Below, in pieces: positions 1-64,000 of a stretch of 64,000 bases of DNA. Source of the stretch: Burkholderia sp. 9120 (GTDB lineage: Bacteria > Pseudomonadota > Gammaproteobacteria > Burkholderiales > Burkholderiaceae); assembly GCF_000745015.1 (NCBI RefSeq), contig NZ_JQNA01000002.1:4650001-4714000 (forward strand), written 5' to 3'. The translations under genes were made by a program, and so were the position numbers. Each line of letters starts with the position of its first letter. Position 1 is the first letter of the stretch. The notes below the pieces were generated by a model that worked only from the letters and a program-made list of their open reading frames with translations, ran no database searches and was not told the DNA's origin.

Positions 1-1339
1 CCTGAAAATCCGGCGCATGCAGATCGGCCGGACCGCGCTGGAACGGATGAAAAAACGCGCCGGGCAACGCGGCGAATACCGGTTCCCAACACAGCAAGCC
101 GAATAGCGAATTGATCAGCGCGTTCTCGACGTAATGCACCGGCGCGGTTTCGCAGGTGAGATGGTCGCGCGTGACGTATTCGACCGGTAGCGCATCTTCA
201 GGTTTAGGCAACACCAGCGTGCTGCGCTCCACCGGACGCGCCGCCGCCACGCGAACCATCGGCTCGCCGAGCTTGCGCCGCAGACGCGGCATCATCCGCG
301 CGACACGCTGCGCTTCTTCTTCGCTTTCCGGCGCGGCGCAGGCCTCGCCGGCCAGCGCGAACGCTTCGCCGAAACGCTCACTGCGTTCAAGCACGCGCAC
401 GCGCCGATGACGCGCGCCGGGCCATGCGCAAGCCGCGTAAACGGCGAGCGCGGCGGCCCAGTTCTGCCGGCGTTCGCAATGCTGTCCGATCCGGAACAGC
501 AGTTTCGCGCGACGCGTTTCGAGCCACGCGTTCGACGTTGCAATCTCGCGGATGGTAGCGATCAGCGTGTCGATTGCCGCCGGCTCCGCGTCGTCGTCCG
601 GCAGCCAGTCCAGCGCTTCACGGCACGCATGCAGCGCGAGATAGACATCGACGTCGGCCCGCTGCTGGAATGCGCGCGACGACGGCGCGAACGGCACCGT
701 TTCATACTGGAACACGCCGAGATCGGCGAGCACGAACTCCGACCAGTCCTGCTGCAAATTGCCGAAGAACATCAGCCGCAGACGCTCGCAGAGCGGCGCG
801 ATCGCGACGTGGAGAATGCGATCGGACGTGGCGCTGTGCCACGAGGAAAGGGGACGTTCGGTCGGGTTTTCAGCGTCGCCTTCAAGGCCGCTACCGCCCT
901 CACCCTCATAAAACGGCCGCAACGTTTCCAGCAAATCGGCCTTACGCAACGCCCTCGCGCCAGGAATCAGCGCAATCGCCTCCGCAAAAATCTCCAGCAA
1001 CGCCGGCCGCGTAGTCAGCGCGAACAGGTTCTCAAGCGTGAGACCGGGTTCGGTATCGATCCAGCCGAGCGCCGTCATCGGCGCGGCCGCGAGCAACGGG
1101 CAGCCGACCTCGTCGTAAGTGAGCCGGCTCGCGCGGAACAGCGTGCCCTGGCGCATCAGCATGCGCACCAGCAGCGCGCGCGACGCCTGCGGCAAGCCCG
1201 CGAAAGCGCGCAGAAACGCCTGTTCCTCGGTGTCGAGCAGGTCGTCGTAGCGCTCGGCCAGCCACGCCAGCGCACGCTCGAAGTTCAGCAGATAGTAAGG
1301 GACGTCAGACCGCAGATCTGACCGGGCGCCGGTTGCCAA
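1..1339 (-). CDS. VRR-NUC (FAN1-like) nuclease, 3' end outside window
   Basis: The frame is open from the left edge to about 1339 and reads N-terminally as TTG then ATGARSDLRSDVPYYLLNFE; an in-frame TAA lies just upstream, so the TTG at 1337-1339 is the likely start. The YYLLNFE...LAERYDDLL opening, followed by a segment on tyrosine/arginine-rich helices (RALLVRMLMRQGTLFRASRLTY shortened here to its core RMLMRQGTLFR), is the N-terminal SAP-like/helical region of bacterial FAN1-type proteins. The C-terminal VRR-NUC nuclease domain should lie left of the window, so catalytic residues cannot be checked. The family acts on branched or cross-linked DNA as a structure-specific nuclease. A palindromic LexA-type box lies 17 bases upstream, which fits DNA-damage induction. 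About 446 residues are present. Family call is from recall of homologues and not from the nuclease motif. Confidence 0.72.
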   Translation of the reverse strand, partial: MATGARSDLRSDVPYYLLNFERALAWLAERYDDLLDTEEQAFLRAFAGLPQASRALLVRMLMRQGTLFRASRLTYDEVGCPLLAAAPMTALGWIDTEPGLTLENLFALTTRPALLEIFAEAIALIPGARALRKADLLETLRPFYEGEGGSGLEGDAENPTERPLSSWHSATSDRILHVAIAPLCERLRLMFFGNLQQDWSEFVLADLGVFQYETVPFAPSSRAFQQRADVDVYLALHACREALDWLPDDDAEPAAIDTLIATIREIATSNAWLETRRAKLLFRIGQHCERRQNWAAALAVYAACAWPGARHRRVRVLERSERFGEAFALAGEACAAPESEEEAQRVARMMPRLRRKLGEPMVRVAAARPVERSTLVLPKPEDALPVEYVTRDHLTCETAPVHYVENALINSLFGLLCWEPVFAALPGAFFHPFQRGPADLHAPDFQ

Positions 1340-1355
1340 GGTGCTTTCACGATAC

Positions 1356-1371
1356 CTGTATGTTTATACAG
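1356..1371 (-). promoter_or_regulatory. SOS (LexA) box upstream of the VRR-NUC gene
   Basis: CTGTATGTTTATACAG matches the CTGT-N8-ACAG LexA consensus exactly, and its outer six bases on each side are perfectly palindromic (CTGTAT/ATACAG). It ends 17 bases before the TTG start of the nuclease gene, where it would overlap the promoter. Confidence 0.75.
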
Positions 1372-1411
1372 TGATCATAGCAAAGTCCACGGCGGTTTCA
1401 CTACCTGCGTG

Positions 1412-2827
1412 TTAGCCGGCGATCTGGCTGAGCCGCAAGCGCAGCAGCGCTTCGGGCCTGAGCGACACGTTCAGCACGGGCCGCGGCGCTTTCATCCCTT
1501 GCGGCACGCTTAGCTCGAAGCGCTGCAATAGCACGGCCGCGATCACGGTCAGCTCGGTCATCGCCAGGTGCTGTCCGAGGCACACACGCGGCCCCGCGCC
1601 GAACGGCATATACGCGCCGCGCGGCAACTTCGGCGCGTCCGAAGAGAAGCGCTCGGGCCGAAACGTCATCGGCTCGGGAAACCAGCGCGGGTCGTGATGC
1701 ATCAATTGCACCGGCACCATGAACATCGTCCCGGCGGGCAATTGCCAGGGGCCCAGCGTGAACGGCTGCGTCGACCGGCGGCTGCTGAGCACCGGCACGG
1801 CCGGGTAAAGCCGCAACGTTTCCTGCAATGTCTGCGTCAGATACGGCAAGGACGCCAACGCGTCCGCGTCGGGTTCGGCGCCTTGCAGCACCCGCCGGAC
1901 TTCGTCGCGCGCGGCCGTCTGCGCGGCCGGATTGGCGGCCATGCACCATGCCCACCAGATCAGCGTAGCGGCGCTGGTGTCATGGCCCGCGAGGAAGGTC
2001 GTCATGCACTCGTCGTGGACGGCCTGCAGCGGCCATGCCGCGGGGTCGGACAGATGCAGCTTCAGCAGACGCGACAGCAGATCGTCCGGCCACGCGTCGC
2101 GCGCCAGCCGCAATCTCGTTTGCAGATGACGTTCGATCAAGCCGTCCAGCATCGCCTGCGCCCGCCGCGTGGCACGCTTCCACGGCACCCAGCGCGGTGA
2201 GCTCATCGGCCAGTAGAGGCCGGTATAAGTCGACACGATCAACGTATGCGCGGCTTGCTCGGCCATGCGCGCATCGCTGCCGATCTCGCTCGAGAACATC
2301 ATCCGCATGATCACGTCCATGGCCAGCGACGTGATCGCGCTCTCGATCGGCCACGCCTCCTCCTTCTGCGGCCAACCCGCGAACGCCGCGCCGGCCGCCG
2401 CGACCATGGTCGGCACGAACGCATGCACCGCCGCCCGCGAGAAGCCCGGCTGCAACGTGTGCCGCTTGTCTTTCCACGCATCGCCCTCGGCGATCAGCAC
2501 ACTGTGTCCGTGCACTTCGCCGAACACGCGCATGCCGTGCTCCCAGCGGATCAACTCGTCATGGCGATTGACCAGCAGCTCACGCACTAACTGCGGATCG
2601 CTGACGACAAGCTGATGCTCCGGCCAGATCCGCAGATAGACGACGTCGCCGAAAGCTTGCTGCCACTCGGCCACCGTCGCCAGCAGATCGTGCGACATGC
2701 GTCTCAACGCGCCCCAGCCGGTCAGGCCGACGGACGGCCCGGGCGGCCAGACGCCGGCAGCGTGAGGGACAGGCGGAGGCGGCTCATCCGCGTGGAAGGG
2801 GCACTGGGAGGAAGGTGAGGTGGTCAT
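1412..2827 (-). CDS. cytochrome P450
   Basis: A 471-residue haem-thiolate mono-oxygenase. The I-helix oxygen-activation motif AGHDTSA, the K-helix ETLRLYP (ExxR) and the haem-binding FGAGPRVCLG with ligand Cys416 are all present, so the protein should be catalytically competent. There is no fused reductase or ferredoxin and none next door, so electron partners must come from elsewhere. The substrate cannot be deduced. The start at 2827 (MTTSPSSQCPFH) is chosen because the family's proline-rich PPGP segment follows about 30 residues on; the frame continues upstream to 2968 but that part has no family resemblance and would overlap the divergent regulator. The gene is divergent from an AraC-type regulator 134 bases away, the obvious candidate controller. 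Confidence 0.92.
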   Translation of the reverse strand: MTTSPSSQCPFHADEPPPPVPHAAGVWPPGPSVGLTGWGALRRMSHDLLATVAEWQQAFGDVVYLRIWPEHQLVVSDPQLVRELLVNRHDELIRWEHGMRVFGEVHGHSVLIAEGDAWKDKRHTLQPGFSRAAVHAFVPTMVAAAGAAFAGWPQKEEAWPIESAITSLAMDVIMRMMFSSEIGSDARMAEQAAHTLIVSTYTGLYWPMSSPRWVPWKRATRRAQAMLDGLIERHLQTRLRLARDAWPDDLLSRLLKLHLSDPAAWPLQAVHDECMTTFLAGHDTSAATLIWWAWCMAANPAAQTAARDEVRRVLQGAEPDADALASLPYLTQTLQETLRLYPAVPVLSSRRSTQPFTLGPWQLPAGTMFMVPVQLMHHDPRWFPEPMTFRPERFSSDAPKLPRGAYMPFGAGPRVCLGQHLAMTELTVIAAVLLQRFELSVPQGMKAPRPVLNVSLRPEALLRLRLSQIAG

Positions 2828-2961
2828 GTCGCGCATTGTTGGCCAGCGCGCCGCCCTCGTCTTGAACGCAAACGACATCGTGCCGTTGTCGGCATCAATG
2901 CTCCGCCGTGACGCTCGAAGCTTGCTGACACCCGCACCGGTTTTACTTAAACTCTGCCGCC

Positions 2962-3900
2962 ATGACACTCGACTTGCTTCCGCAACAGGCGTGCTGCCCC
3001 GATCCGCTCGCGCGCGCCACGCGACTCTCCCGTGAGAGCGACACCGCGCATGGGCGGATTCATCTTGCGCCCGCCGTATTGCAAGGCGCGATCGTCGCGG
3101 TGATCACTCGCGACACGCGCGGCCTGGCACTGAACGACGCGCAACGTCTGACGCATTTTCCGGCGTCGCCGCTGGTGAGTCTGTCGGCGTTTCAGCACAT
3201 GAACGGCGGACTCGTGGACCGCACTCCCGACGGGCCGCGCTGGCAGCCATTCAGTGCGTCCGTGATGCTGTCGGGCAGCCAGTCCCAGCCAACCGTCAGC
3301 TGGTCGCCTACGGGTGGCCGTGGCTGCATGATCTGCTTCACGGCGGATACCGCGCGGTCGCTGTTCGGGCTCGATCCGGCAGCCGTGCAGGACCGCTTCG
3401 TCCCCGCGCAAACGGTGCTCGGCGAGGTCTGGCAGCCGCTACTGCAAGCGCTGCTCGACGCCCCCGACGATGCGGCCACGTTCGCCGCCTTGCAGCAACA
3501 TCTGGCCGCGCGCTGGCAAGCGTTGCAGGGCCGCGCGTCGGCCACGCCGTCGTTGCGGCAGATCGGCCGTCATTGGGTCGAACGTCTCGGTCTGCAGGCG
3601 CATGAATGGCGCAATACGCACAGCGCGCGTCAGGTCGAACGCCGGATCAAGGCGCATAGCGGACGGTCGCTGCGTGAATGGCAATGGCTCGTCAAAACCG
3701 AAGGCGTGTTCTTCAACGCGCGGGACCGCTACGACGCGGGCGAATCCGTCGATTGGGCCGCAGTGGCCTTCGACGAAGGGTTCGCCGATCAGGCTCATTT
3801 GAGCCGCACGGCCAAACGCATCACCGGTTTTTCGCCGGGCGAATTCGCGCAGCGTTTTGCCGAGGATGAATCGTTCTGGCTGTACCGGTTGTGGGTTTGA
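2962..3900 (+). CDS. AraC-family transcriptional regulator
   Basis: A 312-residue protein whose C-terminal third is an AraC-type double helix-turn-helix: a first helix set around residues 205-245 (RQVERRIKAHSGRSLREW) and the second around 255-295 (VAFDEGFADQAHLSRTAKRITGFSP shortened: DEGFADQAHLSR), ending in the usual GFSPGEFAQRF. The N-terminal part shows cupin-like beta segments and would be the effector-sensing domain, ligand unknown. It is transcribed divergently from the P450 gene over a 134-base gap, a common arrangement for an activator and its target. ATG at 2962 starts the conserved family length. Confidence 0.88.
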   Translation: MTLDLLPQQACCPDPLARATRLSRESDTAHGRIHLAPAVLQGAIVAVITRDTRGLALNDAQRLTHFPASPLVSLSAFQHMNGGLVDRTPDGPRWQPFSASVMLSGSQSQPTVSWSPTGGRGCMICFTADTARSLFGLDPAAVQDRFVPAQTVLGEVWQPLLQALLDAPDDAATFAALQQHLAARWQALQGRASATPSLRQIGRHWVERLGLQAHEWRNTHSARQVERRIKAHSGRSLREWQWLVKTEGVFFNARDRYDAGESVDWAAVAFDEGFADQAHLSRTAKRITGFSPGEFAQRFAEDESFWLYRLWV

Positions 3901-4017
3901 GAGGAGTGAACCGAGGCCGCTTGGGCCGCTTGGGCCGGTTTGCGCGGTCCGCCAGCAATACCGATACTGTTGTGACTTGAAATACGCACCGGACTCATCG
4001 ACAGGGAACTCACTGCC

Positions 4018-4401
4018 ATGCCCTCTTCCGTTCGCAACTCGCTGGTCTGGATTTTCGATGCCTTCGAGCGCGATCCGACCTACATCACCAAGCGGATGTT
4101 CGGCAGCGACGCCGCGTATCTCGACGGCCTGCTGTGTCTGATCGCCGCCGATCGCACCAGGCCATGGAATGGCCTGCTGATCTGCACATCGCACGATCGT
4201 CACGCGGCGTTGATCGAAGAGTTTCCCGCTTTGCAACCGCATCCGGTGCTGGGGAAATGGCTTTATATCGCGCAGGACGACCCGGCATTCGAAGCCGTCG
4301 CCGACAGCATGACCGCGCTGGTACTCGCGCGCGATCCGCGAATCGGCGTCGAGCCGAAACCGCGTCGCAGCAGAAAGAAGTCCACGTTGCCGGATGCCTG
4401 A
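4018..4401 (+). CDS. hypothetical protein, TfoX-N/MmcQ-like by eye
   Basis: A 127-residue soluble protein not recognised with certainty. The stretch TKRMFGSDAAYLDGLLCLIA resembles the KKMFGG..FVDGKMFA core of TfoX N-terminal/MmcQ-like small domains, and a second block HPVLGKWLYI ends the domain; the last 20 residues are basic (RRSRKKS). No catalytic motif is seen. It stands alone between the AraC gene and the convergent lut operon, preceded by about 117 non-coding bases. Coding is supported by strong third-position GC bias and by a frame that spans nearly the whole gap. Confidence 0.7.
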   Translation: MPSSVRNSLVWIFDAFERDPTYITKRMFGSDAAYLDGLLCLIAADRTRPWNGLLICTSHDRHAALIEEFPALQPHPVLGKWLYIAQDDPAFEAVADSMTALVLARDPRIGVEPKPRRSRKKSTLPDA

Positions 4402-4419
4402 CTACGCGTTTGCCGTGTG

Positions 4420-5007
4420 CTATCGCGCGGCCACCCACACCACCATCAGCGAGCGCACCCCTTGCGCGCCGCGAATCAGCACGCCTTCGATATCCGCCGT
4501 CGCCGACGGTCCGGTGACCAGCGCCGCATAACGCGCGCCGCGGAAATCGTCGCGCCGGTAGACGTCCTGCAAGCCGTCCATCAACTCGGCCGGATCGAGC
4601 AACACGATCAGATGCTGCACGATGTAGCCCAGCGCGTTGACCACATACTCACGTTCGCTGAACCACACCGAGCCGGTTTCGGCGACACCGAAGCGCGCTC
4701 GCACCACACCGACATCGATATCCTGCAACGACGCCGGTTCGGTATCCGCTGTCAGCGCACGAGTGCCCGCGACTTCCGGCGTAGCCGACGCCACCGACGC
4801 CGCGTCGCCGAAGCGCTCGCGGATCAGCGCGCTCACGTCGGCAGCCGAGGCAACTTCGACGCAAGTCCCGCCCATTGCCTGTAACGCAGCCGTAAAACGC
4901 GCACGCAGATCGCCGCCCACCGCGTCGAACAACGGCACGTCGGGCCGTGGCCGCGCAGCCGGTTGCGCTTGCCGCACCTTCTCCAGAAACGCCTCACGCG
5001 TTGCCAT
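4420..5007 (-). CDS. lutC: LutC/YkgG family LUD-domain protein
   Basis: A 195-residue LUD-domain protein, third component of the LutABC complex that oxidises L-lactate to pyruvate in an iron-sulphur-dependent way. Features of the family are the mid-protein segment GVVRARFGVAETGSVWF and the C-terminal TGPSATADIEGVLIRGAQGV, which ends LUD domains. The ATG at 5007 is preferred over a GTG at 5019; with it the gene overlaps the lutB stop by 14 bases, so translation is probably coupled. Last gene of the lutABC operon; convergent with the hypothetical gene at 4018-4401, leaving only 18 bases. Confidence 0.92.
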   Translation of the reverse strand: MATREAFLEKVRQAQPAARPRPDVPLFDAVGGDLRARFTAALQAMGGTCVEVASAADVSALIRERFGDAASVASATPEVAGTRALTADTEPASLQDIDVGVVRARFGVAETGSVWFSEREYVVNALGYIVQHLIVLLDPAELMDGLQDVYRRDDFRGARYAALVTGPSATADIEGVLIRGAQGVRSLMVVWVAAR

Positions 5008-6385
5008 CTTTAACTCCACGATTCTTCTTGTACCAGGCGTGGAAGGTCAGCTTAGGCGCCTCCGGCAACTCCCGTTGCTTGCCCCAGATATTCAGCGGGT
5101 TGTACAACATGAAATTCGGCAGCCCGCGCAACGCGCTACCCATCGACGACACCGTCGCGCGATACAAGGTCGGACTCGCGAGCAAGCGCCCCGCCATTTT
5201 CAGCACTTCCTGCTTCACGAACGGCACTTCATGATGCTCGGCGATCACCGTGCGCCACTTGTAGATCTGCTCGTGAATATTGATCTTCACCGGACACACG
5301 TTCGTGCAACTGCCGTTCAACGTCGACGCGAACGGCAACGCGCTATAGCGCTTCAGATCGTAGGTGGGATTGATAATCGCGCCGATCGGCCCCGAGTACG
5401 TGCCGCCATAAGAGAGCCCGCCGCTGCGCCGGTACACCGGACAGGTGTTCATGCAGGCGCCGCAGCGAATGCACTTGAGCGAGTACCAGAAGTCTTCCAT
5501 CGCGAGCCGTTCCGAACGGCCGTGATCGACGAGGATGAAATGCATCTCCGTGCCCGGACGCGGCGCGCGGAAATGCGACGTGTACTGCGTGATCGGCGAA
5601 CCCAGCGCGCTGCGCGACAGCATGCGGATAAACACGCCGAGATCGGCCACTTTCGGAATCAGCTTTTCGATCCCGATCGACGCGATATGGAGCGGCGGCA
5701 CGTTCGCCGAGAGATCCGCATTGCCTTCGTTCGTACACACCACCACGGTGCCCGTTTCCGCCACCGCGAAATTGCAGCCGGTCATGCCCGCCGTTTTTTC
5801 GCGCACGAAGTACGGCCGCGTGTTCATCCGCTGGCTCTCCGCGAGATAGTGGATGTCGCTGTTCTTCGGATCGGTGCCGATAGTGCGGCCGAACAGTTCG
5901 GCAACGTCGGCGCGCAGCTTGTGCACCGCCGGCACCACCATATGACTCGGGTCCTGATGATCGAGCTGCTGGATGCGCTCGCCCAGGTCCGTTTCCATCA
6001 CCGTGATGCCGCGCGGTTCCAGATACTCGCGCATCTTGCATTCGTCGGTGAGCATCGACTTGCTTTTGACGAGCGTGGTCATGCCGCGCTCGGACATGAT
6101 CTGGTGCACCAGCGCGTTGTGTTCTTCGGCCGTCGACGCCCAATGTACGGTCACGCCGTTCGCCTCGGCTGTGGCAGCGAACTGCTCCAGATATCCGGAC
6201 AGATGCGACAGCGTGTGTTCCTTGATGCCCGACGCCAGCTCGCGCATCGTCTCCCATTCGGCAATGCCGTGCGCCTGCGCGTCGCGCTTCTCACGCAAAT
6301 CCCACAACCGCTTGTCGTGGAACGCCACGTGCTCGGTCTTCTTGATGAAAGCGCCGGCGGCTTTCGCGTGATCGATGCGGCTCAT
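4994..6385 (-). CDS. lutB: LutB iron-sulphur lactate oxidation subunit
   Basis: A 463-residue protein with an N-terminal LUD domain (GCNFAVAETGTVV around residue 200) and a C-terminal ferredoxin-type part with Cys305, Cys308, Cys311 and Cys315 (CIRCGACMNTCP) and a second cluster containing Cys360 and Cys364 (SCTNVCP). It is the electron-transfer subunit of LutABC, cytosolic or loosely membrane-attached. Start at ATG 6385 (MSRIDHAKAAG) overlaps the lutA stop by four bases (ATGA), typical of coupled translation. Longer upstream reading to 6598 lies wholly inside lutA and is not real. Confidence 0.94.
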   Translation of the reverse strand: MSRIDHAKAAGAFIKKTEHVAFHDKRLWDLREKRDAQAHGIAEWETMRELASGIKEHTLSHLSGYLEQFAATAEANGVTVHWASTAEEHNALVHQIMSERGMTTLVKSKSMLTDECKMREYLEPRGITVMETDLGERIQQLDHQDPSHMVVPAVHKLRADVAELFGRTIGTDPKNSDIHYLAESQRMNTRPYFVREKTAGMTGCNFAVAETGTVVVCTNEGNADLSANVPPLHIASIGIEKLIPKVADLGVFIRMLSRSALGSPITQYTSHFRAPRPGTEMHFILVDHGRSERLAMEDFWYSLKCIRCGACMNTCPVYRRSGGLSYGGTYSGPIGAIINPTYDLKRYSALPFASTLNGSCTNVCPVKINIHEQIYKWRTVIAEHHEVPFVKQEVLKMAGRLLASPTLYRATVSSMGSALRGLPNFMLYNPLNIWGKQRELPEAPKLTFHAWYKKNRGVKDGNA

Positions 6386-7125
6386 GTGCGCGCTCCGTTG
6401 AGCACCTGCGCGATGTGGATGAAGCGCGCCTCGGCCTTCATGCGCTCCGCGCAGCCTTGCTGATGCATCAGGCACGACATGTCGCCCGAAACGATGTATT
6501 CGGCGCCTGCCTGCAGATGATCGCGGACCTTGTCCTGCCCCATGCGCACCGACACCGGTTCCTCGGTCACCGAGAACGTGCCGCCGAAACCGCAGCATTC
6601 GTCGGGCCGCGCCGGCTTGACGAACTCGATGCCCTTCACGCCTTCCAGCAGCGTGCGCGGCTTCGAGAACGGCGTGCCCGACACTTCGGAAATGGACGCT
6701 TCTTTCAGATGCCGCAACGCGCTGCAGCTATTGTGCAGACCCACGCGATGCGGAAATTCGGCCCACGGAAACTCGCGCGCGCCGACCACGTCGTGCAGAA
6801 ACTCGACGAGTTCGTACGCGTTGGCGCGGACCTGTTTCACTTCGTCGGTCTGTTCGAGCGCGGTCAGATGTTCGCGCACATGGTGGATGCAGCTCGCCGA
6901 CGGTCCGACGATGTAGTCGTAGCCCGCGAAATTGCGCGCGAACACGCGTTCGGCGCCGGCCGCGTCGGAGTGCGCGCCGCTGTTGGCCATGGGCTGCCCG
7001 CAGCAGGTCTGCTCCTGCGGATAGTCGACCTCGATGCCAAAGCGTTCGAGCAATTCGAGCGTGGCGATGCCCACTTCGGGATAGAACGCGTCGATAAAGC
7101 ACGGGATAAACAGAGCGACTTTCAT
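6382..7125 (-). CDS. lutA: LutA (YkgE) cysteine-rich lactate oxidation subunit
   Basis: A 247-residue protein of the CCG-domain family. Two CCG motifs are visible, at Cys41-Cys42 (TCCGQPM) and Cys177-Cys178 (ECCGFGG), which bind a cubane or non-cubane iron-sulphur centre as in heterodisulphide reductase. First gene of the lutABC operon for L-lactate use as carbon source. About 230 bases separate it from the GntR regulator gene upstream on the same strand; that gap holds a TGGTCTGACCA palindrome of the FadR/LldR type. Confidence 0.93.
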   Translation of the reverse strand: MKVALFIPCFIDAFYPEVGIATLELLERFGIEVDYPQEQTCCGQPMANSGAHSDAAGAERVFARNFAGYDYIVGPSASCIHHVREHLTALEQTDEVKQVRANAYELVEFLHDVVGAREFPWAEFPHRVGLHNSCSALRHLKEASISEVSGTPFSKPRTLLEGVKGIEFVKPARPDECCGFGGTFSVTEEPVSVRMGQDKVRDHLQAGAEYIVSGDMSCLMHQQGCAERMKAEARFIHIAQVLNGART

Positions 7126-7232
7126 AAGCTTTTTGAAAGAAAATCGGCAGCCGACGATTCACCTACTTTACTGCGGAATCATGCCGATGAGCCGGACCGC
7201 GGGTTTTGCCCAATCGGTCAGCGTGGTAATGT

Positions 7233-7243
7233 TGGTCTGACCA
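7233..7243. promoter_or_regulatory. GntR (FadR/LldR-type) operator candidate
   Basis: TGGTC-T-GACCA is a perfect 5+1+5 palindrome, the same form as known operators of FadR-subfamily regulators of lactate and pyruvate genes (TGGTnnnACCA). It lies 107 bases upstream of lutA and downstream of the GntR gene, placed to repress lutABC. Confidence 0.6.
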
Positions 7244-7354
7244 CGAAATATAAGGAAGTCGCCGGGCGGTGTCAATCCGCGAATGGGCCTGGAAGGGGGT
7301 GAGGCGGCGTGCGCTCTCAGCGCGTAAGGCGTGGTCGCCTTACGTCAACGGCGA

Positions 7355-8101
7355 TTACGAAACGACATTCGCCGCGGGATTCGCGGCGTCGTCCTTGTAG
7401 ATTTCGCGGACAAAAGTCAGATGACGTTCGGCCGCCTTGCGCGCCTTTTGCGCGTCGCGCGTCATCACGGCGTCGTAGATCGCCTGATGCTGGGTCATCA
7501 ACTGCTTTTCCATCGCGTTGTCGTAATCGATCAGCCGATGGTACTGGCGCATGCCCTCGCGAATCAGCGTATGGATGCCGTGCATCACATGCGCCAGCGC
7601 GATGTTGTGCGTGGAATCCGCGATCGCGAGATGAAACGCGGCGTCCAGTTCCGCGAGATTCACGCGGTCTTGCGACTGCGAACCGGCCTTCAATGCCTCG
7701 AACGCGTGAGTGATCTTTTGCTGATCGGCGGCCGTGGCGCGCTCCGCCGCATACACCGTGGAAATCGCTTCGAGCCCCTGGCGCAGCTCCAGAATATCGG
7801 CACTGGTGCGCGGATTCTGCGTGAGCAGTTCGGCCAGCGGCTTGGAGATGATCGGCGCGGTGACGTCGACCACCGTGAAGCCGCCCCGCCCCGAGGTTTC
7901 GATGTAACCGTCCGCTTCGAGCCGGATCAGCGCTTCGCGCAGCGAAGGCCGCGATACGCCGAGTTGCGTGGCCAGATCGCGTTCGGCCGGCAAGCGGTCG
8001 CCGGGCATCAGCGTGCCGTCCGAGATCAGTTGCTTGATCTGGTCGGACACCACGTCGGAAAGCCGTTTGCGCGTGAAAGACTGGATCGGGCGAAATGGCA
8101 T
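7355..8101 (-). CDS. GntR/FadR-family regulator of the lut operon
   Basis: A 248-residue regulator with an N-terminal winged helix (residues 5-75, including the signature MPGDRLPAERDLATQLGVSR) and a C-terminal FCD all-helical ligand domain. The FCD metal/ligand residues are seen as D-x3-H (AELDAAFHLAIA) and later histidines (QHQAIYDAV, AERHLTFV). The nearest well-known relatives are LldR and PdhR, which respond to lactate or pyruvate. It lies directly upstream of lutABC on the same strand with an operator-like palindrome in between, so lactate-responsive repression is the likely role; specific effector is inferred. Confidence 0.9.
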   Translation of the reverse strand: MPFRPIQSFTRKRLSDVVSDQIKQLISDGTLMPGDRLPAERDLATQLGVSRPSLREALIRLEADGYIETSGRGGFTVVDVTAPIISKPLAELLTQNPRTSADILELRQGLEAISTVYAAERATAADQQKITHAFEALKAGSQSQDRVNLAELDAAFHLAIADSTHNIALAHVMHGIHTLIREGMRQYHRLIDYDNAMEKQLMTQHQAIYDAVMTRDAQKARKAAERHLTFVREIYKDDAANPAANVVS

Positions 8102-8246
8102 GGGCAGCGCTGGAACAGTGGTGAGAGCCGGGTTGATGAGGCGGGATTCAACGCACTCGGCCGCCGCGCGAGCGAGGCCTGATGCGAGTGCGTTGAAGCA
8201 TTGAATTATACCGGTCCACGGTTCGCGCCGATCCCGCCTTCAAGGC

Positions 8247-9974
8247 CTAATGCGCCGCCGCCCCCGCATAAAAGCTCGTCAGATCGCGCTTGAGCGCATG
8301 CAACGCCGCGTCGTCGAGATAGATCATGTGGCCGGTCGGATAGTAGGCGAGCCGCACGTTGGCGCGCAGCGGCGCGTCCACGCCGAGATGCGCGAGCGCG
8401 TATTCGGTCGCGTAGAACGGCGTGGCGAGATCGAAATAGCCGTTCAGCGACATCACGCGCAATTGCGGATTCTGCCGCATCGCCTCGGCCAGATCGCCCG
8501 CCGCGTACGGCACCGGCAAATGTTCGCCCCACCATTCGCGATGCTTCCAGTCCCATTGCGTCAACGCATCGTCGTTGAAAACGCGGTAACGGTCGGTCGG
8601 CGTGAAATGCAGGTCTTGCGCGAGGTGCTGATGCAGTGCAGCGTCGAACGCGCTCGACACGCTGGTCACCGACGCGTCGTAATCCGGGCGCTCGGACACG
8701 CCGTCGAATTCGAGCCCTTCGAAACGCGCGTCGTAACGGCCGACGCTGCGCCCCTGATCGCGCAGCAGTTCACTGCGAAAACGCGACGGATACAAGCGCA
8801 ACCGGCTGCGCTTCACATAGCCGACGTCGAGTCCGGTGAACTGTGCAACGCGTGCCGCGATCGCATCGCGCTCGGCGTCGGGCAGCGCGTCGCCCTGAGC
8901 CAGTGCTTGCGCGTACGGTCCGCGAGCGAACGCGCGGGCCTCGTCGAGAAAAGCCGGCAGGCTGGCCGGCTTCGGCACGATCTTGTCGTGATACCACGCA
9001 ATCGCGGCGAAGCTCGGCAGATAGCTTTCGCTCTGGAAATCGGAGCCCGGTGAAAAGTCGGCGGAATCGAGCACCGACGACATCAGGATCACGCCGTTGA
9101 GCCCGATATTGTCCTGGCCCAAGCGATACGCCAGCATCGCGGCGCGCGCGGTGCCGTACGACTCGCCGAGTAGATACTTCGGCGAATTCCAGCGCTGGTT
9201 CACCGTCAGATAACGGTCGATGAATTGCGAGAACGCGTCGAGATCCTTGTCGACGCCCCAGAAGTCCTTGCCCGTGCCGTGCCCGACGACCCGCGAAAAG
9301 CCCGCGCCGACGGCGTCGATAAAGACCAGGTCGGTGCTGGCGAGCAGGCTGTCGGGGTTGTCGTCGAGTACGTACGGCGCGGGCGGCGTGATCGCGGGGC
9401 TCGCCGTATGCGCCCGCTTCGGTCCGAACGAGCCCATCATCAGGAACACGCTGCCGGCGCCTGGGCCGCCGTTGAACAGGAACGTGACCGGGCGCGTGCC
9501 GGGCGATTTGCTGGCTACCGTGTACGCCACGTAGAAAACGCTCGCGTTGGCCTGGCCGCTTTTGTCGCGCAGCAGCAGATTGCCGGCGGTCGCGGTGTAG
9601 TCGAGCTTGCGGCCGTCGAGGCGGATCGTGTGCTGGGTGACCGCGGCGGTTTCCGGCGGCACGGGGATCGCGGCGGCTTCGGGCTTCGTCGGATCGCGCG
9701 AAGAAGCGTTGGGTGTGCCGCTGCGCGTGGCGGCGGACAAACGCTGCGGCGTGTCGTTGCTCGGCGGGCTATTTGCGTCGATGTGCCGGCTGGACGCAGA
9801 CGCCTGCGCCGACGGCACGCTTGACCCCGAAGCGGCTGTTGCGGCGTTCGTGCTCGTGCCAGGACTCATGCTCGTGGGCGAATCGGGCCCAACATCGGTT
9901 TCGGCTGCCGCGGATGGCTGACCGAATGCGATCATCGCGGTAAAAACCCCCGCCGCCACGCGAGCGGACATCAT
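8247..9974 (-). CDS. exported S10-family serine carboxypeptidase-like protein
   Basis: A 575-residue alpha/beta-hydrolase of peptidase family S10. The oxyanion region FLFNGGPGAGSV, nucleophile Ser272 in GESYGTAR, Asp515 in NGYFDLATP and His549 in YPTGHMIYLD are all in place, so a complete Ser-Asp-His triad is predicted. The start at 9974 gives a clean signal peptide (MMSARVAAGVFTAMIAFG, cleavage near AAA-ET) and has AGGAG 11 bases upstream; an ATG at 10025 would add 17 unlike residues. A Ser/Thr/Pro-rich linker of about 90 residues precedes the catalytic domain. Periplasmic or secreted. Monocistronic, with no informative neighbour. Confidence 0.88.
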   Translation of the reverse strand: MMSARVAAGVFTAMIAFGQPSAAAETDVGPDSPTSMSPGTSTNAATAASGSSVPSAQASASSRHIDANSPPSNDTPQRLSAATRSGTPNASSRDPTKPEAAAIPVPPETAAVTQHTIRLDGRKLDYTATAGNLLLRDKSGQANASVFYVAYTVASKSPGTRPVTFLFNGGPGAGSVFLMMGSFGPKRAHTASPAITPPAPYVLDDNPDSLLASTDLVFIDAVGAGFSRVVGHGTGKDFWGVDKDLDAFSQFIDRYLTVNQRWNSPKYLLGESYGTARAAMLAYRLGQDNIGLNGVILMSSVLDSADFSPGSDFQSESYLPSFAAIAWYHDKIVPKPASLPAFLDEARAFARGPYAQALAQGDALPDAERDAIAARVAQFTGLDVGYVKRSRLRLYPSRFRSELLRDQGRSVGRYDARFEGLEFDGVSERPDYDASVTSVSSAFDAALHQHLAQDLHFTPTDRYRVFNDDALTQWDWKHREWWGEHLPVPYAAGDLAEAMRQNPQLRVMSLNGYFDLATPFYATEYALAHLGVDAPLRANVRLAYYPTGHMIYLDDAALHALKRDLTSFYAGAAAH

Positions 9975-10068
9975 TGACCGCGCCGCTCCTGACCCCCGCA
10001 ACGAACAATCAAAACGAACGCCCATGATGTCCCCGATGAAGAATCGCCAGTCGTCGATCTACGCCGAT

Positions 10069-11259
10069 CTACGCCGATACCCGCGCCGCCTTCAATCCGC
10101 CGACAAACGCCGCGATCCGCTCGCACGCGTCGATCAGTTGCGCTTCATCGACCACGAAACCGAGCCGCACGAAGCCATTCGCGGTATCGCCGAACGCGCT
10201 CGCGTCGAGCAGCGACACGCCTTTCGCGCGAAACAGTTGCCACGTGAAATCGACCGTATCGAGGCCGGTGCCGCTCACGTCGACCATCATGAACATGCCC
10301 GCTTCGGGCAGCAGACAGCGCAAACCCGGCACGCGATGCAGGCGCTCGAACACCACGTCGCGGCGACGCCGATAGATCTCGCGCATTTCAGCGGCGATGT
10401 GCGCCTTATGCTGCAACGCCGTCAACGCGGCCTCCTGGATAAAGCCCGGCAAACCATAGAGCATGGCGAGCGCGAGCCGCCCCCAATGCTCGATCAACTC
10501 TGTCGGGCCAATCGCCCAACCGACGCGCCAGCCCGCCATGGCATGCGATTTCGACAGACTGCCGAGCGTCACCGTGCGCTCCGCCATGCCGGGCAACGCC
10601 CCGATGCTCACATGCTCGCGTTCGAACGTGAGCTCTGCATACACCTCGTCGGACAGCACCCACAGATCATGCTCGCAAGCGAGCCGTGCGATGCGTTCCA
10701 GATCGACACGCGGCATCACCACGCCGGTGGGATTGCACGGCGTCGCAAAGAAAATGGCCCGGGTGCGCGGCGTGATCGCCGCTTCGAGCACGTCGCAGTC
10801 GATATGAAAGGCGCGCGCGGCGTCGACCGGCACGGCCACCAGCGTGGCGCCCGCCGCGCGCACGCAGGCCTCGTAAGTCAGATACATCGGCTCGGGGACG
10901 ATCACTTCGTCGCCGGCTTGCAGCAGGCACAGCGACGCGGCGAATACGCCATTCTGCGCGCCGGCGGTCAGGATCACGTTGGCCGCGCGGGTGGCGCAGC
11001 CGGTCATGCGCGTGTGCTCTTCGGCGATCGCCACACGCACGGGTTCGCGGCCGGACACCGCGCTGTAGTGTGTGTCGCCGCCGCGCAATGCCTCGACCGC
11101 GCGCTCGACAATTGGCGCGGGCGTCGCGAAATCGGGGTCGCCCACGCTCAGCACGATGACATCTTCGCCGCTGGCCAGCGCCTGTTGCGCGGCGCGATGA
11201 ATTTCCCACGCCGACGTGCGTCTGCCCTGCAGGCGCTCCACCAGATTCGAGTACTTCAT
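10069..11259 (-). CDS. PLP-dependent class I/II aminotransferase
   Basis: A 396-residue fold-type I aminotransferase. Asp204 (VLSDEVYAEL) and the PLP-binding Lys237 (GSLSKSHAMAGWRVGW) are evident, together with NPTG near residue 176 and the substrate-carboxylate arginine region near the C-terminus (GFVRLGFV). It resembles aspartate/arginine:pyruvate-type transaminases; the substrate is not determinable. Start at ATG 11259 (MKYSNLVERLQGRR) matches the family; the frame extends 15 codons further. Alone on the minus strand, just downstream of the rpoN terminator. Confidence 0.9.
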   Translation of the reverse strand: MKYSNLVERLQGRRTSAWEIHRAAQQALASGEDVIVLSVGDPDFATPAPIVERAVEALRGGDTHYSAVSGREPVRVAIAEEHTRMTGCATRAANVILTAGAQNGVFAASLCLLQAGDEVIVPEPMYLTYEACVRAAGATLVAVPVDAARAFHIDCDVLEAAITPRTRAIFFATPCNPTGVVMPRVDLERIARLACEHDLWVLSDEVYAELTFEREHVSIGALPGMAERTVTLGSLSKSHAMAGWRVGWAIGPTELIEHWGRLALAMLYGLPGFIQEAALTALQHKAHIAAEMREIYRRRRDVVFERLHRVPGLRCLLPEAGMFMMVDVSGTGLDTVDFTWQLFRAKGVSLLDASAFGDTANGFVRLGFVVDEAQLIDACERIAAFVGGLKAARVSA

Positions 11260-11324
11260 TGCGTTCACCCCGTTTTTACTGGACCCGCCAATGTAATGGG
11301 GCAAACACTAAACGTCCAGATACG

Positions 11325-11362
11325 AAAAAGCGCCACGCGAACGGACAGTTCGCGTGGCGCTT
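11325..11362 (-). terminator. rho-independent terminator of rpoN
   Basis: A 15-base-pair stem (11328-11342 with 11348-11362) around a 5-base loop is followed on the minus strand by TTTTT. It lies 87 bases past the rpoN stop. On the plus strand the same stem is followed by CTTTT, so it may work weakly both ways. Confidence 0.88.
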
Positions 11363-11448
11363 CTTTTGACTTTTGACATCGGTTCAGCGCAGCCTTTTCG
11401 CGGCAAGCATGCGCCGCCTGGTGACGACGCCGGCAGCGACGCCGACGC

Positions 11449-12942
11449 TCACATCTGCCGACGCAATTCCGCCGGCGGCACCTTCATCAGATGCCGGTAC
11501 TTCGCCACCGTACGACGCGCCACCAGCACGCCCTGATCGGCGAGCATCTTCGCAAGCGAGACGTCCGACAGCGGATCGCGCGCGTTTTCCGCTGCGATCA
11601 TTTCCTTGAGCAGCGCCCGCACCGCGGCAGCCGAACAGGTTCCACCGCTTTCCGTGCCCAACTCGCGCGGGAAGAAATGCTTGAATTCGAAAATGCCGCG
11701 CGGCGTGGCCATATATTTGTTGCCCGTGGCCCGCGAAATCGTGGACTCGTGCAGACCGAGTTCGTCGGCCACATCGCGCAGCACCATCGGCTTGAGCGCG
11801 ATTTCACCATACTGGAAGAACGCTTTCTGATGCGCGACGATGCATTCGGCCACGCGCTGAATCGTGTCAAAGCGCTGCTGCGCGTTACGGATCAGCCAGC
11901 GCGCTTCCTGCAACTGCTGCGCGAGCGGCGAACGGCTGGCGCCGGCCGACTGCGCGAACAGTTCCGCATACATGCGGTGAATGCGGGCACGCGGCTGCAC
12001 CGCCGGATTGATCGCCACCGCCCACTTGTTGCGCACCTGACGCACGATCACGTCCGGCACCACGTAGTTGTCTTCGGTACGGCCGTAGCAGTTGCCCGGC
12101 TTCGGGTCGAGCTTGCGCACCAGCGCGCAGGCCACGCGCAATTCATCCGCGCTGCAGCCGATCTGCTTCTGCAATTCGGCCTGCTCGCGCCGCGCGAGAC
12201 GTTCCAGATGATGATCGACGATCTGTCGTGCGACATCACGTCCCGGCGTGTCGGCCGGCAACGCATTCACCTGCAGCGACAGACACTCCGACAGCGAACG
12301 CGCGCCCAAACCCGGACGGTCGAGCGATTGCACGAGACGCAGCGCCACCAGCAATTCGTCTTCAGTCAGTTCCGGTTCGAGATCGACGCTGTCGGCGAGA
12401 TCCGCGAGGTCCTGACGCAGATAGCCGTCGTCGTCGAGCGCTTCGATAATGAAACGGGCCACCGCGCGATCGCGATCGTCGAGGCGATACAGGCGCAGCG
12501 AATCGTGCAGTTGCTCGCGCAACGTAGGTTGCGAACGCGCCCATTCGGCGGGATCGCTGCTGTCGGAATCGCCGTTCTGACGCGACGAGCTACGGCTGCC
12601 GTAGTCGCCCGAGAACTCGCCGCCGAAGTCGCCCGGCATGTCGTCCTGGCCCGAGCTTTCCATCGAGTCGCCGCTGGCTGCTTCGGCGGGCATGGCCTCG
12701 GGTTCGGCGCTCGCGACGGTATCGGTCGAGGGCAACGCGCCGGCGTCTTCGCCCGACGAGGTGGTTGCCAGCGCAACGTCTTCCGTTTCCGACGAGTCGT
12801 ACTCGAGGAACGGGTTGGTGTCGAGCGCCGTGCGCAACTCCTGTTGAAACTCGAGAGACGACAACTGCAACAGACGCACCGATTGCTGAAGACGCGGCGT
12901 GAGTGCGAGAGACTGCCTTGTGCGAAGTTCGATGGAAGGCAT
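11449..12942 (-). CDS. rpoN: RNA polymerase sigma-54 factor
   Basis: A 497-residue sigma-54. The N-terminal glutamine/leucine-rich activator-interaction region (LRTRQSLALTPRLQQSVRLLQ, here residues 6-26), an acidic region II (about 50-130, rich in Asp/Ser/Glu), the core-binding region and the C-terminal RpoN box ARRTVAKYR (475-483) are all present, so it should be functional. In many beta-proteobacteria the main rpoN follows lptB and precedes hpf/ptsN; here the gene stands alone with its own terminator, which suggests the second rpoN copy known in Burkholderia. A consensus sigma-54 promoter is present at 16954. Confidence 0.95.
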   Translation of the reverse strand: MPSIELRTRQSLALTPRLQQSVRLLQLSSLEFQQELRTALDTNPFLEYDSSETEDVALATTSSGEDAGALPSTDTVASAEPEAMPAEAASGDSMESSGQDDMPGDFGGEFSGDYGSRSSSRQNGDSDSSDPAEWARSQPTLREQLHDSLRLYRLDDRDRAVARFIIEALDDDGYLRQDLADLADSVDLEPELTEDELLVALRLVQSLDRPGLGARSLSECLSLQVNALPADTPGRDVARQIVDHHLERLARREQAELQKQIGCSADELRVACALVRKLDPKPGNCYGRTEDNYVVPDVIVRQVRNKWAVAINPAVQPRARIHRMYAELFAQSAGASRSPLAQQLQEARWLIRNAQQRFDTIQRVAECIVAHQKAFFQYGEIALKPMVLRDVADELGLHESTISRATGNKYMATPRGIFEFKHFFPRELGTESGGTCSAAAVRALLKEMIAAENARDPLSDVSLAKMLADQGVLVARRTVAKYRHLMKVPPAELRRQM

Positions 12943-13467
12943 TGTAGTGAGGTCCCGTTAGTAGCCGAAAGATGGTTCGTGACCTCAATAGAGCAACTGT
13001 CGTACCAGCTCGCGCAACACACTGTTTTTTATATGGTTTGCGTTTTCAGGCCCGCCAATTGCGCAGGAGCCGCGCGGCCTTTTTTACAAACACCCGGCAA
13101 ATTCCGGACCCCGTCGGCGCAAGCCGCCTGGCGCCGCGTCGCGCCGCTATTCCCCGCTATTCCTCAGGCGAAATGTCCGCCCCGTAACGGCTTGGCGGGT
13201 TCGTGGGACGACTCGACCCTCAGCCGGGCACACCCCTTGCGGATGAGCACTATGTGGACGGACGCGGGTTTTTGCAGCGGCAGTCAGCGCGGCAACGCAG
13301 CACGGCAGCAACGCCGCGAAGCGCAGCAAGCACCCTCGTCCGGTGTCGATAACGGGCCGTGACGGAACCGTAGCGGCAACGACCCCACGCGAGTCATCAG
13401 CGGCTTCGGCCGCGATCGTTCGCAGGCAACAAGACCGCCATTTTCATCAACACCCGAAGGAGAAACC
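12943..13467. other. 525-base divergent intergenic region, rpoN / BON gene
   Basis: No coding frame with family resemblance is seen. The rpoN-proximal part is AT-rich around 13021-13040 (CTGTTTTTTATATGG), a likely promoter area. The BON gene has a good ribosome site (GGAGAAACC) just before 13468. No sigma-54 or other recognised site was found here. Confidence 0.5.
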
Positions 13468-13806
13468 ATGAAGACGATCCAATTTCTCAAGGCAGCAGGT
13501 AGCATTGCTTGTGTCGCATTCGCACTGAACGCTACGGCGCAAACGAGCGCTTCGGCGCCGTCGGCCGCGTCGGAAACCATCGGTCAGCACGTTGACGACG
13601 GCTCCATCACCACCAAGGCCAAGGCCGATCTGCTCGCGGCCAAGAACGTCAAGTCGACCCATATCCACGTGAAGACCCGCAAGGGCGTGGTGTGGCTCAC
13701 GGGTTCGGTGCCTTCGTCCGACGACAAGGCCGCGGCCGGCGAAGTGGTCGAAGCCGTCAAGGGTGTGTCGAGCGTGAAGAACCATCTGAAGATCGCCGCC
13801 GAATAA
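13468..13806 (+). CDS. periplasmic BON-domain protein
   Basis: A 112-residue exported protein: signal peptide in the first 24 residues (MKTIQFLKAAGSIACVAFAL, cleavage after NATA), a short Ala/Ser-rich linker and one BON domain (about 40-110) with the usual TTKAKADLL opening and the VxGxVxS-type strand (VWLTGSVPSSDDK) with the glycine that marks the family, ending VKNHLKI. BON proteins of the OsmY/Kbp type bind lipid or peptidoglycan surfaces and are induced by osmotic or envelope stress. Followed by a strong terminator at 13877, so it is transcribed alone. Confidence 0.88.
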   Translation: MKTIQFLKAAGSIACVAFALNATAQTSASAPSAASETIGQHVDDGSITTKAKADLLAAKNVKSTHIHVKTRKGVVWLTGSVPSSDDKAAAGEVVEAVKGVSSVKNHLKIAAE

Positions 13807-14165
13807 GCTCGGGCAAGCCGACGGGTGGGGCCGGTCAGCACCGGTCCCTTCCCGCGGCGCCTCTGCGGAATACAGCAAAGCCGTTCGCCCTGCGCGAACG
13901 GCTTTTTCTTTGCCGCGCCGTTCCTGGAGTTTTTGCCGCTTCTGCCGTGTGTTCGCGCTGCGTGAGGTGCGTCCGGCGCATTCGCCCCGCCTGGCTCCGC
14001 CTGGTCCCGCTCGCCCGGAACCCTTGAGCCGCACGCCTTCGACCGGTATGGGATAATCACAAAGTTTGCCCGAAGCGCGGCTCAAAAGGTTGTTCGCACG
14101 GGCGCGTGAGGGGCCTTTACTCCCGTGGCCCGCTACCCTTTCCGCGTTACTTTTCAACCACCACC
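13807..14165. other. 359-base gap between BON gene and ilvD
   Basis: Holds the BON-gene terminator at 13877-13910 and then the ilvD leader. A GATAAT at 14052-14057 could be a -10 element, but no well-spaced -35 was found. No gene seen. Confidence 0.45.
13877..13910 (+). terminator. rho-independent terminator of the BON gene
   Basis: Stem GCCGTTCGC (13880-13888) pairs with GCGAACGGC (13894-13902), extended by AAA/TTT, and runs into TTTTTCTT. Confidence 0.9.
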
Positions 14166-16025
14166 ATGCCCGCATACCGTTCCAAAACCTCCACCGCCGG
14201 CCGCAACATGGCAGGGGCGCGCTCGCTGTGGCGCGCCACCGGCATGAAAGACGAAGACTTTTCCAAGCCGATCATCGCGGTCGTCAATTCGTTCACGCAG
14301 TTCGTGCCCGGCCACGTGCATCTGAAAGACCTGGGCCAGCTCGTCGCGCGCGAAATCGAAGCCGCGGGTGGCGTCGCCAAAGAATTCAACACCATTGCCG
14401 TCGACGACGGCATTGCCATGGGCCACGACGGCATGCTGTATTCGCTGCCCAGCCGCGACATCATCGCGGACTCGGTCGAATACATGGTCAATGCGCACTG
14501 CGCCGACGCCATGGTCTGCATCTCGAACTGCGACAAGATCACCCCGGGCATGCTGATGGCCGCCATGCGGCTCAACATTCCGGTGATCTTCGTGTCGGGC
14601 GGCCCGATGGAAGCCGGCAAGACGCGCCTCGCGAATCCCAAGACCGGCACCATCGAGTTCAAGAAGCTCGACCTGGTGGACGCCATGGTGATCGCCGCCG
14701 ACCCGAGCTATTCCGACGCCGATGTCGCCGAAGTGGAGCGCTCCGCCTGCCCGACCTGCGGTTCGTGCTCGGGCATGTTCACGGCCAATTCGATGAACTG
14801 CCTGACCGAAGCGCTCGGTCTGTCGCTGCCGGGTAACGGCACGGTGGTGGCCACCCACGCGGACCGCGAGCAGTTGTTCAAGCGCGCCGGCCGCCAGGTG
14901 GTGGAACTGGCTCGCCAGTATTACGAAGAAGAAAACGCGTCGATCCTGCCGCGCGCGGTGGGCTTCAAGGCGTTCGAAAACGCCATGACGCTGGACATCG
15001 CCATGGGCGGTTCGACCAACACGATCCTGCACTTGCTGGCGATTGCCCGCGAAGCGGAGATCGACTTCACGATGACCGACATCGACCGCCTGTCGCGTAT
15101 CGTGCCGCAGTTGTGCAAGGTGGCGCCGAACACCAACAAGTACCACATCGAAGACGTGCATCGCGCGGGCGGCATCATGGCGATCCTGGGCGAACTGGAC
15201 CGCGCCGGCAAGCTGCACACCGACGTGCCTACGGTCCACACCGCCACGCTGAAAGATGCGCTGGACCAGTGGGATATCGTCCGTACGCAAGACGAGGCCG
15301 TGCGCACCTTCTACATGGCAGGCCCCGCCGGTGTGCCGACGCAGATCGCGTTCAGCCAGAACACGCGTTGGCCAAGCCTGGATCTGGACCGCGCCGAAGG
15401 TTGCATCCGTTCGTACGAACACGCGTTCTCGAAAGAAGGCGGCCTCGGCGTGCTGACCGGCAACATCGCGCTCGACGGTTGCGTCGTGAAGACCGCGGGC
15501 GTCGACGAGAGCATTCACGTGTTCGAAGGCACGGCCCATGTGACCGAGTCGCAGGACGAAGCGGTCGAAGATATTCTCAACGACAAGGTCAAGGCCGGCG
15601 ACGTGGTGATCGTGCGCTACGAAGGCCCCAAGGGCGGCCCCGGCATGCAGGAAATGCTCTACCCGACGAGCTACATCAAGTCGAAGGGTCTGGGCAAAGC
15701 CTGCGCGCTGCTGACCGACGGCCGCTTCTCGGGCGGCACCTCGGGCCTGTCGATCGGCCACTGCTCGCCTGAGGCGGCAGCCGGCGGCGCGATCGGCCTG
15801 GTGCGTAACGGCGACAAGATCCGCATCGACATTCCGAACCGCACGATCAACGTACTGGTGTCCGATGAGGAACTCGCGCGCCGTCGCGAAGAACAGAACG
15901 CGAAGGGCTGGAAGCCTGCGAATCCGCGTCCGCGCAAAGTGTCCGCGGCGCTGAAGGCGTACGCCAAGCTGGTGATGTCGGCCGATAAGGGCGCAGTGCG
16001 CGATCTGTCGCTGCTGGACGACTGA
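14166..16025 (+). CDS. ilvD: dihydroxy-acid dehydratase
   Basis: A 619-residue IlvD, which dehydrates 2,3-dihydroxy-isovalerate and 2,3-dihydroxy-3-methylvalerate in the last common step of valine and isoleucine synthesis. The iron-sulphur ligands Cys122 (SNCDKITPG) and Cys195 (CPTCGSCSG) sit at the same numbers as in E. coli IlvD, and the C-terminal [14 protein letters not shown] segment is intact. The start [19 protein letters not shown] at 14166 matches the family; upstream ATG at 14106 does not. Cytosolic, single gene, with a terminator at 16058. Confidence 0.97.
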
Positions 16026-16057
16026 TCTCGCGGCGGCCCGTGTGCCCGTTCGTATTG

Positions 16058-16084
16058 AAGCCGCTCTGTGGAGCGGCTTTTTTT
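16058..16084 (+). terminator. rho-independent terminator of ilvD
   Basis: AAGCCGCTC (16058-16066), loop TGTG, GAGCGGCTT (16071-16079), then a run of seven T. Confidence 0.92.
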
Positions 16085-16265
16085 ATGGGCGCGATGTTCA
16101 CTGCGACGTTCACAGCGATGCGCAGTGCGATCGCTGTGGCGAGCATCGCGCAGCGCCACGCTTAATGCGAAACGGCCTGGCGCTTTTACAAGCACCAGGC
16201 CGCCAACCTACTCAAGCAACGACCTCATGCGGCCACTAACAACGCGGCCGCAGATTCGCCCACTA

Positions 16266-16718
16266 TCAACGCTTCGCCGCCGCATACTGATCGCGCAGAT
16301 CGCGCACGCGGTCATGGTTCTGCAGCACGCCCTGATACTGCCGTTCGACGATCGCGCGAACGTCCACCGGCAAATCCTTTTCGAGCGCGTCGTGATAGTG
16401 CTTCTTCGCGACGTCTTCGCCCTTTTCACAGTCGGCCAGAATGTCGTGGTCGCTGCGGTCCGTGACGGCCGACTTCAGATCGACCCAACCGCGATGCAAC
16501 GCGCCGCTCATGCTGCCGCCCGTGTCGGGCTTGCCGCCCAACGCCTGCACGGCGTCCTGCAACTCACGCGCGCCACGCGTGCAGTCTTCGGCACGCGATA
16601 GAAACATCGTCTTCAACTGCGCGTCGTGCGCGTCATCGGACGCTTTGCGAAAGCCCTTCTCGCCGTCCTTCGACGTTTCGACCAGATCGTTCAGTACGGA
16701 AACAACGTTCGTAGCCAT
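16266..16718 (-). CDS. PA2169-family four-helix-bundle stress protein (DUF2383)
   Basis: A 150-residue, entirely helical, ferritin-like protein of the PA2169/DUF2383 family. The opening VVSVLNDLVETSKDGEKGFR and the later DAVQALGGKPDTGGSMSGAL are characteristic. Its role is not established; members are induced in stationary phase or stress. ATG 16718 has TGGAGG 8 bases upstream and is clearly the start; longer readings to 16907 lack family resemblance. First of a block of small stress genes reaching to 23.5 kb. Confidence 0.85.
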   Translation of the reverse strand: MATNVVSVLNDLVETSKDGEKGFRKASDDAHDAQLKTMFLSRAEDCTRGARELQDAVQALGGKPDTGGSMSGALHRGWVDLKSAVTDRSDHDILADCEKGEDVAKKHYHDALEKDLPVDVRAIVERQYQGVLQNHDRVRDLRDQYAAAKR

Positions 16719-17070
16719 GCAATACCTCCAGGGGTTTCGTTGATCGTCGAATCCGTCAGCCGGCAAGTGCGACCCGCCGACGGCCTTCGTAGAGATATCC
16801 GCATGACGCGTGCCCGGCAGGCAAAGGTGATAAGGCGAATTCGGCGCGAAAGAGCCTTCTGTGCCGCTGCCATTCTTGCCAAGCCACGTAAATGTTGCGC
16901 GCCGCACTCGTCACGCATGCGCTGAGCGCCCTGTTGCACGGCGCTTTCACGAATGGCACGACTGTTGCTCTATATGCTGCGCCCGCACGACGCCGACAAA
17001 CACAACATACGGCCACTCGTGCGAAGGAATTCAGAACAACAGGCAGGCAAAAACGACAGGGAGTGTCACC
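16719..17070. other. 352-base divergent intergenic region with a sigma-54 promoter
   Basis: Lies between the PA2169-type gene (minus) and the small exported protein at 17071 (plus). A consensus sigma-54 element is at 16954-16969 on the plus strand. No other gene or recognised site. Confidence 0.55.
16954..16969 (+). promoter_or_regulatory. sigma-54 (-24/-12) promoter
   Basis: TGGCACGACTGTTGCT fits the consensus TGGCACG-N4-TTGCW at every fixed base, with correct GG-to-GC spacing. It points at the 80-residue exported protein starting at 17071, about 100 bases downstream. No enhancer site was identified. Confidence 0.75.
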
Positions 17071-17313
17071 ATGAAAATCAGGCGCGCGGAATGTCTGGTT
17101 GCGGTTGCAATCGTCACCTCAGCGACCGTGATGCAGATTCGCGAACATCTCCTGCAACACGAAACGCCGCCGGCGAGCATGCAAAACATGTCGGCGACTT
17201 GCGGCGCGATGCACGAAGGTCTGGTGCCCGCCGGTTGCGAAGCAACCGGCGACAATCGTCAGGTGGATCGTGCGCCGGTGCCGCCGCATGACGCGCCGCG
17301 AATCTGGGTGTGA
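17071..17313 (+). CDS. small exported or membrane-anchored protein of unknown function
   Basis: An 80-residue protein with an N-terminal hydrophobic stretch (RAECLVAVAIVTSATVMQI, residues 5-23) that may be a signal anchor or signal peptide, followed by a Met/Cys/His-containing tail. Two cysteines (SATCGAMHEG and PAGCEATGD) could form a disulphide in the periplasm. No family recognised. The start has GGGAG upstream. It is the first gene after a consensus sigma-54 promoter and is closed by a terminator at 17358, so it seems to be a one-gene sigma-54 unit. Confidence 0.6.
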   Translation: MKIRRAECLVAVAIVTSATVMQIREHLLQHETPPASMQNMSATCGAMHEGLVPAGCEATGDNRQVDRAPVPPHDAPRIWV

Positions 17314-17357
17314 AGGGGGCGTCCCAGCCATCGAGTCAAGCAAGTCAAGCAACGCAA

Positions 17358-17384
17358 AAACGGCCCGACATCGTCGGGCCGTTT
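17358..17384. terminator. bidirectional terminator
   Basis: CGGCCCGAC-ATC-GTCGGGCCG (17361-17381) flanked by AAAAA and TTT, between convergent genes at 17071-17313 and 17435-18016. Confidence 0.8.
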
Positions 17385-17434
17385 GCTATTCAAGGCGTCC
17401 AGAACGAATCAGGACGCCCCTCACGCGCGCTGTA

Positions 17435-18016
17435 TCAAGCGTGTCTTTCCTTGAACTCGTTCAACGGCTCCGGCTGCTTCAGCGGATCGAAGTCCGCCCA
17501 GCGTCCCTGCTGCCAGCGGCCGGTCGCGCGCTCGACCGCCGCGCCGCCCGCTTCACGCAGCACGCGCGCGGCGTCGAACTGATTGTCCGGCGATACATGA
17601 ACCGCGACCAGCACGCCCGAATCGCGGGTTTCCTCGTGAAAAGGTGAGCGATGACCCGGCGTCCCGCCGCCCCGCGTACGCATCATCGCGCCGGCGAGCG
17701 AGCCGATATAAGCGCCAACACCGGCCGCGATCAGCGACACGATAATCGGCGCCGAAAACGCCGCAAAAATACCGACGCCCACCACCGCGCCCGCTACCGC
17801 ACCGATCGTGACGCCGAGACCGGCGCCCTTCGGCGCGTCCTTCGCATTCGCGTCGGTGCCGGTATCGCCGCCAATCGGATAACGCGCATGCTGGCCGCGC
17901 GGATTGACGAAAAACAGCGTGACGTCTTCTTCGACGAAACCTGCGTTGAAGAGCTTCTGCGCCGCGTCTTCTGCGGTCGGAAAAGTCGTGAAACGTGCTG
18001 CGACGATGAGTGACAT
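17435..18016 (-). CDS. glycine-zipper membrane protein, stress-type
   Basis: A 193-residue protein. The N-terminal part (MSLIVAARFTTFPTAEDAAQ, then LFNAGFVEEDVTLFF) resembles the GSP17M-like/YflT domain that opens many stress-related membrane proteins. Residues about 62-115 are hydrophobic and glycine-rich (GLGVTIGAVAGAVVGVGIF and IAAGVGAYIGSLAGAM), a glycine zipper expected to insert in the inner membrane. The C-terminal part (SGVLVAVHVSPDN) is a soluble alpha/beta segment also seen in DUF1269-like proteins. A strong AGGAGG site precedes ATG 18016. Function unknown. Confidence 0.78.
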   Translation of the reverse strand: MSLIVAARFTTFPTAEDAAQKLFNAGFVEEDVTLFFVNPRGQHARYPIGGDTGTDANAKDAPKGAGLGVTIGAVAGAVVGVGIFAAFSAPIIVSLIAAGVGAYIGSLAGAMMRTRGGGTPGHRSPFHEETRDSGVLVAVHVSPDNQFDAARVLREAGGAAVERATGRWQQGRWADFDPLKQPEPLNEFKERHA

Positions 18017-18134
18017 AAGGCCTCCTTGCATCGTTGATTGACGTTCGCGAACTGCGCGATCATGCATTGCTGCGCTGCAAGACGTTCAAGCAGGCACACA
18101 CCAAACACACAGCGAGCACACGACCGCATTGGCA

Positions 18135-18437
18135 CTACGCCGTGGCGCCGCGATCCGGTTCCATGCCTTCCACTCTGAACAGTCCGCTATGCAACACTAC
18201 GCCTTCGCCGGCATTCAGGTCGAGCGCTTCCGCGCAGACCGAACGGATGCGATGGCGGCCTTTGTCGAACGCGGACATCAACGCGGATTCGAGCGCGGAT
18301 TCGGCGCCGAAATGATCTTCCAGCGCTTCGGCGGTGATCGCGCACGACACGACTTCGCCGTCCACGCGCGCCATGAAGCGCACCACCAGATTCGCGCCGT
18401 CGAAGGCCGGTTTGTCGTCGGGAAAAGTGATCTGCAT
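18135..18437 (-). CDS. DUF1488 family protein
   Basis: A 100-residue protein with the DUF1488 pattern: MQITFPDDKPAFDGANLVVR, then VSCAITAEALEDHFGA and a C-terminal GVVLHSGLFRVEG. Function is unknown; the family is frequent in Burkholderiales. Two starts are possible. ATG 18437 has GAGG upstream and matches family N-termini; ATG 18479 overlaps the upstream DUF4142 gene's stop as ATGA, which would couple translation and add 14 residues. Confidence 0.82.
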   Translation of the reverse strand: MQITFPDDKPAFDGANLVVRFMARVDGEVVSCAITAEALEDHFGAESALESALMSAFDKGRHRIRSVCAEALDLNAGEGVVLHSGLFRVEGMEPDRGATA

Positions 18438-18475
18438 CAGTGAGTCCTCATAGGCCGGACGCGGCAGGATCGCGT

Positions 18476-19039
18476 TCATGACGAACCCTTCAAGGCGCCG
18501 GCGAGTTGCTGCGCCATCGCGAGATGATGTTTGATGGTCGGCAACGCATGCGCGGCAGCGGCCTTCAGTTGCGAGTCGGTGCCGCTCTGCGCTTCCTGCT
18601 GGAACAGGTCGACCGCGCGCTGATGCGCTTCCAGTCCGATCTGCTCGACGTACGCCTGATCGAACGCGTTGCCCTTCAGCGTTTGAAGTTTGCCGACCAG
18701 TGCGGCATCCGCGGACGGCGTCGTCGTGAAGCCCTTCTTCGCGACCAGCGCCGCCATGCCATGCGAGAGTTTCGTGTGATCGACGATCATCTGCTGCGCG
18801 AATTTCTTCACGTGCGGATCGCTGGCGTTCTTCAGCGCGATCTTGCTGGCGGCGATTTCGGTGGCGTCGGCTTGTGACGCGTCCTGCACGAACTGCTGGT
18901 CGGCCGGCGAGAGTTGCGTGCCGCTAACCGGCGCATCGCTGGCCGGGGCGTCGCTGGCTTGCGCGTACACCGCGCCGATCGACGCCACGCCCAGCCCCAG
19001 CGCGGTCGTCATCACTTGTAGGGAATACCGGAGTTTCAT
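18476..19039 (-). CDS. DUF4142 periplasmic protein
   Basis: A 187-residue exported protein. Residues 1-26 are a signal peptide (LQVMTTALGLGVASIGAVYA). The mature part is a helical DUF4142 bundle resembling ferritin-like folds: FVQDASQADATEIAASKIAL, VKKFAQQMIVDHTKLSHGM and HHLAMAQQLAG. The His residues in these helices are conserved in the family but metal binding is unproven. GGGAG lies 8 bases before the ATG at 19039. It overlaps the longer form of the DUF1488 gene by four bases, so the two are probably co-transcribed. Confidence 0.85.
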   Translation of the reverse strand: MKLRYSLQVMTTALGLGVASIGAVYAQASDAPASDAPVSGTQLSPADQQFVQDASQADATEIAASKIALKNASDPHVKKFAQQMIVDHTKLSHGMAALVAKKGFTTTPSADAALVGKLQTLKGNAFDQAYVEQIGLEAHQRAVDLFQQEAQSGTDSQLKAAAAHALPTIKHHLAMAQQLAGALKGSS

Positions 19040-19134
19040 GCATTTTCTCCCTGTCGACGGGTTCACCGACGCACTGCGTTGCCACACGACGCCGCCGGGT
19101 TTGTGGTCCGGCGCGCCGCGTTCATCGCTCGCGC

Positions 19135-19686
19135 TTATGCCGCCTTGCGCCTGGATAGTTGCGCAATCAGCGTTTTGTTGAATGCGGGCAGATCGTCGGG
19201 TTTGCGGCTCGTAATCAGGTTGCCGTCCTCGACGACCTCCTGATCGACCCACGTCCCGCCCGCATTGCGAATATCGTCCTGCAAGCTCGGCCAGCTCGTC
19301 ACCGTGCGGCCCTTGATGATCCCGGCCGACACCGGCAGCCATGTGCCGTGGCAGATCACCGCGATCGGCTTCTTCGCGCTGTCGGCGGCTTTGACGAAGG
19401 CCTGAGCCTGCGGCAGCAGACGGATCGCGTCGCCGTTCACCACGCCGCCAGGCAGCACCACGGCGTCGTAGTCGGACGCGGTGACTTTGTCGAAGGTGAT
19501 ATCGACGTCGACCGTGTCGCCCTTGTCGACATGTTTGAAGCCCTGGATCTTGCCGGGCTTCGACGAAATAACGTGTACGGTGGCGCCCGCATCGGCGAGC
19601 GCGCGTTTCGGCTCGATCAGTTCCGCCTGCTCGAAACCGTCCATGGCGAGGACCGCGATCTTGCAGCCATTCAGCGTGTTGCTCAT
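19135..19686 (-). CDS. DJ-1/PfpI family protein (YhbO/YajL type)
   Basis: A 183-residue DJ-1/PfpI protein with nucleophile Cys112 in the elbow AVICHGTW, next to His113, and the acidic Glu of the FEQAEL motif near residue 19-22. These proteins have been described as protein/nucleotide deglycases or intracellular proteases protecting against methylglyoxal and other stresses; the true activity is debated. Full length for the family. It sits in the stress-gene block just upstream of the DUF4142 gene, 95 bases away. Confidence 0.9.
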   Translation of the reverse strand: MSNTLNGCKIAVLAMDGFEQAELIEPKRALADAGATVHVISSKPGKIQGFKHVDKGDTVDVDITFDKVTASDYDAVVLPGGVVNGDAIRLLPQAQAFVKAADSAKKPIAVICHGTWLPVSAGIIKGRTVTSWPSLQDDIRNAGGTWVDQEVVEDGNLITSRKPDDLPAFNKTLIAQLSRRKAA

Positions 19687-19807
19687 TCGTGCTCTCCATC
19701 TTTAGATGAGTGCTGGGACCGGGCGCGTCACGCGGCGAGGTCCCTTCGTTGTGGGGATAGCAGCAAAAGGTGTGCCTATGTCGGTACGCCTATGCCACCG
19801 TCGCGCA

Positions 19808-20167
19808 TCAAAGTCCGTGCGGATCGTCGTCGAGACCGTCGTCGTCGCGGGCTAAAGGGTAGATCGGGTCGATCGGGTCGATCACGCGGTCCGGTTCGAT
19901 ATCGCGGTCCGGCGTGAGCGTCGAGTCGCCGTCGGCTGCGGCGCGCTCGCCCGTGCCCGCGCGATCCGTATCGCTACCGAGTTCGCTGTCGCCGGTTTCG
20001 AGCGCGTGGTTGTCCAGTTCCGAATCGACGTCGAACGCATGGCGTTTCGCGCCGGCAATGTCGCTGCCGCTGTCGGACGAATCGCTCGGACCGAGCGCGC
20101 CGGTCGTGCCCGCCGTTTGTTTGACCACCTGTTGCGGCTCTTCATCGGGGTTTAGCGTGCTGCTCAT
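19808..20167 (-). CDS. acidic low-complexity protein of unknown function
   Basis: A 119-residue, strongly acidic protein with no recognised domain; Asp, Glu, Ser, Gly and Pro dominate (DSSDSGSDIAG, DRDIEPDRVIDPIDPIYP), implying intrinsic disorder. No signal peptide or membrane segment. ATG 20167 has AAGGAG at good spacing. It is divergent from topoisomerase IB across 172 bases. The codon usage is like the neighbours', so it is likely a true gene. Confidence 0.65.
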   Translation of the reverse strand: MSSTLNPDEEPQQVVKQTAGTTGALGPSDSSDSGSDIAGAKRHAFDVDSELDNHALETGDSELGSDTDRAGTGERAAADGDSTLTPDRDIEPDRVIDPIDPIYPLARDDDGLDDDPHGL

Positions 20168-20339
20168 GGCTGGCTCCTTCGTGTATTGAGGTCGGTAGTA
20201 GAGCTGGCGCAAGGACCGTTCCGCCCGTGTTTGCGCAGTGCGCTGCAGCATGCGCCGGGCACTGCCTTTGCTTGATGCGCAGGCATCGGCGACGTAGTGC
20301 CCCATCGGCGCCCCATGCTTGAAACTTCTACCTGCGACC

Positions 20340-21650
20340 ATGACCGACACGTCCATTCCGAACCCGCGCCGCGCGGAACGTCCCGGCGACAGCGCAGCTC
20401 AAAGCGCGACGCCAGCCGCGCCGCCGGCCATGCCGCCAGGTCTGCGCCACGCCGACGACACCAAACCCGGCTACACCCGCAAGCGCGATAGCGATAAGAA
20501 CGGCTTCACCTACTTCGACGCGGCGGGCAAGCTCATCGACGACGAAGACGAGATCAAACGCATCAACGCACTCGCGATTCCACCGGCTTATGAAGACGTG
20601 TGGATCTGCCCCGACAGGCGCGGCCACATCCAGGCCACCGGCCGTGACGCGCGAGGCCGCAAGCAATACCGCTATCACCCGCGCTGGCGCGAAACACGCG
20701 ATGCCGACAAATACGAGCGCATGGCCGAGTTCGGCCGCGCGCTGCCGAAGATCCGCGCCCGCGTGGCGCGCGATCTGAAGCTGCCGGGCATGCCGTGCGA
20801 CAAGGTGATCGCCGCGATCGTGCAGTTGCTGGATACGACGCTGATCCGCATCGGCAGTGTTGAATACGCGCGCGATAACCAGTCGTACGGTTTGACGACG
20901 CTGCGCAAGAAGCACATGAAAATCGAAGCCGGGCAATTACGTTTCAGGTTTCGCGGCAAGAGCGGCATCGAGCACGACGTCACGGTAAACAATCCGCGCA
21001 TCAAGCGGATCGTGCGGCGCTGCGCGGAACTGCCGGGTCACGACCTGTTCCAGTATCTCGACGACGACGGCTCGCGCCACACGGTCGGCTCGGCCGATAT
21101 CAACGACTACCTGCGCAGTGCGAGCGGTGCGGATTTCACCGCCAAGGACTATCGGACGTGGGCCGGCAGTGTCTATGCGCTGGCCGCGTTGCGGCGCTTG
21201 ATCTGCGGCAGCGCGGCGGAAGCGCGCCACCATCTGGTGGCGACCGTCAAGGACGTGGCGGCGTTATTGCGCAATACGCCCGCGGTGTGCCGGCGTTGCT
21301 ACATTCATCCGGCGGTGATCGGCGCGTTTGAAGCCGATGAGTTGCAAACGCTACCGCCGGGTCAGACGCGCCGGGGCTTGCGGGTGGATGAAGTCGCGTT
21401 TGCCGCGTTGCTCGCGCATGCGGAGAAACGCGCGGCCAGTTTGGCACGTCAGGCCGGCGCGAAGGGACGCAAGACGCGCGAGGCGGCGGTAGCGGAGAGC
21501 GTCGACGATACGTTGACGAGTTTGCTGAAGAAATCGCGTGTGGTGCGCAAGGCGAGACGCCAGGGAACGCCGGTTGCTGCAGCTTGCGTACATCCAACCT
21601 GTAGAGGAGTCACATCATGCTCAACCAGTCACAGACGCAAGCCGGCATGA
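20340..21650 (+). CDS. type IB DNA topoisomerase
   Basis: A 436-residue poxvirus-like topoisomerase IB. The N-terminal domain (GYTRKRDSDKNGFTYFDAAG onward) and catalytic domain are present: RDNQSYGLTTLRKKHMK, the KSGIEHDV segment, and the active-site Tyr in NTPAVCRRCYIHPAVI. It relaxes supercoils by transient 3'-phosphotyrosine cleavage. Start at ATG 20340 (MTDTSIPNP) is chosen since it is the ATG nearest the conserved part. The C-terminus is odd: the last 30 or so residues (from about RRQGTPVAAACVH) run through the ribosome site and first 34 bases of the next gene and look non-conserved, as if the ancestral stop were lost. Confidence 0.92.
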   Translation: MTDTSIPNPRRAERPGDSAAQSATPAAPPAMPPGLRHADDTKPGYTRKRDSDKNGFTYFDAAGKLIDDEDEIKRINALAIPPAYEDVWICPDRRGHIQATGRDARGRKQYRYHPRWRETRDADKYERMAEFGRALPKIRARVARDLKLPGMPCDKVIAAIVQLLDTTLIRIGSVEYARDNQSYGLTTLRKKHMKIEAGQLRFRFRGKSGIEHDVTVNNPRIKRIVRRCAELPGHDLFQYLDDDGSRHTVGSADINDYLRSASGADFTAKDYRTWAGSVYALAALRRLICGSAAEARHHLVATVKDVAALLRNTPAVCRRCYIHPAVIGAFEADELQTLPPGQTRRGLRVDEVAFAALLAHAEKRAASLARQAGAKGRKTREAAVAESVDDTLTSLLKKSRVVRKARRQGTPVAAACVHPTCRGVTSCSTSHRRKPA

Positions 21651-22144
21651 GCCAGGGCCAGGGCGCCCGCATCGTCGGCAAAGGCAGCGCAACCGCGGAA
21701 GGTCCCGGTCCGGACGTGATGGCCGCGGCCACCCTCGACGGCAACAAGGTGCTCAGCAGCGACGGCGAAGACATCGGCAAAATCAAGGACATCATGCTTG
21801 ACGTCGGCTCGGGCCGGGTGGCGTACGCGGTGCTGTCGAGCGGCGGTTTTCTCGGTATCGGCGACAAGCTGATGGCCATTCCCTGGCACGCGCTGACGCT
21901 CGATACCGAGCAGAAGTGCTTCATGCTGAACATGACCGCCGAGCGCGTCAAGAACGCGCCGGGATTCGACAAGGATCATTGGCCGGCCATGGCGGACCAG
22001 ACCTGGGCCACCTCCGTGCATCAGTACTACGGCAGCGAACCGTATTGGGGCCGCGGTGCATACGACACACGCGACGACCTGGGCGTCGGCGATATCCCGG
22101 CGGGATCGTCGGACGCGCCCGAAGCGGGCGGGTTGAAGCTCTAA
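21617..22144 (+). CDS. PRC-barrel domain protein
   Basis: A 175-residue protein whose centre (about 35-110) is a PRC-barrel: VLSSDGEDIGKIKDIMLDV, VAYAVLSSGGFLGIGDKL and MAIPWHALTL. PRC-barrels are small beta-barrels found in photosynthetic reaction centre H subunits and RNA-maturation proteins; stand-alone stress-induced forms like this have no assigned role. It starts inside the 3' end of the topoisomerase gene (34-base overlap) with GAGGAG upstream, and ends 92 bases before the antiporter. Confidence 0.87.
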   Translation: MLNQSQTQAGMSQGQGARIVGKGSATAEGPGPDVMAAATLDGNKVLSSDGEDIGKIKDIMLDVGSGRVAYAVLSSGGFLGIGDKLMAIPWHALTLDTEQKCFMLNMTAERVKNAPGFDKDHWPAMADQTWATSVHQYYGSEPYWGRGAYDTRDDLGVGDIPAGSSDAPEAGGLKL

Positions 22145-22199
22145 GGCCGCGCCAGCAAACTCTGGCGTAACGCGTCCGGCTTCACGCTGCTCTTCAACC

Positions 22200-22228
22200 G
22201 GTCGGCATGCATTCCCCGCATGCCGACC
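22200..22228 (+). other. perfect 11-bp hairpin at the antiporter start
   Basis: GGTCGGCATGC (22200-22210) pairs with GCATGCCGACC (22218-22228) around ATTCCCC. There is no T-run. The first possible ATG of the antiporter (22207) lies inside the left arm. Confidence 0.6.
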
Positions 22229-22236
22229 TTAACCGG

Positions 22237-23562
22237 ATGCTCATGCACGAAACACTGTGGTTTCTTATCGTCGGCGCCGTGCTGGTTTTCATGGGCGTGG
22301 CGGCGACGACACTGCGGCGGCTGCCCGTCAGCGCCGCGATGTTTTATCTGCTGATCGGCTACCTGCTCGGGCCGCCCGGCTTCGATCTGTTGCGCCTCGA
22401 TATGGTCGCCGACGCGCATGTGCTGCGTGTCGTCACCGAAATCGCGCTGCTTGTTTCGCTGTTCGCCATCGGTCTGCGCCTGCGGCTCGGCGTATTCGAC
22501 AAACTCTGGACCGTGCCGCTACGGCTCGGCTTCGTCGCGATGCTGGCGACCATTCCGCTGCTGACGCTATTCGGCGTGTACGTTCTGCAATTAACCTGGG
22601 GGCCGGCCTTGCTGCTCGCCGCGATTCTCGCGCCGACCGATCCCGTGCTCGCGCACGACGTGCAAGTCCACAATCCCGGCGATCACGACCTCTTGCGCTT
22701 CGCGCTCTCCGGCGAAGGCGGTTTGAACGACGGCATTGCCCTGCCCTTCGCGGCGCTCGGCCTCGCGCTCTGCGCCACGCCGGCCGGTCACGCGGCCAGC
22801 TTGCTGAACCTCGCCCTCGTCGGCGGCATGGTGTGGGGCGTGGCGGGCGCGATCCTGATCGGCGGCGGGCTCGGTTGGGTCACCACGCATGCGGTCGCCT
22901 GGCTGCGCACGCGTCACGCGCAGGCGCTAGGGCTGGAAGGCTTTTTCGCACTGGGGCTGATCGTGTTGTCGTTCGGCGCCGCGCAACTCGCGAATACGTA
23001 CGGGTTCCTGGCCGTGTTCGCCGCGGGCGTCGCGATGCGCCGCGTCGAACATCGCGCGAGCGGCGGCGTCTCGCCACGCCAAGCGATCGGCACGGTCGAT
23101 TCCGAAGACGTCGAAGCCACCGCCGCGCATCCCGACAAAGCGCACGCGTATATGACGGAGTCGGTGCTCGGTTTCACGATCGAACTCGAACGCATTGCCG
23201 AAGTGGCCGTCATGGCGATGGTCGGCAACGTGCTCGCCAACCTGCCGGGCCAACTCTTCACATGGCAGACGGTTGCGCTGTGCGCCGCGCTGTTCGTGAT
23301 CGTACGGCCGGCTGCTGTCGAACTCTCACTGCTCGGCTCGAGCGCGACGCCTACGCAACGGCGGCTGATGAGCTGGTTCGGCATTCGCGGCATCGGCTCG
23401 TTTTACTACCTCGCATATGCGCTCGAAAACGGCGCCCCCGCCGACGTCACGCGACTCGTGCCGCTGACGCTCGCGGTGATTGCCGCCTCTGTCGTCATTC
23501 ATGGTGTATCGGCTACGCCGTTGATGAACTGGTATCACCGCTTGCGCAGCCGCGAAACCTGA
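22237..23562 (+). CDS. CPA1-family Na+/H+ antiporter
   Basis: About 441 residues with 12 or so membrane helices, cytoplasmic-membrane cation/proton antiporter of the CPA1 (NhaP-like) family. The transport core is visible: LAPTDPVLAHDVQV with its Asp and the following SGEGGLNDGIALPFA, then FGIRGIGSFYYLAYAL near the C-terminus. Three candidate ATGs exist: 22207, 22237 and 22243. The first falls in a perfect hairpin and has no ribosome site, so a downstream one is preferred; MLMHETLWFLIVGAVL begins the first helix. Likely role in pH and salt homeostasis, which suits the adjacent stress genes. Confidence 0.88.
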   Translation: MLMHETLWFLIVGAVLVFMGVAATTLRRLPVSAAMFYLLIGYLLGPPGFDLLRLDMVADAHVLRVVTEIALLVSLFAIGLRLRLGVFDKLWTVPLRLGFVAMLATIPLLTLFGVYVLQLTWGPALLLAAILAPTDPVLAHDVQVHNPGDHDLLRFALSGEGGLNDGIALPFAALGLALCATPAGHAASLLNLALVGGMVWGVAGAILIGGGLGWVTTHAVAWLRTRHAQALGLEGFFALGLIVLSFGAAQLANTYGFLAVFAAGVAMRRVEHRASGGVSPRQAIGTVDSEDVEATAAHPDKAHAYMTESVLGFTIELERIAEVAVMAMVGNVLANLPGQLFTWQTVALCAALFVIVRPAAVELSLLGSSATPTQRRLMSWFGIRGIGSFYYLAYALENGAPADVTRLVPLTLAVIAASVVIHGVSATPLMNWYHRLRSRET

Positions 23563-23957
23563 TCAGCGCAGCACGCTGGCCACCGAAACGAACATGCACC
23601 GGCCGCCATGCAAACGGCATGCATAGCGGCCGGTAAAGCCTCTGCCGATTACACGCGGCATTTCAAACAAATGACTGAAACATTCGCGCTCGATTCGAAT
23701 ACCGATGCGTCATGCATTTTTTGAAAATAATTAGCGCCAATAGACATTGGAGGAAAGCGAAAAACCCAAAATCGAGTCTAGTCGCTTTAAGCATTGTTAA
23801 CTAAGATAGCCGCTAACTCATTGCTGAGAGCGCGACGACATCGATGCGAAAGTACCGGGTCAATTTTGCCGTTCCAGGCGAATGCCACGTATAAATGACG
23901 CAATGTGGCTCGCGTTACTCGCCCAGGGTTTGGCTTCGGCCGGCAGCACGTGAGCCG
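23563..23957. other. 395-base region between antiporter and pelA
   Basis: Contains an imperfect hairpin (ACCGGCCGC 23598-23606 with GCGGCCGGT 23626-23634, inner CATGC/GCATG) just past the antiporter stop, then an AT-rich stretch around 23700-23830 that probably carries the pel promoter. No FleQ-type box or riboswitch could be recognised with confidence. Confidence 0.5.
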
Positions 23958-26876
23958 ATGTCCGCGCGGCCTGAGCGCGCGGCGTCGCACGTCGTGCGGC
24001 TCGCGTTGCGGTTTGGATTATTCGCGCTGGTTACCGTTTCAATCTGGCTGCATGGCGGCGCCGCAAACGCCGCGACGGATACCAGCACCGCGATAGCGCC
24101 AGGCGCGTTTGCGTCCCAGACCTCATCCTCCGCGAATGTCCCAGCCGCAACCCCGCGCCAGCCTTCGTTCGCGCTGTATTACGGCAAGAACCCGCCCGTC
24201 GAGCTGCTGTCCGCCTACGATGCCGCCGTAGTCGAACCCGACAGCGGTTTCAACCCGCTGGCTCACGCGCTGCCGCACACCACCTGGTTCGCTTACGCGA
24301 GCGTCGGCGAAGTGCTCCCTTCGCGCAGCTACTACGCGGCGCTGCCTAAAGCCTGGCTCGCGGGCCACAACGAAGCCTGGGCCTCGCGCGTGGTCGATCA
24401 AAGTCAGCCGGGCTGGCCCGCGTGGTATGTGGAACAGGTCATTACGCCGCTCTGGGATAAAGGCTATCGCGGCTTTTTTCTCGACACGCTGGATTCATGG
24501 CAATTAGTCGCCAAAACGGATGCCGATCGCGCCGCTCAACAGGCCGGATTGGTGGCAGTCATTCGCGCCATCAAACAGCGCTATCCCAATGCGAAACTGA
24601 TCCTGAATCGCGGCTTCGAAATTCTGCCGCAAATTCACGATCTCGCTTATGCGGTCGCATTCGAGTCTTTATATCGCGGCTGGAATCAGGCGCAGCAGCG
24701 CTATACCGAAGTCCCGCAAGCCGATCGAGACTGGCTGCTGGGCGAGGCGAAGACGATCCGCGAGCAATACCATCTGCCGGTGATTTCGATCGACTATTGC
24801 GCGCCCTCCGATCGCGTCTGCGCGCAGAACGCCGTCAGCCAAATCCGCGCGCAAGGCGTCGTGCCGTACGTGACCGACGGCGGGCTTGTCACCGTGGGCG
24901 CGGGCGCGGTCGAACCGCTGCGGCGTCGCATTCTCGTGATCCAGGACCCACCGGCGCGCACCGATCTGAACGTGTCGCCGGGTGTGCGTTTTCTGGCCAT
25001 GCCGCTGAACTATCTGGGCTACCGGATCGATTACGCCGACGCGCGCGAGCCGTTGCCGCCAGGCGATCTGCGCGACCGCTACGCCGGTATCGTGCTGTGG
25101 ATGAACAACGACGTGCCGCGCGCCACCGACTATCGCGCGTGGCTGTCGGCGCAAATCGATGCGGGCTTGCCGATCGCGGTGTTCACGTCGTTCGGCGCAC
25201 AACTCGATCCGGCGCTCGCGCAAAAGCTCGACTTGCAGGTCGTGCCGGGCCAGCCGTCGAACGGCAAACTCGAGGTCGAATCGTTCGATCCGAAGCTGAT
25301 GGGTTTCGAAATGAAGCCGCGCCCGGACCCGCACGATTACACCGCCGTGCGCGTCGGCCCGCATAGCCGCTCATTGCTGCGGCTGCGCTCGGGCAACTTC
25401 GTGATCGACGGCGCGGCGCTCACGCCGTGGGGCGGCTACGCGATGCGGCCGTTCGGCGTGTTCGATCTGGGCGCGGTCAATCAGGCGCGCTGGGTCACGC
25501 AGCCCATCGCCTTTCTGCAAGCGGCGCTGCGCTTGCCCGCCGACATGCCGGTGCCCGACACCACCACGGAGAACGGCCGCCGTCTGCTGATGTCGCATAT
25601 CGACGGCGACGGTTTCGCGTCACGCGCGGAATTCAGCGACCACGGTATGCCGAACACCGACGCGTCGCCGCAATATTCCGGCGACGTGCTATTCCGGCTG
25701 TTGCGCGACTCGGGCATGCCGACCACCGTCTCGCTGATCGAAGGCGAAGTCAGCGACGACGGGCCGTATAAGGCCTTCGCCGCGCATTTGCGCCTGCTCG
25801 GCCGGCGCATCTTCGAACTGCCTAACGTGGAAGTCGCGACCCACACTTACACGCATCCGTTGCAATGGATGCGCGTCACCGGACTCGGCATTTCCAACGA
25901 CAAGGACGTGCCGACCGAAGGCGGCAGCCAGACCAACAGCACCGGCCTGTCGATCGACATTCCCGGCTACCGCTTCAACATCGACCGCGAGATCGGCGGG
26001 TCGATCAGCTATATCGACAAACAGATCACGCCGCTCACCAAGCCGGTACGCATGGTGCTGTGGAGCGGCGACTGCCAGGTGCCCGCGCCGGTGCTGAAGG
26101 CCGCGTATGACGCCGGCGTGCTGAACATGAACGGCGGCGACACGCTGATCACGAAAAGCTATCCGAGCTGGACTGCGATCGCGCCGCTCGGCGTGATGAA
26201 AGACGGCTACTTCCAGGTGTTCGCGCCGAACCAGAACGAAGAGTTGTACACCGACCTGTGGCATGGACCGTACTACGGTTTCACCCGCGTGCTCGAAACC
26301 TTCGCGATGACCGACCAGCCGATCCGTTTCAAGCCGATGGACATTTACTACCACATGTTCTCCGGCACCAAGTTCGCGTCCGTGCAGGCGCTGCAGCAGA
26401 TTTTCGACACCGTGTTGCGGCAACCGGTGAATCCGGTGTTCTCCTCTGACTACGCCCGCAAGGTGCTGGATTTTCTCGACATGAGCATTGCCCGCGACGG
26501 CGCGCGCTGGGTGGTGCGCGACGCCGGTCAACTGCGCACCGTGCGGCTGCCGCCCGGCCGGGTGCCGGACATGGCGAGCGCGACCGGCGTGGCCGGCTAT
26601 CTGCCCGGTCCGGGCGGCACCTATGTCCATCTCACCGGCGGTGAGGCGAGCTTCACGGTAATCGATGCGGCCAGCGCGCCGCGCGTGCCGTATCTCGCCG
26701 ACGCGAACGGCCGCATCGACCATTTCGAACGCACGTCGGGCGGCTTCTCGTTCGATCTGCGCTCGCGGATCGCGCCGCAATGGCGCCTCGCGAATGCGGG
26801 CGCCTGCCGCGTGAGCCGCCGACCTCTTTCCAACGACGCCCATCAATTGCATGTCGACGTCGCCTGCGACACCTGA
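23958..26876 (+). CDS. pelA: PelA, Pel polysaccharide deacetylase/hydrolase
   Basis: A 972-residue periplasmic protein (P. aeruginosa PelA is 948). A signal peptide (LALRFGLFALVTVSIWLHG) is followed by a glycoside-hydrolase TIM barrel (about 45-310: FALYYGKNPPVELL, FFLDTLDSWQLV), a Rossmann-like middle part, and a deacetylase domain with LLMSHIDGDGFASR and the metal-binding VATHTYTHPLQW (H-x3-H). It trims and partly deacetylates the GalNAc-rich Pel polymer, making it cationic. ATG 23958 is preferred to 23895 since it places the signal peptide near the N-terminus. Overlaps pelB by 26 bases. Confidence 0.93.
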   Translation: MSARPERAASHVVRLALRFGLFALVTVSIWLHGGAANAATDTSTAIAPGAFASQTSSSANVPAATPRQPSFALYYGKNPPVELLSAYDAAVVEPDSGFNPLAHALPHTTWFAYASVGEVLPSRSYYAALPKAWLAGHNEAWASRVVDQSQPGWPAWYVEQVITPLWDKGYRGFFLDTLDSWQLVAKTDADRAAQQAGLVAVIRAIKQRYPNAKLILNRGFEILPQIHDLAYAVAFESLYRGWNQAQQRYTEVPQADRDWLLGEAKTIREQYHLPVISIDYCAPSDRVCAQNAVSQIRAQGVVPYVTDGGLVTVGAGAVEPLRRRILVIQDPPARTDLNVSPGVRFLAMPLNYLGYRIDYADAREPLPPGDLRDRYAGIVLWMNNDVPRATDYRAWLSAQIDAGLPIAVFTSFGAQLDPALAQKLDLQVVPGQPSNGKLEVESFDPKLMGFEMKPRPDPHDYTAVRVGPHSRSLLRLRSGNFVIDGAALTPWGGYAMRPFGVFDLGAVNQARWVTQPIAFLQAALRLPADMPVPDTTTENGRRLLMSHIDGDGFASRAEFSDHGMPNTDASPQYSGDVLFRLLRDSGMPTTVSLIEGEVSDDGPYKAFAAHLRLLGRRIFELPNVEVATHTYTHPLQWMRVTGLGISNDKDVPTEGGSQTNSTGLSIDIPGYRFNIDREIGGSISYIDKQITPLTKPVRMVLWSGDCQVPAPVLKAAYDAGVLNMNGGDTLITKSYPSWTAIAPLGVMKDGYFQVFAPNQNEELYTDLWHGPYYGFTRVLETFAMTDQPIRFKPMDIYYHMFSGTKFASVQALQQIFDTVLRQPVNPVFSSDYARKVLDFLDMSIARDGARWVVRDAGQLRTVRLPPGRVPDMASATGVAGYLPGPGGTYVHLTGGEASFTVIDAASAPRVPYLADANGRIDHFERTSGGFSFDLRSRIAPQWRLANAGACRVSRRPLSNDAHQLHVDVACDT

Positions 26877-29800
26877 ACGGCAACGGCTGTTTTCGCCGGC
26901 CGTCATCCTCGTGCTCGGCGCGCTCACCGCGCTGATGCTGGTGCTCGCCTATCCGCGCGACAAGCTGGAAGCACGGCTACTGCGCGGCGCCAACGCGGAC
27001 GGCTTGACGATCGCGTATCTGGAAGCGTGGCTGCGGATCGATCCCGACAATCCCGACGTGCTGTCCGAACTCACCCGCGAGTATCTGAAGGGACAGCGGA
27101 TTGCGGAGGCGTCGCGCGTGCTCGACCGCTTGCAGCAGTCGCACGATCCGGCCGCGCGGCAAGGCGCGCTGGCGATTCGCGTGTCGATCGCGCAGCAGCG
27201 GCTGTACCTGCTGAAGACCGACGATCCCGCGCGGGCGGCGCGACTGCGCGAACTCGACGCGTTGCTGCACGAGGCCGCCGCGTACACGTGGGACAACGAG
27301 CAGCTTGCGTTGCTGGCGCGTCAGGCGCGCGGATTGAACGACAGCGATCTTGCGGCGCGTTATTACCGTCAGTTGATCCAGCGCGATCCCGCGCATGCGA
27401 GCGGCTGGCTGGTCGACCTCGCGCAAACCGAACTCGGCAACGGCCGCTATGCAGCGGCGGCGAATGCGTGGTTCGAGGCGCAACGGCATGCCGACGATCG
27501 GGACCAGCGGCGCGCGCGTTTCATCGCGGGCGTGAAGGCGCTGCAGGCAGGCAACGATCCGCTCGCGGCGATTCAGGCGGCGAACGCGCATCTCGGCGAT
27601 CTCGCCGACGATCCCGATACGTTGCGCTATCTCGCCAATCTGGCGCTCGCGGCTGGCCGGCCTGATCTGGCCGAGCAGTATGTGAAGCGGCTGCTCAAGA
27701 TATCGGCGGTGATGCCGCGCGAGATGCGCTCAGTGCGGCCCGCAGCGCTTGCCGATCGTGCGCCTGCTGACTATCGCAATGCTCAGGGCGTCTGGTTACG
27801 CGCCGCGTGGTATCGGCCCGCGCGTGTGGTTCGTGCTGACGCGCCGAACAACCACCACGGCGGCTTCCTTAAAGTCGCCGCCAGTGCGGCGCCCGCAACC
27901 GGCGCGCCACCCCCCGCAACCGTGCCCACGAGCGCCGCCGAATCCGACAACGAACTCGCCTACCGCGTGTTCCTCGCCAATGGCGACGTCGCCAACGCGC
28001 AGCGCATTGCTCAGGCCGCGCTCGACAAAGACCCGCAATCCGCGCTGTGGCGCGGCCGTCTCGCGCAGGTCGCGGAATGGAATCATCAACCGCAGGTGGC
28101 GCTGCGTAACTACCTCGCGCAGGCGCAGGCCAATGGCGACGCCAACGCCTGGCAGCAGGTCGCGCGCCTCGCGCCCGGCCTGAACGACAACGCCGCCGTG
28201 CTGGCCGTCACCTTGCATCAGTCGGAGCAGCAACCGGACAATCTGAAGCTGATCGACGCCGTGGTGTTCTCGTACGAACAACTCGCCGACCCGGACAGCG
28301 CGCTGCGCTTTCTGCAAGCGCGCATGCACGGCGCGCAGCGTCGCGCGGTGATGGAGCGTTACGCGCTGATCGCCGAGCGCAAAGGCGACGACGATCTCGC
28401 GCTGCGCACCTGGCGCGACCTCGAACGCGAGTTCGGCCCGAACAGCGCCTATGGCCTGAAAATCGCCACGCTGCTCTACACGCGCACCCAGTTCGACGCC
28501 GCGCTCGCCGCGATGAACGAAGCCAAGCCCGCCGCGCCGAACACCGATGGCGACTTCTGGCGCTTCTACGCGCTGCTCGCCAACACGGTTCAGCATCCGC
28601 ACGAGGCGAACCAGGGCTATCGCGCGCTGATTGCCGGCGGCAAGGCCGACGCCGACGACTACGAAGCGATGACCGGTTTCTACAACGATTCGCCGCTCGA
28701 CGCCGGCCGCCTCGCCGAATACGCGTACCGCCATGGCGGGCCGCCGCGCGCGCTCTCGCAAGCGCTGTATAACTATCAGCGCGCGCGGGCCTGGGGCCGG
28801 ATTCGCGTATTGCTTGCATCCCTCTCGCCCGAGGAACGCGGCGCCGCCGAACAGTCCGCCACCTTCCTGCTGGCGCGCGCCGAATACGAACGGCAAACCG
28901 GCTCGGTGGAAGACGCCGAGCGCGACATCAAACGCGCCGCGCGCCTCGCGCCCGACAACGTCGAAGCGCGCGCCGCGTATCTGTGGATGCTGACCGACCG
29001 CGGCACCGACGCCGAGCTGCGCAATGCCATGCGCAACGAGGCCGGCGACGCCGAAAACGACCCGCAACTGTGGGCGCCCTACGCCGCGGCGTCGATGCGT
29101 CTCGGCGACGGCCGCGCGGCGCTGCACTATCTGCACAAGCAGTCGGCGCAGGCCGCGCAGAGTCCGCTGTGGCGGCTGACCTATGCGGACGCGCTGGAGC
29201 TGAACAGTCGCATCGACGAAGCCTGGCAATTGCGCCGCAGCGTGTGGCTCGAACTCGCGCGGCGCCGTCGCGATCCGGCGCAGGCCAACGCGCTGCCCGC
29301 CGCCGAGCAGGACGATTTGCGCGGCCGCTATGTCGCGCTGACCACGCTGTTCGACAACGGCGACCGCTCGCGCGCCGTGCTGATCGAGATGCTGCGCGCG
29401 GACCAGGCGAGTCAGGCTGACGCGCAGTCGACGCAGACCTCCGAACTCGGCGACATCGGCCTGCTGCCGCCCGCGCAACAGGACGCGATCCGCAAAGAGC
29501 GGCGCGTTTATACGGCTATCGCGCGCGAGGCGGCAATTTCGTGGGCCCAGGTGCAGGACGCGTCCGACATGGAACGCGCGTGGCTGGAAAAGCAATACAT
29601 TCAACGCAGCACGCGGCCGGTGTACGCCGAGGCGCAACTGGCGATCAACGAGGGCGACGTCAACGAACTGTCGCGGCTGCTCGACACCCTGCCCGATCTG
29701 ATTCCCCGGCAAAACAGGGTCGATGCGCAAACGCTGACCGGCCGCAACGCCGATGCGCAAACCACCGCGTTCGAGTCGCTCACGAGCCTGCCCAACGACA

Positions 29801-30759
29801 GCGTGATGCACGGCCAGTTGCACGACCGGCTGCTCAGCAACGCGCAGGCGGTCTCGCCGTCGGTGCGTTACAGCGACCAGGGGCCGTTGCGCTTCAGCGA
29901 GGAATCGGTCACGGGCGGCGTGCGGTTGACGCCGTCGCAGGCGCTGCAATTGCGCTACCGGCAACGCGACCAGAGCACTGACGCCGGGTCGCTGCCCAAC
30001 GCGCCGAATCACGACCGCTTGCTCGAAGGCGTCTACTCGCACAAGGGGCAATACGACGAAGAACACGTGATCGTCGGCCGCCGCGAAGCGTTGAAGGATT
30101 TCGTGACCGCGCGCGTGGAAGGCACCTACGCGGTGAACCCGAAACTCACGCTCACCTATGCCGCCGGCTACAACCAGTCCGCCACCGAAACCACGCAACT
30201 GACCGTGGCCGGCGTGAAAGACATGGCGTCGGTCGGCTTCAACTACCGGCTCGATTCGCACTGGTTCGGCGGCGGCCGTTACGAGTACGACCGTTTTCAC
30301 GGCCAGGACCGCTCGTCGCTCGGCGACGGCCATCTCGTCGAATTGAACGCCGGCTACAAGATCAAGGCCGACTATCCCGACTACACGATCCGCGCGGTGT
30401 TCTCGCACGGCCAGTACAGCGCCAACGGCACACCGGGCGCGGCGCTGCAGAACCTGCTGCCGGCCGGCACTCCGTTCAACGCGCAGGCCTTCATGCCGCA
30501 AACCTTCACGCAGGGCGGCCTGCTGTTTTCTTTCGGCGACGACCTGCCGGAGAACTACTCGAAAGGCTGGCGGCCGATGTTCTCCGCCGGTCCGTTGCGC
30601 GACTCGCGCGCGGGCTGGTCGGGCCAGGTGATGGCCGGCCTCGTGGGCAGCCTGTTCGGCGGCGATCAGGTGCTGATCTACGGCTTGTATCAGGGGGCGT
30701 CGTCGAATCACTCGACCTCGGTGAAGGAAATCGGCGCGCGGTATCAGTGGCTGTACTAG
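26851..30759 (+). CDS. pelB: PelB, outer-membrane porin with TPR scaffold
   Basis: A 1302-residue protein (P. aeruginosa PelB 1193). One N-terminal transmembrane helix (AVILVLGALTALMLVLAYP, 18-36) is followed by a long TPR superhelix through about residue 900 (for example DNVEARAAYLWML and repeated D-P-x-A/S units) and a C-terminal beta-barrel from about 985 that ends in the aromatic GARYQWLY. The barrel exports Pel and the TPR part guides the polymer and holds PelA. The start lies inside pelA's 3' end, implying coupled translation. Confidence 0.94.
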   Translation: MSTSPATPERQRLFSPAVILVLGALTALMLVLAYPRDKLEARLLRGANADGLTIAYLEAWLRIDPDNPDVLSELTREYLKGQRIAEASRVLDRLQQSHDPAARQGALAIRVSIAQQRLYLLKTDDPARAARLRELDALLHEAAAYTWDNEQLALLARQARGLNDSDLAARYYRQLIQRDPAHASGWLVDLAQTELGNGRYAAAANAWFEAQRHADDRDQRRARFIAGVKALQAGNDPLAAIQAANAHLGDLADDPDTLRYLANLALAAGRPDLAEQYVKRLLKISAVMPREMRSVRPAALADRAPADYRNAQGVWLRAAWYRPARVVRADAPNNHHGGFLKVAASAAPATGAPPPATVPTSAAESDNELAYRVFLANGDVANAQRIAQAALDKDPQSALWRGRLAQVAEWNHQPQVALRNYLAQAQANGDANAWQQVARLAPGLNDNAAVLAVTLHQSEQQPDNLKLIDAVVFSYEQLADPDSALRFLQARMHGAQRRAVMERYALIAERKGDDDLALRTWRDLEREFGPNSAYGLKIATLLYTRTQFDAALAAMNEAKPAAPNTDGDFWRFYALLANTVQHPHEANQGYRALIAGGKADADDYEAMTGFYNDSPLDAGRLAEYAYRHGGPPRALSQALYNYQRARAWGRIRVLLASLSPEERGAAEQSATFLLARAEYERQTGSVEDAERDIKRAARLAPDNVEARAAYLWMLTDRGTDAELRNAMRNEAGDAENDPQLWAPYAAASMRLGDGRAALHYLHKQSAQAAQSPLWRLTYADALELNSRIDEAWQLRRSVWLELARRRRDPAQANALPAAEQDDLRGRYVALTTLFDNGDRSRAVLIEMLRADQASQADAQSTQTSELGDIGLLPPAQQDAIRKERRVYTAIAREAAISWAQVQDASDMERAWLEKQYIQRSTRPVYAEAQLAINEGDVNELSRLLDTLPDLIPRQNRVDAQTLTGRNADAQTTAFESLTSLPNDSVMHGQLHDRLLSNAQAVSPSVRYSDQGPLRFSEESVTGGVRLTPSQALQLRYRQRDQSTDAGSLPNAPNHDRLLEGVYSHKGQYDEEHVIVGRREALKDFVTARVEGTYAVNPKLTLTYAAGYNQSATETTQLTVAGVKDMASVGFNYRLDSHWFGGGRYEYDRFHGQDRSSLGDGHLVELNAGYKIKADYPDYTIRAVFSHGQYSANGTPGAALQNLLPAGTPFNAQAFMPQTFTQGGLLFSFGDDLPENYSKGWRPMFSAGPLRDSRAGWSGQVMAGLVGSLFGGDQVLIYGLYQGASSNHSTSVKEIGARYQWLY

Positions 30760-30818
30760 AAGACGTCGGCAAGCCGCGGCTTGCCTCGCAAATCAAGCCT
30801 GTCTGACTGGAGAGCAAG

Positions 30819-31385
30819 ATGGACCAAGCAAAACAAGCTCAAACGAAGCGGCCCCGTGTGCGCGCCGCGATGCTGTCGATCGTGCTCGGCGCCGCAGTCG
30901 GCGCGGCCCTTGGCGGTTGCTCGGTGATCGACCGGAGCACCGCGCCGGCGTTCTCGAAGAGCGATACGTGGGTGATCCTGCCGATCGCCAACAACACCGA
31001 GACGCCGCAAGCCGGACAGCGAGCCGCATCGATCGCGCAAAGCCTGTTGAGCGCGTATGGCTACGCCAATCTGACGCGCTATCCGACTAGCGCCGACGAC
31101 GAAACGCTGTTCGATCCGGCCAAGCCCGACGCCCAGCAGAACGCGCTGAACTGGGCCCGTCAGCAGAATGCGCACTATGCGCTGAGCGGCGCGGTCAACG
31201 AGTGGCGCTACAAGGTCGGCGTGGATGGCGAGCCGGCCGTCGGCATCACGCTCGACGTGCTCGACGTGCAAAGCGGCAAGGTCGTCTGGACCAGCACCGG
31301 CAGCCGCACTGGCTGGAGCCGCGACGCGGTGTCGGGCGTGGCGCAGAAGCTCGAGCGCGAGTTGCTGAGCCCGCTGGCGCGCTGA
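30819..31385 (+). CDS. pelC: PelC outer-membrane lipoprotein
   Basis: A 188-residue lipoprotein with lipobox AALGGC at Cys34 after a signal segment (AAMLSIVLGAAVGAA). PelC forms a dodecameric ring beneath PelB at the outer membrane and funnels the cationic polymer to the pore. The mature sequence (WVILPIANNTETPQAGQRA, ALSGAVNEWRYKVG, LDVLDVQSGKVVW) matches the family. Starts 59 bases after pelB with GGAG upstream; alternative start at internal Met18 would also keep the lipobox. Confidence 0.92.
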   Translation: MDQAKQAQTKRPRVRAAMLSIVLGAAVGAALGGCSVIDRSTAPAFSKSDTWVILPIANNTETPQAGQRAASIAQSLLSAYGYANLTRYPTSADDETLFDPAKPDAQQNALNWARQQNAHYALSGAVNEWRYKVGVDGEPAVGITLDVLDVQSGKVVWTSTGSRTGWSRDAVSGVAQKLERELLSPLAR

Positions 31386-31507
31386 CGCTGAGCCGGGATC
31401 ATGCCGATACGTCCGGTGCCATCTCAACGTTCGCAGCGTTCACGCGGAACGTGCGGGCCAGGCGCTCACGCCAGCGGTCTTTCAACCGAAATCAGGAAGC
31501 CCTCGCC

Positions 31508-32986
31508 ATGAACACGCGTGCTCCGGATCAATTCGCGCCGCGCTCCCGCTTCAAGCGTCGCCAGGCGCAAAGCATCGGCGCGGGCTCGTGGTGGGCGCGG
31601 CTGGTCGCGCCGCCGCGCGGCTCGGCGCGTCGCCGCGCCGTCACCACGCTCGAATCGGTCCTCGCGACGCTGCTCGCGATCGGCCTGTGCTGGCTGTTCC
31701 GGCCGCTCAACCCGTTGCTGATTCACGTCGGCTTCGTGTGGATCTGGAGCGTGCCGATCGTGCTGGCGTTGCGCTACGGGTCGATTGCCGGGACGTTCTC
31801 CGGGCTGATTCTGCTCGGCGCCTGGTACGTGCTGTATCCGGGCGCGGACCCGTCGTCGCTCGGTTCGATCGCGCATGCGCTGGGCGAGCCGCAAATGGAA
31901 CCGCAGCCGTTTCCGGTCGGCTTCTTCTTCGGCGGCTTTGCGTTCACGCTGCTGTGCGGACAATTCGGCGACGTGTGGATCACGCGGCTCGGCCAGGCGC
32001 GCATGGCGAACGACTACCTCGCCGAGCGACTGTCGATCCTCACGCGCAATCAGTTTCTGCTGCGGCTTTCGCATGAACGCCTCGAACAGGATCTGCTCGG
32101 CCGTCCCGCCACGTTGCGCGATTCGCTGGCGCGTATGCGCGCGGTGACGCTGACCCAGGAGCCCGGTAACGCGCAACGCGGCGTGGTGGATCTGCGTGGC
32201 GCGCAACAGTTTCTCGATACCGCGGCGCAGGCTTGCCAATTGGAAGGCGCGCGTCTTTACGCGTGGCGCGACGGCCATCCGCATCACGAAGCCGCCGCAT
32301 GGATCGGCACCACCTTCGAGCTCGACGCGGACGATCCCCTGGTGCGCGAAGCACTCGAAGTCCGCACGCTGGTGCATATCGAGTCGGCGACCCAGCAAAA
32401 GGCCGCGCAAAGCCGCTATATCGCGTGCGTGCCGTTGATCGACGCGCTGAAGCAACCGGTCGGCCTGCTGGTGATCGAGCGCATGCCGTTTCTCGCGTTG
32501 ACGCGCGACAACCTGCAATTCCTGCTGGTGCTGTGCAACTACTACGCGGACGGCGTGCAGCATGCCGACGTCACGCGCGACCTGCTGCAGGTGTTTCCCG
32601 ATTGTCCCTACGATTTCGCGCTCGATTACGCGCGGCTCGTGCATCTGTATCGCGATACGCGGGTGCGCTCGTCGCTGGTCGCGCTGGTGTTCGACGAGCG
32701 CACGGCCAGCACCACCTGGTACGACCACGTGCTGCGCACGCGGCGCGCGCTGGACGTGCAATGGGCGCGCAACAACGGGCCGCTGCGCGCGATTCTGACG
32801 CTGATGCCGCTGTCTGGCGAAGGCTCGATCGATGGTTATCTGCTGCGGATCGAAGACAATCTGCGCGCGCAATACGGCGTCGATTTCGAATCGGCCCGGA
32901 TTGCCGTGCACGCGATGCTGATCGCCGACGCGGATCCGGTGAATGAATTGCGGCGTTTGCTGGAGCGTTGCGATGCACGAGCCTGA
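31508..32986 (+). CDS. pelD: PelD c-di-GMP receptor
   Basis: A 492-residue inner-membrane protein (P. aeruginosa 455). Four hydrophobic helices lie between about 45 and 165, then a GAF domain and a degenerate GGDEF domain. The GGDEF active site is absent, as in all PelD, but an inhibitory-site motif R413-A-L-D416 (RxxD) is kept, and Arg447, 34 residues on, is well placed to be the second c-di-GMP-binding arginine. Binding of c-di-GMP switches on Pel synthesis. ATG 31508 is used; the earlier in-frame codons overlap pelC and lack resemblance. Overlaps pelE by 14 bases. Confidence 0.93.
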   Translation: MNTRAPDQFAPRSRFKRRQAQSIGAGSWWARLVAPPRGSARRRAVTTLESVLATLLAIGLCWLFRPLNPLLIHVGFVWIWSVPIVLALRYGSIAGTFSGLILLGAWYVLYPGADPSSLGSIAHALGEPQMEPQPFPVGFFFGGFAFTLLCGQFGDVWITRLGQARMANDYLAERLSILTRNQFLLRLSHERLEQDLLGRPATLRDSLARMRAVTLTQEPGNAQRGVVDLRGAQQFLDTAAQACQLEGARLYAWRDGHPHHEAAAWIGTTFELDADDPLVREALEVRTLVHIESATQQKAAQSRYIACVPLIDALKQPVGLLVIERMPFLALTRDNLQFLLVLCNYYADGVQHADVTRDLLQVFPDCPYDFALDYARLVHLYRDTRVRSSLVALVFDERTASTTWYDHVLRTRRALDVQWARNNGPLRAILTLMPLSGEGSIDGYLLRIEDNLRAQYGVDFESARIAVHAMLIADADPVNELRRLLERCDARA

Positions 32987-34346
32987 CGCGGATTCGGTGC
33001 GGGCAGCCTCCGAGTCGGCCTATGTGTCGCCCCGTGGCTCCGCTTCGGCTTCACGCTCCGGCGTGTTGTCCGCAGCGCTGGCTTTGCTCGCCGGACTCAC
33101 GGGCGTCGCGTTGCAACTCGCGGTTTTCCTGATCGCCACCCACGGCGCGCCGGACACCTCCGCGCAATGGCTCGGCGGCCTCCCCGACGACGCACCGGCC
33201 AGCGACGCCGCGCGTCTGAACACGCACACGCTGCTGCTCTGCCTGCTGATGCAGGCGCTGGCCGCCCTGCTGATCTCGCTCGGCATCGCCCGCGCGCTGC
33301 CGCCGCGTTACCGCGCGCCGCGCACAGGCGTGCTCGCCGCGCTGTGGTTCCTGAACTTCGCGCTGCCGATCGGCGGGGTGGCCTGCACGCTCGGTGCGCT
33401 GGCCATCGCGCGAATCCTGCCGCGTCCGCCTGAACGCTTGCCGGTCACGCAGATCGACGAGCCCGAATTCGCCGCCAATCTGATCGGCAACGTGTCGTAT
33501 GGCCGTGGCGCGCGTCTCAAGGCGGAGTTGCAGAACGCCGACGCCGGCACCGCGTTTCGCATGACCGCCCTGCTGGCCATGCAATCGATGCCCGCGCGCA
33601 CCGTTTCTCCGTTGCTGCAAGGCATGCTGGCCGACCCGCTCGACGACATCCGCCTGCTGGCGTACGGGATTCTCGACAATCGCGAGAAAGCCCTCACGCA
33701 GCGGATTCTGGTGGAACGCCCCAAGCTCGACCGCAAGCTGCATCCGGAGCTGAACGACACCGACCGGCGACGCGCCAACAAGACCCTCGCCGAGTTGTAC
33801 AGCGAGCTGATCTACGAGCATCTGGTGACTGGCGACGTCTATCGCAACGCCGCCGATCAGGCCGACGGTTTCGCCATCGCGGCGCTCGACGCCGATCCCG
33901 ACGACGCCTCGCTCTGGCGTCTGCGCGGCCGCCTCGCGCTCGACCGCCGCGAACTCGACAACGCCGACACGATGCTGCAACGCGCTATCGACTGCGGTTT
34001 TCCGCGCGAACGGATGCTGCCGTATCTCGCCGAAGCCGCCTATTTGCGGCGCGATTTCTCGCGCGTGCGCCGTTTGCTGCGCGAGATGGACAGCCACGCG
34101 GGCGGCTCGACGCTGCACGCGGTGCTGGCGTTCTGGCAAGGGCGTGAAGCGCGTGCAGCGAGTACAGCGACTAACGCTGCCGACCCGCGCGATTCGCGTG
34201 GCCCGCGCGCGGCCGACGCCGACGCCAACGCACCCGACGCATCCAGCTTGTCTAACGCTTCCGACTCATCGGCTCGCGGCGCCATGCGCCGTGCCATGCC
34301 CGACCCCCTGTCCGCGCCGGACGCACCGCCGAGACGCCCAACATGA
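32973..34346 (+). CDS. pelE: PelE inner-membrane TPR protein
   Basis: A 457-residue protein with three predicted membrane helices (SAALALLAGLTGVALQLAVF, LLLCLLMQALAALLISLG, ALWFLNFALPIGGVACTLG) and a cytosolic TPR-like helical part (about 170-395: PDDASLWRLRGRLALDRREL and AEAAYLRRDFSRVRRLL). PelE assembles with PelD, PelF and PelG into the synthase complex. The last 60 residues are low complexity (Ala/Asp/Ser) and longer than usual. Start MHEPDADS at 32973 overlaps pelD by 14 bases; its stop overlaps pelF as ATGA. Confidence 0.9.
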   Translation: MHEPDADSVRAASESAYVSPRGSASASRSGVLSAALALLAGLTGVALQLAVFLIATHGAPDTSAQWLGGLPDDAPASDAARLNTHTLLLCLLMQALAALLISLGIARALPPRYRAPRTGVLAALWFLNFALPIGGVACTLGALAIARILPRPPERLPVTQIDEPEFAANLIGNVSYGRGARLKAELQNADAGTAFRMTALLAMQSMPARTVSPLLQGMLADPLDDIRLLAYGILDNREKALTQRILVERPKLDRKLHPELNDTDRRRANKTLAELYSELIYEHLVTGDVYRNAADQADGFAIAALDADPDDASLWRLRGRLALDRRELDNADTMLQRAIDCGFPRERMLPYLAEAAYLRRDFSRVRRLLREMDSHAGGSTLHAVLAFWQGREARAASTATNAADPRDSRGPRAADADANAPDASSLSNASDSSARGAMRRAMPDPLSAPDAPPRRPT

Positions 34347-35965
34347 ACACTCCCAAAGCCGCCACCGCTACCGTCGCACACGCTGCGCAAACCCCGCACA
34401 CTCCGCACGCCGCGGCCAAACTCCCGCGCGCGGCCTCAGCCGATATCGCGCTGCTGCTCGAAGGCACGTTCCCTTATGTGAGCGGCGGCGTCTCCAGTTG
34501 GGTCAATCAGATCATCCGCGCGTTCCCGGAGTACACGTTCGCGCTGTGCTTTCTCGGCAGCCGTCCACAGGACTATCCGAAGATGTCGTATGCGTTGCCC
34601 GATAACGTCGTGCATCTGGAGAATCACTATCTGTACGACTTCGCGCCGCCGCCGATGATCCGCCACCAGGCCGGCGACCCTGCCGCCTTCATGCAGGCCG
34701 GCCAGATGCACGAGAAACTGCGCAACCCTGCCATGCGCCAGGCGGCCGGCCGGATGCTCAGGGACATGCTCGACGATCTGCGTCCCGGCGGCGCGCTCGG
34801 CGAAGAAGCGTTTCTGTATTCGAAGGAATCGTGGACCTACCTGACCGATCAATACCGGCAGTTCTGCACCGACCCGTCGTTCGTCGATTATTTCTGGACC
34901 GTGCGAATCATGCACAAGCCGCTGTGGCAGTTGGCCCGCATTGCCGAGGGACTGCCAAAGGCGAAGATGTTCCATACCGTCTCGACCGGCTACGCGGGTT
35001 TTCTGGGCGCTTTGCTGCGCTACCGGCATGGCCGTCCGCTGCTGGTGTCCGAACACGGCATCTACACGAAGGAACGCAAGATCGATCTGTTCCAGAGCCA
35101 ATGGATTCGCGACAACCGCAGCATTTTCGAACGCGACGTGTCGCAGATCGGCTATTTCCGCGATCTGTGGGTGCGTTTCTTCGAAACGCTGGGCCACGTT
35201 TGCTACGACGCTGCCGAGGACATCATCGCGTTGTACGAGGGTAACCGTCGACGTCAGATCGTTGACGGCGCACCCGAGTACAAGACCGCCAATATTCCCA
35301 ACGGCGTGAACCTGCCGCGGCTCGCGCCGCTGCGCGCGCAACGCGGCGCGCAGATACCGAAGACGCTGTGCCTGATCGGCCGCGTGGTGCCGATCAAGGA
35401 CATCAAGACCTTCATTCGCGCGATGCTGACCGTGGTGCGCCAGATGCCGGAGGCCGAAGCCTGGATCGCCGGCCCCGAAGACGAGGACGAGTCGTACGCG
35501 AACGAATGCCGCGCGTTGGTCGAGAGTCTCGGTTTGCAGGACAAGGTCAAGTTTCTCGGCTTCCAGAAGATCGACGAGTTGCTGCCGAAATGCGGCGTGC
35601 TCGTGCTGAGTTCGATTTCCGAAGCGCTGCCGCTCGTGGTGCTCGAAGGGTTTGCGGCGGGCGTGCCCTCGGTGACGACCGATGTCGGCTCGTGTCGCCA
35701 GTTGATTTATGGACTCGACGGCGAGGACGCGGCGCTCGGTGCGGCGGGCCGCGTGGTGCAGATCGCCGATCCGCGCGCGCTCGCCGAAGCGGCGCTCGAC
35801 CTGCTCGACGAACGCAACTGGCACGCGGCGCAAAAAGCGGGCATTGCACGGGTCGAGCGGTTTTATACGCAGGACCAGATGGTGCGCTCGTATCGCGAGT
35901 TGTACGCGCGGCTTACCGCGCTAGCGAATCTGGAGCCGACGCCGCAGCAGGCGCTGTCGTCCTGA
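34343..35965 (+). CDS. pelF: PelF GT4 glycosyltransferase
   Basis: A 540-residue cytosolic GT4 (GT-B fold) glycosyltransferase; P. aeruginosa PelF is 507. The N-terminal IALLLEGTFPYVSGGVSSWV is diagnostic. In the C-terminal Rossmann fold are LIGRVVPIKDIKTF, the sugar-nucleotide EX7E-like segment SSISEALPLVVLEGFAAG (Glu to Glu) and GVPSVTTDVGSC. It polymerises Pel from UDP-GalNAc/UDP-GlcNAc. An N-terminal extension of about 30 low-complexity residues is extra. Coupled to pelE through an ATGA overlap. Confidence 0.95.
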   Translation: MNTPKAATATVAHAAQTPHTPHAAAKLPRAASADIALLLEGTFPYVSGGVSSWVNQIIRAFPEYTFALCFLGSRPQDYPKMSYALPDNVVHLENHYLYDFAPPPMIRHQAGDPAAFMQAGQMHEKLRNPAMRQAAGRMLRDMLDDLRPGGALGEEAFLYSKESWTYLTDQYRQFCTDPSFVDYFWTVRIMHKPLWQLARIAEGLPKAKMFHTVSTGYAGFLGALLRYRHGRPLLVSEHGIYTKERKIDLFQSQWIRDNRSIFERDVSQIGYFRDLWVRFFETLGHVCYDAAEDIIALYEGNRRRQIVDGAPEYKTANIPNGVNLPRLAPLRAQRGAQIPKTLCLIGRVVPIKDIKTFIRAMLTVVRQMPEAEAWIAGPEDEDESYANECRALVESLGLQDKVKFLGFQKIDELLPKCGVLVLSSISEALPLVVLEGFAAGVPSVTTDVGSCRQLIYGLDGEDAALGAAGRVVQIADPRALAEAALDLLDERNWHAAQKAGIARVERFYTQDQMVRSYRELYARLTALANLEPTPQQALSS

Positions 35966-36034
35966 AGCGGCGCTCAGACGACGCGGATGCCGCACTGAGC
36001 CACTCCCCACTCAACGCAAACGGGACGGATCGCC

Positions 36035-37405
36035 ATGGCCGGAATCGGGTTCGAACTGCGCAAGATGCTCCGCCGCGATACGCTGCTGGGGCTGATGCAG
36101 GCTTATACGTACGCCGGGCTGATCGGCGCGGGGCCGTGGGTGCTGTCGATCGTCGGCATTCTGCTGATCGGTGTGCTGAGCCTGCCGTTCGTCTTGCCCA
36201 CCGGGCTCATCACACAGTTTCAGGTCTCGGTGACGTATCTGATCTCGTTGTCGCTGATTCTCACCGGCCCGTTGCAACTTGCCTACACGCGCTTTACCTC
36301 CGACCGTCTGTTCGAAAAGCGCGACGACCTGGTGCTGCCGAACTATCACGCGGTGGCGTTCGTCGTGACGGCGGCATCCGCGGTGCTCGGCACGCTGGCG
36401 ATCGTGCTGCTGTTTCCGCAGCAGACCGTCGCGTACCGGCTGCTCATGCTGGCCGGCTTCGTCGTGATGTGCAACATCTGGATCGCGACGATTTTTCTGT
36501 CGGGCATGAAGCAGTATGTGTCGATCATCGTGGTGTTCTTTATCGGCTATACCTTCACCACCGGTGCGGCGCTCGCGCTCAACCGCTTCGGCCTGACCGG
36601 GCTGCTATCGGGCTTCGTGACCGGCCAGACTATCTTGCTGGTCGGCCTGCTCGCGCTGATCTACCGCGATTACCGCAGCGATCATTTCATCTCGTTCGAA
36701 GTGTTCTGGAAACAGTACCGTTACCCGTCGTTGATGCTCACCGGTCTGCTGTACAACCTCGCGATCTGAGTCGACAAGTTCATGTTCTGGTACTCGCCCG
36801 GCACGGGCCAGCCGGTGATCGGGCCGCTGCGGGCGTCGCTCATCTACGACATTCCCGTGTTTCTCGCGTATCTCGCGATCATTCCGGGCATGGCGGTGTT
36901 TCTGATGCGGATCGAAACCGACTTTGTGGAGTACTACGACGCCTTCTACGACGCGGTGCGCGAAGGCGCGTCGCTGCAGCATATCGAGCGCATGCGCAAC
37001 GCGATGGTGGAAGCGCTGCGCAACGGCATCTGGGAGATCATCAAGGTGCAGACCATCGCCGCGATGATGCTGTTCGCCGCCGGCACCGTGCTGCTGTCGT
37101 GGCTGAAAATTTCGACGCTTTATCTGCCGCTGCTTTATATCGACGTGATCGCCGCCAGCATGCAGGTCGTGTTCATGGGCACGATCAACGTGTTCTTCTA
37201 TCTCGACAAACGCAAGATCGTGCTGTGTCTGGTGGCGGGGTTCGTCGTGTTGAACGTGATTTTCACGGCGTTGACGCTTGCGCTCAATCCCGCTTTCTAC
37301 GGCTATGGTTTCGCGGGCGCGCTGCTGGTGGTCGTGCTGGCGAGTCTTTACCTGCTCGATCGTAAATTGGAATCGCTAGAATACGAGACCTTCATGCTGC
37401 AATAA
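36035..37405 (+). pseudogene. pelG: pelG interrupted by an in-frame TGA
   Basis: Together the two halves make 456 codons, the length of P. aeruginosa PelG (456), an inner-membrane Wzx-like transporter with about 12 helices. Residues 1-244 (MAGIGFELRKMLRRDTLLGL onward) and 246-456 (VDKFMFWYSP onward) are in the same frame; only TGA at 36767-36769 separates them, in the context YNLAI-stop-VDKFMFW. A tryptophan (TGG) is expected there, so a single G-to-A change explains it. An ATG at 36782, 12 bases past the stop, could restart the second half. Either a recent loss of Pel secretion, a split protein, read-through, or a sequence error; both halves otherwise show no decay. Confidence 0.85.
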
Positions 37406-37419
37406 GGCCTCCTCTTTCG

Positions 37420-37989
37420 ATGACCTTACCCAACGAATCGACACGTAACGCGCGAGCGAGTGCAGCCAACTCGCTGTTTGCCTTTCTGAAGGCGTTGCCG
37501 CTTGGCGAGCGGCTGATCGAAGGCGGTTTCATGGCGGTGCAGGCGGTGGCCGGCGCGAGTCTCGCGTTCGAGATCGGCCGCCTGCTGCATACCGAGCAGG
37601 CGTTCTGGGCCGCGATCACCGCGATCGCGGTCAGCCAGCATAGCTATATCGACACGCGCAATCTGTCGCGCGATCAGTTTATTGGCGCGATGGTGGGTGG
37701 CGTGTGCGGGCTGGCGGGCGCGCTGCTTGGCGGCGGGTATTTCGCGGCTTATGCGGCGACGGTGGGCGTCGCGATTGTCGTGTGCTGGATTCTGAATGTG
37801 GGCAGCGCGGCGCGGCTGGGTGGGATTACCGCGACGATCATGCTGCTGGTGCCGGGGATGGGGCCGCCCTGGGATAAGGCGCTGCTGCGGTTGGGTGAGG
37901 TGACCCTGGGCACGGTGTGCGCGTTGTTGATGGCGTGGTTGATGTCGAAGGTTGAACAGCGGTGGTTTGGGAAGCCGCGCAATACGTGA
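37420..37989 (+). CDS. FUSC-family membrane protein
   Basis: A 189-residue inner-membrane protein resembling the membrane half of FUSC/aromatic-acid-exporter proteins (fusaric-acid-resistance type): ERLIEGGFMAVQAVAGASL, TEQAFWAAITAIAVSQHSYI, GVCGLAGALLGGGYFA and the later TVGVAIVVCWILNVG. About five helices, no large cytosolic domain, so half the length of full FUSC transporters. It begins 14 bases after pelG, so it is almost surely in the pel transcript, though not a standard pel gene. Substrate unknown. Confidence 0.82.
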   Translation: MTLPNESTRNARASAANSLFAFLKALPLGERLIEGGFMAVQAVAGASLAFEIGRLLHTEQAFWAAITAIAVSQHSYIDTRNLSRDQFIGAMVGGVCGLAGALLGGGYFAAYAATVGVAIVVCWILNVGSAARLGGITATIMLLVPGMGPPWDKALLRLGEVTLGTVCALLMAWLMSKVEQRWFGKPRNT

Positions 37990-37996
37990 GGGACGG

Positions 37997-38296
37997 TCAG
38001 CGATGAGCCGTTCGTTGGTAGCGCCATAGCGTGCGGTAGCCGGCGAAGATCAGGCCTCCGACTAACAGCGTGGAAACGATCCAGTAAAGAAGTAAGGCGA
38101 GCATTTCCATGTCGTCGGCGTTCGCCAGGTCATTGTTTCCCGTCACCGAGAGCACGAAGCGGATGAAGCCGTCGACGAAATCCGGCATGTTGAACGGCAG
38201 GAGACTGAAGAGGCACGCGAGATACCATCCTCCTATAACGGAAACAACCACAAAGACCACGACGGCTAATATTTTCATTGCAAGCTGTCTATTCAT
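37997..38296 (-). CDS. two-helix membrane protein, candidate immunity protein for the Tlde1-like toxin
   Basis: A 99-residue protein with helices at about 6-30 (KILAVVVFVVVSVIGGWYL) and 64-88 (EMLALLLYWIVSTLLVGGLI) and a loop between them containing MPDFVDGFIRF and NDLANADDME. Its ATG overlaps the stop of the DUF2778 toxin gene (ATGA), the usual coupling of effector and immunity genes. A clear paralogue lies at 43724-44026 with the same loop motifs. If the loop is periplasmic it could block a periplasmic toxin. Role is inferred from position only; no known immunity family was recognised. Confidence 0.75.
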   Translation of the reverse strand: MNRQLAMKILAVVVFVVVSVIGGWYLACLFSLLPFNMPDFVDGFIRFVLSVTGNNDLANADDMEMLALLLYWIVSTLLVGGLIFAGYRTLWRYQRTAHR

Positions 38297-38838
38297 TTCA
38301 CTTCAACCGTTCCGTATGCCTTCATCGTAGTGCCTGGAACCGGCATCGTGAGCCCCCTGGATCGAATGAATTTTTGAAGTGCATCAAATGCACCCGAATT
38401 GACGACGGTAATGCATCCTTGGCTCAGTCGGAGCGGCCCCATTGGATGCAACCGGAAATTTCCCCTGGCGATTCCGTTAATGTTCGTGGTATCGCCCGAC
38501 ACGGGATTCCACAACATGAACCAGTACTGCCTGTCGGTGGAGCCAAAGCCGTATGTGCTCCACAAGTCACGCATCATTCCCATACGCCCACCCGAATGGC
38601 GGTCGACCAGATAATAAACTCCTTTAGGTAGCGGTCCGAGATTCGGAATAGCCGTGTCGTCCGGATTGTCCCGCCCTCGATCAGTTCCAGAAAAGGCCGT
38701 ACAGGTGCGGTTCCTGGACATGTGAGAATCGAAGTTTTCTGCTTGTTGAGAATGAAAGTGCATGCGACTGGCATATGACCATTCTTTATGTCCGTTCGGG
38801 GACGGCCATACTATCAACGTGGCTCTCTCATAAATCAT
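38293..38838 (-). CDS. DUF2778 Tlde1-like (L,D-transpeptidase-related) predicted T6SS toxin
   Basis: A 181-residue protein without signal peptide. The C-terminal half carries a catalytic pattern of L,D-transpeptidase-like enzymes: GPLPKGVYYLVDR, then GNFRLHPMGPLRLSQGCITV with His131 and Cys142. DUF2778 proteins of this kind (Tlde1) are type VI secretion effectors that attack peptidoglycan tetrapeptide stems in the target periplasm. ATG 38838 has GGAG at 9 bases and overlaps the stop of a small upstream frame; a GTG at 38847 is possible. The next gene, overlapping by four bases, is a two-helix membrane protein, the candidate immunity partner. No VgrG or Hcp gene is nearby. Confidence 0.82.
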   Translation of the reverse strand: MIYERATLIVWPSPNGHKEWSYASRMHFHSQQAENFDSHMSRNRTCTAFSGTDRGRDNPDDTAIPNLGPLPKGVYYLVDRHSGGRMGMMRDLWSTYGFGSTDRQYWFMLWNPVSGDTTNINGIARGNFRLHPMGPLRLSQGCITVVNSGAFDALQKFIRSRGLTMPVPGTTMKAYGTVEVK

Positions 38839-39026
38839 TGAAGCCACTCCGTGATTTCACTCTCTCGCGTCACGCCGTACTTCAAGGAGTTATTCTCGAT
38901 ACAGCCAGCCTCGGACCGGTAAAGCGCACGTAAGCACGGCATGCAATCTGAATGTCCCGAGCAACGTACGTATTTTCTGACACACGATTTGCAAACCTCA
39001 CGATCGCCAGGTGCGCAGAGCGGCAT
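38835..39026 (-). CDS. possible small Cys-rich protein upstream of the toxin
   Basis: A 63-residue frame, MPLCAPGDREVCKSCVRKYV and onward, with seven cysteines including CKSC and CMPC pairs that could bind zinc. Its stop overlaps the toxin's ATG (38838) as ATGA. No family recognised, and codon bias is weaker than in neighbours; the start is uncertain (39065, 39026 or 38950 region). Kept because of the exact coupling and clustered CxxC pairs. Confidence 0.3.
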   Translation of the reverse strand: MPLCAPGDREVCKSCVRKYVRCSGHSDCMPCLRALYRSEAGCIENNSLKYGVTRESEITEWLQ

Positions 39027-39045
39027 TCGCCGCAAGCAAGCGCAG

Positions 39046-40029
39046 CTAGCCTTGCGCCGCATCATCCTCTTGCGGCCGACGCCGGTAACGCCCCGGCGTC
39101 ACGCCGATACTTTGCTGAAACGCCTTGCCAAACGCGGCTTCCGATTGATAGCCCACCATCTCGCCGATCTCCGCCGCGCTACGCTGCGTGCGCAACAGCA
39201 GGTCGCACGCGATCGTCATGCGGATCTGCGTGAGGAAATCCATTACCGTCATGCCCGCCCGCTCGTTGAAATGGCGCGCGTAAGTGGCCCGGGACATCGC
39301 GGCGACGTCGCCTAGTTCGGCAATCGTCCATGCACGCTCCGGCGCGCTCAACATGCTTTGTACGGATGCGCCCAGACGCGCGTCAGCGAGCAGCGTCAGC
39401 ACGCCCGAGGTCGACGCGTTCTGTTCGCCATGCACGCGCAAGGCCATCGCGAAGAGCGCGTGGCTCAGCGCGGTGACGATGGCCAGCGCGCCCGGTTGAC
39501 GATGCTCCGCCTCGGCGCGCATCAGCGCGATCACCGTTTGCAACGGCCCGAGTGCCTGCGCGCCGCCGAGCGACACGTGGAACGGATCGGGCAGCGCATT
39601 CAGCAGTAACGCGGATGAGCCCGGCGAGTAAACGAAGCGGCCGCAGAGGAGATCGACATCGGGCTGCGCCGCGGGCGCGTTGCTGTTGTCGCCGTTGTTG
39701 CTATCGTCGCTGTCGTGGCCGTCGTTGCGTCGCACGGGCAGCATGCCGTCGTGACTTAGCGTCAACGGCGCCGTGGCGTTAGTTCGCGCCACATTGCGCA
39801 CACGATGCGCCGCACCGTGCGGAAACAGCACGAAATCGCCCGGCCGCAGCGCCACTTCCCCGCCGCCGGTGGTTTCGATCAGGCAGGCGCCTCCGAGCAC
39901 CAGATGAAACGGCGCGATACCCGTTTCCATCGGCGCGTGATCGATATCGAAGCCGCCCGAGAGAAGGCAACGCAGATCGAGGCTGGCTTGCGGGCGGGCA
40001 AGGTCGATCAATCGGCTGAGCATGTCCAT
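39046..40029 (-). CDS. AraC-family regulator with cupin sensor
   Basis: A 327-residue regulator. The N-terminal cupin_6-type domain (FHLVLGGACLIETTGGGEVA, LRPGDFVLFPHGAAHRVRN) is followed by an Asp/Asn-rich insert (about 105-120) and a C-terminal AraC DNA-binding region: WTIAELGDVAAMSRATYARH and SAAEIGEMVGYQSEAAFGKA, ending GVTPGRYRRR. Divergent from the AhpD-like gene at 40149 across 119 bases, the typical arrangement for AraC activators of small oxidoreductase genes. The short Asn/Asp insert (NNGDNSN) is a low-complexity loop. Confidence 0.9.
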   Translation of the reverse strand: MDMLSRLIDLARPQASLDLRCLLSGGFDIDHAPMETGIAPFHLVLGGACLIETTGGGEVALRPGDFVLFPHGAAHRVRNVARTNATAPLTLSHDGMLPVRRNDGHDSDDSNNGDNSNAPAAQPDVDLLCGRFVYSPGSSALLLNALPDPFHVSLGGAQALGPLQTVIALMRAEAEHRQPGALAIVTALSHALFAMALRVHGEQNASTSGVLTLLADARLGASVQSMLSAPERAWTIAELGDVAAMSRATYARHFNERAGMTVMDFLTQIRMTIACDLLLRTQRSAAEIGEMVGYQSEAAFGKAFQQSIGVTPGRYRRRPQEDDAAQG

Positions 40030-40148
40030 GAGACGATCGCGCTAAAAGTTGAGCGAATTGAGTATTCAGGATATCGCGGCGCAGCGCAATACTTTGTCTC
40101 ACGACGCCGGCACCCGCCGACGCGCAATAGAGACGAAGGAGCATGGCC

Positions 40149-40508
40149 ATGTTGAACTGGATCGAATACCGCAAAGAACTGTTCGGCCGCATCGGCGAGA
40201 TCGGCAAACTGTCGCCGGATACCGTCCGGGCCTATCAGACGATGTCGAGCGCGGGTCAGAAAAGCGATCTGCTGGGCGCGAAGACGCGTGAGCTGATTTC
40301 GCTGGCGGTCGCGGTGAGCTTGCGTTGTGACGGTTGTATTACCGTGCATACGGCCGAAGCGCTGAAGCATGGCGCGACGCGCGATGAAATCGCCGAAGCG
40401 CTGGGCGTGGCGGTGGCGATGAATGCCGGCGCGGCGATGGTGTACTCGGCCCGGACGATGGATGCGGTCGCGGCTTATTCGAGTGACGCGGCGGATGCGG
40501 GTCGGTAA
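40149..40508 (+). CDS. carboxymuconolactone decarboxylase-family (AhpD-like) protein
   Basis: A 119-residue AhpD-like protein with the redox pair Cys60 and Cys63 plus His67 (SLRCDGCITVHTAEAL), as in alkylhydroperoxidase AhpD, and the helical tail ALGVAVAMNAGAAMVY. It could reduce peroxides using a thiol partner. ATG 40149 is chosen over 40143 because AAGGAG then stands 7 bases upstream instead of 1. Divergent from the cupin-AraC regulator. Confidence 0.88.
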   Translation: MLNWIEYRKELFGRIGEIGKLSPDTVRAYQTMSSAGQKSDLLGAKTRELISLAVAVSLRCDGCITVHTAEALKHGATRDEIAEALGVAVAMNAGAAMVYSARTMDAVAAYSSDAADAGR

Positions 40509-40523
40509 TCGTCCGACTGCATG

Positions 40524-40563
40524 AAAAAAGCCGGTTACATGCACACGAGCATGCAACCGGCTT
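40524..40563 (-). terminator. rho-independent terminator of the aldo-keto reductase gene
   Basis: Outer stem AAGCCGGTT (40528-40536) with AACCGGCTT (40555-40563), inner CATGC/GCATG, and on the minus strand a run of six T after the stem. It may also end the convergent AhpD-like gene. Confidence 0.82.
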
Positions 40564-40578
40564 CGTTGCGCGCGGTAG

Positions 40579-41628
40579 TTACACCGCGTGCCGCGCCTCT
40601 TCCAACTGCTTGCGACGCACCTCACCCTGGCGCTCCAGCATCCAGCCCGGATACTCGGCCGGCAGCGTGCTGACCTGATCGAGCTTCGCTAGCTCATCCG
40701 CGGTCAGCGTGACGGCGGTCGCGGCGATGTTGTCGTCGAGCTGCTCGACCTTCTTCGCGCCGACGATCACCGACGTCACCACCCGCTGGTGCAACAACCA
40801 CGCGAGCGCGATCTGCGCGACCGATACGTGCTTGGCCTCCGCGATATCGCGCATCACGTCGATGCAGTCGTACGCGCGCTCACGGTTGACCGGCGGAAAA
40901 TCGAACGTCGTGCGACGGCTGCCCGTCTCGCCCTGCTGCTCACGTCCATATTTGCCGCTCAGCAAACCGCCCGCGAGCGGACTCCACACCATCAGGCCCA
41001 GGCCTTCGCTGTGCAGCATCGGCACGAGTTCGCGTTCGAGGTCGCGCCCCGCCAGCGTGTAATACGCCTGCAGCGATTCGAAGCGCGCGAGCCCAAGGCG
41101 CTCCGCGATACCGAGCGCCTTGACGATCTGCCACGCGGCCCAGTTCGACACGCCGACATAGCGCACGTGGCCGTGCTGAACCAGCGTGTCGAGCGCGCGC
41201 ACGGTTTCTTCGATCGGCGTGGCCGGATCGAAACCGTGGATCTGATACAGGTCGACATGATCGAGTTGCAGGCGTTTCAGGCTTGCCTTCACACCGTCGA
41301 TGATGTGATACCGCGACGCGCCGCGCGCATTCGGAAACTCGTCGGTCTGGCCGAACACCTTGGTCGCCACGACGACTTTGTCGCGCGGCACCTTGAGGTT
41401 TTTCAGCGCCTGGCCGGTGATCTGTTCGGACAGGCCGCCCGCGTAGACGTCGGCCGTGTCGATGAAGTTGATGCCGGCGTCGAGCGACCGGCCGACCAGC
41501 CGCTCCGCGTCGGCCTGCTGCAGATCGCCGATCTGCTTCCAGATGCCCTCGCCGCCGCCGAAGGTCATCGTGCCCAGACATAGTTCTGAAACAAAAACTC
41601 CAGTGCGGCCTAACGGGTTGTAACGCAT
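40579..41628 (-). CDS. aldo-keto reductase
   Basis: A 349-residue NADPH-dependent aldo-keto reductase of the YajO/Tas-like group. The catalytic tetrad is complete: Asp57 and Tyr62 (NFIDTADVYAGG), Lys90 (VVVATKVFG) and His131 (DLYQIHGFD). The NADP-binding SVIVGAKKVEQLDDN segment is near the C-terminus. Cytosolic reductase of aldehydes or ketones, substrate unknown. Sits between two toxin loci with the AraC and AhpD-like genes. Confidence 0.92.
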   Translation of the reverse strand: MRYNPLGRTGVFVSELCLGTMTFGGGEGIWKQIGDLQQADAERLVGRSLDAGINFIDTADVYAGGLSEQITGQALKNLKVPRDKVVVATKVFGQTDEFPNARGASRYHIIDGVKASLKRLQLDHVDLYQIHGFDPATPIEETVRALDTLVQHGHVRYVGVSNWAAWQIVKALGIAERLGLARFESLQAYYTLAGRDLERELVPMLHSEGLGLMVWSPLAGGLLSGKYGREQQGETGSRRTTFDFPPVNRERAYDCIDVMRDIAEAKHVSVAQIALAWLLHQRVVTSVIVGAKKVEQLDDNIAATAVTLTADELAKLDQVSTLPAEYPGWMLERQGEVRRKQLEEARHAV

Positions 41629-42013
41629 TGCGGAGACTCCATCGTGAAGGGGTGGATGGGTGAGGCGTAGAGGTTACTGCAATTGGGGGAAGTCGGCTGG
41701 CGGGGCGGCAATGCTCATCCGGTACGTCAATGATCCGTCGAACATGGGCGCTTTTGATTGTGGGGGATTTTGACAGACGGCGGGGCTGTGGGATTAGTCG
41801 TGATGTATTCCTGGCTCAGAGATGTTTGACGACATGAATACGAGTTCCGTATGGGACTAAATTGATTCGTGTTTATATCAGGCCAGGCAGCGGATTTAAC
41901 GCCAGAGCGTGAGGATGTAAAATTTTGCAACGGCATCAGAATCAGATTCCCGATGCATAAAATCGCCCCTATTCCTCATATAGAATTGCCGTTTTTAGCT
42001 TTGGGACAGCCTC
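41629..42013. other. 385-base AT-richer gap before the second toxin gene
   Basis: Base composition drops noticeably from about 41740 to 42010 (for example TAAATTGATTCGTGTTTATA), in line with acquired DNA. Short frames here have no resemblance to proteins. It probably holds the promoter of the toxin-immunity pair. Confidence 0.5.
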
Positions 42014-42379
42014 ATGCCGTGGACATTTCAGCAAAGCACCGGGAAACTTTCGTTTAATGGCGAATCTGTCGAAACGGGTTATTCAGGTGCTGCCACCGGT
42101 AAAAACAATCCGGCCATGCAGTCAATTCAAAACGTAGGGCCGATCCCACGCGGTAGCTGGCAAATCGGTGCGCCTCACAGCTCTCCACACACCGGAAGCT
42201 TCACGCTCAACCTCGCGCCCATGGTGGGAACGAATACCTTCGGGCGAAGCGCTTTCCGAATCCATGGCGACAGCACGGCTCATCCGGGACAGGCATCTGA
42301 CGGATGCATCATCATGGGCGTTCATACTCGCCACCGAATAGGGTCAAGCGGCGACCGACGCTTGGAGGTTATCCAATGA
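42014..42379 (+). CDS. DUF2778 Tlde1-like predicted T6SS toxin, second copy
   Basis: A 121-residue protein with almost nothing but the catalytic domain. The DUF2778 signature is clear: TFQQSTGKLSFNG at the N-terminus, GPIPRGSWQI, then FRIHGDSTAHPGQASDGCII with His84 and Cys98 as the expected catalytic pair. No signal peptide, consistent with delivery by type VI secretion to act on peptidoglycan stem peptides. Its TGA overlaps the ATG of the next gene, which encodes an exported protein, the expected form of an immunity protein for a periplasmic toxin. Confidence 0.88.
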   Translation: MPWTFQQSTGKLSFNGESVETGYSGAATGKNNPAMQSIQNVGPIPRGSWQIGAPHSSPHTGSFTLNLAPMVGTNTFGRSAFRIHGDSTAHPGQASDGCIIMGVHTRHRIGSSGDRRLEVIQ

Positions 42380-42864
42380 AGCGCGCTTCTGGTTTCACAT
42401 TGGCACTCGTATTCGCTTGCTCAGCCGCACCGGCAATTGCGGCTCAACCAAACGCGTCCGTCCTGGCAAAGCAGCTTGATAACAAAGGTGCAAAGGCCAC
42501 GGTGAGCGGCATGTCGGAATCCGAGTGGGACAACGTCCTGACTCGTATCGATTCCGGCAATACGGCATGGGTTGCGCTCGCGCCTAAGCTGGCCGAAGGG
42601 ACGGACGGCGGAAATTCCGAAGACCTTGGAATCGGGTTGGCGTACGCTCTTCCGAAGAACCCCAAAGCGGTACTCAGGGCCATTGATCCGAATAACGGGC
42701 CGGTGCTCGGCGTCGGTCGCGTCTGCTCTGCTCCGTTCATCGAAGACACGGTTAAAGATATTCCGGCGTACATCAGGCGCGCCAAAGCCGCGTTGCGCGA
42801 CGTGCATGACGCGGCGTTGCAAAACGTGAGGGATGCGTGTCTGGCGGAGTTGGCGAAGCCTTAA
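42376..42864 (+). CDS. exported candidate immunity protein of the second Tlde1-like toxin
   Basis: A 162-residue protein with a signal peptide (MKRASGFTLALVFACSAAPA, cleavage near AIA-AQ). The mature part is soluble, with two cysteines (RVCSAPFIEDT and VRDACLAELA) likely forming a disulphide, and segments ESEWDNVLTRIDSGNTAWVA and IPAYIRRAKAALRDV. Its start overlaps the toxin's stop by four bases. Position, export and size fit an immunity protein that binds the toxin in the periplasm. No family name can be given. Confidence 0.78.
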   Translation: MKRASGFTLALVFACSAAPAIAAQPNASVLAKQLDNKGAKATVSGMSESEWDNVLTRIDSGNTAWVALAPKLAEGTDGGNSEDLGIGLAYALPKNPKAVLRAIDPNNGPVLGVGRVCSAPFIEDTVKDIPAYIRRAKAALRDVHDAALQNVRDACLAELAKP

Positions 42865-43054
42865 AGTGAAGCGGATCGGTCGATACATTGCAAACGTGGC
42901 GGCAACGCTTGTGCCAGGCGTGCTGCTCGCCCGGTACATTACGAATCTGCCTGTCGAATGACCAGGCACATGGCAGGCGCCGGCCACCACGCAAGGTGAA
43001 CGGACTCATCAATCGACGCTGCAAAGAGGCCGAACCCTTCAAACACGGTGCGCA

Positions 43055-43466
43055 ATGAAGCGCGCGTCCGTGCTGTTGGCACTCGTATGCTCATCGGCAT
43101 TCGCCAAGGCTTCAGACCCAGCTGACGTGATTTCGAAACAAAGCGGACTACCCGCGAGTGAAGTGCAAGGCATGCTCGCGAACTGCGACGCCAACCAAAT
43201 CAGTCTGAACTTCTGCGCATGGCGCGATCGGTAGTGGCCGCGCAGAGCTACAAGATGCGTTGGACGAGAAACCCGCTGCCTGCAAGACAGGACTCGAAAA
43301 GAAAATCACCGCGTGGAAGAAGCGCCGCGATGCAAGTTGCAAGAAGTCAGCAGTGGAGGAAAACGGCGGCGGTTCGATCGTTCCGATGGAAATTGCCGCC
43401 TGCGAGGCCGACGAGACAGAACGCATGACGAAGGTCATCCGGGCGAAAAAATGCCACGATAATTGA
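43055..43466 (+). pseudogene. frameshifted LprI/DUF1311-like exported protein
   Basis: From ATG 43055 a signal peptide (MKRASVLLALVCSSAFA) and a start like that of lysozyme-inhibitor LprI-type proteins (LANCDANQISLNFCAWRDR) run into TAG at 43232. The sequence resumes in a second frame for VVAAQS (about 43231-43247) and in a third from about 43245 (ELQDALDEKPAACKTGLEKK, then ITAWKKRRDASCKK) to a stop at 43466. Two single-base losses within about 20 bases explain all three pieces. Either a recent pseudogene or two base-calling errors. The restored product would be about 137 residues, exported and cysteine-rich. Confidence 0.65.
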
Positions 43467-43535
43467 CGCGGCCGCGAGCGGGGTAATGAGAAACTGCCGT
43501 TAGCGTGAATCCATGCCCTTTCAGCAGGCCGCGCA

Positions 43536-43727
43536 ATGGTCGGCCGTAAGCTTTCATATGCGGCTATCGCGTTGATGGCCTGCGCCTTCGTGTGTGCAGC
43601 GCAAACGCTACATGCGACGATTAGCGATTTCGTCGGCAAGTGGACTTTTACAGATGTGGTTGACTACCTTGATCTTTCCGATGGTCTTCCCGAGGCGAAG
43701 CGGATCCTTGGCTTGATGAAGAGATGA
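43536..43727 (+). CDS. small exported protein of unknown function
   Basis: A 63-residue frame with a convincing signal peptide (YAAIALMACAFVCAAQTLHA) and a short mature part ISDFVGKWTFTDVVDYLDL ending in KRILGLMKR. Its TGA overlaps the ATG of the two-helix protein at 43724, as if it occupied the toxin position of a toxin-immunity pair. The short mature part may be the remnant of a longer protein. No family recognised. Confidence 0.5.
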   Translation: MVGRKLSYAAIALMACAFVCAAQTLHATISDFVGKWTFTDVVDYLDLSDGLPEAKRILGLMKR

Positions 43728-44026
43728 AAAAACAGATTCTGATAAAAGCGTCGTTGAGCGTCCTCTGGATTCTCACTTCCATCTTCGGCGGATTGCAACT
43801 GACCTATTACTTCGACGACGTGTATCCCGGCAATATGCCGGACCCCGTCGACAGGTTCATCCGCTTTTGCCTGGCCGTCACGCGACACAACGATCTGGCG
43901 AATCCCGATGACATGGAAGTGCTCGCACTGCTCCTCTATTGGACGATAGCTACGTTACTGGTCGCTGCGCTTCTGTTCATCTGCTACACCGTCGTGCGTC
44001 GTTACCGGAATCCCGCTCGTCGATAA
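43724..44026 (+). CDS. two-helix membrane protein, paralogue of 37997-38296
   Basis: A 100-residue protein sharing with the gene at 37997 the blocks MPDPVDRFIRF, NDLANPDDMEVLALLLYW and the basic C-terminus (RRYRNPARR). Two helices: about 8-30 and 65-88. Since the other copy is coupled to a Tlde1-like toxin, this one is probably an additional or orphan immunity gene. Coupled to the small exported gene by ATGA overlap and followed 8 bases later by another exported protein. Confidence 0.75.
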   Translation: MKKQILIKASLSVLWILTSIFGGLQLTYYFDDVYPGNMPDPVDRFIRFCLAVTRHNDLANPDDMEVLALLLYWTIATLLVAALLFICYTVVRRYRNPARR

Positions 44027-44034
44027 AGGCCTCC

Positions 44035-44385
44035 ATGATGACTCGATGGACCATTGCAATCGCGTTGCTGGCTAGCTGCGCTTTCGCTCACGCAAGGCCT
44101 TTGGCCGTGCCGGATGATGGCACTGCGGCGGTATGGGCATCCAGGCTGGTTAGCAAGTATCAGTTGACCACGGACAAGATTGATTGCCTGTTCTTCGACA
44201 CGTTCGATAAAGGCGCTAGCTTCGACGTCCGGGTTCGTGAGAACCATGCACCGGAATGCGGCGGAATGGTTGACACTTCACCCACGCTTTTCTTCATCAA
44301 GATCAGAAAGAGCGACGGCCGCGCGTCAACGAATGCATACGACAGCGCGCGCTTCGTGCCACTGCGGCGAGTGACGAAGAAGTGA
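44035..44385 (+). CDS. exported protein of unknown function at the island's end
   Basis: A 116-residue protein with signal peptide (MMTRWTIAIALLASCAFAHA) and a mature part with two cysteines (KIDCLFFDTF, APECGGMVDT) and a strand-rich centre (ASFDVRVRENHAPE, TLFFIKIRKSDG). No family recognised. It follows the two-helix protein by 8 bases and is probably co-transcribed; its form resembles small periplasmic immunity proteins. AAAGG precedes the ATG at 44035. Confidence 0.65.
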   Translation: MMTRWTIAIALLASCAFAHARPLAVPDDGTAAVWASRLVSKYQLTTDKIDCLFFDTFDKGASFDVRVRENHAPECGGMVDTSPTLFFIKIRKSDGRASTNAYDSARFVPLRRVTKK

Positions 44386-44558
44386 GTGACACGAATTTGC
44401 CAAGATTGAAGCCGCGTGCAGTTGAATCCTCCAAACCCGCCACCTCGCCCCTATTTCACCCGCCTTTCAATCCCCCCAGCAAACCCCGCGTAAACCTGCC
44501 AGACTGACCCGAAACCGCGCCTCTAGATATGGCACCCCACGCCCCCATCTAAGCCCTC

Positions 44559-47500
44559 ATGACTTCGGCAAAGACAAAGCCCACCGCCGCGCTAAACGCG
44601 GCTCGCCCTTCCAAAGCGTCGCGCAAAGCGGCGGGCACAACCTCGGCCCAATCAACCACGTCCACCGCACTAAACGCACTAAACGCACTAACCCCCTTCC
44701 ACCCCGCCGTCTCCAACTGGTTCAAAAAAACATTCCCCGCGCCCACCGACGCCCAAACCGCCGCATGGCCGCAAATCCGCAGCGGCCGCTCCACGCTGGT
44801 CGCCGCTCCGACCGGCTCCGGCAAAACCCTCACCGCCTTCCTCTCCGCACTCGACGATCTGGTCCAGCAAGGCCTCGCCAACGGCGGCGCCCTGCCCGAT
44901 GAAACGCTGGTGGTCTACATCTCGCCGCTGAAAGCCCTTTCCAACGACATCCGCATCAACCTGCAATCTCCATTGCAAGGCATCGCCGAAGAACTCGCCG
45001 CGCTCGGCCTGCCGCCGCTCGATATCCGCACCGCCGTGCGCACCGGCGACACCACCCAGCAAGAGCGCAACGCGCTAAAAAAACGCGCGCCGCACATCCT
45101 GGTGACCACACCCGAATCGCTCTACGTGCTGCTCGGCTCGGACTCCGGCCGCCGCATGCTCGCCACCGTGCGCACGGTGATCGTCGATGAAATTCACGCG
45201 CTCGCGGGCAGCAAGCGCGGCAGTCATCTCGCGCTCAGCCTCGAACGGCTCGACGCGTTGTGCCAGCGTCGCTTGCCGCGTATCGGCCTGTCGGCCACGC
45301 AAAAGCCGGTCAGCGCGGTCGCACGCTTTCTGGTGGGCGGCGCAAGTCTCGCGAGCAGCGAGCCCGCCGACTGCGCGATCATCGACGTCGGCCATATCCG
45401 CGCCCGCGATCTCGCGCTGGAAATCCCGCCGGTGCCGCTCGAAGCGGTCATGTCGAACGAAGTGTGGGAACGCGTCTACGACCGCCTCGCCGAACTGGTG
45501 GCGATGCACCGCACCACGCTGGTGTTCGTCAACACGCGCCGCATGGCCGAACGCGCCGCGCGTCATCTGACCGAGCGGCTGGGCAAGAACGCGGTCGCCG
45601 CACATCACGGCAGCCTCGCGAAAGAACATCGTTTCGACGCCGAACAGCGCCTCAAACGCGGTGAATTGCGCGTGTTGATCGCGACGGCATCGCTGGAACT
45701 CGGCATCGATATCGGCGATGTCGAACTGGTCTGCCAGATGGGTTCGCCGCGCGCGATCGCGCCGTTCCTGCAACGCGTCGGACGCTCGGGCCATCAGGTC
45801 GGCGGCATGCCCAAAGGGCGGCTGTTTCCCGCCTCGCGCGACGATCTGATCGAATGCGCGGCGCTGCTCGATTGCGTGCAGCGCGGCGAACTCGATGCGC
45901 TGCGGATTCCGCGCGCGCCGCTCGACGTGCTCGCGCAGCAGATCGTCGCCGAAGTCTCCAGCGCCGAGTGGGACGAAGACGCGCTGTTCGACATGATGCG
46001 ACACGCCGCGCCCTACGGGGATCTCGAACGCGAGCAGTACGACGCCGTGCTGCGCATGCTTGCCGAAGGCTACACGAGCCGCAACGGTCCGCGCGGCGCG
46101 TATATCCACCGCGACGTGGTGAGCGGCACGCTGCGCGGCCGGCGCGGCGGCAAGCTGGTGGCCGTGACCTCGGGCGGCACGATTCCCGAGAACGCCGACT
46201 ACGCCGTCGTGCTCGAACCGCAGGCGATCAACATCGGCACCGTCAACGAAGACTTCGCGGTCGAAAGTCTGGCCGGCGACGTGTTCCAGCTCGGCAATGC
46301 GTCGTACCGGATTCTGCGGATCGAGAGCGGCCGCGTGCGGGTCGAGGACGCGCAAGGCCAGCCGCCGAATATTCCGTTCTGGCTCGGCGAAGCGCCGGGA
46401 CGCAGCGACGAACTGTCGTTCGGCGTGGCGCGCTTAAGAGAGCAGATCGGGCATTTGCTCGAAGCGCAAACCGAAACCGAAACGCACCCCGCCCACCTCG
46501 ACCACGCGATCGACTGGCTCATCGACACCCTCGGTCTCGACGAAGCCGCTGCGCGCCAGATCGTCGACTATCTCGCCCGCGCCCGCGCCGCGCTCGGCGT
46601 GCTGCCGACGCAAAACACGCTGGTCATGGAGCGTTTCTTCGACGAATCCGGTGGCACCCAACTCGTGATTCACGCGCCGTTCGGCAGCCGCGTGAACCGC
46701 GCGTGGGGACTCGCGCTGCGCAAGCGTTTTTGCCGGACCTTCAACTTCGAACTGCAAGCCGCCGCTACCGAGGACGCGATCGTCCTGTCGCTGACCGGCA
46801 GCCACTCGTTCGTGCTCGACGAAGTGTGGCGCTATCTGCATTCGAACAGCGCCGAACATCTGCTGATCCAGGCGCTGCTCGACGCGCCGCTGTTCGGCGT
46901 GCGCTGGCGCTGGAACGCGACCACCGCGCTCGGTTTGCCGCGTTACACCGGTGGCCGCAAAACCGCGCCGCAACTGCAGCGCATGCGCAGCGAAGACCTC
47001 CTCACAAGCGTGTTTCCGGAGCAGGCGGCGTGTCTGGAGAACGTCGTCGGCGAGCGCGAATTGCCGCGTCATCCGCTAGTCGACCAGACCGTCGACGACT
47101 GTCTGCACGACGCGATGGATAGTGACACCTGGCTGGCGCTGCTGCGCCGTATCGAACAGGGAGACGTGCAACTGGTGGCGCGTGATTTGCCGGCGCCATC
47201 GCCGCTGGCCGCCGAAATCCTGACCGCGAAACCGTACGCCTATCTGGACGACGCGCCGATCGAGGAACGCCGCACGCAGGCGGTGATGAATCGCCGCTGG
47301 ACCGATCCCGCCAGCGCCGACGACCTTGGCGCACTCGACGCCGACGCGATCGACAGCGTGCGCGACGAAGCCTGGCCGCAGGCGCGCAACGCCGACGAGA
47401 TGCACGAAGCGCTGACGGGCCTCGCCTGCATCACCGAGGCCGAAGCGCAGGCGCACGAAGACTGGCCCGCATGGCTCGCCGCGCTGGCCGGGTCGGGCCG

Positions 47501-49067
47501 CGCGACACGCCTGCAGGTCAGCGAAAAAGTCGCGCTGTGGCTGCCCGCCGAACGCCTCACCGGCTTCCAGGCGCTCTACCCTGACGTCCCGGCCGCTCGC
47601 TACGCGCCGCCGCTCGTCGCGCCCAAAGGCTACGCCGAAACCTTGACCGCCGACGACGCCCTGCTCGACGTCCTGCGCGCGCGCCTGACCGGCTTCGGCC
47701 CGCTGCCCGTCGAAGCGATCGCGCAAGCGCTCACTTTGCCGGCGGCATCGGTCGAACAGACGCTGACGCGCCTTGAAGCGGAAGGCTACGTAATGCGCGG
47801 CCGCTTCACGCCGCACGCCGACGTGGAAGAATGGTGCGAACGCCATCTGCTCGCACGCATCCACCGCTACACGGTGAAACGCTTGCGTCGCGAAATCGAG
47901 CCGGTGGAACGGCACGACTTCATGCGCTTTCTGTTCGCATGGCAGCACCTGACGCCCGACACACGCAGCGAGGGCCGCGACGCGCTCGCCGCGGTGCTCG
48001 ACCAGATGGAAGGCTTCCAGGCCGCCGCGGGCGCGTGGGAAGACGACATCCTGCCGGCTCGCGTGAAGGCTTATTCGAACACTTCGCTCGACGAACTATG
48101 TCGGGCCGGCAAGATCGTCTGGACCCGTCTGAGCGACCGTGCGCGCAGTAGTGCCGGACCGGTTCGCAGCACACCGATCGTGCTGTTGCCGCGCGGCCAG
48201 GTGCGCATGTGGAACGCGTTGATCGATCCGTCGAAGCAAGCGGCGTTGTCGGCGCGCGCGCAAAGCGTCTACGACGCGCTGGCGCAACACGGCGCCATGT
48301 TCTTCGACGAACTGCTGACGGAAGTCCGCGTTTTGCGGATGGAACTGGAGAGCGCATTAGGCGAACTGGTGGCCGCCGGTCTCGTAAACTCGGACAGTTT
48401 CGCGGGCCTACGCGCGCTGCTGAAGCCCGTGGCCAAACGCAATGCGTTCCCCAGCAACCGGCGCGCGAGGTCGAGCGCATTGATCGGAGGAATGGACGAT
48501 GCGGGTCGTTGGGCGCTGGTCAGCCGCCCGGCGCCCGCCGCCGAGCCAGTGCCCACACCTGCACCCGAGCGGCGCAGGCAGTTGCCGCCCGACGTGCTCG
48601 AACACGTCGCCATGACGCTGCTGCGCCGCTATGGCGTCGTGTTCTGGCGTCTGCTCGAACGCGAGGCCGACTGGCTGCCGCCGTGGCGCGATCTGCTGCG
48701 CGTGCTGCAGCGCCTCGAAGCGCGCGGCGTGATTCGCGGCGGACGCTTCGTCAACGGTCTAGCGGGCGAACAGTTTGCGTTGCCGGAAGCGATTCCCCTA
48801 TTGCGAGAGGTTCGCCGCCATGCGAACGACAGTGCTTTTGTGTGCGTCGCCGGCACCGATCCGTTGAATCTGGCGGGCACCTTGCTTGTCGGCGAACGCG
48901 TGCCCGCCGTGGCCGGCAATCGGGTGCTGTATCGCGATGGCGTGGTGATCGCCACACTCGTGGCAGGGACTTTCTGGTTCGCGCCCACTGTGGAGGAAAA
49001 CCCGGTCGAACGGGAGCGGGCACGCGGCTGGCTGGCAAAAAGGTTCCAGGGTTTGCACGCGGTTTGA
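44559..49067 (+). CDS. lhr: Lhr-type large DEAD/DEAH-box helicase
   Basis: A 1502-residue superfamily-2 helicase (E. coli Lhr 1538). An N-terminal Ala/Thr/Lys-rich tail precedes the motor: Walker A AAPTGSGKT (82-90), motif Ia YISPLKALSNDI, DEIH at 210-213, then SATQ, and in RecA domain 2 TLVFVNTRRMAER, ELGIDIGDVELV and QRVGRSGH. The winged-helix, Lhr-core and long C-terminal Lhr-CTD follow, all present. Lhr is a 3'-5' DNA translocase linked to repair of DNA lesions. The N-terminus carries a three-fold 9-base repeat encoding ALNALNAL. Not paired with a ligase or nuclease gene. Confidence 0.95.
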   Translation: MTSAKTKPTAALNAARPSKASRKAAGTTSAQSTTSTALNALNALTPFHPAVSNWFKKTFPAPTDAQTAAWPQIRSGRSTLVAAPTGSGKTLTAFLSALDDLVQQGLANGGALPDETLVVYISPLKALSNDIRINLQSPLQGIAEELAALGLPPLDIRTAVRTGDTTQQERNALKKRAPHILVTTPESLYVLLGSDSGRRMLATVRTVIVDEIHALAGSKRGSHLALSLERLDALCQRRLPRIGLSATQKPVSAVARFLVGGASLASSEPADCAIIDVGHIRARDLALEIPPVPLEAVMSNEVWERVYDRLAELVAMHRTTLVFVNTRRMAERAARHLTERLGKNAVAAHHGSLAKEHRFDAEQRLKRGELRVLIATASLELGIDIGDVELVCQMGSPRAIAPFLQRVGRSGHQVGGMPKGRLFPASRDDLIECAALLDCVQRGELDALRIPRAPLDVLAQQIVAEVSSAEWDEDALFDMMRHAAPYGDLEREQYDAVLRMLAEGYTSRNGPRGAYIHRDVVSGTLRGRRGGKLVAVTSGGTIPENADYAVVLEPQAINIGTVNEDFAVESLAGDVFQLGNASYRILRIESGRVRVEDAQGQPPNIPFWLGEAPGRSDELSFGVARLREQIGHLLEAQTETETHPAHLDHAIDWLIDTLGLDEAAARQIVDYLARARAALGVLPTQNTLVMERFFDESGGTQLVIHAPFGSRVNRAWGLALRKRFCRTFNFELQAAATEDAIVLSLTGSHSFVLDEVWRYLHSNSAEHLLIQALLDAPLFGVRWRWNATTALGLPRYTGGRKTAPQLQRMRSEDLLTSVFPEQAACLENVVGERELPRHPLVDQTVDDCLHDAMDSDTWLALLRRIEQGDVQLVARDLPAPSPLAAEILTAKPYAYLDDAPIEERRTQAVMNRRWTDPASADDLGALDADAIDSVRDEAWPQARNADEMHEALTGLACITEAEAQAHEDWPAWLAALAGSGRATRLQVSEKVALWLPAERLTGFQALYPDVPAARYAPPLVAPKGYAETLTADDALLDVLRARLTGFGPLPVEAIAQALTLPAASVEQTLTRLEAEGYVMRGRFTPHADVEEWCERHLLARIHRYTVKRLRREIEPVERHDFMRFLFAWQHLTPDTRSEGRDALAAVLDQMEGFQAAAGAWEDDILPARVKAYSNTSLDELCRAGKIVWTRLSDRARSSAGPVRSTPIVLLPRGQVRMWNALIDPSKQAALSARAQSVYDALAQHGAMFFDELLTEVRVLRMELESALGELVAAGLVNSDSFAGLRALLKPVAKRNAFPSNRRARSSALIGGMDDAGRWALVSRPAPAAEPVPTPAPERRRQLPPDVLEHVAMTLLRRYGVVFWRLLEREADWLPPWRDLLRVLQRLEARGVIRGGRFVNGLAGEQFALPEAIPLLREVRRHANDSAFVCVAGTDPLNLAGTLLVGERVPAVAGNRVLYRDGVVIATLVAGTFWFAPTVEENPVERERARGWLAKRFQGLHAV

Positions 49068-49069
49068 AC

Positions 49070-49105
49070 GCGAATTACACAGCGAATTACCCGGCTAATT
49101 ACACA
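49070..49105. repeat. three tandem 12-bp repeats upstream of rpfR
   Basis: GCGAATTACACA, GCGAATTACCCG and GCTAATTACACA stand head to tail with exact 12-base period, starting 3 bases after the lhr stop and about 190 bases before rpfR. Confidence 0.85.
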
Positions 49106-49150
49106 GTCGGGTCATTTAGAAGCACTAAAGCCGATTTTGAAGCAAGCCCT

Positions 49151-49177
49151 AAAGCTCCGGGCTGTCCTACCGTTAAT
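49151..49177 (+). promoter_or_regulatory. sigma-28 (FliA)-like promoter of rpfR
   Basis: TAAA, a 15-base spacer, then ACCGTTAA. The consensus is TAAA-N15-GCCGATAA: the -35 matches 4/4 and the -10 matches 6/8. It is about 120 bases upstream of the rpfR start. Confidence 0.5.
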
Positions 49178-49296
49178 GTTTATAAGCCCGAAGCGCAGCC
49201 GCTTAGCTACAATGGGTAGAGTCTTAAGTATGATGAAGACTGTCTGCCGCCTTCCGCCTTTACGGCGGCCAACGGCACACATCGCCCGGGGATCCC

Positions 49297-51300
49297 ATGA
49301 ACGACGACCAACACGAGCAGGTGCTTTTTGCCCAGTTCGGCACAAGCAGCCCATGCTGGCGTCTGTCGACCGACAGCAACGCGCTTGAACTCACGCCCGT
49401 TACCGGCGACGTACCCGCCAATGTCGCGATTCCGCTGAACCCTCAACAAGCTTCGCAGATTCGTTGCCTGACCGGCGTCACCTCGCATCTGATCTTCGAC
49501 GTGCGCCTCTTCGGCGAACCGTTGCGTCTGCATCTGGTCGGCAAAAAACTCAACAGCAACACCTGGGCCGGCACCGCGTCCGCGTACGACGACACCGAAT
49601 CGGTGGCGCGCGATCTGGTGCATGGTCTGTCGTTCGCCGAACAGGTCGTCTCCGAAGTGAATTCGGTCGTGGTGATCGTGGACCGGCATGGGCGAATACA
49701 ACGCTTCAACCGGCTGGCCGAAGAACTCACCGGCGTCAAGGAAGAGAACATCATCGGCCGCAACGTGTGGGCGCTGTTCATGTCCACCGAAGACGGCGCC
49801 GCCTCCAGCCAGAACATTGCCGGCTTCTTCAATCGCGGCGTGTCGTATGAAGTCGAGCGGCGTATCAAGACGGTGCACGGCGAACGGCTCTTCCTGTTCC
49901 GCAATAAATTCGTCCAGAGCGGCAGCGGCGTCGAAGAGCAATTCCTGATCTGCTCGGGCACCGACATCACCGAAGAACGCCTCGCGCAGGAACGGCTCAC
50001 CCTGCTGGCCAATACCGACGCGCTCACCGGCCTCGCCAACCGCAACGCGATCCAGGACAAGATCCGCGTCGCGATCGAAGAAGCCGCGCCCGGTGAAGCG
50101 GTCGGCGTGCTGTTCCTCGATCTCGACAACTTCAAGAAGGTCAACGACCACTACGGTCACGTGTTCGGCGACCGGCTGATCCGCGACGTGTCGTCGGCCA
50201 TCAGCACCTGCCTGAACGAAGGCGACGTGCTCGCGCGACTCGGCGGCGACGAGTTCATCGTGCTCGCGGCCAAGGGCACCGCGCACGAACTCGAAGCCAC
50301 CGCGCAGCGCATTCTCGAACGCATGCGCACGCCGTTCGCACTGGGCCTCGTGGAGGTCTACACCGGCTGCTCGATCGGCATTGCGTGCTATCCGGAACAC
50401 GGCGACAGTCTCGAATCGCTGATCCGTTCGGCCGACACGGCCATGTACGTCGCCAAAGACGAAGGCAAGCGCACGCACCGCGTGTTCTCGCCGGACATGA
50501 ACCGCCGGGTCGCCGAGTACATGTGGCTCGACACCAACCTGCGCCGCGGGCTCGACGAAGGCCAGCTAACGTTGCACTACCAGCCCAAGCTGTCGCTCGC
50601 CACTGGCACGGTGCAAGGCGCCGAAGCGCTGGTGCGCTGGAATTCGCCGGAGCGCGGGCAGATCATGCCGGCGGAGTTCATCCGCTATGCGGAGGAATCC
50701 GGTCTGATCGGCGTGCTCGGCCGCTGGGTCATGAACACCGCCGCGAAGCAGGCCGCCAGGTGGAAAGCAGACGGCTACAACCTGCGCATCGCGATCAACG
50801 TGTCGGCGCGGCAACTGGTCGATACGGCCGTGGTGCGTCATTTCACCGAGGCGCTGCAGAACGCCAGTCTCGACCCTTGCCTGATCGATCTCGAGCTCAC
50901 CGAGAGCTGCCTGATCGAAGACGAAGCGGCCGCACTGGAGCTCATCAAACAGTTCCGCGTGCTCGGCGCGCAGGTGCATCTGGACGACTTCGGCACCGGC
51001 TACTCATCGCTGTCGCAACTGGGCCGCATTCCGCTCGACCTGATCAAGCTCGACCGCAGCTTCGTGCGCTCGATCAACGCCGACACCAAGGCGCAGGCGC
51101 TCGTGCGCTCCATGGTGGCGGTCGCGCAGGAGCTGGATCTGAAGGTGGTGGCCGAGGGGATCGAAACCGAATCGGAAGAACTGTTCATGAAGGGACTCGG
51201 CGTCGATTACGTGCAGGGCTTCCTGTACGGCCAGGCCATGCCGGCCGCTGAATTCGAACGCTGGTTGCAGGATAGACAGAAGCTCAGGCTGATTGCCTGA
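49297..51300 (+). CDS. rpfR: RpfR, BDSF receptor PAS-GGDEF-EAL c-di-GMP enzyme
   Basis: A 667-residue protein, the length of Burkholderia RpfR, and alike throughout to E. coli PdeR. Order: N-terminal RpfF-interaction domain (about 1-95: FGTSSPCWRLS, LFGEPLRLHLVGKK, WAGTASAYDD), PAS (about 105-230) that binds the fatty-acid signal BDSF, GGDEF with intact GGDEF at 316-320, and EAL with EAL at 443-445 and LDDFGTGYSSL. Signal binding stimulates c-di-GMP hydrolysis; the intact GGDEF suggests both activities. Convergent with rpfF, the signal synthase, 73 bases away. Behind a sigma-28-like promoter and a 12-base tandem repeat. Confidence 0.95.
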   Translation: MNDDQHEQVLFAQFGTSSPCWRLSTDSNALELTPVTGDVPANVAIPLNPQQASQIRCLTGVTSHLIFDVRLFGEPLRLHLVGKKLNSNTWAGTASAYDDTESVARDLVHGLSFAEQVVSEVNSVVVIVDRHGRIQRFNRLAEELTGVKEENIIGRNVWALFMSTEDGAASSQNIAGFFNRGVSYEVERRIKTVHGERLFLFRNKFVQSGSGVEEQFLICSGTDITEERLAQERLTLLANTDALTGLANRNAIQDKIRVAIEEAAPGEAVGVLFLDLDNFKKVNDHYGHVFGDRLIRDVSSAISTCLNEGDVLARLGGDEFIVLAAKGTAHELEATAQRILERMRTPFALGLVEVYTGCSIGIACYPEHGDSLESLIRSADTAMYVAKDEGKRTHRVFSPDMNRRVAEYMWLDTNLRRGLDEGQLTLHYQPKLSLATGTVQGAEALVRWNSPERGQIMPAEFIRYAEESGLIGVLGRWVMNTAAKQAARWKADGYNLRIAINVSARQLVDTAVVRHFTEALQNASLDPCLIDLELTESCLIEDEAAALELIKQFRVLGAQVHLDDFGTGYSSLSQLGRIPLDLIKLDRSFVRSINADTKAQALVRSMVAVAQELDLKVVAEGIETESEELFMKGLGVDYVQGFLYGQAMPAAEFERWLQDRQKLRLIA

Positions 51301-51373
51301 GCTTCCGCCCGCTCCGTAGAAAGTCCCATTGAGACCGCCCGTTGCGGTTCGACGCGTTTGAATCAGCCGCGAT

Positions 51374-52261
51374 TCACGCGAAGTTGGCCGCGCTGGTAGC
51401 CGCCTGGCGCATGTTGGACGTGCGGCGGTTTTGCAGCGTCACCAGCCGCTCCATGAAGGCGAGGTCCTTCTCCTCGATCGTGAAAGCAGCGTCCACCCAG
51501 TCTTCGGTAATTTCCATCAGTTCGGCACGCGACAATTGCAGCACGCGCTGGCGGGCCCGCAACATCGCGCGAATGCCGTTCATCTTCGGCTTGAGCGTAT
51601 CGATAAACGTGCGCGTGGCGAGATAGGCGTCGCCGGGTTCGAACAACTGATCGACCAGCCCCTTGCCGTAGTGCCATTCCGCCGTATGCGATTCCCCCAC
51701 GCCGATCAATTCCTCGGCGAGCCGCATGCCGGCCTTGCGCGCCACCAGCGAGTACCCGCCCATGCCCGGGAACAGATTGAACGCGATCTCCGGGAAGCCC
51801 ATGCGCGCATCGTTCTGCGCCAGCAGGAAATGATGGGCGAGCGCCGCCTCGAAGCCGCCGCCGAGCGCCGTGCCCTCCACCATCGCGATCGAAATCGCGC
51901 CGGTGTCGAAGCCGCGCGCCGCGGCATGCACGCAATCCACACAGGCCCGCGCGTAGGCCATCAGCGCCTGACGCTTGCCCGAACGAATCGTTTCGGCGAA
52001 GAAATCGAGATCGCCGCCGACGTTGTACATGGTCGGAATCAACGACCCGGTCACCCAGAAATCGATCTGCAGCCCCGACTCTCGCGCCGCCTGCGCGAGC
52101 CCCAGAATGTCATGCACCAGATCGAGGTTGAAACAGGGACGCGGTTGCGCTCGCAACATCATCCACATGATGTTGCGGCCTTCTTCATAGTAAGCGGAGA
52201 TTTGCGACAGGTTGCCGGCTTCGATGAACGGACGGCAGGCGTGGTGGCTATGCAGATTCAT
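51374..52261 (-). CDS. rpfF: RpfF, BDSF (diffusible signal) synthase
   Basis: A 295-residue crotonase-fold enzyme that makes cis-2-dodecenoic acid (BDSF) from acyl-ACP by dehydration and thioester cleavage. The two catalytic glutamates are kept as Glu138 (GTALGGGFEAALAH) and Glu158 (MGFPEIAFNLFPGMGG), 20 apart as in Xanthomonas RpfF Glu141/Glu161. The N-terminus HACRPFIEAGNLSQISAYYE and EEGRNIMWMMLRAQPRPC are family-typical. ATG 52261 has AAAGGA upstream. Convergent with rpfR, its receptor gene. Confidence 0.95.
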   Translation of the reverse strand: MNLHSHHACRPFIEAGNLSQISAYYEEGRNIMWMMLRAQPRPCFNLDLVHDILGLAQAARESGLQIDFWVTGSLIPTMYNVGGDLDFFAETIRSGKRQALMAYARACVDCVHAAARGFDTGAISIAMVEGTALGGGFEAALAHHFLLAQNDARMGFPEIAFNLFPGMGGYSLVARKAGMRLAEELIGVGESHTAEWHYGKGLVDQLFEPGDAYLATRTFIDTLKPKMNGIRAMLRARQRVLQLSRAELMEITEDWVDAAFTIEEKDLAFMERLVTLQNRRTSNMRQAATSAANFA

Positions 52262-52750
52262 TTTGAACGGTCCTTTAAGGTTAAACACTGGTAATGCAAT
52301 GCGAGCCTAAAGCAGACCGGAATCGGATGGGAGCGGTGTAACCAACAGATGAATGCAAGCGCTTATCGAAGCCACGCCGGGCGGCGCTCCGGCGGCAGGC
52401 GGCCGTCTATTCGCACGATGCCGCGGACGCAAACGGTTGCGCACCGAAGATGGGCGAAATTAGCCCGCCAATGAGCATGCCGCCGCATGCAAAAAGCGGG
52501 CGGCGTAAATCCGAATTTTTTGCCGAATTGGAATGAAAAGGAAATAACGCGCGGTTAGGCAATGCAATCGAAAATACGTATTGCGGATGTTTATTTTTTA
52601 AATGGTGGCCTGACAGACGGAATACCCAAATTGCATAGTGCGGGCCTTTCCCCGCGGCTATGCGAGTCGTGCCGGTCGGGTCTGACCGAGCGGCACGAAC
52701 TCATGGACCTACGGACCTACGAACTTACGGGCGCACGAACGTACGAACGC
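52262..52750. other. 489-base region: rpfF promoter and repeat tract
   Basis: The rpfF upstream region, AT-rich around 52510-52620, contains the palindrome AATACGTATT (52573-52582) within GCAAT...ATTGC arms. A tract of 8-base tandem repeats lies at its right end against the peptidase stop. No gene seen. Confidence 0.5.
52711..52750. repeat. degenerate 8-bp tandem repeat (5 units)
   Basis: Units ACGGACCT, ACGAACTT, ACGGGCGC, ACGAACGT, ACGAACGC in exact 8-base phase, ending at the base before the M20 peptidase stop codon. Confidence 0.7.
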
Positions 52751-54214
<1,464 letters not shown>

Positions 54215-54419
54215 GGTGGCGTCCGTGTCGGCTCTGGTCGGTCGAAACGGACATGATAGTCCTGATGCCCGATGCGCTGAAGCCCTCGCCACCTGGCCCG
54301 GCCGCCAGCGGCCCGCGGCGACCGGTCGCTCGACACGAAAAATCGTTCCGCATGGACGCTGCGCAAAAGAAACAATCGCGCGACAATCGTGGTTTACGTT
54401 GCGTTTGAGGAGTGCCCCC

Positions 54420-54731
54420 ATGGCGGGCAATGTCATCGTTCAGGCTGTGGCCGCCGTGCTCGCATTGGCGCTGTATTTTCTGCCGGCGATTCTGGCGGAT
54501 CGTCGCAAGCGTCACGACGTGCTGACGCTGGCGCTCTTCAACGCGTGCCTGGGTTGGACCGGTTTCGGCTGGCTGCTTGCGCTTTACTGGTCGTTGCAAC
54601 CGAACCCGCCGAAGAACGTCGCCGGCGAGGTGGTCGAGACACGCAAGATCGTGCGGATGAAGGCATTTTCGACCGCGTTGCTGGTGCGCGTGCAACGACG
54701 CGCCACCGCACGGGATAGTTTGAAGAAGTAA
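54420..54731 (+). CDS. superinfection-immunity-type small membrane protein
   Basis: A 103-residue protein with two membrane helices: AVAAVLALALYFLPAILA (about 8-26) and the signature LALFNACLGWTGFGWLLALY (about 37-57) seen in the Imm_superinfect family, named after the phage T4 Imm protein that blocks DNA entry. Chromosomal members are widespread and their role is not known. GAGGAG is 7 bases upstream. Basic C-terminal tail. Divergent from the M20 gene. Confidence 0.85.
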   Translation: MAGNVIVQAVAAVLALALYFLPAILADRRKRHDVLTLALFNACLGWTGFGWLLALYWSLQPNPPKNVAGEVVETRKIVRMKAFSTALLVRVQRRATARDSLKK

Positions 54732-54769
54732 GGCCGCGAAGCGGACCTGATTTGGCTGGCCGCGAGCGC

Positions 54770-55045
54770 TCAGGCGGCCCGGCGCCCCACCCGGCTCCAT
54801 TGCACGGACCCGGCGGGGATGGAGCGCGGCTCGGCGCGCACGCTGGCCGGCGCGAACATCTCGCGGCGCAATTCGCCGTGTTCGTCGAACCACTCGCAGA
54901 TCAGCCAGTCGCCGGGATTGAGCGCCACCGGTCCCGCATAGGTGACCGTCATGCGCGAGCCGCCGTCCTTCAACGTCACGACGTCGCCGACGTTGAAGCT
55001 CGCGGCTGGCGGTATCTGAAGTGCGTCAATGGTGGCGGTCAGCAT
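54770..55045 (-). CDS. DUF2158 (YodC-like) protein
   Basis: A 91-residue protein with the YodC-like pattern FNVGDVVTLKDGGSRMTV, then GDWLICEWFDEHGELRREMF. Small beta-fold protein with no known function; often found with stress genes. ATG 55045 with AGGGG upstream is preferred to 55075. Convergent with the superinfection-type gene, 38 bases away. Confidence 0.82.
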   Translation of the reverse strand: MLTATIDALQIPPAASFNVGDVVTLKDGGSRMTVTYAGPVALNPGDWLICEWFDEHGELRREMFAPASVRAEPRSIPAGSVQWSRVGRRAA

Positions 55046-55535
55046 ATTCAATCCCCTGGAACTGTTGAGCGGCATTTAAGTCATTGCACCGGACTTTTCG
55101 ACGTTGGAACTTCTGAGGGATGACTCTAAAAAGTGAACCCAGATTAACAATTGAATTTAATCCCGGCAAGCGCTTTTTATTGACATCGTTTTCAGCGGCA
55201 CTGCAATAGGTTTGGCATAGCGGGCCAACGCACAGAAAGCAGGGAAAACCCTTCAACACCAAGCCAGTCATGCCGCCCATGCGGCACCGCACGATCGCAA
55301 GAGTTACGGCTTTCGACTCGCTTCCCAGTAGAAAATGCGAGTTGTATTTCGTCATATTTAATGCGCTTATATACCGTTATCCGGGTTTATTGTGATCCCC
55401 GTCAAACGCCGCAAACGGAATTACCTGTGAACGACGCGCTCACCGGCAAATAAGCTATGCCCGATATTACGGTTTGTTGAAAGTGCATAATAATTTCCGG
55501 CCAGCTTGCTGAAAACGATTACCAGCCCGCGATTT
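55046..55535. other. 490-base AT-richer gap
   Basis: Between the starts of the DUF2158 gene and the end of the MFS gene. Base composition is low in GC from about 55110 to 55500. No gene, hairpin or repeat that could be defended. Confidence 0.45.
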
Positions 55536-57008
55536 TCAAACCGGCTGTGTCGCGAGGCGCAGCGCATGTTGCTGATGCCGCACCAGCAGCACGCTCAAAC
55601 CGATACATACGAACATCAGCAGCGCATTGATCGCGAGGCTGAACTGGAAGCCATGCGCGTACGCGGTGGCCGTCGAATGACCGCCGATCACACCAAAGAA
55701 CGCGCCGCTGATCGCCGCCGTGCCGAACGCCGAGCCGATCTGCAAGGTCGACGAGACCACGCCCGACGCGAGCCCGGCCTTCTCCGGCGGCACTTCCAGC
55801 AGCACGATGCGCACAATCGACGGCAGCAGCAAACCGTTGCCGATGCCCGCGCACACCAGCCCCAGATAGAACGGCAGATCCGGCGTCACGGAGTGGGCGG
55901 AGGCCCAGCCGGTGATCGCGAAGCCGACGGTCATCATCGAGAAGCCGAGCGTCAGCACGTGACTGCCGATCCGCTTGACCACCATCGGCGACGTCAACGG
56001 TCCAGCGACGAAGCCCAGCGCGAACGGCATGATCGCCATGCCGGAGGCGAGCGGCGTCCAGTGCAGACCCGTCTGCAGGAAGATCCCGTACGTCAGGAAA
56101 AACGCGCTGTTGCAATAGAACAGGAACGCGAGCACCAGACCCAGTGCGAAGGCCGGATTGCGGAACAATTGCAGATCCACCAGCGGATAACCGCCGCTGC
56201 GCTCCACCCGCCGCTCGGTCGTCACGAACAGCGCGAAGACCGGCACGGCGAGCGCGAACATCACGAAGGTCCACACCGGCCAGCCGGCTTCGCGGCCATG
56301 CGTCAACGGGTAAATGATCAGCAGCAGCACCGCGGAGAGCAAGGCCACGCCCTTCAGGTCGATGCCCGCGCGGGTGGCCGGCTGATTTTCCGGCACGAAC
56401 TTCCACGTGCCGATGAACGCCACGATGCCGATTGGAATGTTGATCAGAAAGATGATCCGCCAGTCGAGTCCGAATGGGTGATACGTGATCAGCGCCCCGC
56501 CGCCCAGTTGCCCGACGATCGACGACAGCCCGAACATGAAGCCATACAGGCTCATCACCTTGGTCTGCCGATGCAGCGGCACCACCGCGCGCACCGTCGC
56601 GAGTACCTGCGGCGCCATCACCGCGGCGGCGATGCCTTGCACGATCCGCGAAATCACCAGCATGTGGCCGCTGGTGGCGAAGCCGCACAGCGCGGAAGCG
56701 ATCACGAAGGCCGCCATGCCCGTCATGAACATGCGACGGCGGCCATATAGATCGCCGAGCCGCCCCCCCGTGATCAGCAGCACCGCATACGACGACGCGT
56801 ACGCGGACACCACAAGTTGCAACTGCGCGTTAGTGGCGTTCAGGCCGCTGTGAATCGACGGCAGCGCGAGATTGACGATGAAGTAGTCGAGCGGCGCGAG
56901 AAACGCGCCGACGAACAGCACGGCCAGCGCGAGCCCCTGCCGTTCACCGCGCGGCGCGGTTTGCTTCGGGGTTGCCGCCGCAGCGGACTTGATTGCTTCA
57001 CAATTCAT
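55536..57008 (-). CDS. DHA2-family MFS drug efflux transporter
   Basis: A 490-residue inner-membrane transporter with about 14 helices, typical of the DHA2 (EmrB/QacA) group. Motif A is seen as GGRLGDLYGRRRMF, and motif C-like glycine pattern and the DxFIVNLALPSI opening (LAPLDYFIVNLALPSI) are present. Exports drugs or toxic metabolites with proton import. Located right behind a TetR gene on the same strand, with an operator-like palindrome TGACCGATCGTTCA abutting its start. Confidence 0.92.
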   Translation of the reverse strand: MNCEAIKSAAAATPKQTAPRGERQGLALAVLFVGAFLAPLDYFIVNLALPSIHSGLNATNAQLQLVVSAYASSYAVLLITGGRLGDLYGRRRMFMTGMAAFVIASALCGFATSGHMLVISRIVQGIAAAVMAPQVLATVRAVVPLHRQTKVMSLYGFMFGLSSIVGQLGGGALITYHPFGLDWRIIFLINIPIGIVAFIGTWKFVPENQPATRAGIDLKGVALLSAVLLLIIYPLTHGREAGWPVWTFVMFALAVPVFALFVTTERRVERSGGYPLVDLQLFRNPAFALGLVLAFLFYCNSAFFLTYGIFLQTGLHWTPLASGMAIMPFALGFVAGPLTSPMVVKRIGSHVLTLGFSMMTVGFAITGWASAHSVTPDLPFYLGLVCAGIGNGLLLPSIVRIVLLEVPPEKAGLASGVVSSTLQIGSAFGTAAISGAFFGVIGGHSTATAYAHGFQFSLAINALLMFVCIGLSVLLVRHQQHALRLATQPV

Positions 57009-57021
57009 GACCGATCGTTCA
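57008..57021. promoter_or_regulatory. TetR operator candidate 1
   Basis: TGACCGATCGTTCA is palindromic in 6 of 7 pairs. It abuts the MFS start codon, in the short gap behind the tetR gene. A second site of the same form is upstream of the tetR gene. Confidence 0.5.
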
Positions 57022-57039
57022 AAAATTAGGCAAAAAAAT

Positions 57040-57678
57040 TTAGACGAGCGCACGCATCGCGACGTCCACGATTTTTATCAGCGCGTCTTCCTGATGGGCG
57101 ACGCGGCCCATCACGCGCAACCCCTGCATGACGCACAGCAGGAAATCGCCGACGGCTTTTTCGTCGAGCGTGGCATTGAATCCGCCGCTCGCCTGGCCGC
57201 GAATCACCGACGCCGCGAGCAAGGTCGCCATGCGCCGCTGAATCGCGGCGACGCGGGTGCGCAGCTCGTCGTCGCCCGGTTGCATTTCGAGCGTGGTGTT
57301 GGTGATGAAGCAGCTACGTTCGCCGGTCAATGCGCAGGCAACCCGCGCGTAATGCAGCAACGCGTTGCGCAGCGCTTCCTCAGCCGGGACCGGCGCGTTC
57401 AGCCGCTCGGCGAGCCGCGCGACCGAACCTTCCGCGTAGTGATCCAGCGCGGCCAGCATGATGCCGTGCTTGTCGCCGAATACGCCGTACAGGCTGCCGC
57501 GCAACAGGCCGGTCGCCTTGCACAGGTCGTCGATCGAAGTGGCGTGGTAGCCGTGGTTCCAGAACACCTGGCTCGCGCTCGCCAACACCGTGTTGGTATC
57601 GAACTCGCGCGGCCGGCCTCTTGGACACCCCGCACCTGCTTTCTTCGCCGATTGATTGGGAGAACCGGATTGCTTCAT
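57040..57678 (-). CDS. TetR-family regulator of the MFS pump
   Basis: A 212-residue TetR-type regulator: N-terminal helix-turn-helix (about 25-70: VLASASQVFWNHGYHATSID, LCKATGLLRGSLYGVFGDK) and a helical ligand domain with the TetR_C-type CFITNTTLEMQPGD segment that is common among NemR/AcrR-like repressors. It precedes the MFS gene by 31 bases and shares its strand, so they form an operon; two matching half-palindromes suggest self-repression. Ligand unknown. Confidence 0.92.
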   Translation of the reverse strand: MKQSGSPNQSAKKAGAGCPRGRPREFDTNTVLASASQVFWNHGYHATSIDDLCKATGLLRGSLYGVFGDKHGIMLAALDHYAEGSVARLAERLNAPVPAEEALRNALLHYARVACALTGERSCFITNTTLEMQPGDDELRTRVAAIQRRMATLLAASVIRGQASGGFNATLDEKAVGDFLLCVMQGLRVMGRVAHQEDALIKIVDVAMRALV

Positions 57679-57691
57679 GGGACGGATATTA

Positions 57692-57705
57692 TGACTACCC
57701 GTTCA
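57692..57705. promoter_or_regulatory. TetR operator candidate 2
   Basis: TGACTACCCGTTCA shares TGAC-N5-GTTCA with the site at 57008. It lies 14 bases upstream of the tetR start, within the promoter. Confidence 0.45.
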
Positions 57706-57751
57706 AGAAAGCAAGGTCGAGTTTTCGTAGACCCACGGGCTTGCTAGCCGC

Positions 57752-58600
57752 TCAGCCCGGCTTTCGCCACTTCTGGTCCGCCGCCGTGAACAACTGATTC
57801 ATCTCACTCCCGCTGGCCGCTTCTTTCGTGAAATCGAACGTGCCGTGCTCGCGCATCTCGTGCGCCGCGCGCTGGAATGCGCCCAACGCCGCGCGCGCCA
57901 ACGATCCGCCGACGCTCACGCGACGCACGCCCAGCGCCCGCAATTCGTCGAAGCTGAGCACGACGCCTTGCAGGCCCATCAACACGTTGACCGGCCGGTC
58001 CAGCGCGCTGACCACCGAGGTGATTTCTTCGCGCGTCTTCAGACCGGGCGCGTACAACACGTCCGCGCCGGCTTCCTGATACGCCTGCAAACGGCGGATC
58101 GTATCGTTGAGATCGGGACGGCCGGTCAGATAGTTTTCGGCGCGTGCGGTCAGCGTGAACGGGAACGGCAGCGCGCGAGCGGCTTCGACCGCGGCGCGCA
58201 CGCGCTCCACGGCGGCCTCGAACGAATAGATCGGGTCGTCGTCGCGGCCGGTCCAATCTTCGATCGAACCGCCGACGACCCCGGCCGCCGCCGCCTGGCG
58301 AATGGTTTCCGCGCAATCTTCGGGGGCGTCGCCGAAGCCGTTTTCCAGATCGGCGCTGACGGGCAAATCGGTAGCGCCGGCGATCTCGGCGAGGTGCAGC
58401 ATCATCTGCGCGCGGCCGATCGCGTTATCCGGCAAACCGCGTGTGAACGCGTAGCCGGCGCTGCTGGTAGCGAGCGCTTTGAAGCCGGCCAGCGCGAGCA
58501 GTCGCGCGGTGCCAATGTCGTACGGATTGGGGATGATGAAGGCTTCGCCGGCGGCGTGATACGACTGGAATTGCCGTGCTTTGTCGGATTGCGTTGTCAT
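57752..58600 (-). CDS. isocitrate lyase/PEP mutase-family protein
   Basis: A 282-residue TIM-barrel protein of the ICL/PEP mutase superfamily. ALATSSAGYAFTRGLPD, LPVSADLENGFGDAPEDC (Mg-binding Asp/Glu) and GVVGGSIEDWTG are typical. The KKCGH catalytic loop of true isocitrate lyase is absent, so it is not AceA; phosphonopyruvate hydrolase or 2,3-dimethylmalate lyase-type activity is possible but unresolved. ATG 58600 is used; an ATG at 58612 is an alternative. No pathway partner nearby. Confidence 0.88.
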   Translation of the reverse strand: MTTQSDKARQFQSYHAAGEAFIIPNPYDIGTARLLALAGFKALATSSAGYAFTRGLPDNAIGRAQMMLHLAEIAGATDLPVSADLENGFGDAPEDCAETIRQAAAAGVVGGSIEDWTGRDDDPIYSFEAAVERVRAAVEAARALPFPFTLTARAENYLTGRPDLNDTIRRLQAYQEAGADVLYAPGLKTREEITSVVSALDRPVNVLMGLQGVVLSFDELRALGVRRVSVGGSLARAALGAFQRAAHEMREHGTFDFTKEAASGSEMNQLFTAADQKWRKPG

Positions 58601-58790
58601 TGACGGTTCCATGGAAGACCACCAGCCCCGGCAGGTTGCCGCGGCGCAGCGGTGAATCGTTGAGGAGGCTTGCGAGCAACGAGAAAAGCCGGTGGCGGGG
58701 TCAGCCCGCGCACCGGCTTGCCGCATTATGACAGCGGGTTTGAAAGCGGCAACTCGCGATGCGGCTTGGGTTGGAACTCAGGTTCCAAGC

Positions 58791-58839
58791 CAGGTTGCGG
58801 CTTAGGTTTCCGCTCAGGTTGCGCCTTAGGTTTCGAGCT
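58791..58839. repeat. two degenerate ~24-bp repeats overlapping the osmC 3' end
   Basis: CAGGTTGCGGCTTAGGTTTC (from 58791) and CAGGTTGCGCCTTAGGTTTC (from 58815) differ at one of 20 bases. A more decayed copy lies at 58759-58790. The osmC stop codon is inside the second unit. Confidence 0.6.
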
Positions 58840-59251
58840 TCGCGTCCAGCGTGATGGTGGCGTTCAGGACTTTGGAAACCGGGCAACCCGCCTTGGCATC
58901 CGCCGTGGCTTTTTCGAAAGCGGCCTTGTCGCCGCCGGGAATCTTCACGGCCACATCGAGATGCACGGCGGTGATCGAGAAGCCGCCGCCGTCTTTATCC
59001 AGCGTGACGGTGGCCGTGGTGCCGATCCGTTCGGGCGTGATGCCGGCCTTGCCCAGTTCCGCCGATAGCGCCATCGAGAAACACCCCGCATGCGCAGCCG
59101 CGATCAGCTCTTCCGGATTCGTGCCGATGCCGTCCGCGAAGCGGGTCGCAAACGAGTACTGGGTTTCCTTGAGGACGCCGCTGTCGGTGGAAATCGAGCC
59201 CTTACCGTCTTGCAGGCCGCCTTGCCAGACTGCTGATGCTTTGCGCTTCAT
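58826..59251 (-). CDS. osmC: OsmC peroxiredoxin
   Basis: A 141-residue OsmC/Ohr-family thiol peroxidase reducing organic hydroperoxides. The redox cysteines are Cys57 (ELIAAAHAGCFSMALSAEL) and Cys123 (AKAGCPVSKVL), with the N-terminal arginine of the family likely Arg37. The LIAAAHAGCFSMAL pattern is of the OsmC rather than Ohr branch. AGGAG stands before the ATG at 59251. Its 5' leader contains two 55-base tandem repeats. Confidence 0.93.
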   Translation of the reverse strand: MKRKASAVWQGGLQDGKGSISTDSGVLKETQYSFATRFADGIGTNPEELIAAAHAGCFSMALSAELGKAGITPERIGTTATVTLDKDGGGFSITAVHLDVAVKIPGGDKAAFEKATADAKAGCPVSKVLNATITLDAKLET

Positions 59252-59610
59252 CGCTTTCTCCTGTCGACCAGAGTTGGCGCTTTAGCGCTTACTCTGGTCC
59301 CATGCAACGAAGTTGCGCTCAACCAGCGTTAGCGCTTCAGCGCTTACTCTGGTCCCACGCAACGCAGTTGCGAGTTGTACCCTCTCGGGCGGAAATCGAA
59401 CTTCATCATAGGCGCTTCCGTGTGCTAACGCCGTGACGGTGCCATAAACGTCCAGCACGGAACCCACCTCAGCAACCATATCAATATCAGTAACAATCTT
59501 TCTCTGGAACACGGCTTTTTCACGGACCTTGCAAGAAATAGACTGATTTCAACAGATCGGGACACAGCATTCCACCCGGTCTCTCCAACAATCGAATACC
59601 GGAGGTCATC
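59252..59610. other. 359-base divergent region osmC / DUF4148 gene
   Basis: Contains the tandem 55-base repeat next to osmC and an AT-rich part (59460-59600) that probably holds the promoter of the DUF4148 gene. No gene seen. Confidence 0.5.
59271..59372. repeat. two tandem ~55-bp repeats with internal hairpins
   Basis: Each unit contains AGCGCTTACTCTGGTCCCA followed by GCAACG(A/C)AGTTGCG; ACTCTGGTC occurs at 59291 and 59346, a period of 55. GACCAGAGT at 59266-59274 is the exact complement of ACTCTGGTC, and GCAAC/GTTGC form small hairpins in each unit. Confidence 0.75.
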
Positions 59611-59919
59611 ATGAAATCGCTTATTTCCGCTGTGGTCGTTGCATCCGCTCTCCTCGTTCCGGCCGTGTCGTTTGCGCAGCAGACGAATGGCCCGGTGACG
59701 CGCGCCCAGGTTCGCGCCGAACTGGTTGCCGCGCAGCAAGCGGGGCTCCTGAACCAGAACGACACCACCTATCCGAAGACCGTGCCGCAAAACGCGGTCC
59801 CGGTCGCAGTCGCTGAACAAGGTTCGCAGGATGTGGGCGGGACGAGCGCCGGGTCGTCGGCGGCTGGCGCGCCGACGTCGGTGCAACAACGCCTGTTCTC
59901 GACGTATCGCGGGCAGTAA
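59611..59919 (+). CDS. DUF4148 exported protein
   Basis: A 102-residue exported protein: signal peptide (MKSLISAVVVASALLVPAVS, cleavage near FAQ) and the DUF4148 start PVTRAQVRAELVAAQQAGLL with a YP motif (TTYPKTVP). The family is expanded in Burkholderiales and has no known function. GGAGG stands 7 bases before the ATG. Ends in a strong terminator shared with the convergent gene. Confidence 0.9.
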   Translation: MKSLISAVVVASALLVPAVSFAQQTNGPVTRAQVRAELVAAQQAGLLNQNDTTYPKTVPQNAVPVAVAEQGSQDVGGTSAGSSAAGAPTSVQQRLFSTYRGQ

Positions 59920-59969
59920 GACGCTCGCCGCTCAGTCGGCGGCAACGAAGGGGTCTGGCTGTAGCAGTA

Positions 59970-60015
59970 AAAAAGCGCTGAGGTGGCGAATTAGCTCGCC
60001 ACCTCAGCGCTTTTT
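59970..60015. terminator. strong bidirectional terminator
   Basis: A 16-bp perfect stem (59974-59989 with 59996-60011) with a 6-base loop, flanked by AAAA and TTTT, between convergent genes. Confidence 0.92.
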
Positions 60016-60057
60016 GTTTGCAGCGCAAAGATCGAATGCGCCTGGTTCAGAACGCCG

Positions 60058-60615
60058 TTATTCGTCGAACGGCAAACTCTCCTGCCCCACCGCCCGCATG
60101 CCGAACACGTTCAACGTCATCGCCACCAGCGCGTAGTAGCCGAGCAAGCCGACCAGGTTGATCACCACCTGATGCCCGAAGCGCTCGACCGCCTTCGCAT
60201 AGGTCGCGTCCGACACGCGTTTCGTGTCGTACAGCTCGCTCGCGAAATCGTGGATCAGCGCGTCGTCGGCATCCGCGAAATCCGGGCGATGCCCCTGGCG
60301 GATCGTCTCGGCATCCGCGGCCGGCACGCCCGCTTCCAACGCGATCGGATAGTGGATGGTCCACTCCGCCTGCGCCTGCCAGCGCGCGGCAGTCACCAGA
60401 ATCGCCAGCTCCGAGAGGCGCAGCGGCAACCCCGTCCGGTAGCGGCAGAACGCACCCAGGCGCTGCGCCTGCTGCGCCAGTTCGGGACTATGAATCCAGC
60501 CGAGAAACGGCCCGTTCAGATTGCCGCGCGGACCGGACAGAATCTCGTCCAGCACAGCCTTCTGTTCGGGGGTGGCGTCGGACGGGTCGAAGTGAGGCAA
60601 ACGCTCGGTCATCAT
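60058..60615 (-). CDS. carboxymuconolactone decarboxylase-family protein
   Basis: A 185-residue member of the CMD family of the longer type (opening LPHFDPSDATPEQKAVLDEI and GPRGNLNGPFLGWIHSPEL). The CxxC pair of AhpD is missing (the core reads AQAEWTIHYPIALEAG), so it is not a thiol peroxidase; real decarboxylase activity is also unproven. Its start is 55 bases after the class III aminotransferase stop on the same strand, so the two may be co-transcribed. Confidence 0.85.
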   Translation of the reverse strand: MMTERLPHFDPSDATPEQKAVLDEILSGPRGNLNGPFLGWIHSPELAQQAQRLGAFCRYRTGLPLRLSELAILVTAARWQAQAEWTIHYPIALEAGVPAADAETIRQGHRPDFADADDALIHDFASELYDTKRVSDATYAKAVERFGHQVVINLVGLLGYYALVAMTLNVFGMRAVGQESLPFDE

Positions 60616-60670
60616 CGGTCTCGCAGGTCGCGTGGCGTAGTCGGAAAGGTGAATGAGAAGTCGCCCGGGA

Positions 60671-61999
60671 TCACACGGCGGCCAATGCGCCGCTAATCGC
60701 GTCGCTCAATCGCCCGACGATCTCGTCGATGTCGCGTGCCGTGCAGATGAACGGCGGCGCCAGCAGCACATGATCGCCGATCTTGCCGTCGACCGTGCCG
60801 CCCATCGGATACACCATCAAGCCGCGCGCGAAAGCTTCGCGACGGATCGCCGCGTGCAGTTTCACGCCGGCATCGAACGGCGTTTTGCTCGCGCGGTCCC
60901 TGACCAGTTCGACACCGACGAACAGTCCTCGTCCGCGCACATCGCCGATATGCGGATGCTGCGCGTAGTGCTCGCGCAAGCGGCCGCGCAACTGTTCGCC
61001 GCGCGCCAGCACGTTCGGCAGCAGGTGCTCGTCGGCGATCACGCGCTGCACTTCGAGCGCGGCGGCGCAGGCGGTCGCGTGGCCGATATAGGTGTGCCCG
61101 TGCTGAAAAAAGCCCGATCCGCCGACGATCGTCTGATAGACACGATCGCTCACCAGGGTCGCGCCGATCGGCTGATACCCCGCGCCGAGACCCTTGGCGA
61201 TGGTCAGCAGATCCGGCGCCACGCCGTCTTCCTCGCAGGCGTACAGATAGCCTGTGCGGCCCATGCCCGACATGATCTCGTCAAGTATCAGCAACACGCC
61301 GTAGCGGTCGCACACCGCGCGAATCTTGCGGAAATACTCGCGCACCGGCGGCACCGCGCCGGCCGTTGCGCCCACCACCGTTTCCGCGACGAACGCCGCC
61401 ACCGAATCCGCGCCGAGTTCGAGGATCTTCTGCTCGAGTTCATCGGCGAGACGTTGCGCGAAAGCCTCTTCGGTTTCGTCGGCGTGTTGCTCGCGATACG
61501 CGTAACACGGGCTGACGTGATGCGCCTCGATCAGGATCGGCAGGAACGGCTCGCGGCGCCACGCATTGCCGCCAATCGCCAGCGCGCCCAGCGTATTGCC
61601 GTGATAACTCTGCCGGCGCGCAATGAAATGCCGACGCTGCGGCTCGCCCTTCTCGACGAAATACTGACGCGCCAGTTTCAGCGCGGCCTCGATCGCCTCG
61701 GAGCCGCCCGACACGAAGTACACGTGCTCGAGCCCGGCGGGCGCGCTCGCGACCAGACGGTCGGCGAGTTCCTCGGCGGCCTCGGTCGTGAAGAACGACG
61801 TGTGCGCGTACGGCAACTGCTGCGACTGCCGTTTGATCGCGTCGATCACGCGCTGGTTGCTGTGGCCGAGACACGACACGGCGGCGCCGCCGGACGCGTC
61901 GATATAGCGCTTGCCGGTGGAGTCGATGATTTCGATGCCGTCGCCCGCGACGGCAACCGGCAGCGACTGCTTCGGCGAACGATGGAAGACGGTGGACAT
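60671..61999 (-). CDS. class III PLP-dependent aminotransferase
   Basis: A 442-residue omega-type aminotransferase. Asp240 (LLILDEIMSGMGRTG) and PLP Lys269 (DLLTIAKGLGAGYQP) are present, with VSGGSEAIEAALKLAR near 97-111 and the SYHGNTLGAL loop. Substrates may be beta-alanine/omega-amino acids/diamines; unresolved. ATG 61999 (MSTVFHRSPK) preceded by AGGAAA. The promoter region carries the palindrome ACAACA-TT-TGTTGT, also found before the RpiR gene upstream, so the RpiR protein is the likely controller. Confidence 0.92.
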   Translation of the reverse strand: MSTVFHRSPKQSLPVAVAGDGIEIIDSTGKRYIDASGGAAVSCLGHSNQRVIDAIKRQSQQLPYAHTSFFTTEAAEELADRLVASAPAGLEHVYFVSGGSEAIEAALKLARQYFVEKGEPQRRHFIARRQSYHGNTLGALAIGGNAWRREPFLPILIEAHHVSPCYAYREQHADETEEAFAQRLADELEQKILELGADSVAAFVAETVVGATAGAVPPVREYFRKIRAVCDRYGVLLILDEIMSGMGRTGYLYACEEDGVAPDLLTIAKGLGAGYQPIGATLVSDRVYQTIVGGSGFFQHGHTYIGHATACAAALEVQRVIADEHLLPNVLARGEQLRGRLREHYAQHPHIGDVRGRGLFVGVELVRDRASKTPFDAGVKLHAAIRREAFARGLMVYPMGGTVDGKIGDHVLLAPPFICTARDIDEIVGRLSDAISGALAAV

Positions 62000-62080
62000 G
62001 GTGGTCGGTTTCCTGGTAAATCCTGCTTTCACAGCACGGCTAGCACTGATTCAACAATCGATCCGCATTTATACACTATT

Positions 62081-62094
62081 ACAACATTTGTTGT
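62081..62094. promoter_or_regulatory. RpiR operator candidate before the aminotransferase
   Basis: ACAACA-TT-TGTTGT, a perfect 6+2+6 palindrome 82 bases upstream of the aminotransferase start, in a local AT-rich promoter region. Confidence 0.55.
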
Positions 62095-62113
62095 CAAATA
62101 GCATGAGTGTGAA

Positions 62114-62146
62114 CCACCCGGAGCCATGCTGCTCCGGGTGGTTTTT
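62114..62146. terminator. hairpin terminator between RpiR and aminotransferase genes
   Basis: CCACCCGGAGC (62114-62124) pairs perfectly with GCTCCGGGTGG (62131-62141), followed on the plus strand by TTTTT. On the minus strand, where the RpiR transcript would end, only TT follows, so termination there may be partial. Confidence 0.6.
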
Positions 62147-62168
62147 ACCTCAATTCAAACGGACATTT

Positions 62169-63023
62169 TCAAGGGACGTACGCGCCCTTGGCGTGCAACG
62201 ACTGCTCGGCGATGGCGAGCTGCTCGACCGCGTCGGCGCCTTCCAGCGCCAGCAGATGCGCGACCAGCGATTCGGTAATCGCGGTCGCCGCCACCAGCGA
62301 CGGAAAGAACGACGGGCTCTCGTGCGAAAAGATCAGCACCTTGTCGGCATTCAGCGCGATCGGCGAGACCGCGCTGTCGGTAATGGCGATCAGCTTGCTG
62401 CCTTTTTCCTGCGCGGCTTCGGCCACGCGCGCCGCTTCCACCGAATACGGCGCAAAACTGACGACGAGGGTCGCACTATCGCGCTCGACCGAACGCAACT
62501 GCATTTCCAGCGTGCCCGCTTCACCGTTGATCAGCGACACGGACGACCGGAACAGCCGATACTCGTAGACGAACCCGAAAGCCACCGCATAACAGGAACG
62601 GAAACCGGCCACATGCACATGCGGCGCGCGCCGTAACAGGCGCGCCGCCTCCACGATCGCGCGACCGTTGTGCGCGGCGGTGACCGCGAGATTGTGCTGT
62701 TGCGCGGCCAGCAGATCGATAGCCAGCGCGTCTTTCGATTTGACCAGCGAGCGGGCGCGGCTGGTCAGGGCTTCGGGCCGCGTGCGCACGCGCGCGACGA
62801 ACAGGTTGCGCAATTCGTTCCAGCCGGGGAAACCGAGTTGCTGCGACAGGCGCACCAGCGAAGCCGGTTGCACCTGCGCACGCTCGGCCACTTTGCGCAT
62901 GGACGAGACCGCGACCTCGTCGGGATGATCGAGCAGGAAACCCGCTCCCATCTGGAACTGCGGACTCAGTTCGGAAAAGCGCGCCCTGATCAGGGCGGCG
63001 AGCTGGTCGAAACTGTCTGGCAT
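62169..63023 (-). CDS. RpiR-family (HTH + SIS) regulator
   Basis: A 284-residue regulator: N-terminal HTH_6 (about 10-75: SSMRKVAERAQVQPASLVRL, SQQLGFPGWNELRN) and a SIS sugar-phosphate-type domain (about 110-260: VHVAGFRSCYAVAFGFVYEY, LVVSFAPYSVEAARV). Such regulators usually sense phospho-sugars, but several control amino-acid/amine catabolism, which would fit the aminotransferase just downstream. Start at ATG 63023 (MPDSFDQLAAL). A matching palindrome precedes both this gene and its putative target. Confidence 0.9.
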   Translation of the reverse strand: MPDSFDQLAALIRARFSELSPQFQMGAGFLLDHPDEVAVSSMRKVAERAQVQPASLVRLSQQLGFPGWNELRNLFVARVRTRPEALTSRARSLVKSKDALAIDLLAAQQHNLAVTAAHNGRAIVEAARLLRRAPHVHVAGFRSCYAVAFGFVYEYRLFRSSVSLINGEAGTLEMQLRSVERDSATLVVSFAPYSVEAARVAEAAQEKGSKLIAITDSAVSPIALNADKVLIFSHESPSFFPSLVAATAITESLVAHLLALEGADAVEQLAIAEQSLHAKGAYVP

Positions 63024-63056
63024 GCGGATGTACCGGGCGAACGGCCGATGAGGATG

Positions 63057-63070
63057 ACAACAAATGTTAC
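63057..63070. promoter_or_regulatory. RpiR operator candidate before its own gene
   Basis: ACAACAAATGTTAC carries the same ACAACA-N2-TGTT core as the site at 62081 and lies 34 bases upstream of the RpiR start, consistent with autoregulation. Confidence 0.5.
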
Positions 63071-63121
63071 CACCCGGCACATCGCATCCAACATTAGTGA
63101 CAACACGGTTTTACCGCCGAT

Positions 63122-64000
63122 TTACAACAGCGCCACCACCCGCACATCGCCCTGCTCGGCCGACGCAACCACCTTCTCGCCAATGCGGCGGAACGTGATC
63201 GACACCGACGAATCGCCGACCCGCAGATCGCCGACTTCGAGCCAGTCGATGCCTTCGGGCAGCATCGGCTGTTCGATCAGCACTTCGCGGCGCTCGGCGT
63301 CGATCGTGATGCCCAGACACGCTTCGAGCATCATGAACGGCGAGCCCGCTGCCCAGGCTTGCGGCAGACACGCAACCGGATACGCGGTAGGCGGCTCGCC
63401 GCGTCGCCGCGGAAAACCGCAGAACAGCTCGGGCAAACGCATGTCGAAATTCACCGCCGCCTGGAACAGCGCCTGCAGAAGCCGAACGGCGGCCGCTTTA
63501 CCGCCGTAGCGCGACAGACCGCGCGCGCACAGCGCGTTGTCGTGCGGCCAGACCGAGCCGTTGTGATACGCCATCGGGTTGAAGCGCGCCTGGCTCGCGG
63601 CCAGCGTGCGCACGCCCCAGCCGGTATGAAACAGCGTGGAGTCGAGCGCGCGCACCACCGCTTCGCCGCGCTCCCGCGCAGGCAAACCGAAGGCCAGCAG
63701 ATGGCCCGCGTTCGACGCCATCACGCGACACAGTTCGCCGTGACCGTCGAGCGCGATGCCGTAGAACCCGGACTCTTCCATCCAGTACTTTTCTTCCACG
63801 CACTGACGGATTTTTTTCGCGCGTTCGCTGTAGTGCTCGGCCGGTTCGTGCAGGCCGCGCAGCTTCGCGAAGTGCGCCATCGTGTCGAACGCGGCGCTCG
63901 CGTAGGCCTGCACTTCGACGAGCGCAATCGGGCCGTCGGGAAAGCGGCCGTCGGCATGAAACACCGAGTCGTGGCTGTCTTTCCAACCTTGATTCGCCAG
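63122..64000 (-). CDS. glycogen-debranching-type (amylo-alpha-1,6-glucosidase) C-terminal part, 5' end outside window
   Basis: The frame stays open to the right edge, so the first part is missing; 292 residues are present. The sequence is an (alpha/alpha)6-barrel of GH15/GH133-like type: NQGWKDSHDSVFHADGRFPD at the start, EVQAYASAAFDTMAHFAKLR, then MAYHNGSVWPHDNALCARGL with the general-base-region WPHDN, and YPVACLPQAWAAGSPFMML. Such proteins are annotated amylo-alpha-1,6-glucosidase and often lie in glycogen/trehalose clusters. The C-terminal 80 residues are a beta domain. Activity not established. Confidence 0.85.
   Translation of the reverse strand: MANQGWKDSHDSVFHADGRFPDGPIALVEVQAYASAAFDTMAHFAKLRGLHEPAEHYSERAKKIRQCVEEKYWMEESGFYGIALDGHGELCRVMASNAGHLLAFGLPARERGEAVVRALDSTLFHTGWGVRTLAASQARFNPMAYHNGSVWPHDNALCARGLSRYGGKAAAVRLLQALFQAAVNFDMRLPELFCGFPRRRGEPPTAYPVACLPQAWAAGSPFMMLEACLGITIDAERREVLIEQPMLPEGIDWLEVGDLRVGDSSVSITFRRIGEKVVASAEQGDVRVVALL

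Follow-up and report, generated by a model that had tools for sequence, protein, structure and literature searches.

The window, i.e., the 64,000-nucleotide stretch of DNA analysed here, carries a pelABCDEFG cluster in which pelG is interrupted by an in-frame TGA at codon 245 (36767-36769, plus strand), as read directly from the sequence. We consider it likely that this stop arose by a fresh nonsense mutation that puts one of the two pel clusters of the genome out of action, which would make pelG an ordinary young broken gene. According to this explanation, PelG would be cut short by a very recent single nonsense mutation. Of its 456 residues 244 would be left, with the break falling inside transmembrane helix 7, so that helices 1-6 would remain and the second half of a MOP-type transporter would be missing. 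In the sequenced isolate, the cluster of the window should then fail to export Pel through the inner membrane. An older and divergent second cluster with an intact PelG remains in the genome and may provide redundancy, and a loss of all Pel-type polymer would not be implied.

The pel cluster of the window

The source genome (G000), that of a soil bacterium, belongs to Paraburkholderia and comprises 8,455,632 bases in two contigs, with the window being C2:4650001-4714000. All seven genes pelABCDEFG are found together in the window in the usual order, and the six genes besides pelG are open reading frames, which agrees with the view of an earlier note on this DNA that the rest of the operon is intact. 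The features are the following:

23895 to 26876, plus strand: pelA, Glyco_hydro_114 (PF03537), sharing 44% identity with pelA of the second cluster
26851 to 30759, plus strand: pelB, PelB C-terminal beta barrel (PF24604) and TPR
30819 to 31385, plus strand: pelC, assigned by a weak LpoB-type match, by position and by 48% identity with pelC of the second cluster
about 31508 to 32986, plus strand: pelD, PelD_GGDEF (PF16963) and GAF, start read from the frame
32943 to 34346, plus strand: pelE, assigned by position and by 43% identity with pelE of the second cluster, no Pfam match
34343 to 35965, plus strand: pelF, glycosyltransferase, NCBIfam PelF (NF038011, 851 bits)
36035 to 36769, plus strand: first piece of pelG, 244 codons plus stop, PF16933 positions 1-244 (E 4e-80)
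36770 to 37405, plus strand: second piece of pelG, 211 codons plus natural stop, same frame as the first piece
36782 to 36784, plus strand: internal ATG of pelG, in frame, 12 bases 3' of the TGA, conserved Met 250 of PelG
37420 to 37989, plus strand: FUSC-like membrane protein (PF13515), just downstream of pelG

The nearest named pelG loci are those of Paraburkholderia sp. BL21I4N1 and P. bryophila LMG 23644, to which the first piece is 99% identical and which show about 93-95% identity in DNA across the matched stretches. The genome G105 of the same genus is 94.6% identical over 10 kb of the pel cluster. As far as the other pel genes could be aligned with those of the closest loci, they contain no stop; pelA entered this comparison only from residue 647, 692 or 784 on, depending on the locus, and the pelA of G105 lies outside it, as the retrieved loci start at these points. 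Over these alignments outside pelG, dN/dS is 0.04-0.25, with pelE being faster than its neighbours (0.22-0.25 against the closest loci). The alignments of pelB with L033 show 68 extra residues. Counterparts of the FUSC-like protein were found in L032, L033 and the G105 locus and not in L034. Further downstream, the minus strand at 38296-38847 encodes a protein of 184 residues that contains a Tlde1 domain (PF10908, E 9.3e-27), and the stretch from about 37993 to 39048 is unmatched in L033 and matched across by L032.

The interruption of pelG

The frame of pelG starts with ATG 36035 and continues over 244 codons, the TGA and 211 further codons to a natural stop ending at 37405, i.e., 244 + 1 + 211 = 456 codons, and the TGA at codon 245 deprives the window of a single open frame of about 456 codons. 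When searched apart, the second piece from ATG 36782 on matches PF16933 positions 250-452 (E 8.7e-72), so that the whole profile of 452 positions is matched by the window pelG through its two pieces. The search of the genome likewise flagged this copy with one TGA inside. The earlier note had claimed that an in-frame TGA splits pelG and that the two halves lie in one frame with jointly 456 codons, and both statements are confirmed. A frameshift or indel in pelG is ruled out, as frame and overall length are unaltered. Coding scores calculated from codon usage are as high beside the stop as further off on both sides. No other single-stop break was flagged when 184 kb of the genome, composed of the window and six 20-kb samples, were scanned with a simple codon-usage score that had its own thresholds and had been trained on 10,981 codons. 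Given these coding scores and the lone single-stop break flagged in 184 kb, the break of pelG is more than chance.

Conservation of the stop column among relatives

The column of the stop is occupied by tryptophan in all 105 aligned rows of relatives and by cysteine in none, which bears out the suggestion of a conserved tryptophan-like position. These rows were kept out of 110 loci other than L001, the five dropped being L021, L022 and L023, which were missed by the frame finder, L048, which meets a contig end, and L111, where the frame is lost; they include several genomes under two identifiers as well as the second copy of the window's own genome (L002). W245 is also invariant in the 34-row alignment used for the structure model described below, and the conserved residues adjoining the stop column are retained in the second piece of the window. 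The length of PelG is 456-458 residues in 78 of 80 named relatives, the exceptions being L048, which runs off its contig, and L111. The latter is the draft pelG of Cupriavidus basilensis OR16 (L111 10001-10618), which loses its frame after about residue 206, either by a break or by an assembly error.

Within the genus, PelG matches were obtained in 60 of 144 genomes (78 rows), and an internal stop was present in one row only, that of the window itself. Among these 78 rows the same stop was found in no other species, and intact PelG copies occur throughout the genus. The stop of the window therefore stands where relatives stay intact, as is expected for a nonsense pseudogene. Protein searches with the two pelG pieces, of which the best 120 of 217 and the best 120 of 334 matches were considered, yielded mostly fragments from short contigs. 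Among the matches listed there are five proteins of 207 residues besides the window's own. The lengths 228 (seven proteins) and 299 (ten proteins) are commoner, and recurring lengths, being general among these fragments, do not show a second split gene.

Age of the stop and the possibility of an error

Both pieces of pelG keep the marks of purifying selection. The dN/dS values of the first piece are 0.020 (L032), 0.029 (L033) and 0.039 (G105 locus), those of the second piece 0.024, 0.040 and 0.063, respectively. Codon changes were counted as private to the window where three relatives agree against it; they amount to nine synonymous and no non-synonymous changes in the first piece and to six and one, respectively, in the second. 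For a second piece without selection along the entire private branch, the six synonymous changes should be accompanied by about 18 non-synonymous ones, a value derived from the approximately 155 synonymous and 478 other sites that the dN/dS comparison implies. With one such change observed, the stop is either a late event on the private branch or not real. A nonsense pseudogene is marked by relaxed selection once it is broken; none is seen here, as the second piece stays at a dN/dS of 0.024-0.063, and without such relaxation, the stop is too young or unreal. An older, decaying pseudogene was rejected on the same grounds, with dN/dS being unchanged in both pieces. The recency of the break, which the earlier note had supposed, is supported by these low values and the near absence of private non-synonymous changes.

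The observations that point to a young stop are also those that a consensus or base-call error in the assembly would leave behind, in which case the living strain would have an intact pelG. The lack of decay in both pieces is what such an error would produce as well, no other PelG row of the genus has an internal stop, and the second piece of the window forms a protein cluster of one member on one contig, with no public copy from the same strain for comparison. We regard such an error as unlikely, although it has to be taken seriously as the main competitor of a mutation. No homopolymer is present at the TGA site, and the 184-kb scan flagged no further break of this kind. As a rough check, two large gene families of the source genome were compared with those of the sister genome G105. 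An internal stop is present in one of 149 MFS matches (L121, an MFS transporter, G000:C2:5204900-5207400) and in one of the listed rows of 151 LysR matches (L123, a LysR-type regulator, G000:C2:3304500-3306500), and in none of the rows listed for the same numbers of matches in G105, the LysR rows covering the lists up to near their end; a second flagged LysR row (L122) was left out of the internal stops, as its stop coincides with the end of the domain match. Two internal stops against none in G105 may point to errors or to an elevated mutation rate, but the difference is not significant. Compared with the sister genome, the two genes show different types of change in different contexts. No shared systematic error emerges from them, which counts against an error of that kind, although not against single errors. 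As a matter of judgement, a real mutation appears considerably more probable than an error, and the stop base is presumably real in cells.

Predicted consequences for the protein

For intact PelG of P. bryophila, AlphaFold2 predicted a structure from 34 sequences with a mean pLDDT of 85.6, a pTM of 0.85 and twelve long helices, in which residue 245 is located within the seventh helix (residues 231-253). The best Foldseek matches of this model in the PDB are MATE transporters, WzxE and MurJ, i.e., members of the MOP superfamily, with a query TM-score of 0.50-0.65 for 43 matches with E up to 0.001. The evidence for a polytopic MOP-type fold comes from this intact P. bryophila PelG. Judged by the model, the first piece would break off partway through helix 7 and would be devoid of helices 8-12, and a piece restarted at ATG 36782 would lack most of helix 7, so neither piece would be a clean half. 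A clean split between transporter halves was rejected for this reason, the break lying inside the predicted helix 7. In Pseudomonas aeruginosa all seven pel genes are needed according to the accessible part of PMC10269871, and a loss of function of the pel cluster in the window is the natural inference.

The earlier note had offered two ways in which PelG might nevertheless be used. In the first, translation restarts at ATG 36782 and the two PelG pieces assemble into a working transporter. The in-frame ATG only 12 bases after the TGA and the selection acting on the second piece fit this proposal, but the cut within the predicted helix 7, with most of this helix missing from the restarted piece, stands against it. 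The methionine is moreover present in 100 of 105 intact PelG rows and so is also a feature of intact relatives, and the pairing of the sequence upstream of this ATG with the 16S tail is unremarkable, with 29 of 80 other internal in-frame ATGs scoring as well. For a split gene, a break between domains and a ribosome site for the second part would be expected, and neither was found. Reassembly from ATG 36782 is therefore not borne out, and we regard it as extremely improbable.

The second is read-through of the TGA, for which tRNA-Sec and suppressor tRNAs were considered here and which would yield full-length PelG. The genome does encode a tRNA-Sec with the anticodon tca, and the purifying selection retained in both pelG pieces would fit a product that is still made. 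However, no SECIS-like fold was found in the 57 bases from just before the stop (z +0.78, with 159 of 200 shuffles as good), cysteine never replaces the tryptophan of the stop column in the 105 rows, and the other PelG rows of the genus are free of stops. In 21 of 21 genomes, the source genome included, the tRNA-Trp found has the same sequence over 76 bases, and the loci that by their coordinates span the 58 tRNA places contain no UGA-reading anticodon other than that of tRNA-Sec. With no SECIS-like fold, no suppressor tRNA found and the tRNA-Trp unchanged, recoding by tRNA-Sec or a mutated tRNA-Trp was rejected and the proposed read-through has so little in its favour that it is barely credible. 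Low-level natural misreading of UGA at pelG is possible. A PelG that stays usable by either route, with the stop tuning rather than abolishing Pel export, is very improbable even when both routes are taken together.

The second pel cluster of the source genome

Within C2:874000-893500 lies another complete pelABCDEFG cluster (L112), with all genes open and encoding PelG (457 codons), PelF (552), PelE (336), PelD (472), PelC (183), PelB (1340) and PelA (962). Its proteins are 39-64% identical to those of the window, with PelG at 62-64%. In a quick tree of 93 different rows of 106, which includes the first piece of the window and was rooted at the midpoint for drawing only, the two PelG copies fall into different well-supported groups, each with many Burkholderiaceae, and the second cluster is therefore not a fresh duplication. 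Compared with G105, the genes of L112 are free of stops and show a dN/dS of 0.06-0.13, which indicates that selection maintains the second cluster. Two or more near-full PelG copies are present in 15 of 144 genomes of the genus, including the source genome, and in the source genome and in G105 both PelG genes lie in pel clusters, the first G105 locus being read from within pelB on.

The expectation of the earlier note that the stop would silence Pel export has to be narrowed in the light of these data. The loss of the exporter of the window cluster stands as a plausible consequence, but the claim overlooks the second complete cluster; with the constrained, intact PelG encoded there, loss of the window PelG need not mean that the strain is Pel-negative. 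The spare cluster may be the reason why the loss is tolerated. It was further proposed that the stop was selected during laboratory growth, which is a special case of the fresh mutation favoured here. The youth of the stop agrees with this proposal, and in Streptococcus intermedius a stop in pelD separates two strains from one patient, a change that arose in the host and not in culture (accessible part of PMC12345266). Youth alone does not tell selection from drift, however, and the second pel cluster would blunt selection in the laboratory, so that we hold this special case to be distinctly improbable.

Taken by itself, the stop in pelG matters little, as it is one young nonsense allele and possibly an error. 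A useful by-product is the finding of two near-full PelG genes in 15 of 144 genomes, represented here by two well-separated lineages; if the stop is real, the strain constitutes a natural test of whether two pel clusters do separate jobs.

Comparison with known systems

No publication describing this pelG allele was recognised in literature searches, the results of which were judged mostly from listings, and the accessible part of PMC7112194 contains nothing on two pel clusters in this genus. The second cluster L112 has the same seven genes clustered as the window; it differs in that all of them are open and in that its PelG belongs to another group of the tree. With the PelG proteins of pelABCDEFG clusters (PF16933, inner-membrane Pel translocase), the window copy shares the family match and the gene order, and an intact relative has the MOP/MATE-type fold; in contrast to these proteins, it is broken by a stop at an invariant column. 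The closest published parallel found is the pelD stop of S. intermedius AP2, which goes along with a loss of Pel (accessible part of PMC12345266). In both cases one gene within a pel cluster has been hit by one recent nonsense change. In S. intermedius AP2, the change affects another gene in another phylum and the loss of Pel was shown by assay, whereas in the Paraburkholderia genome a second pel cluster is present.
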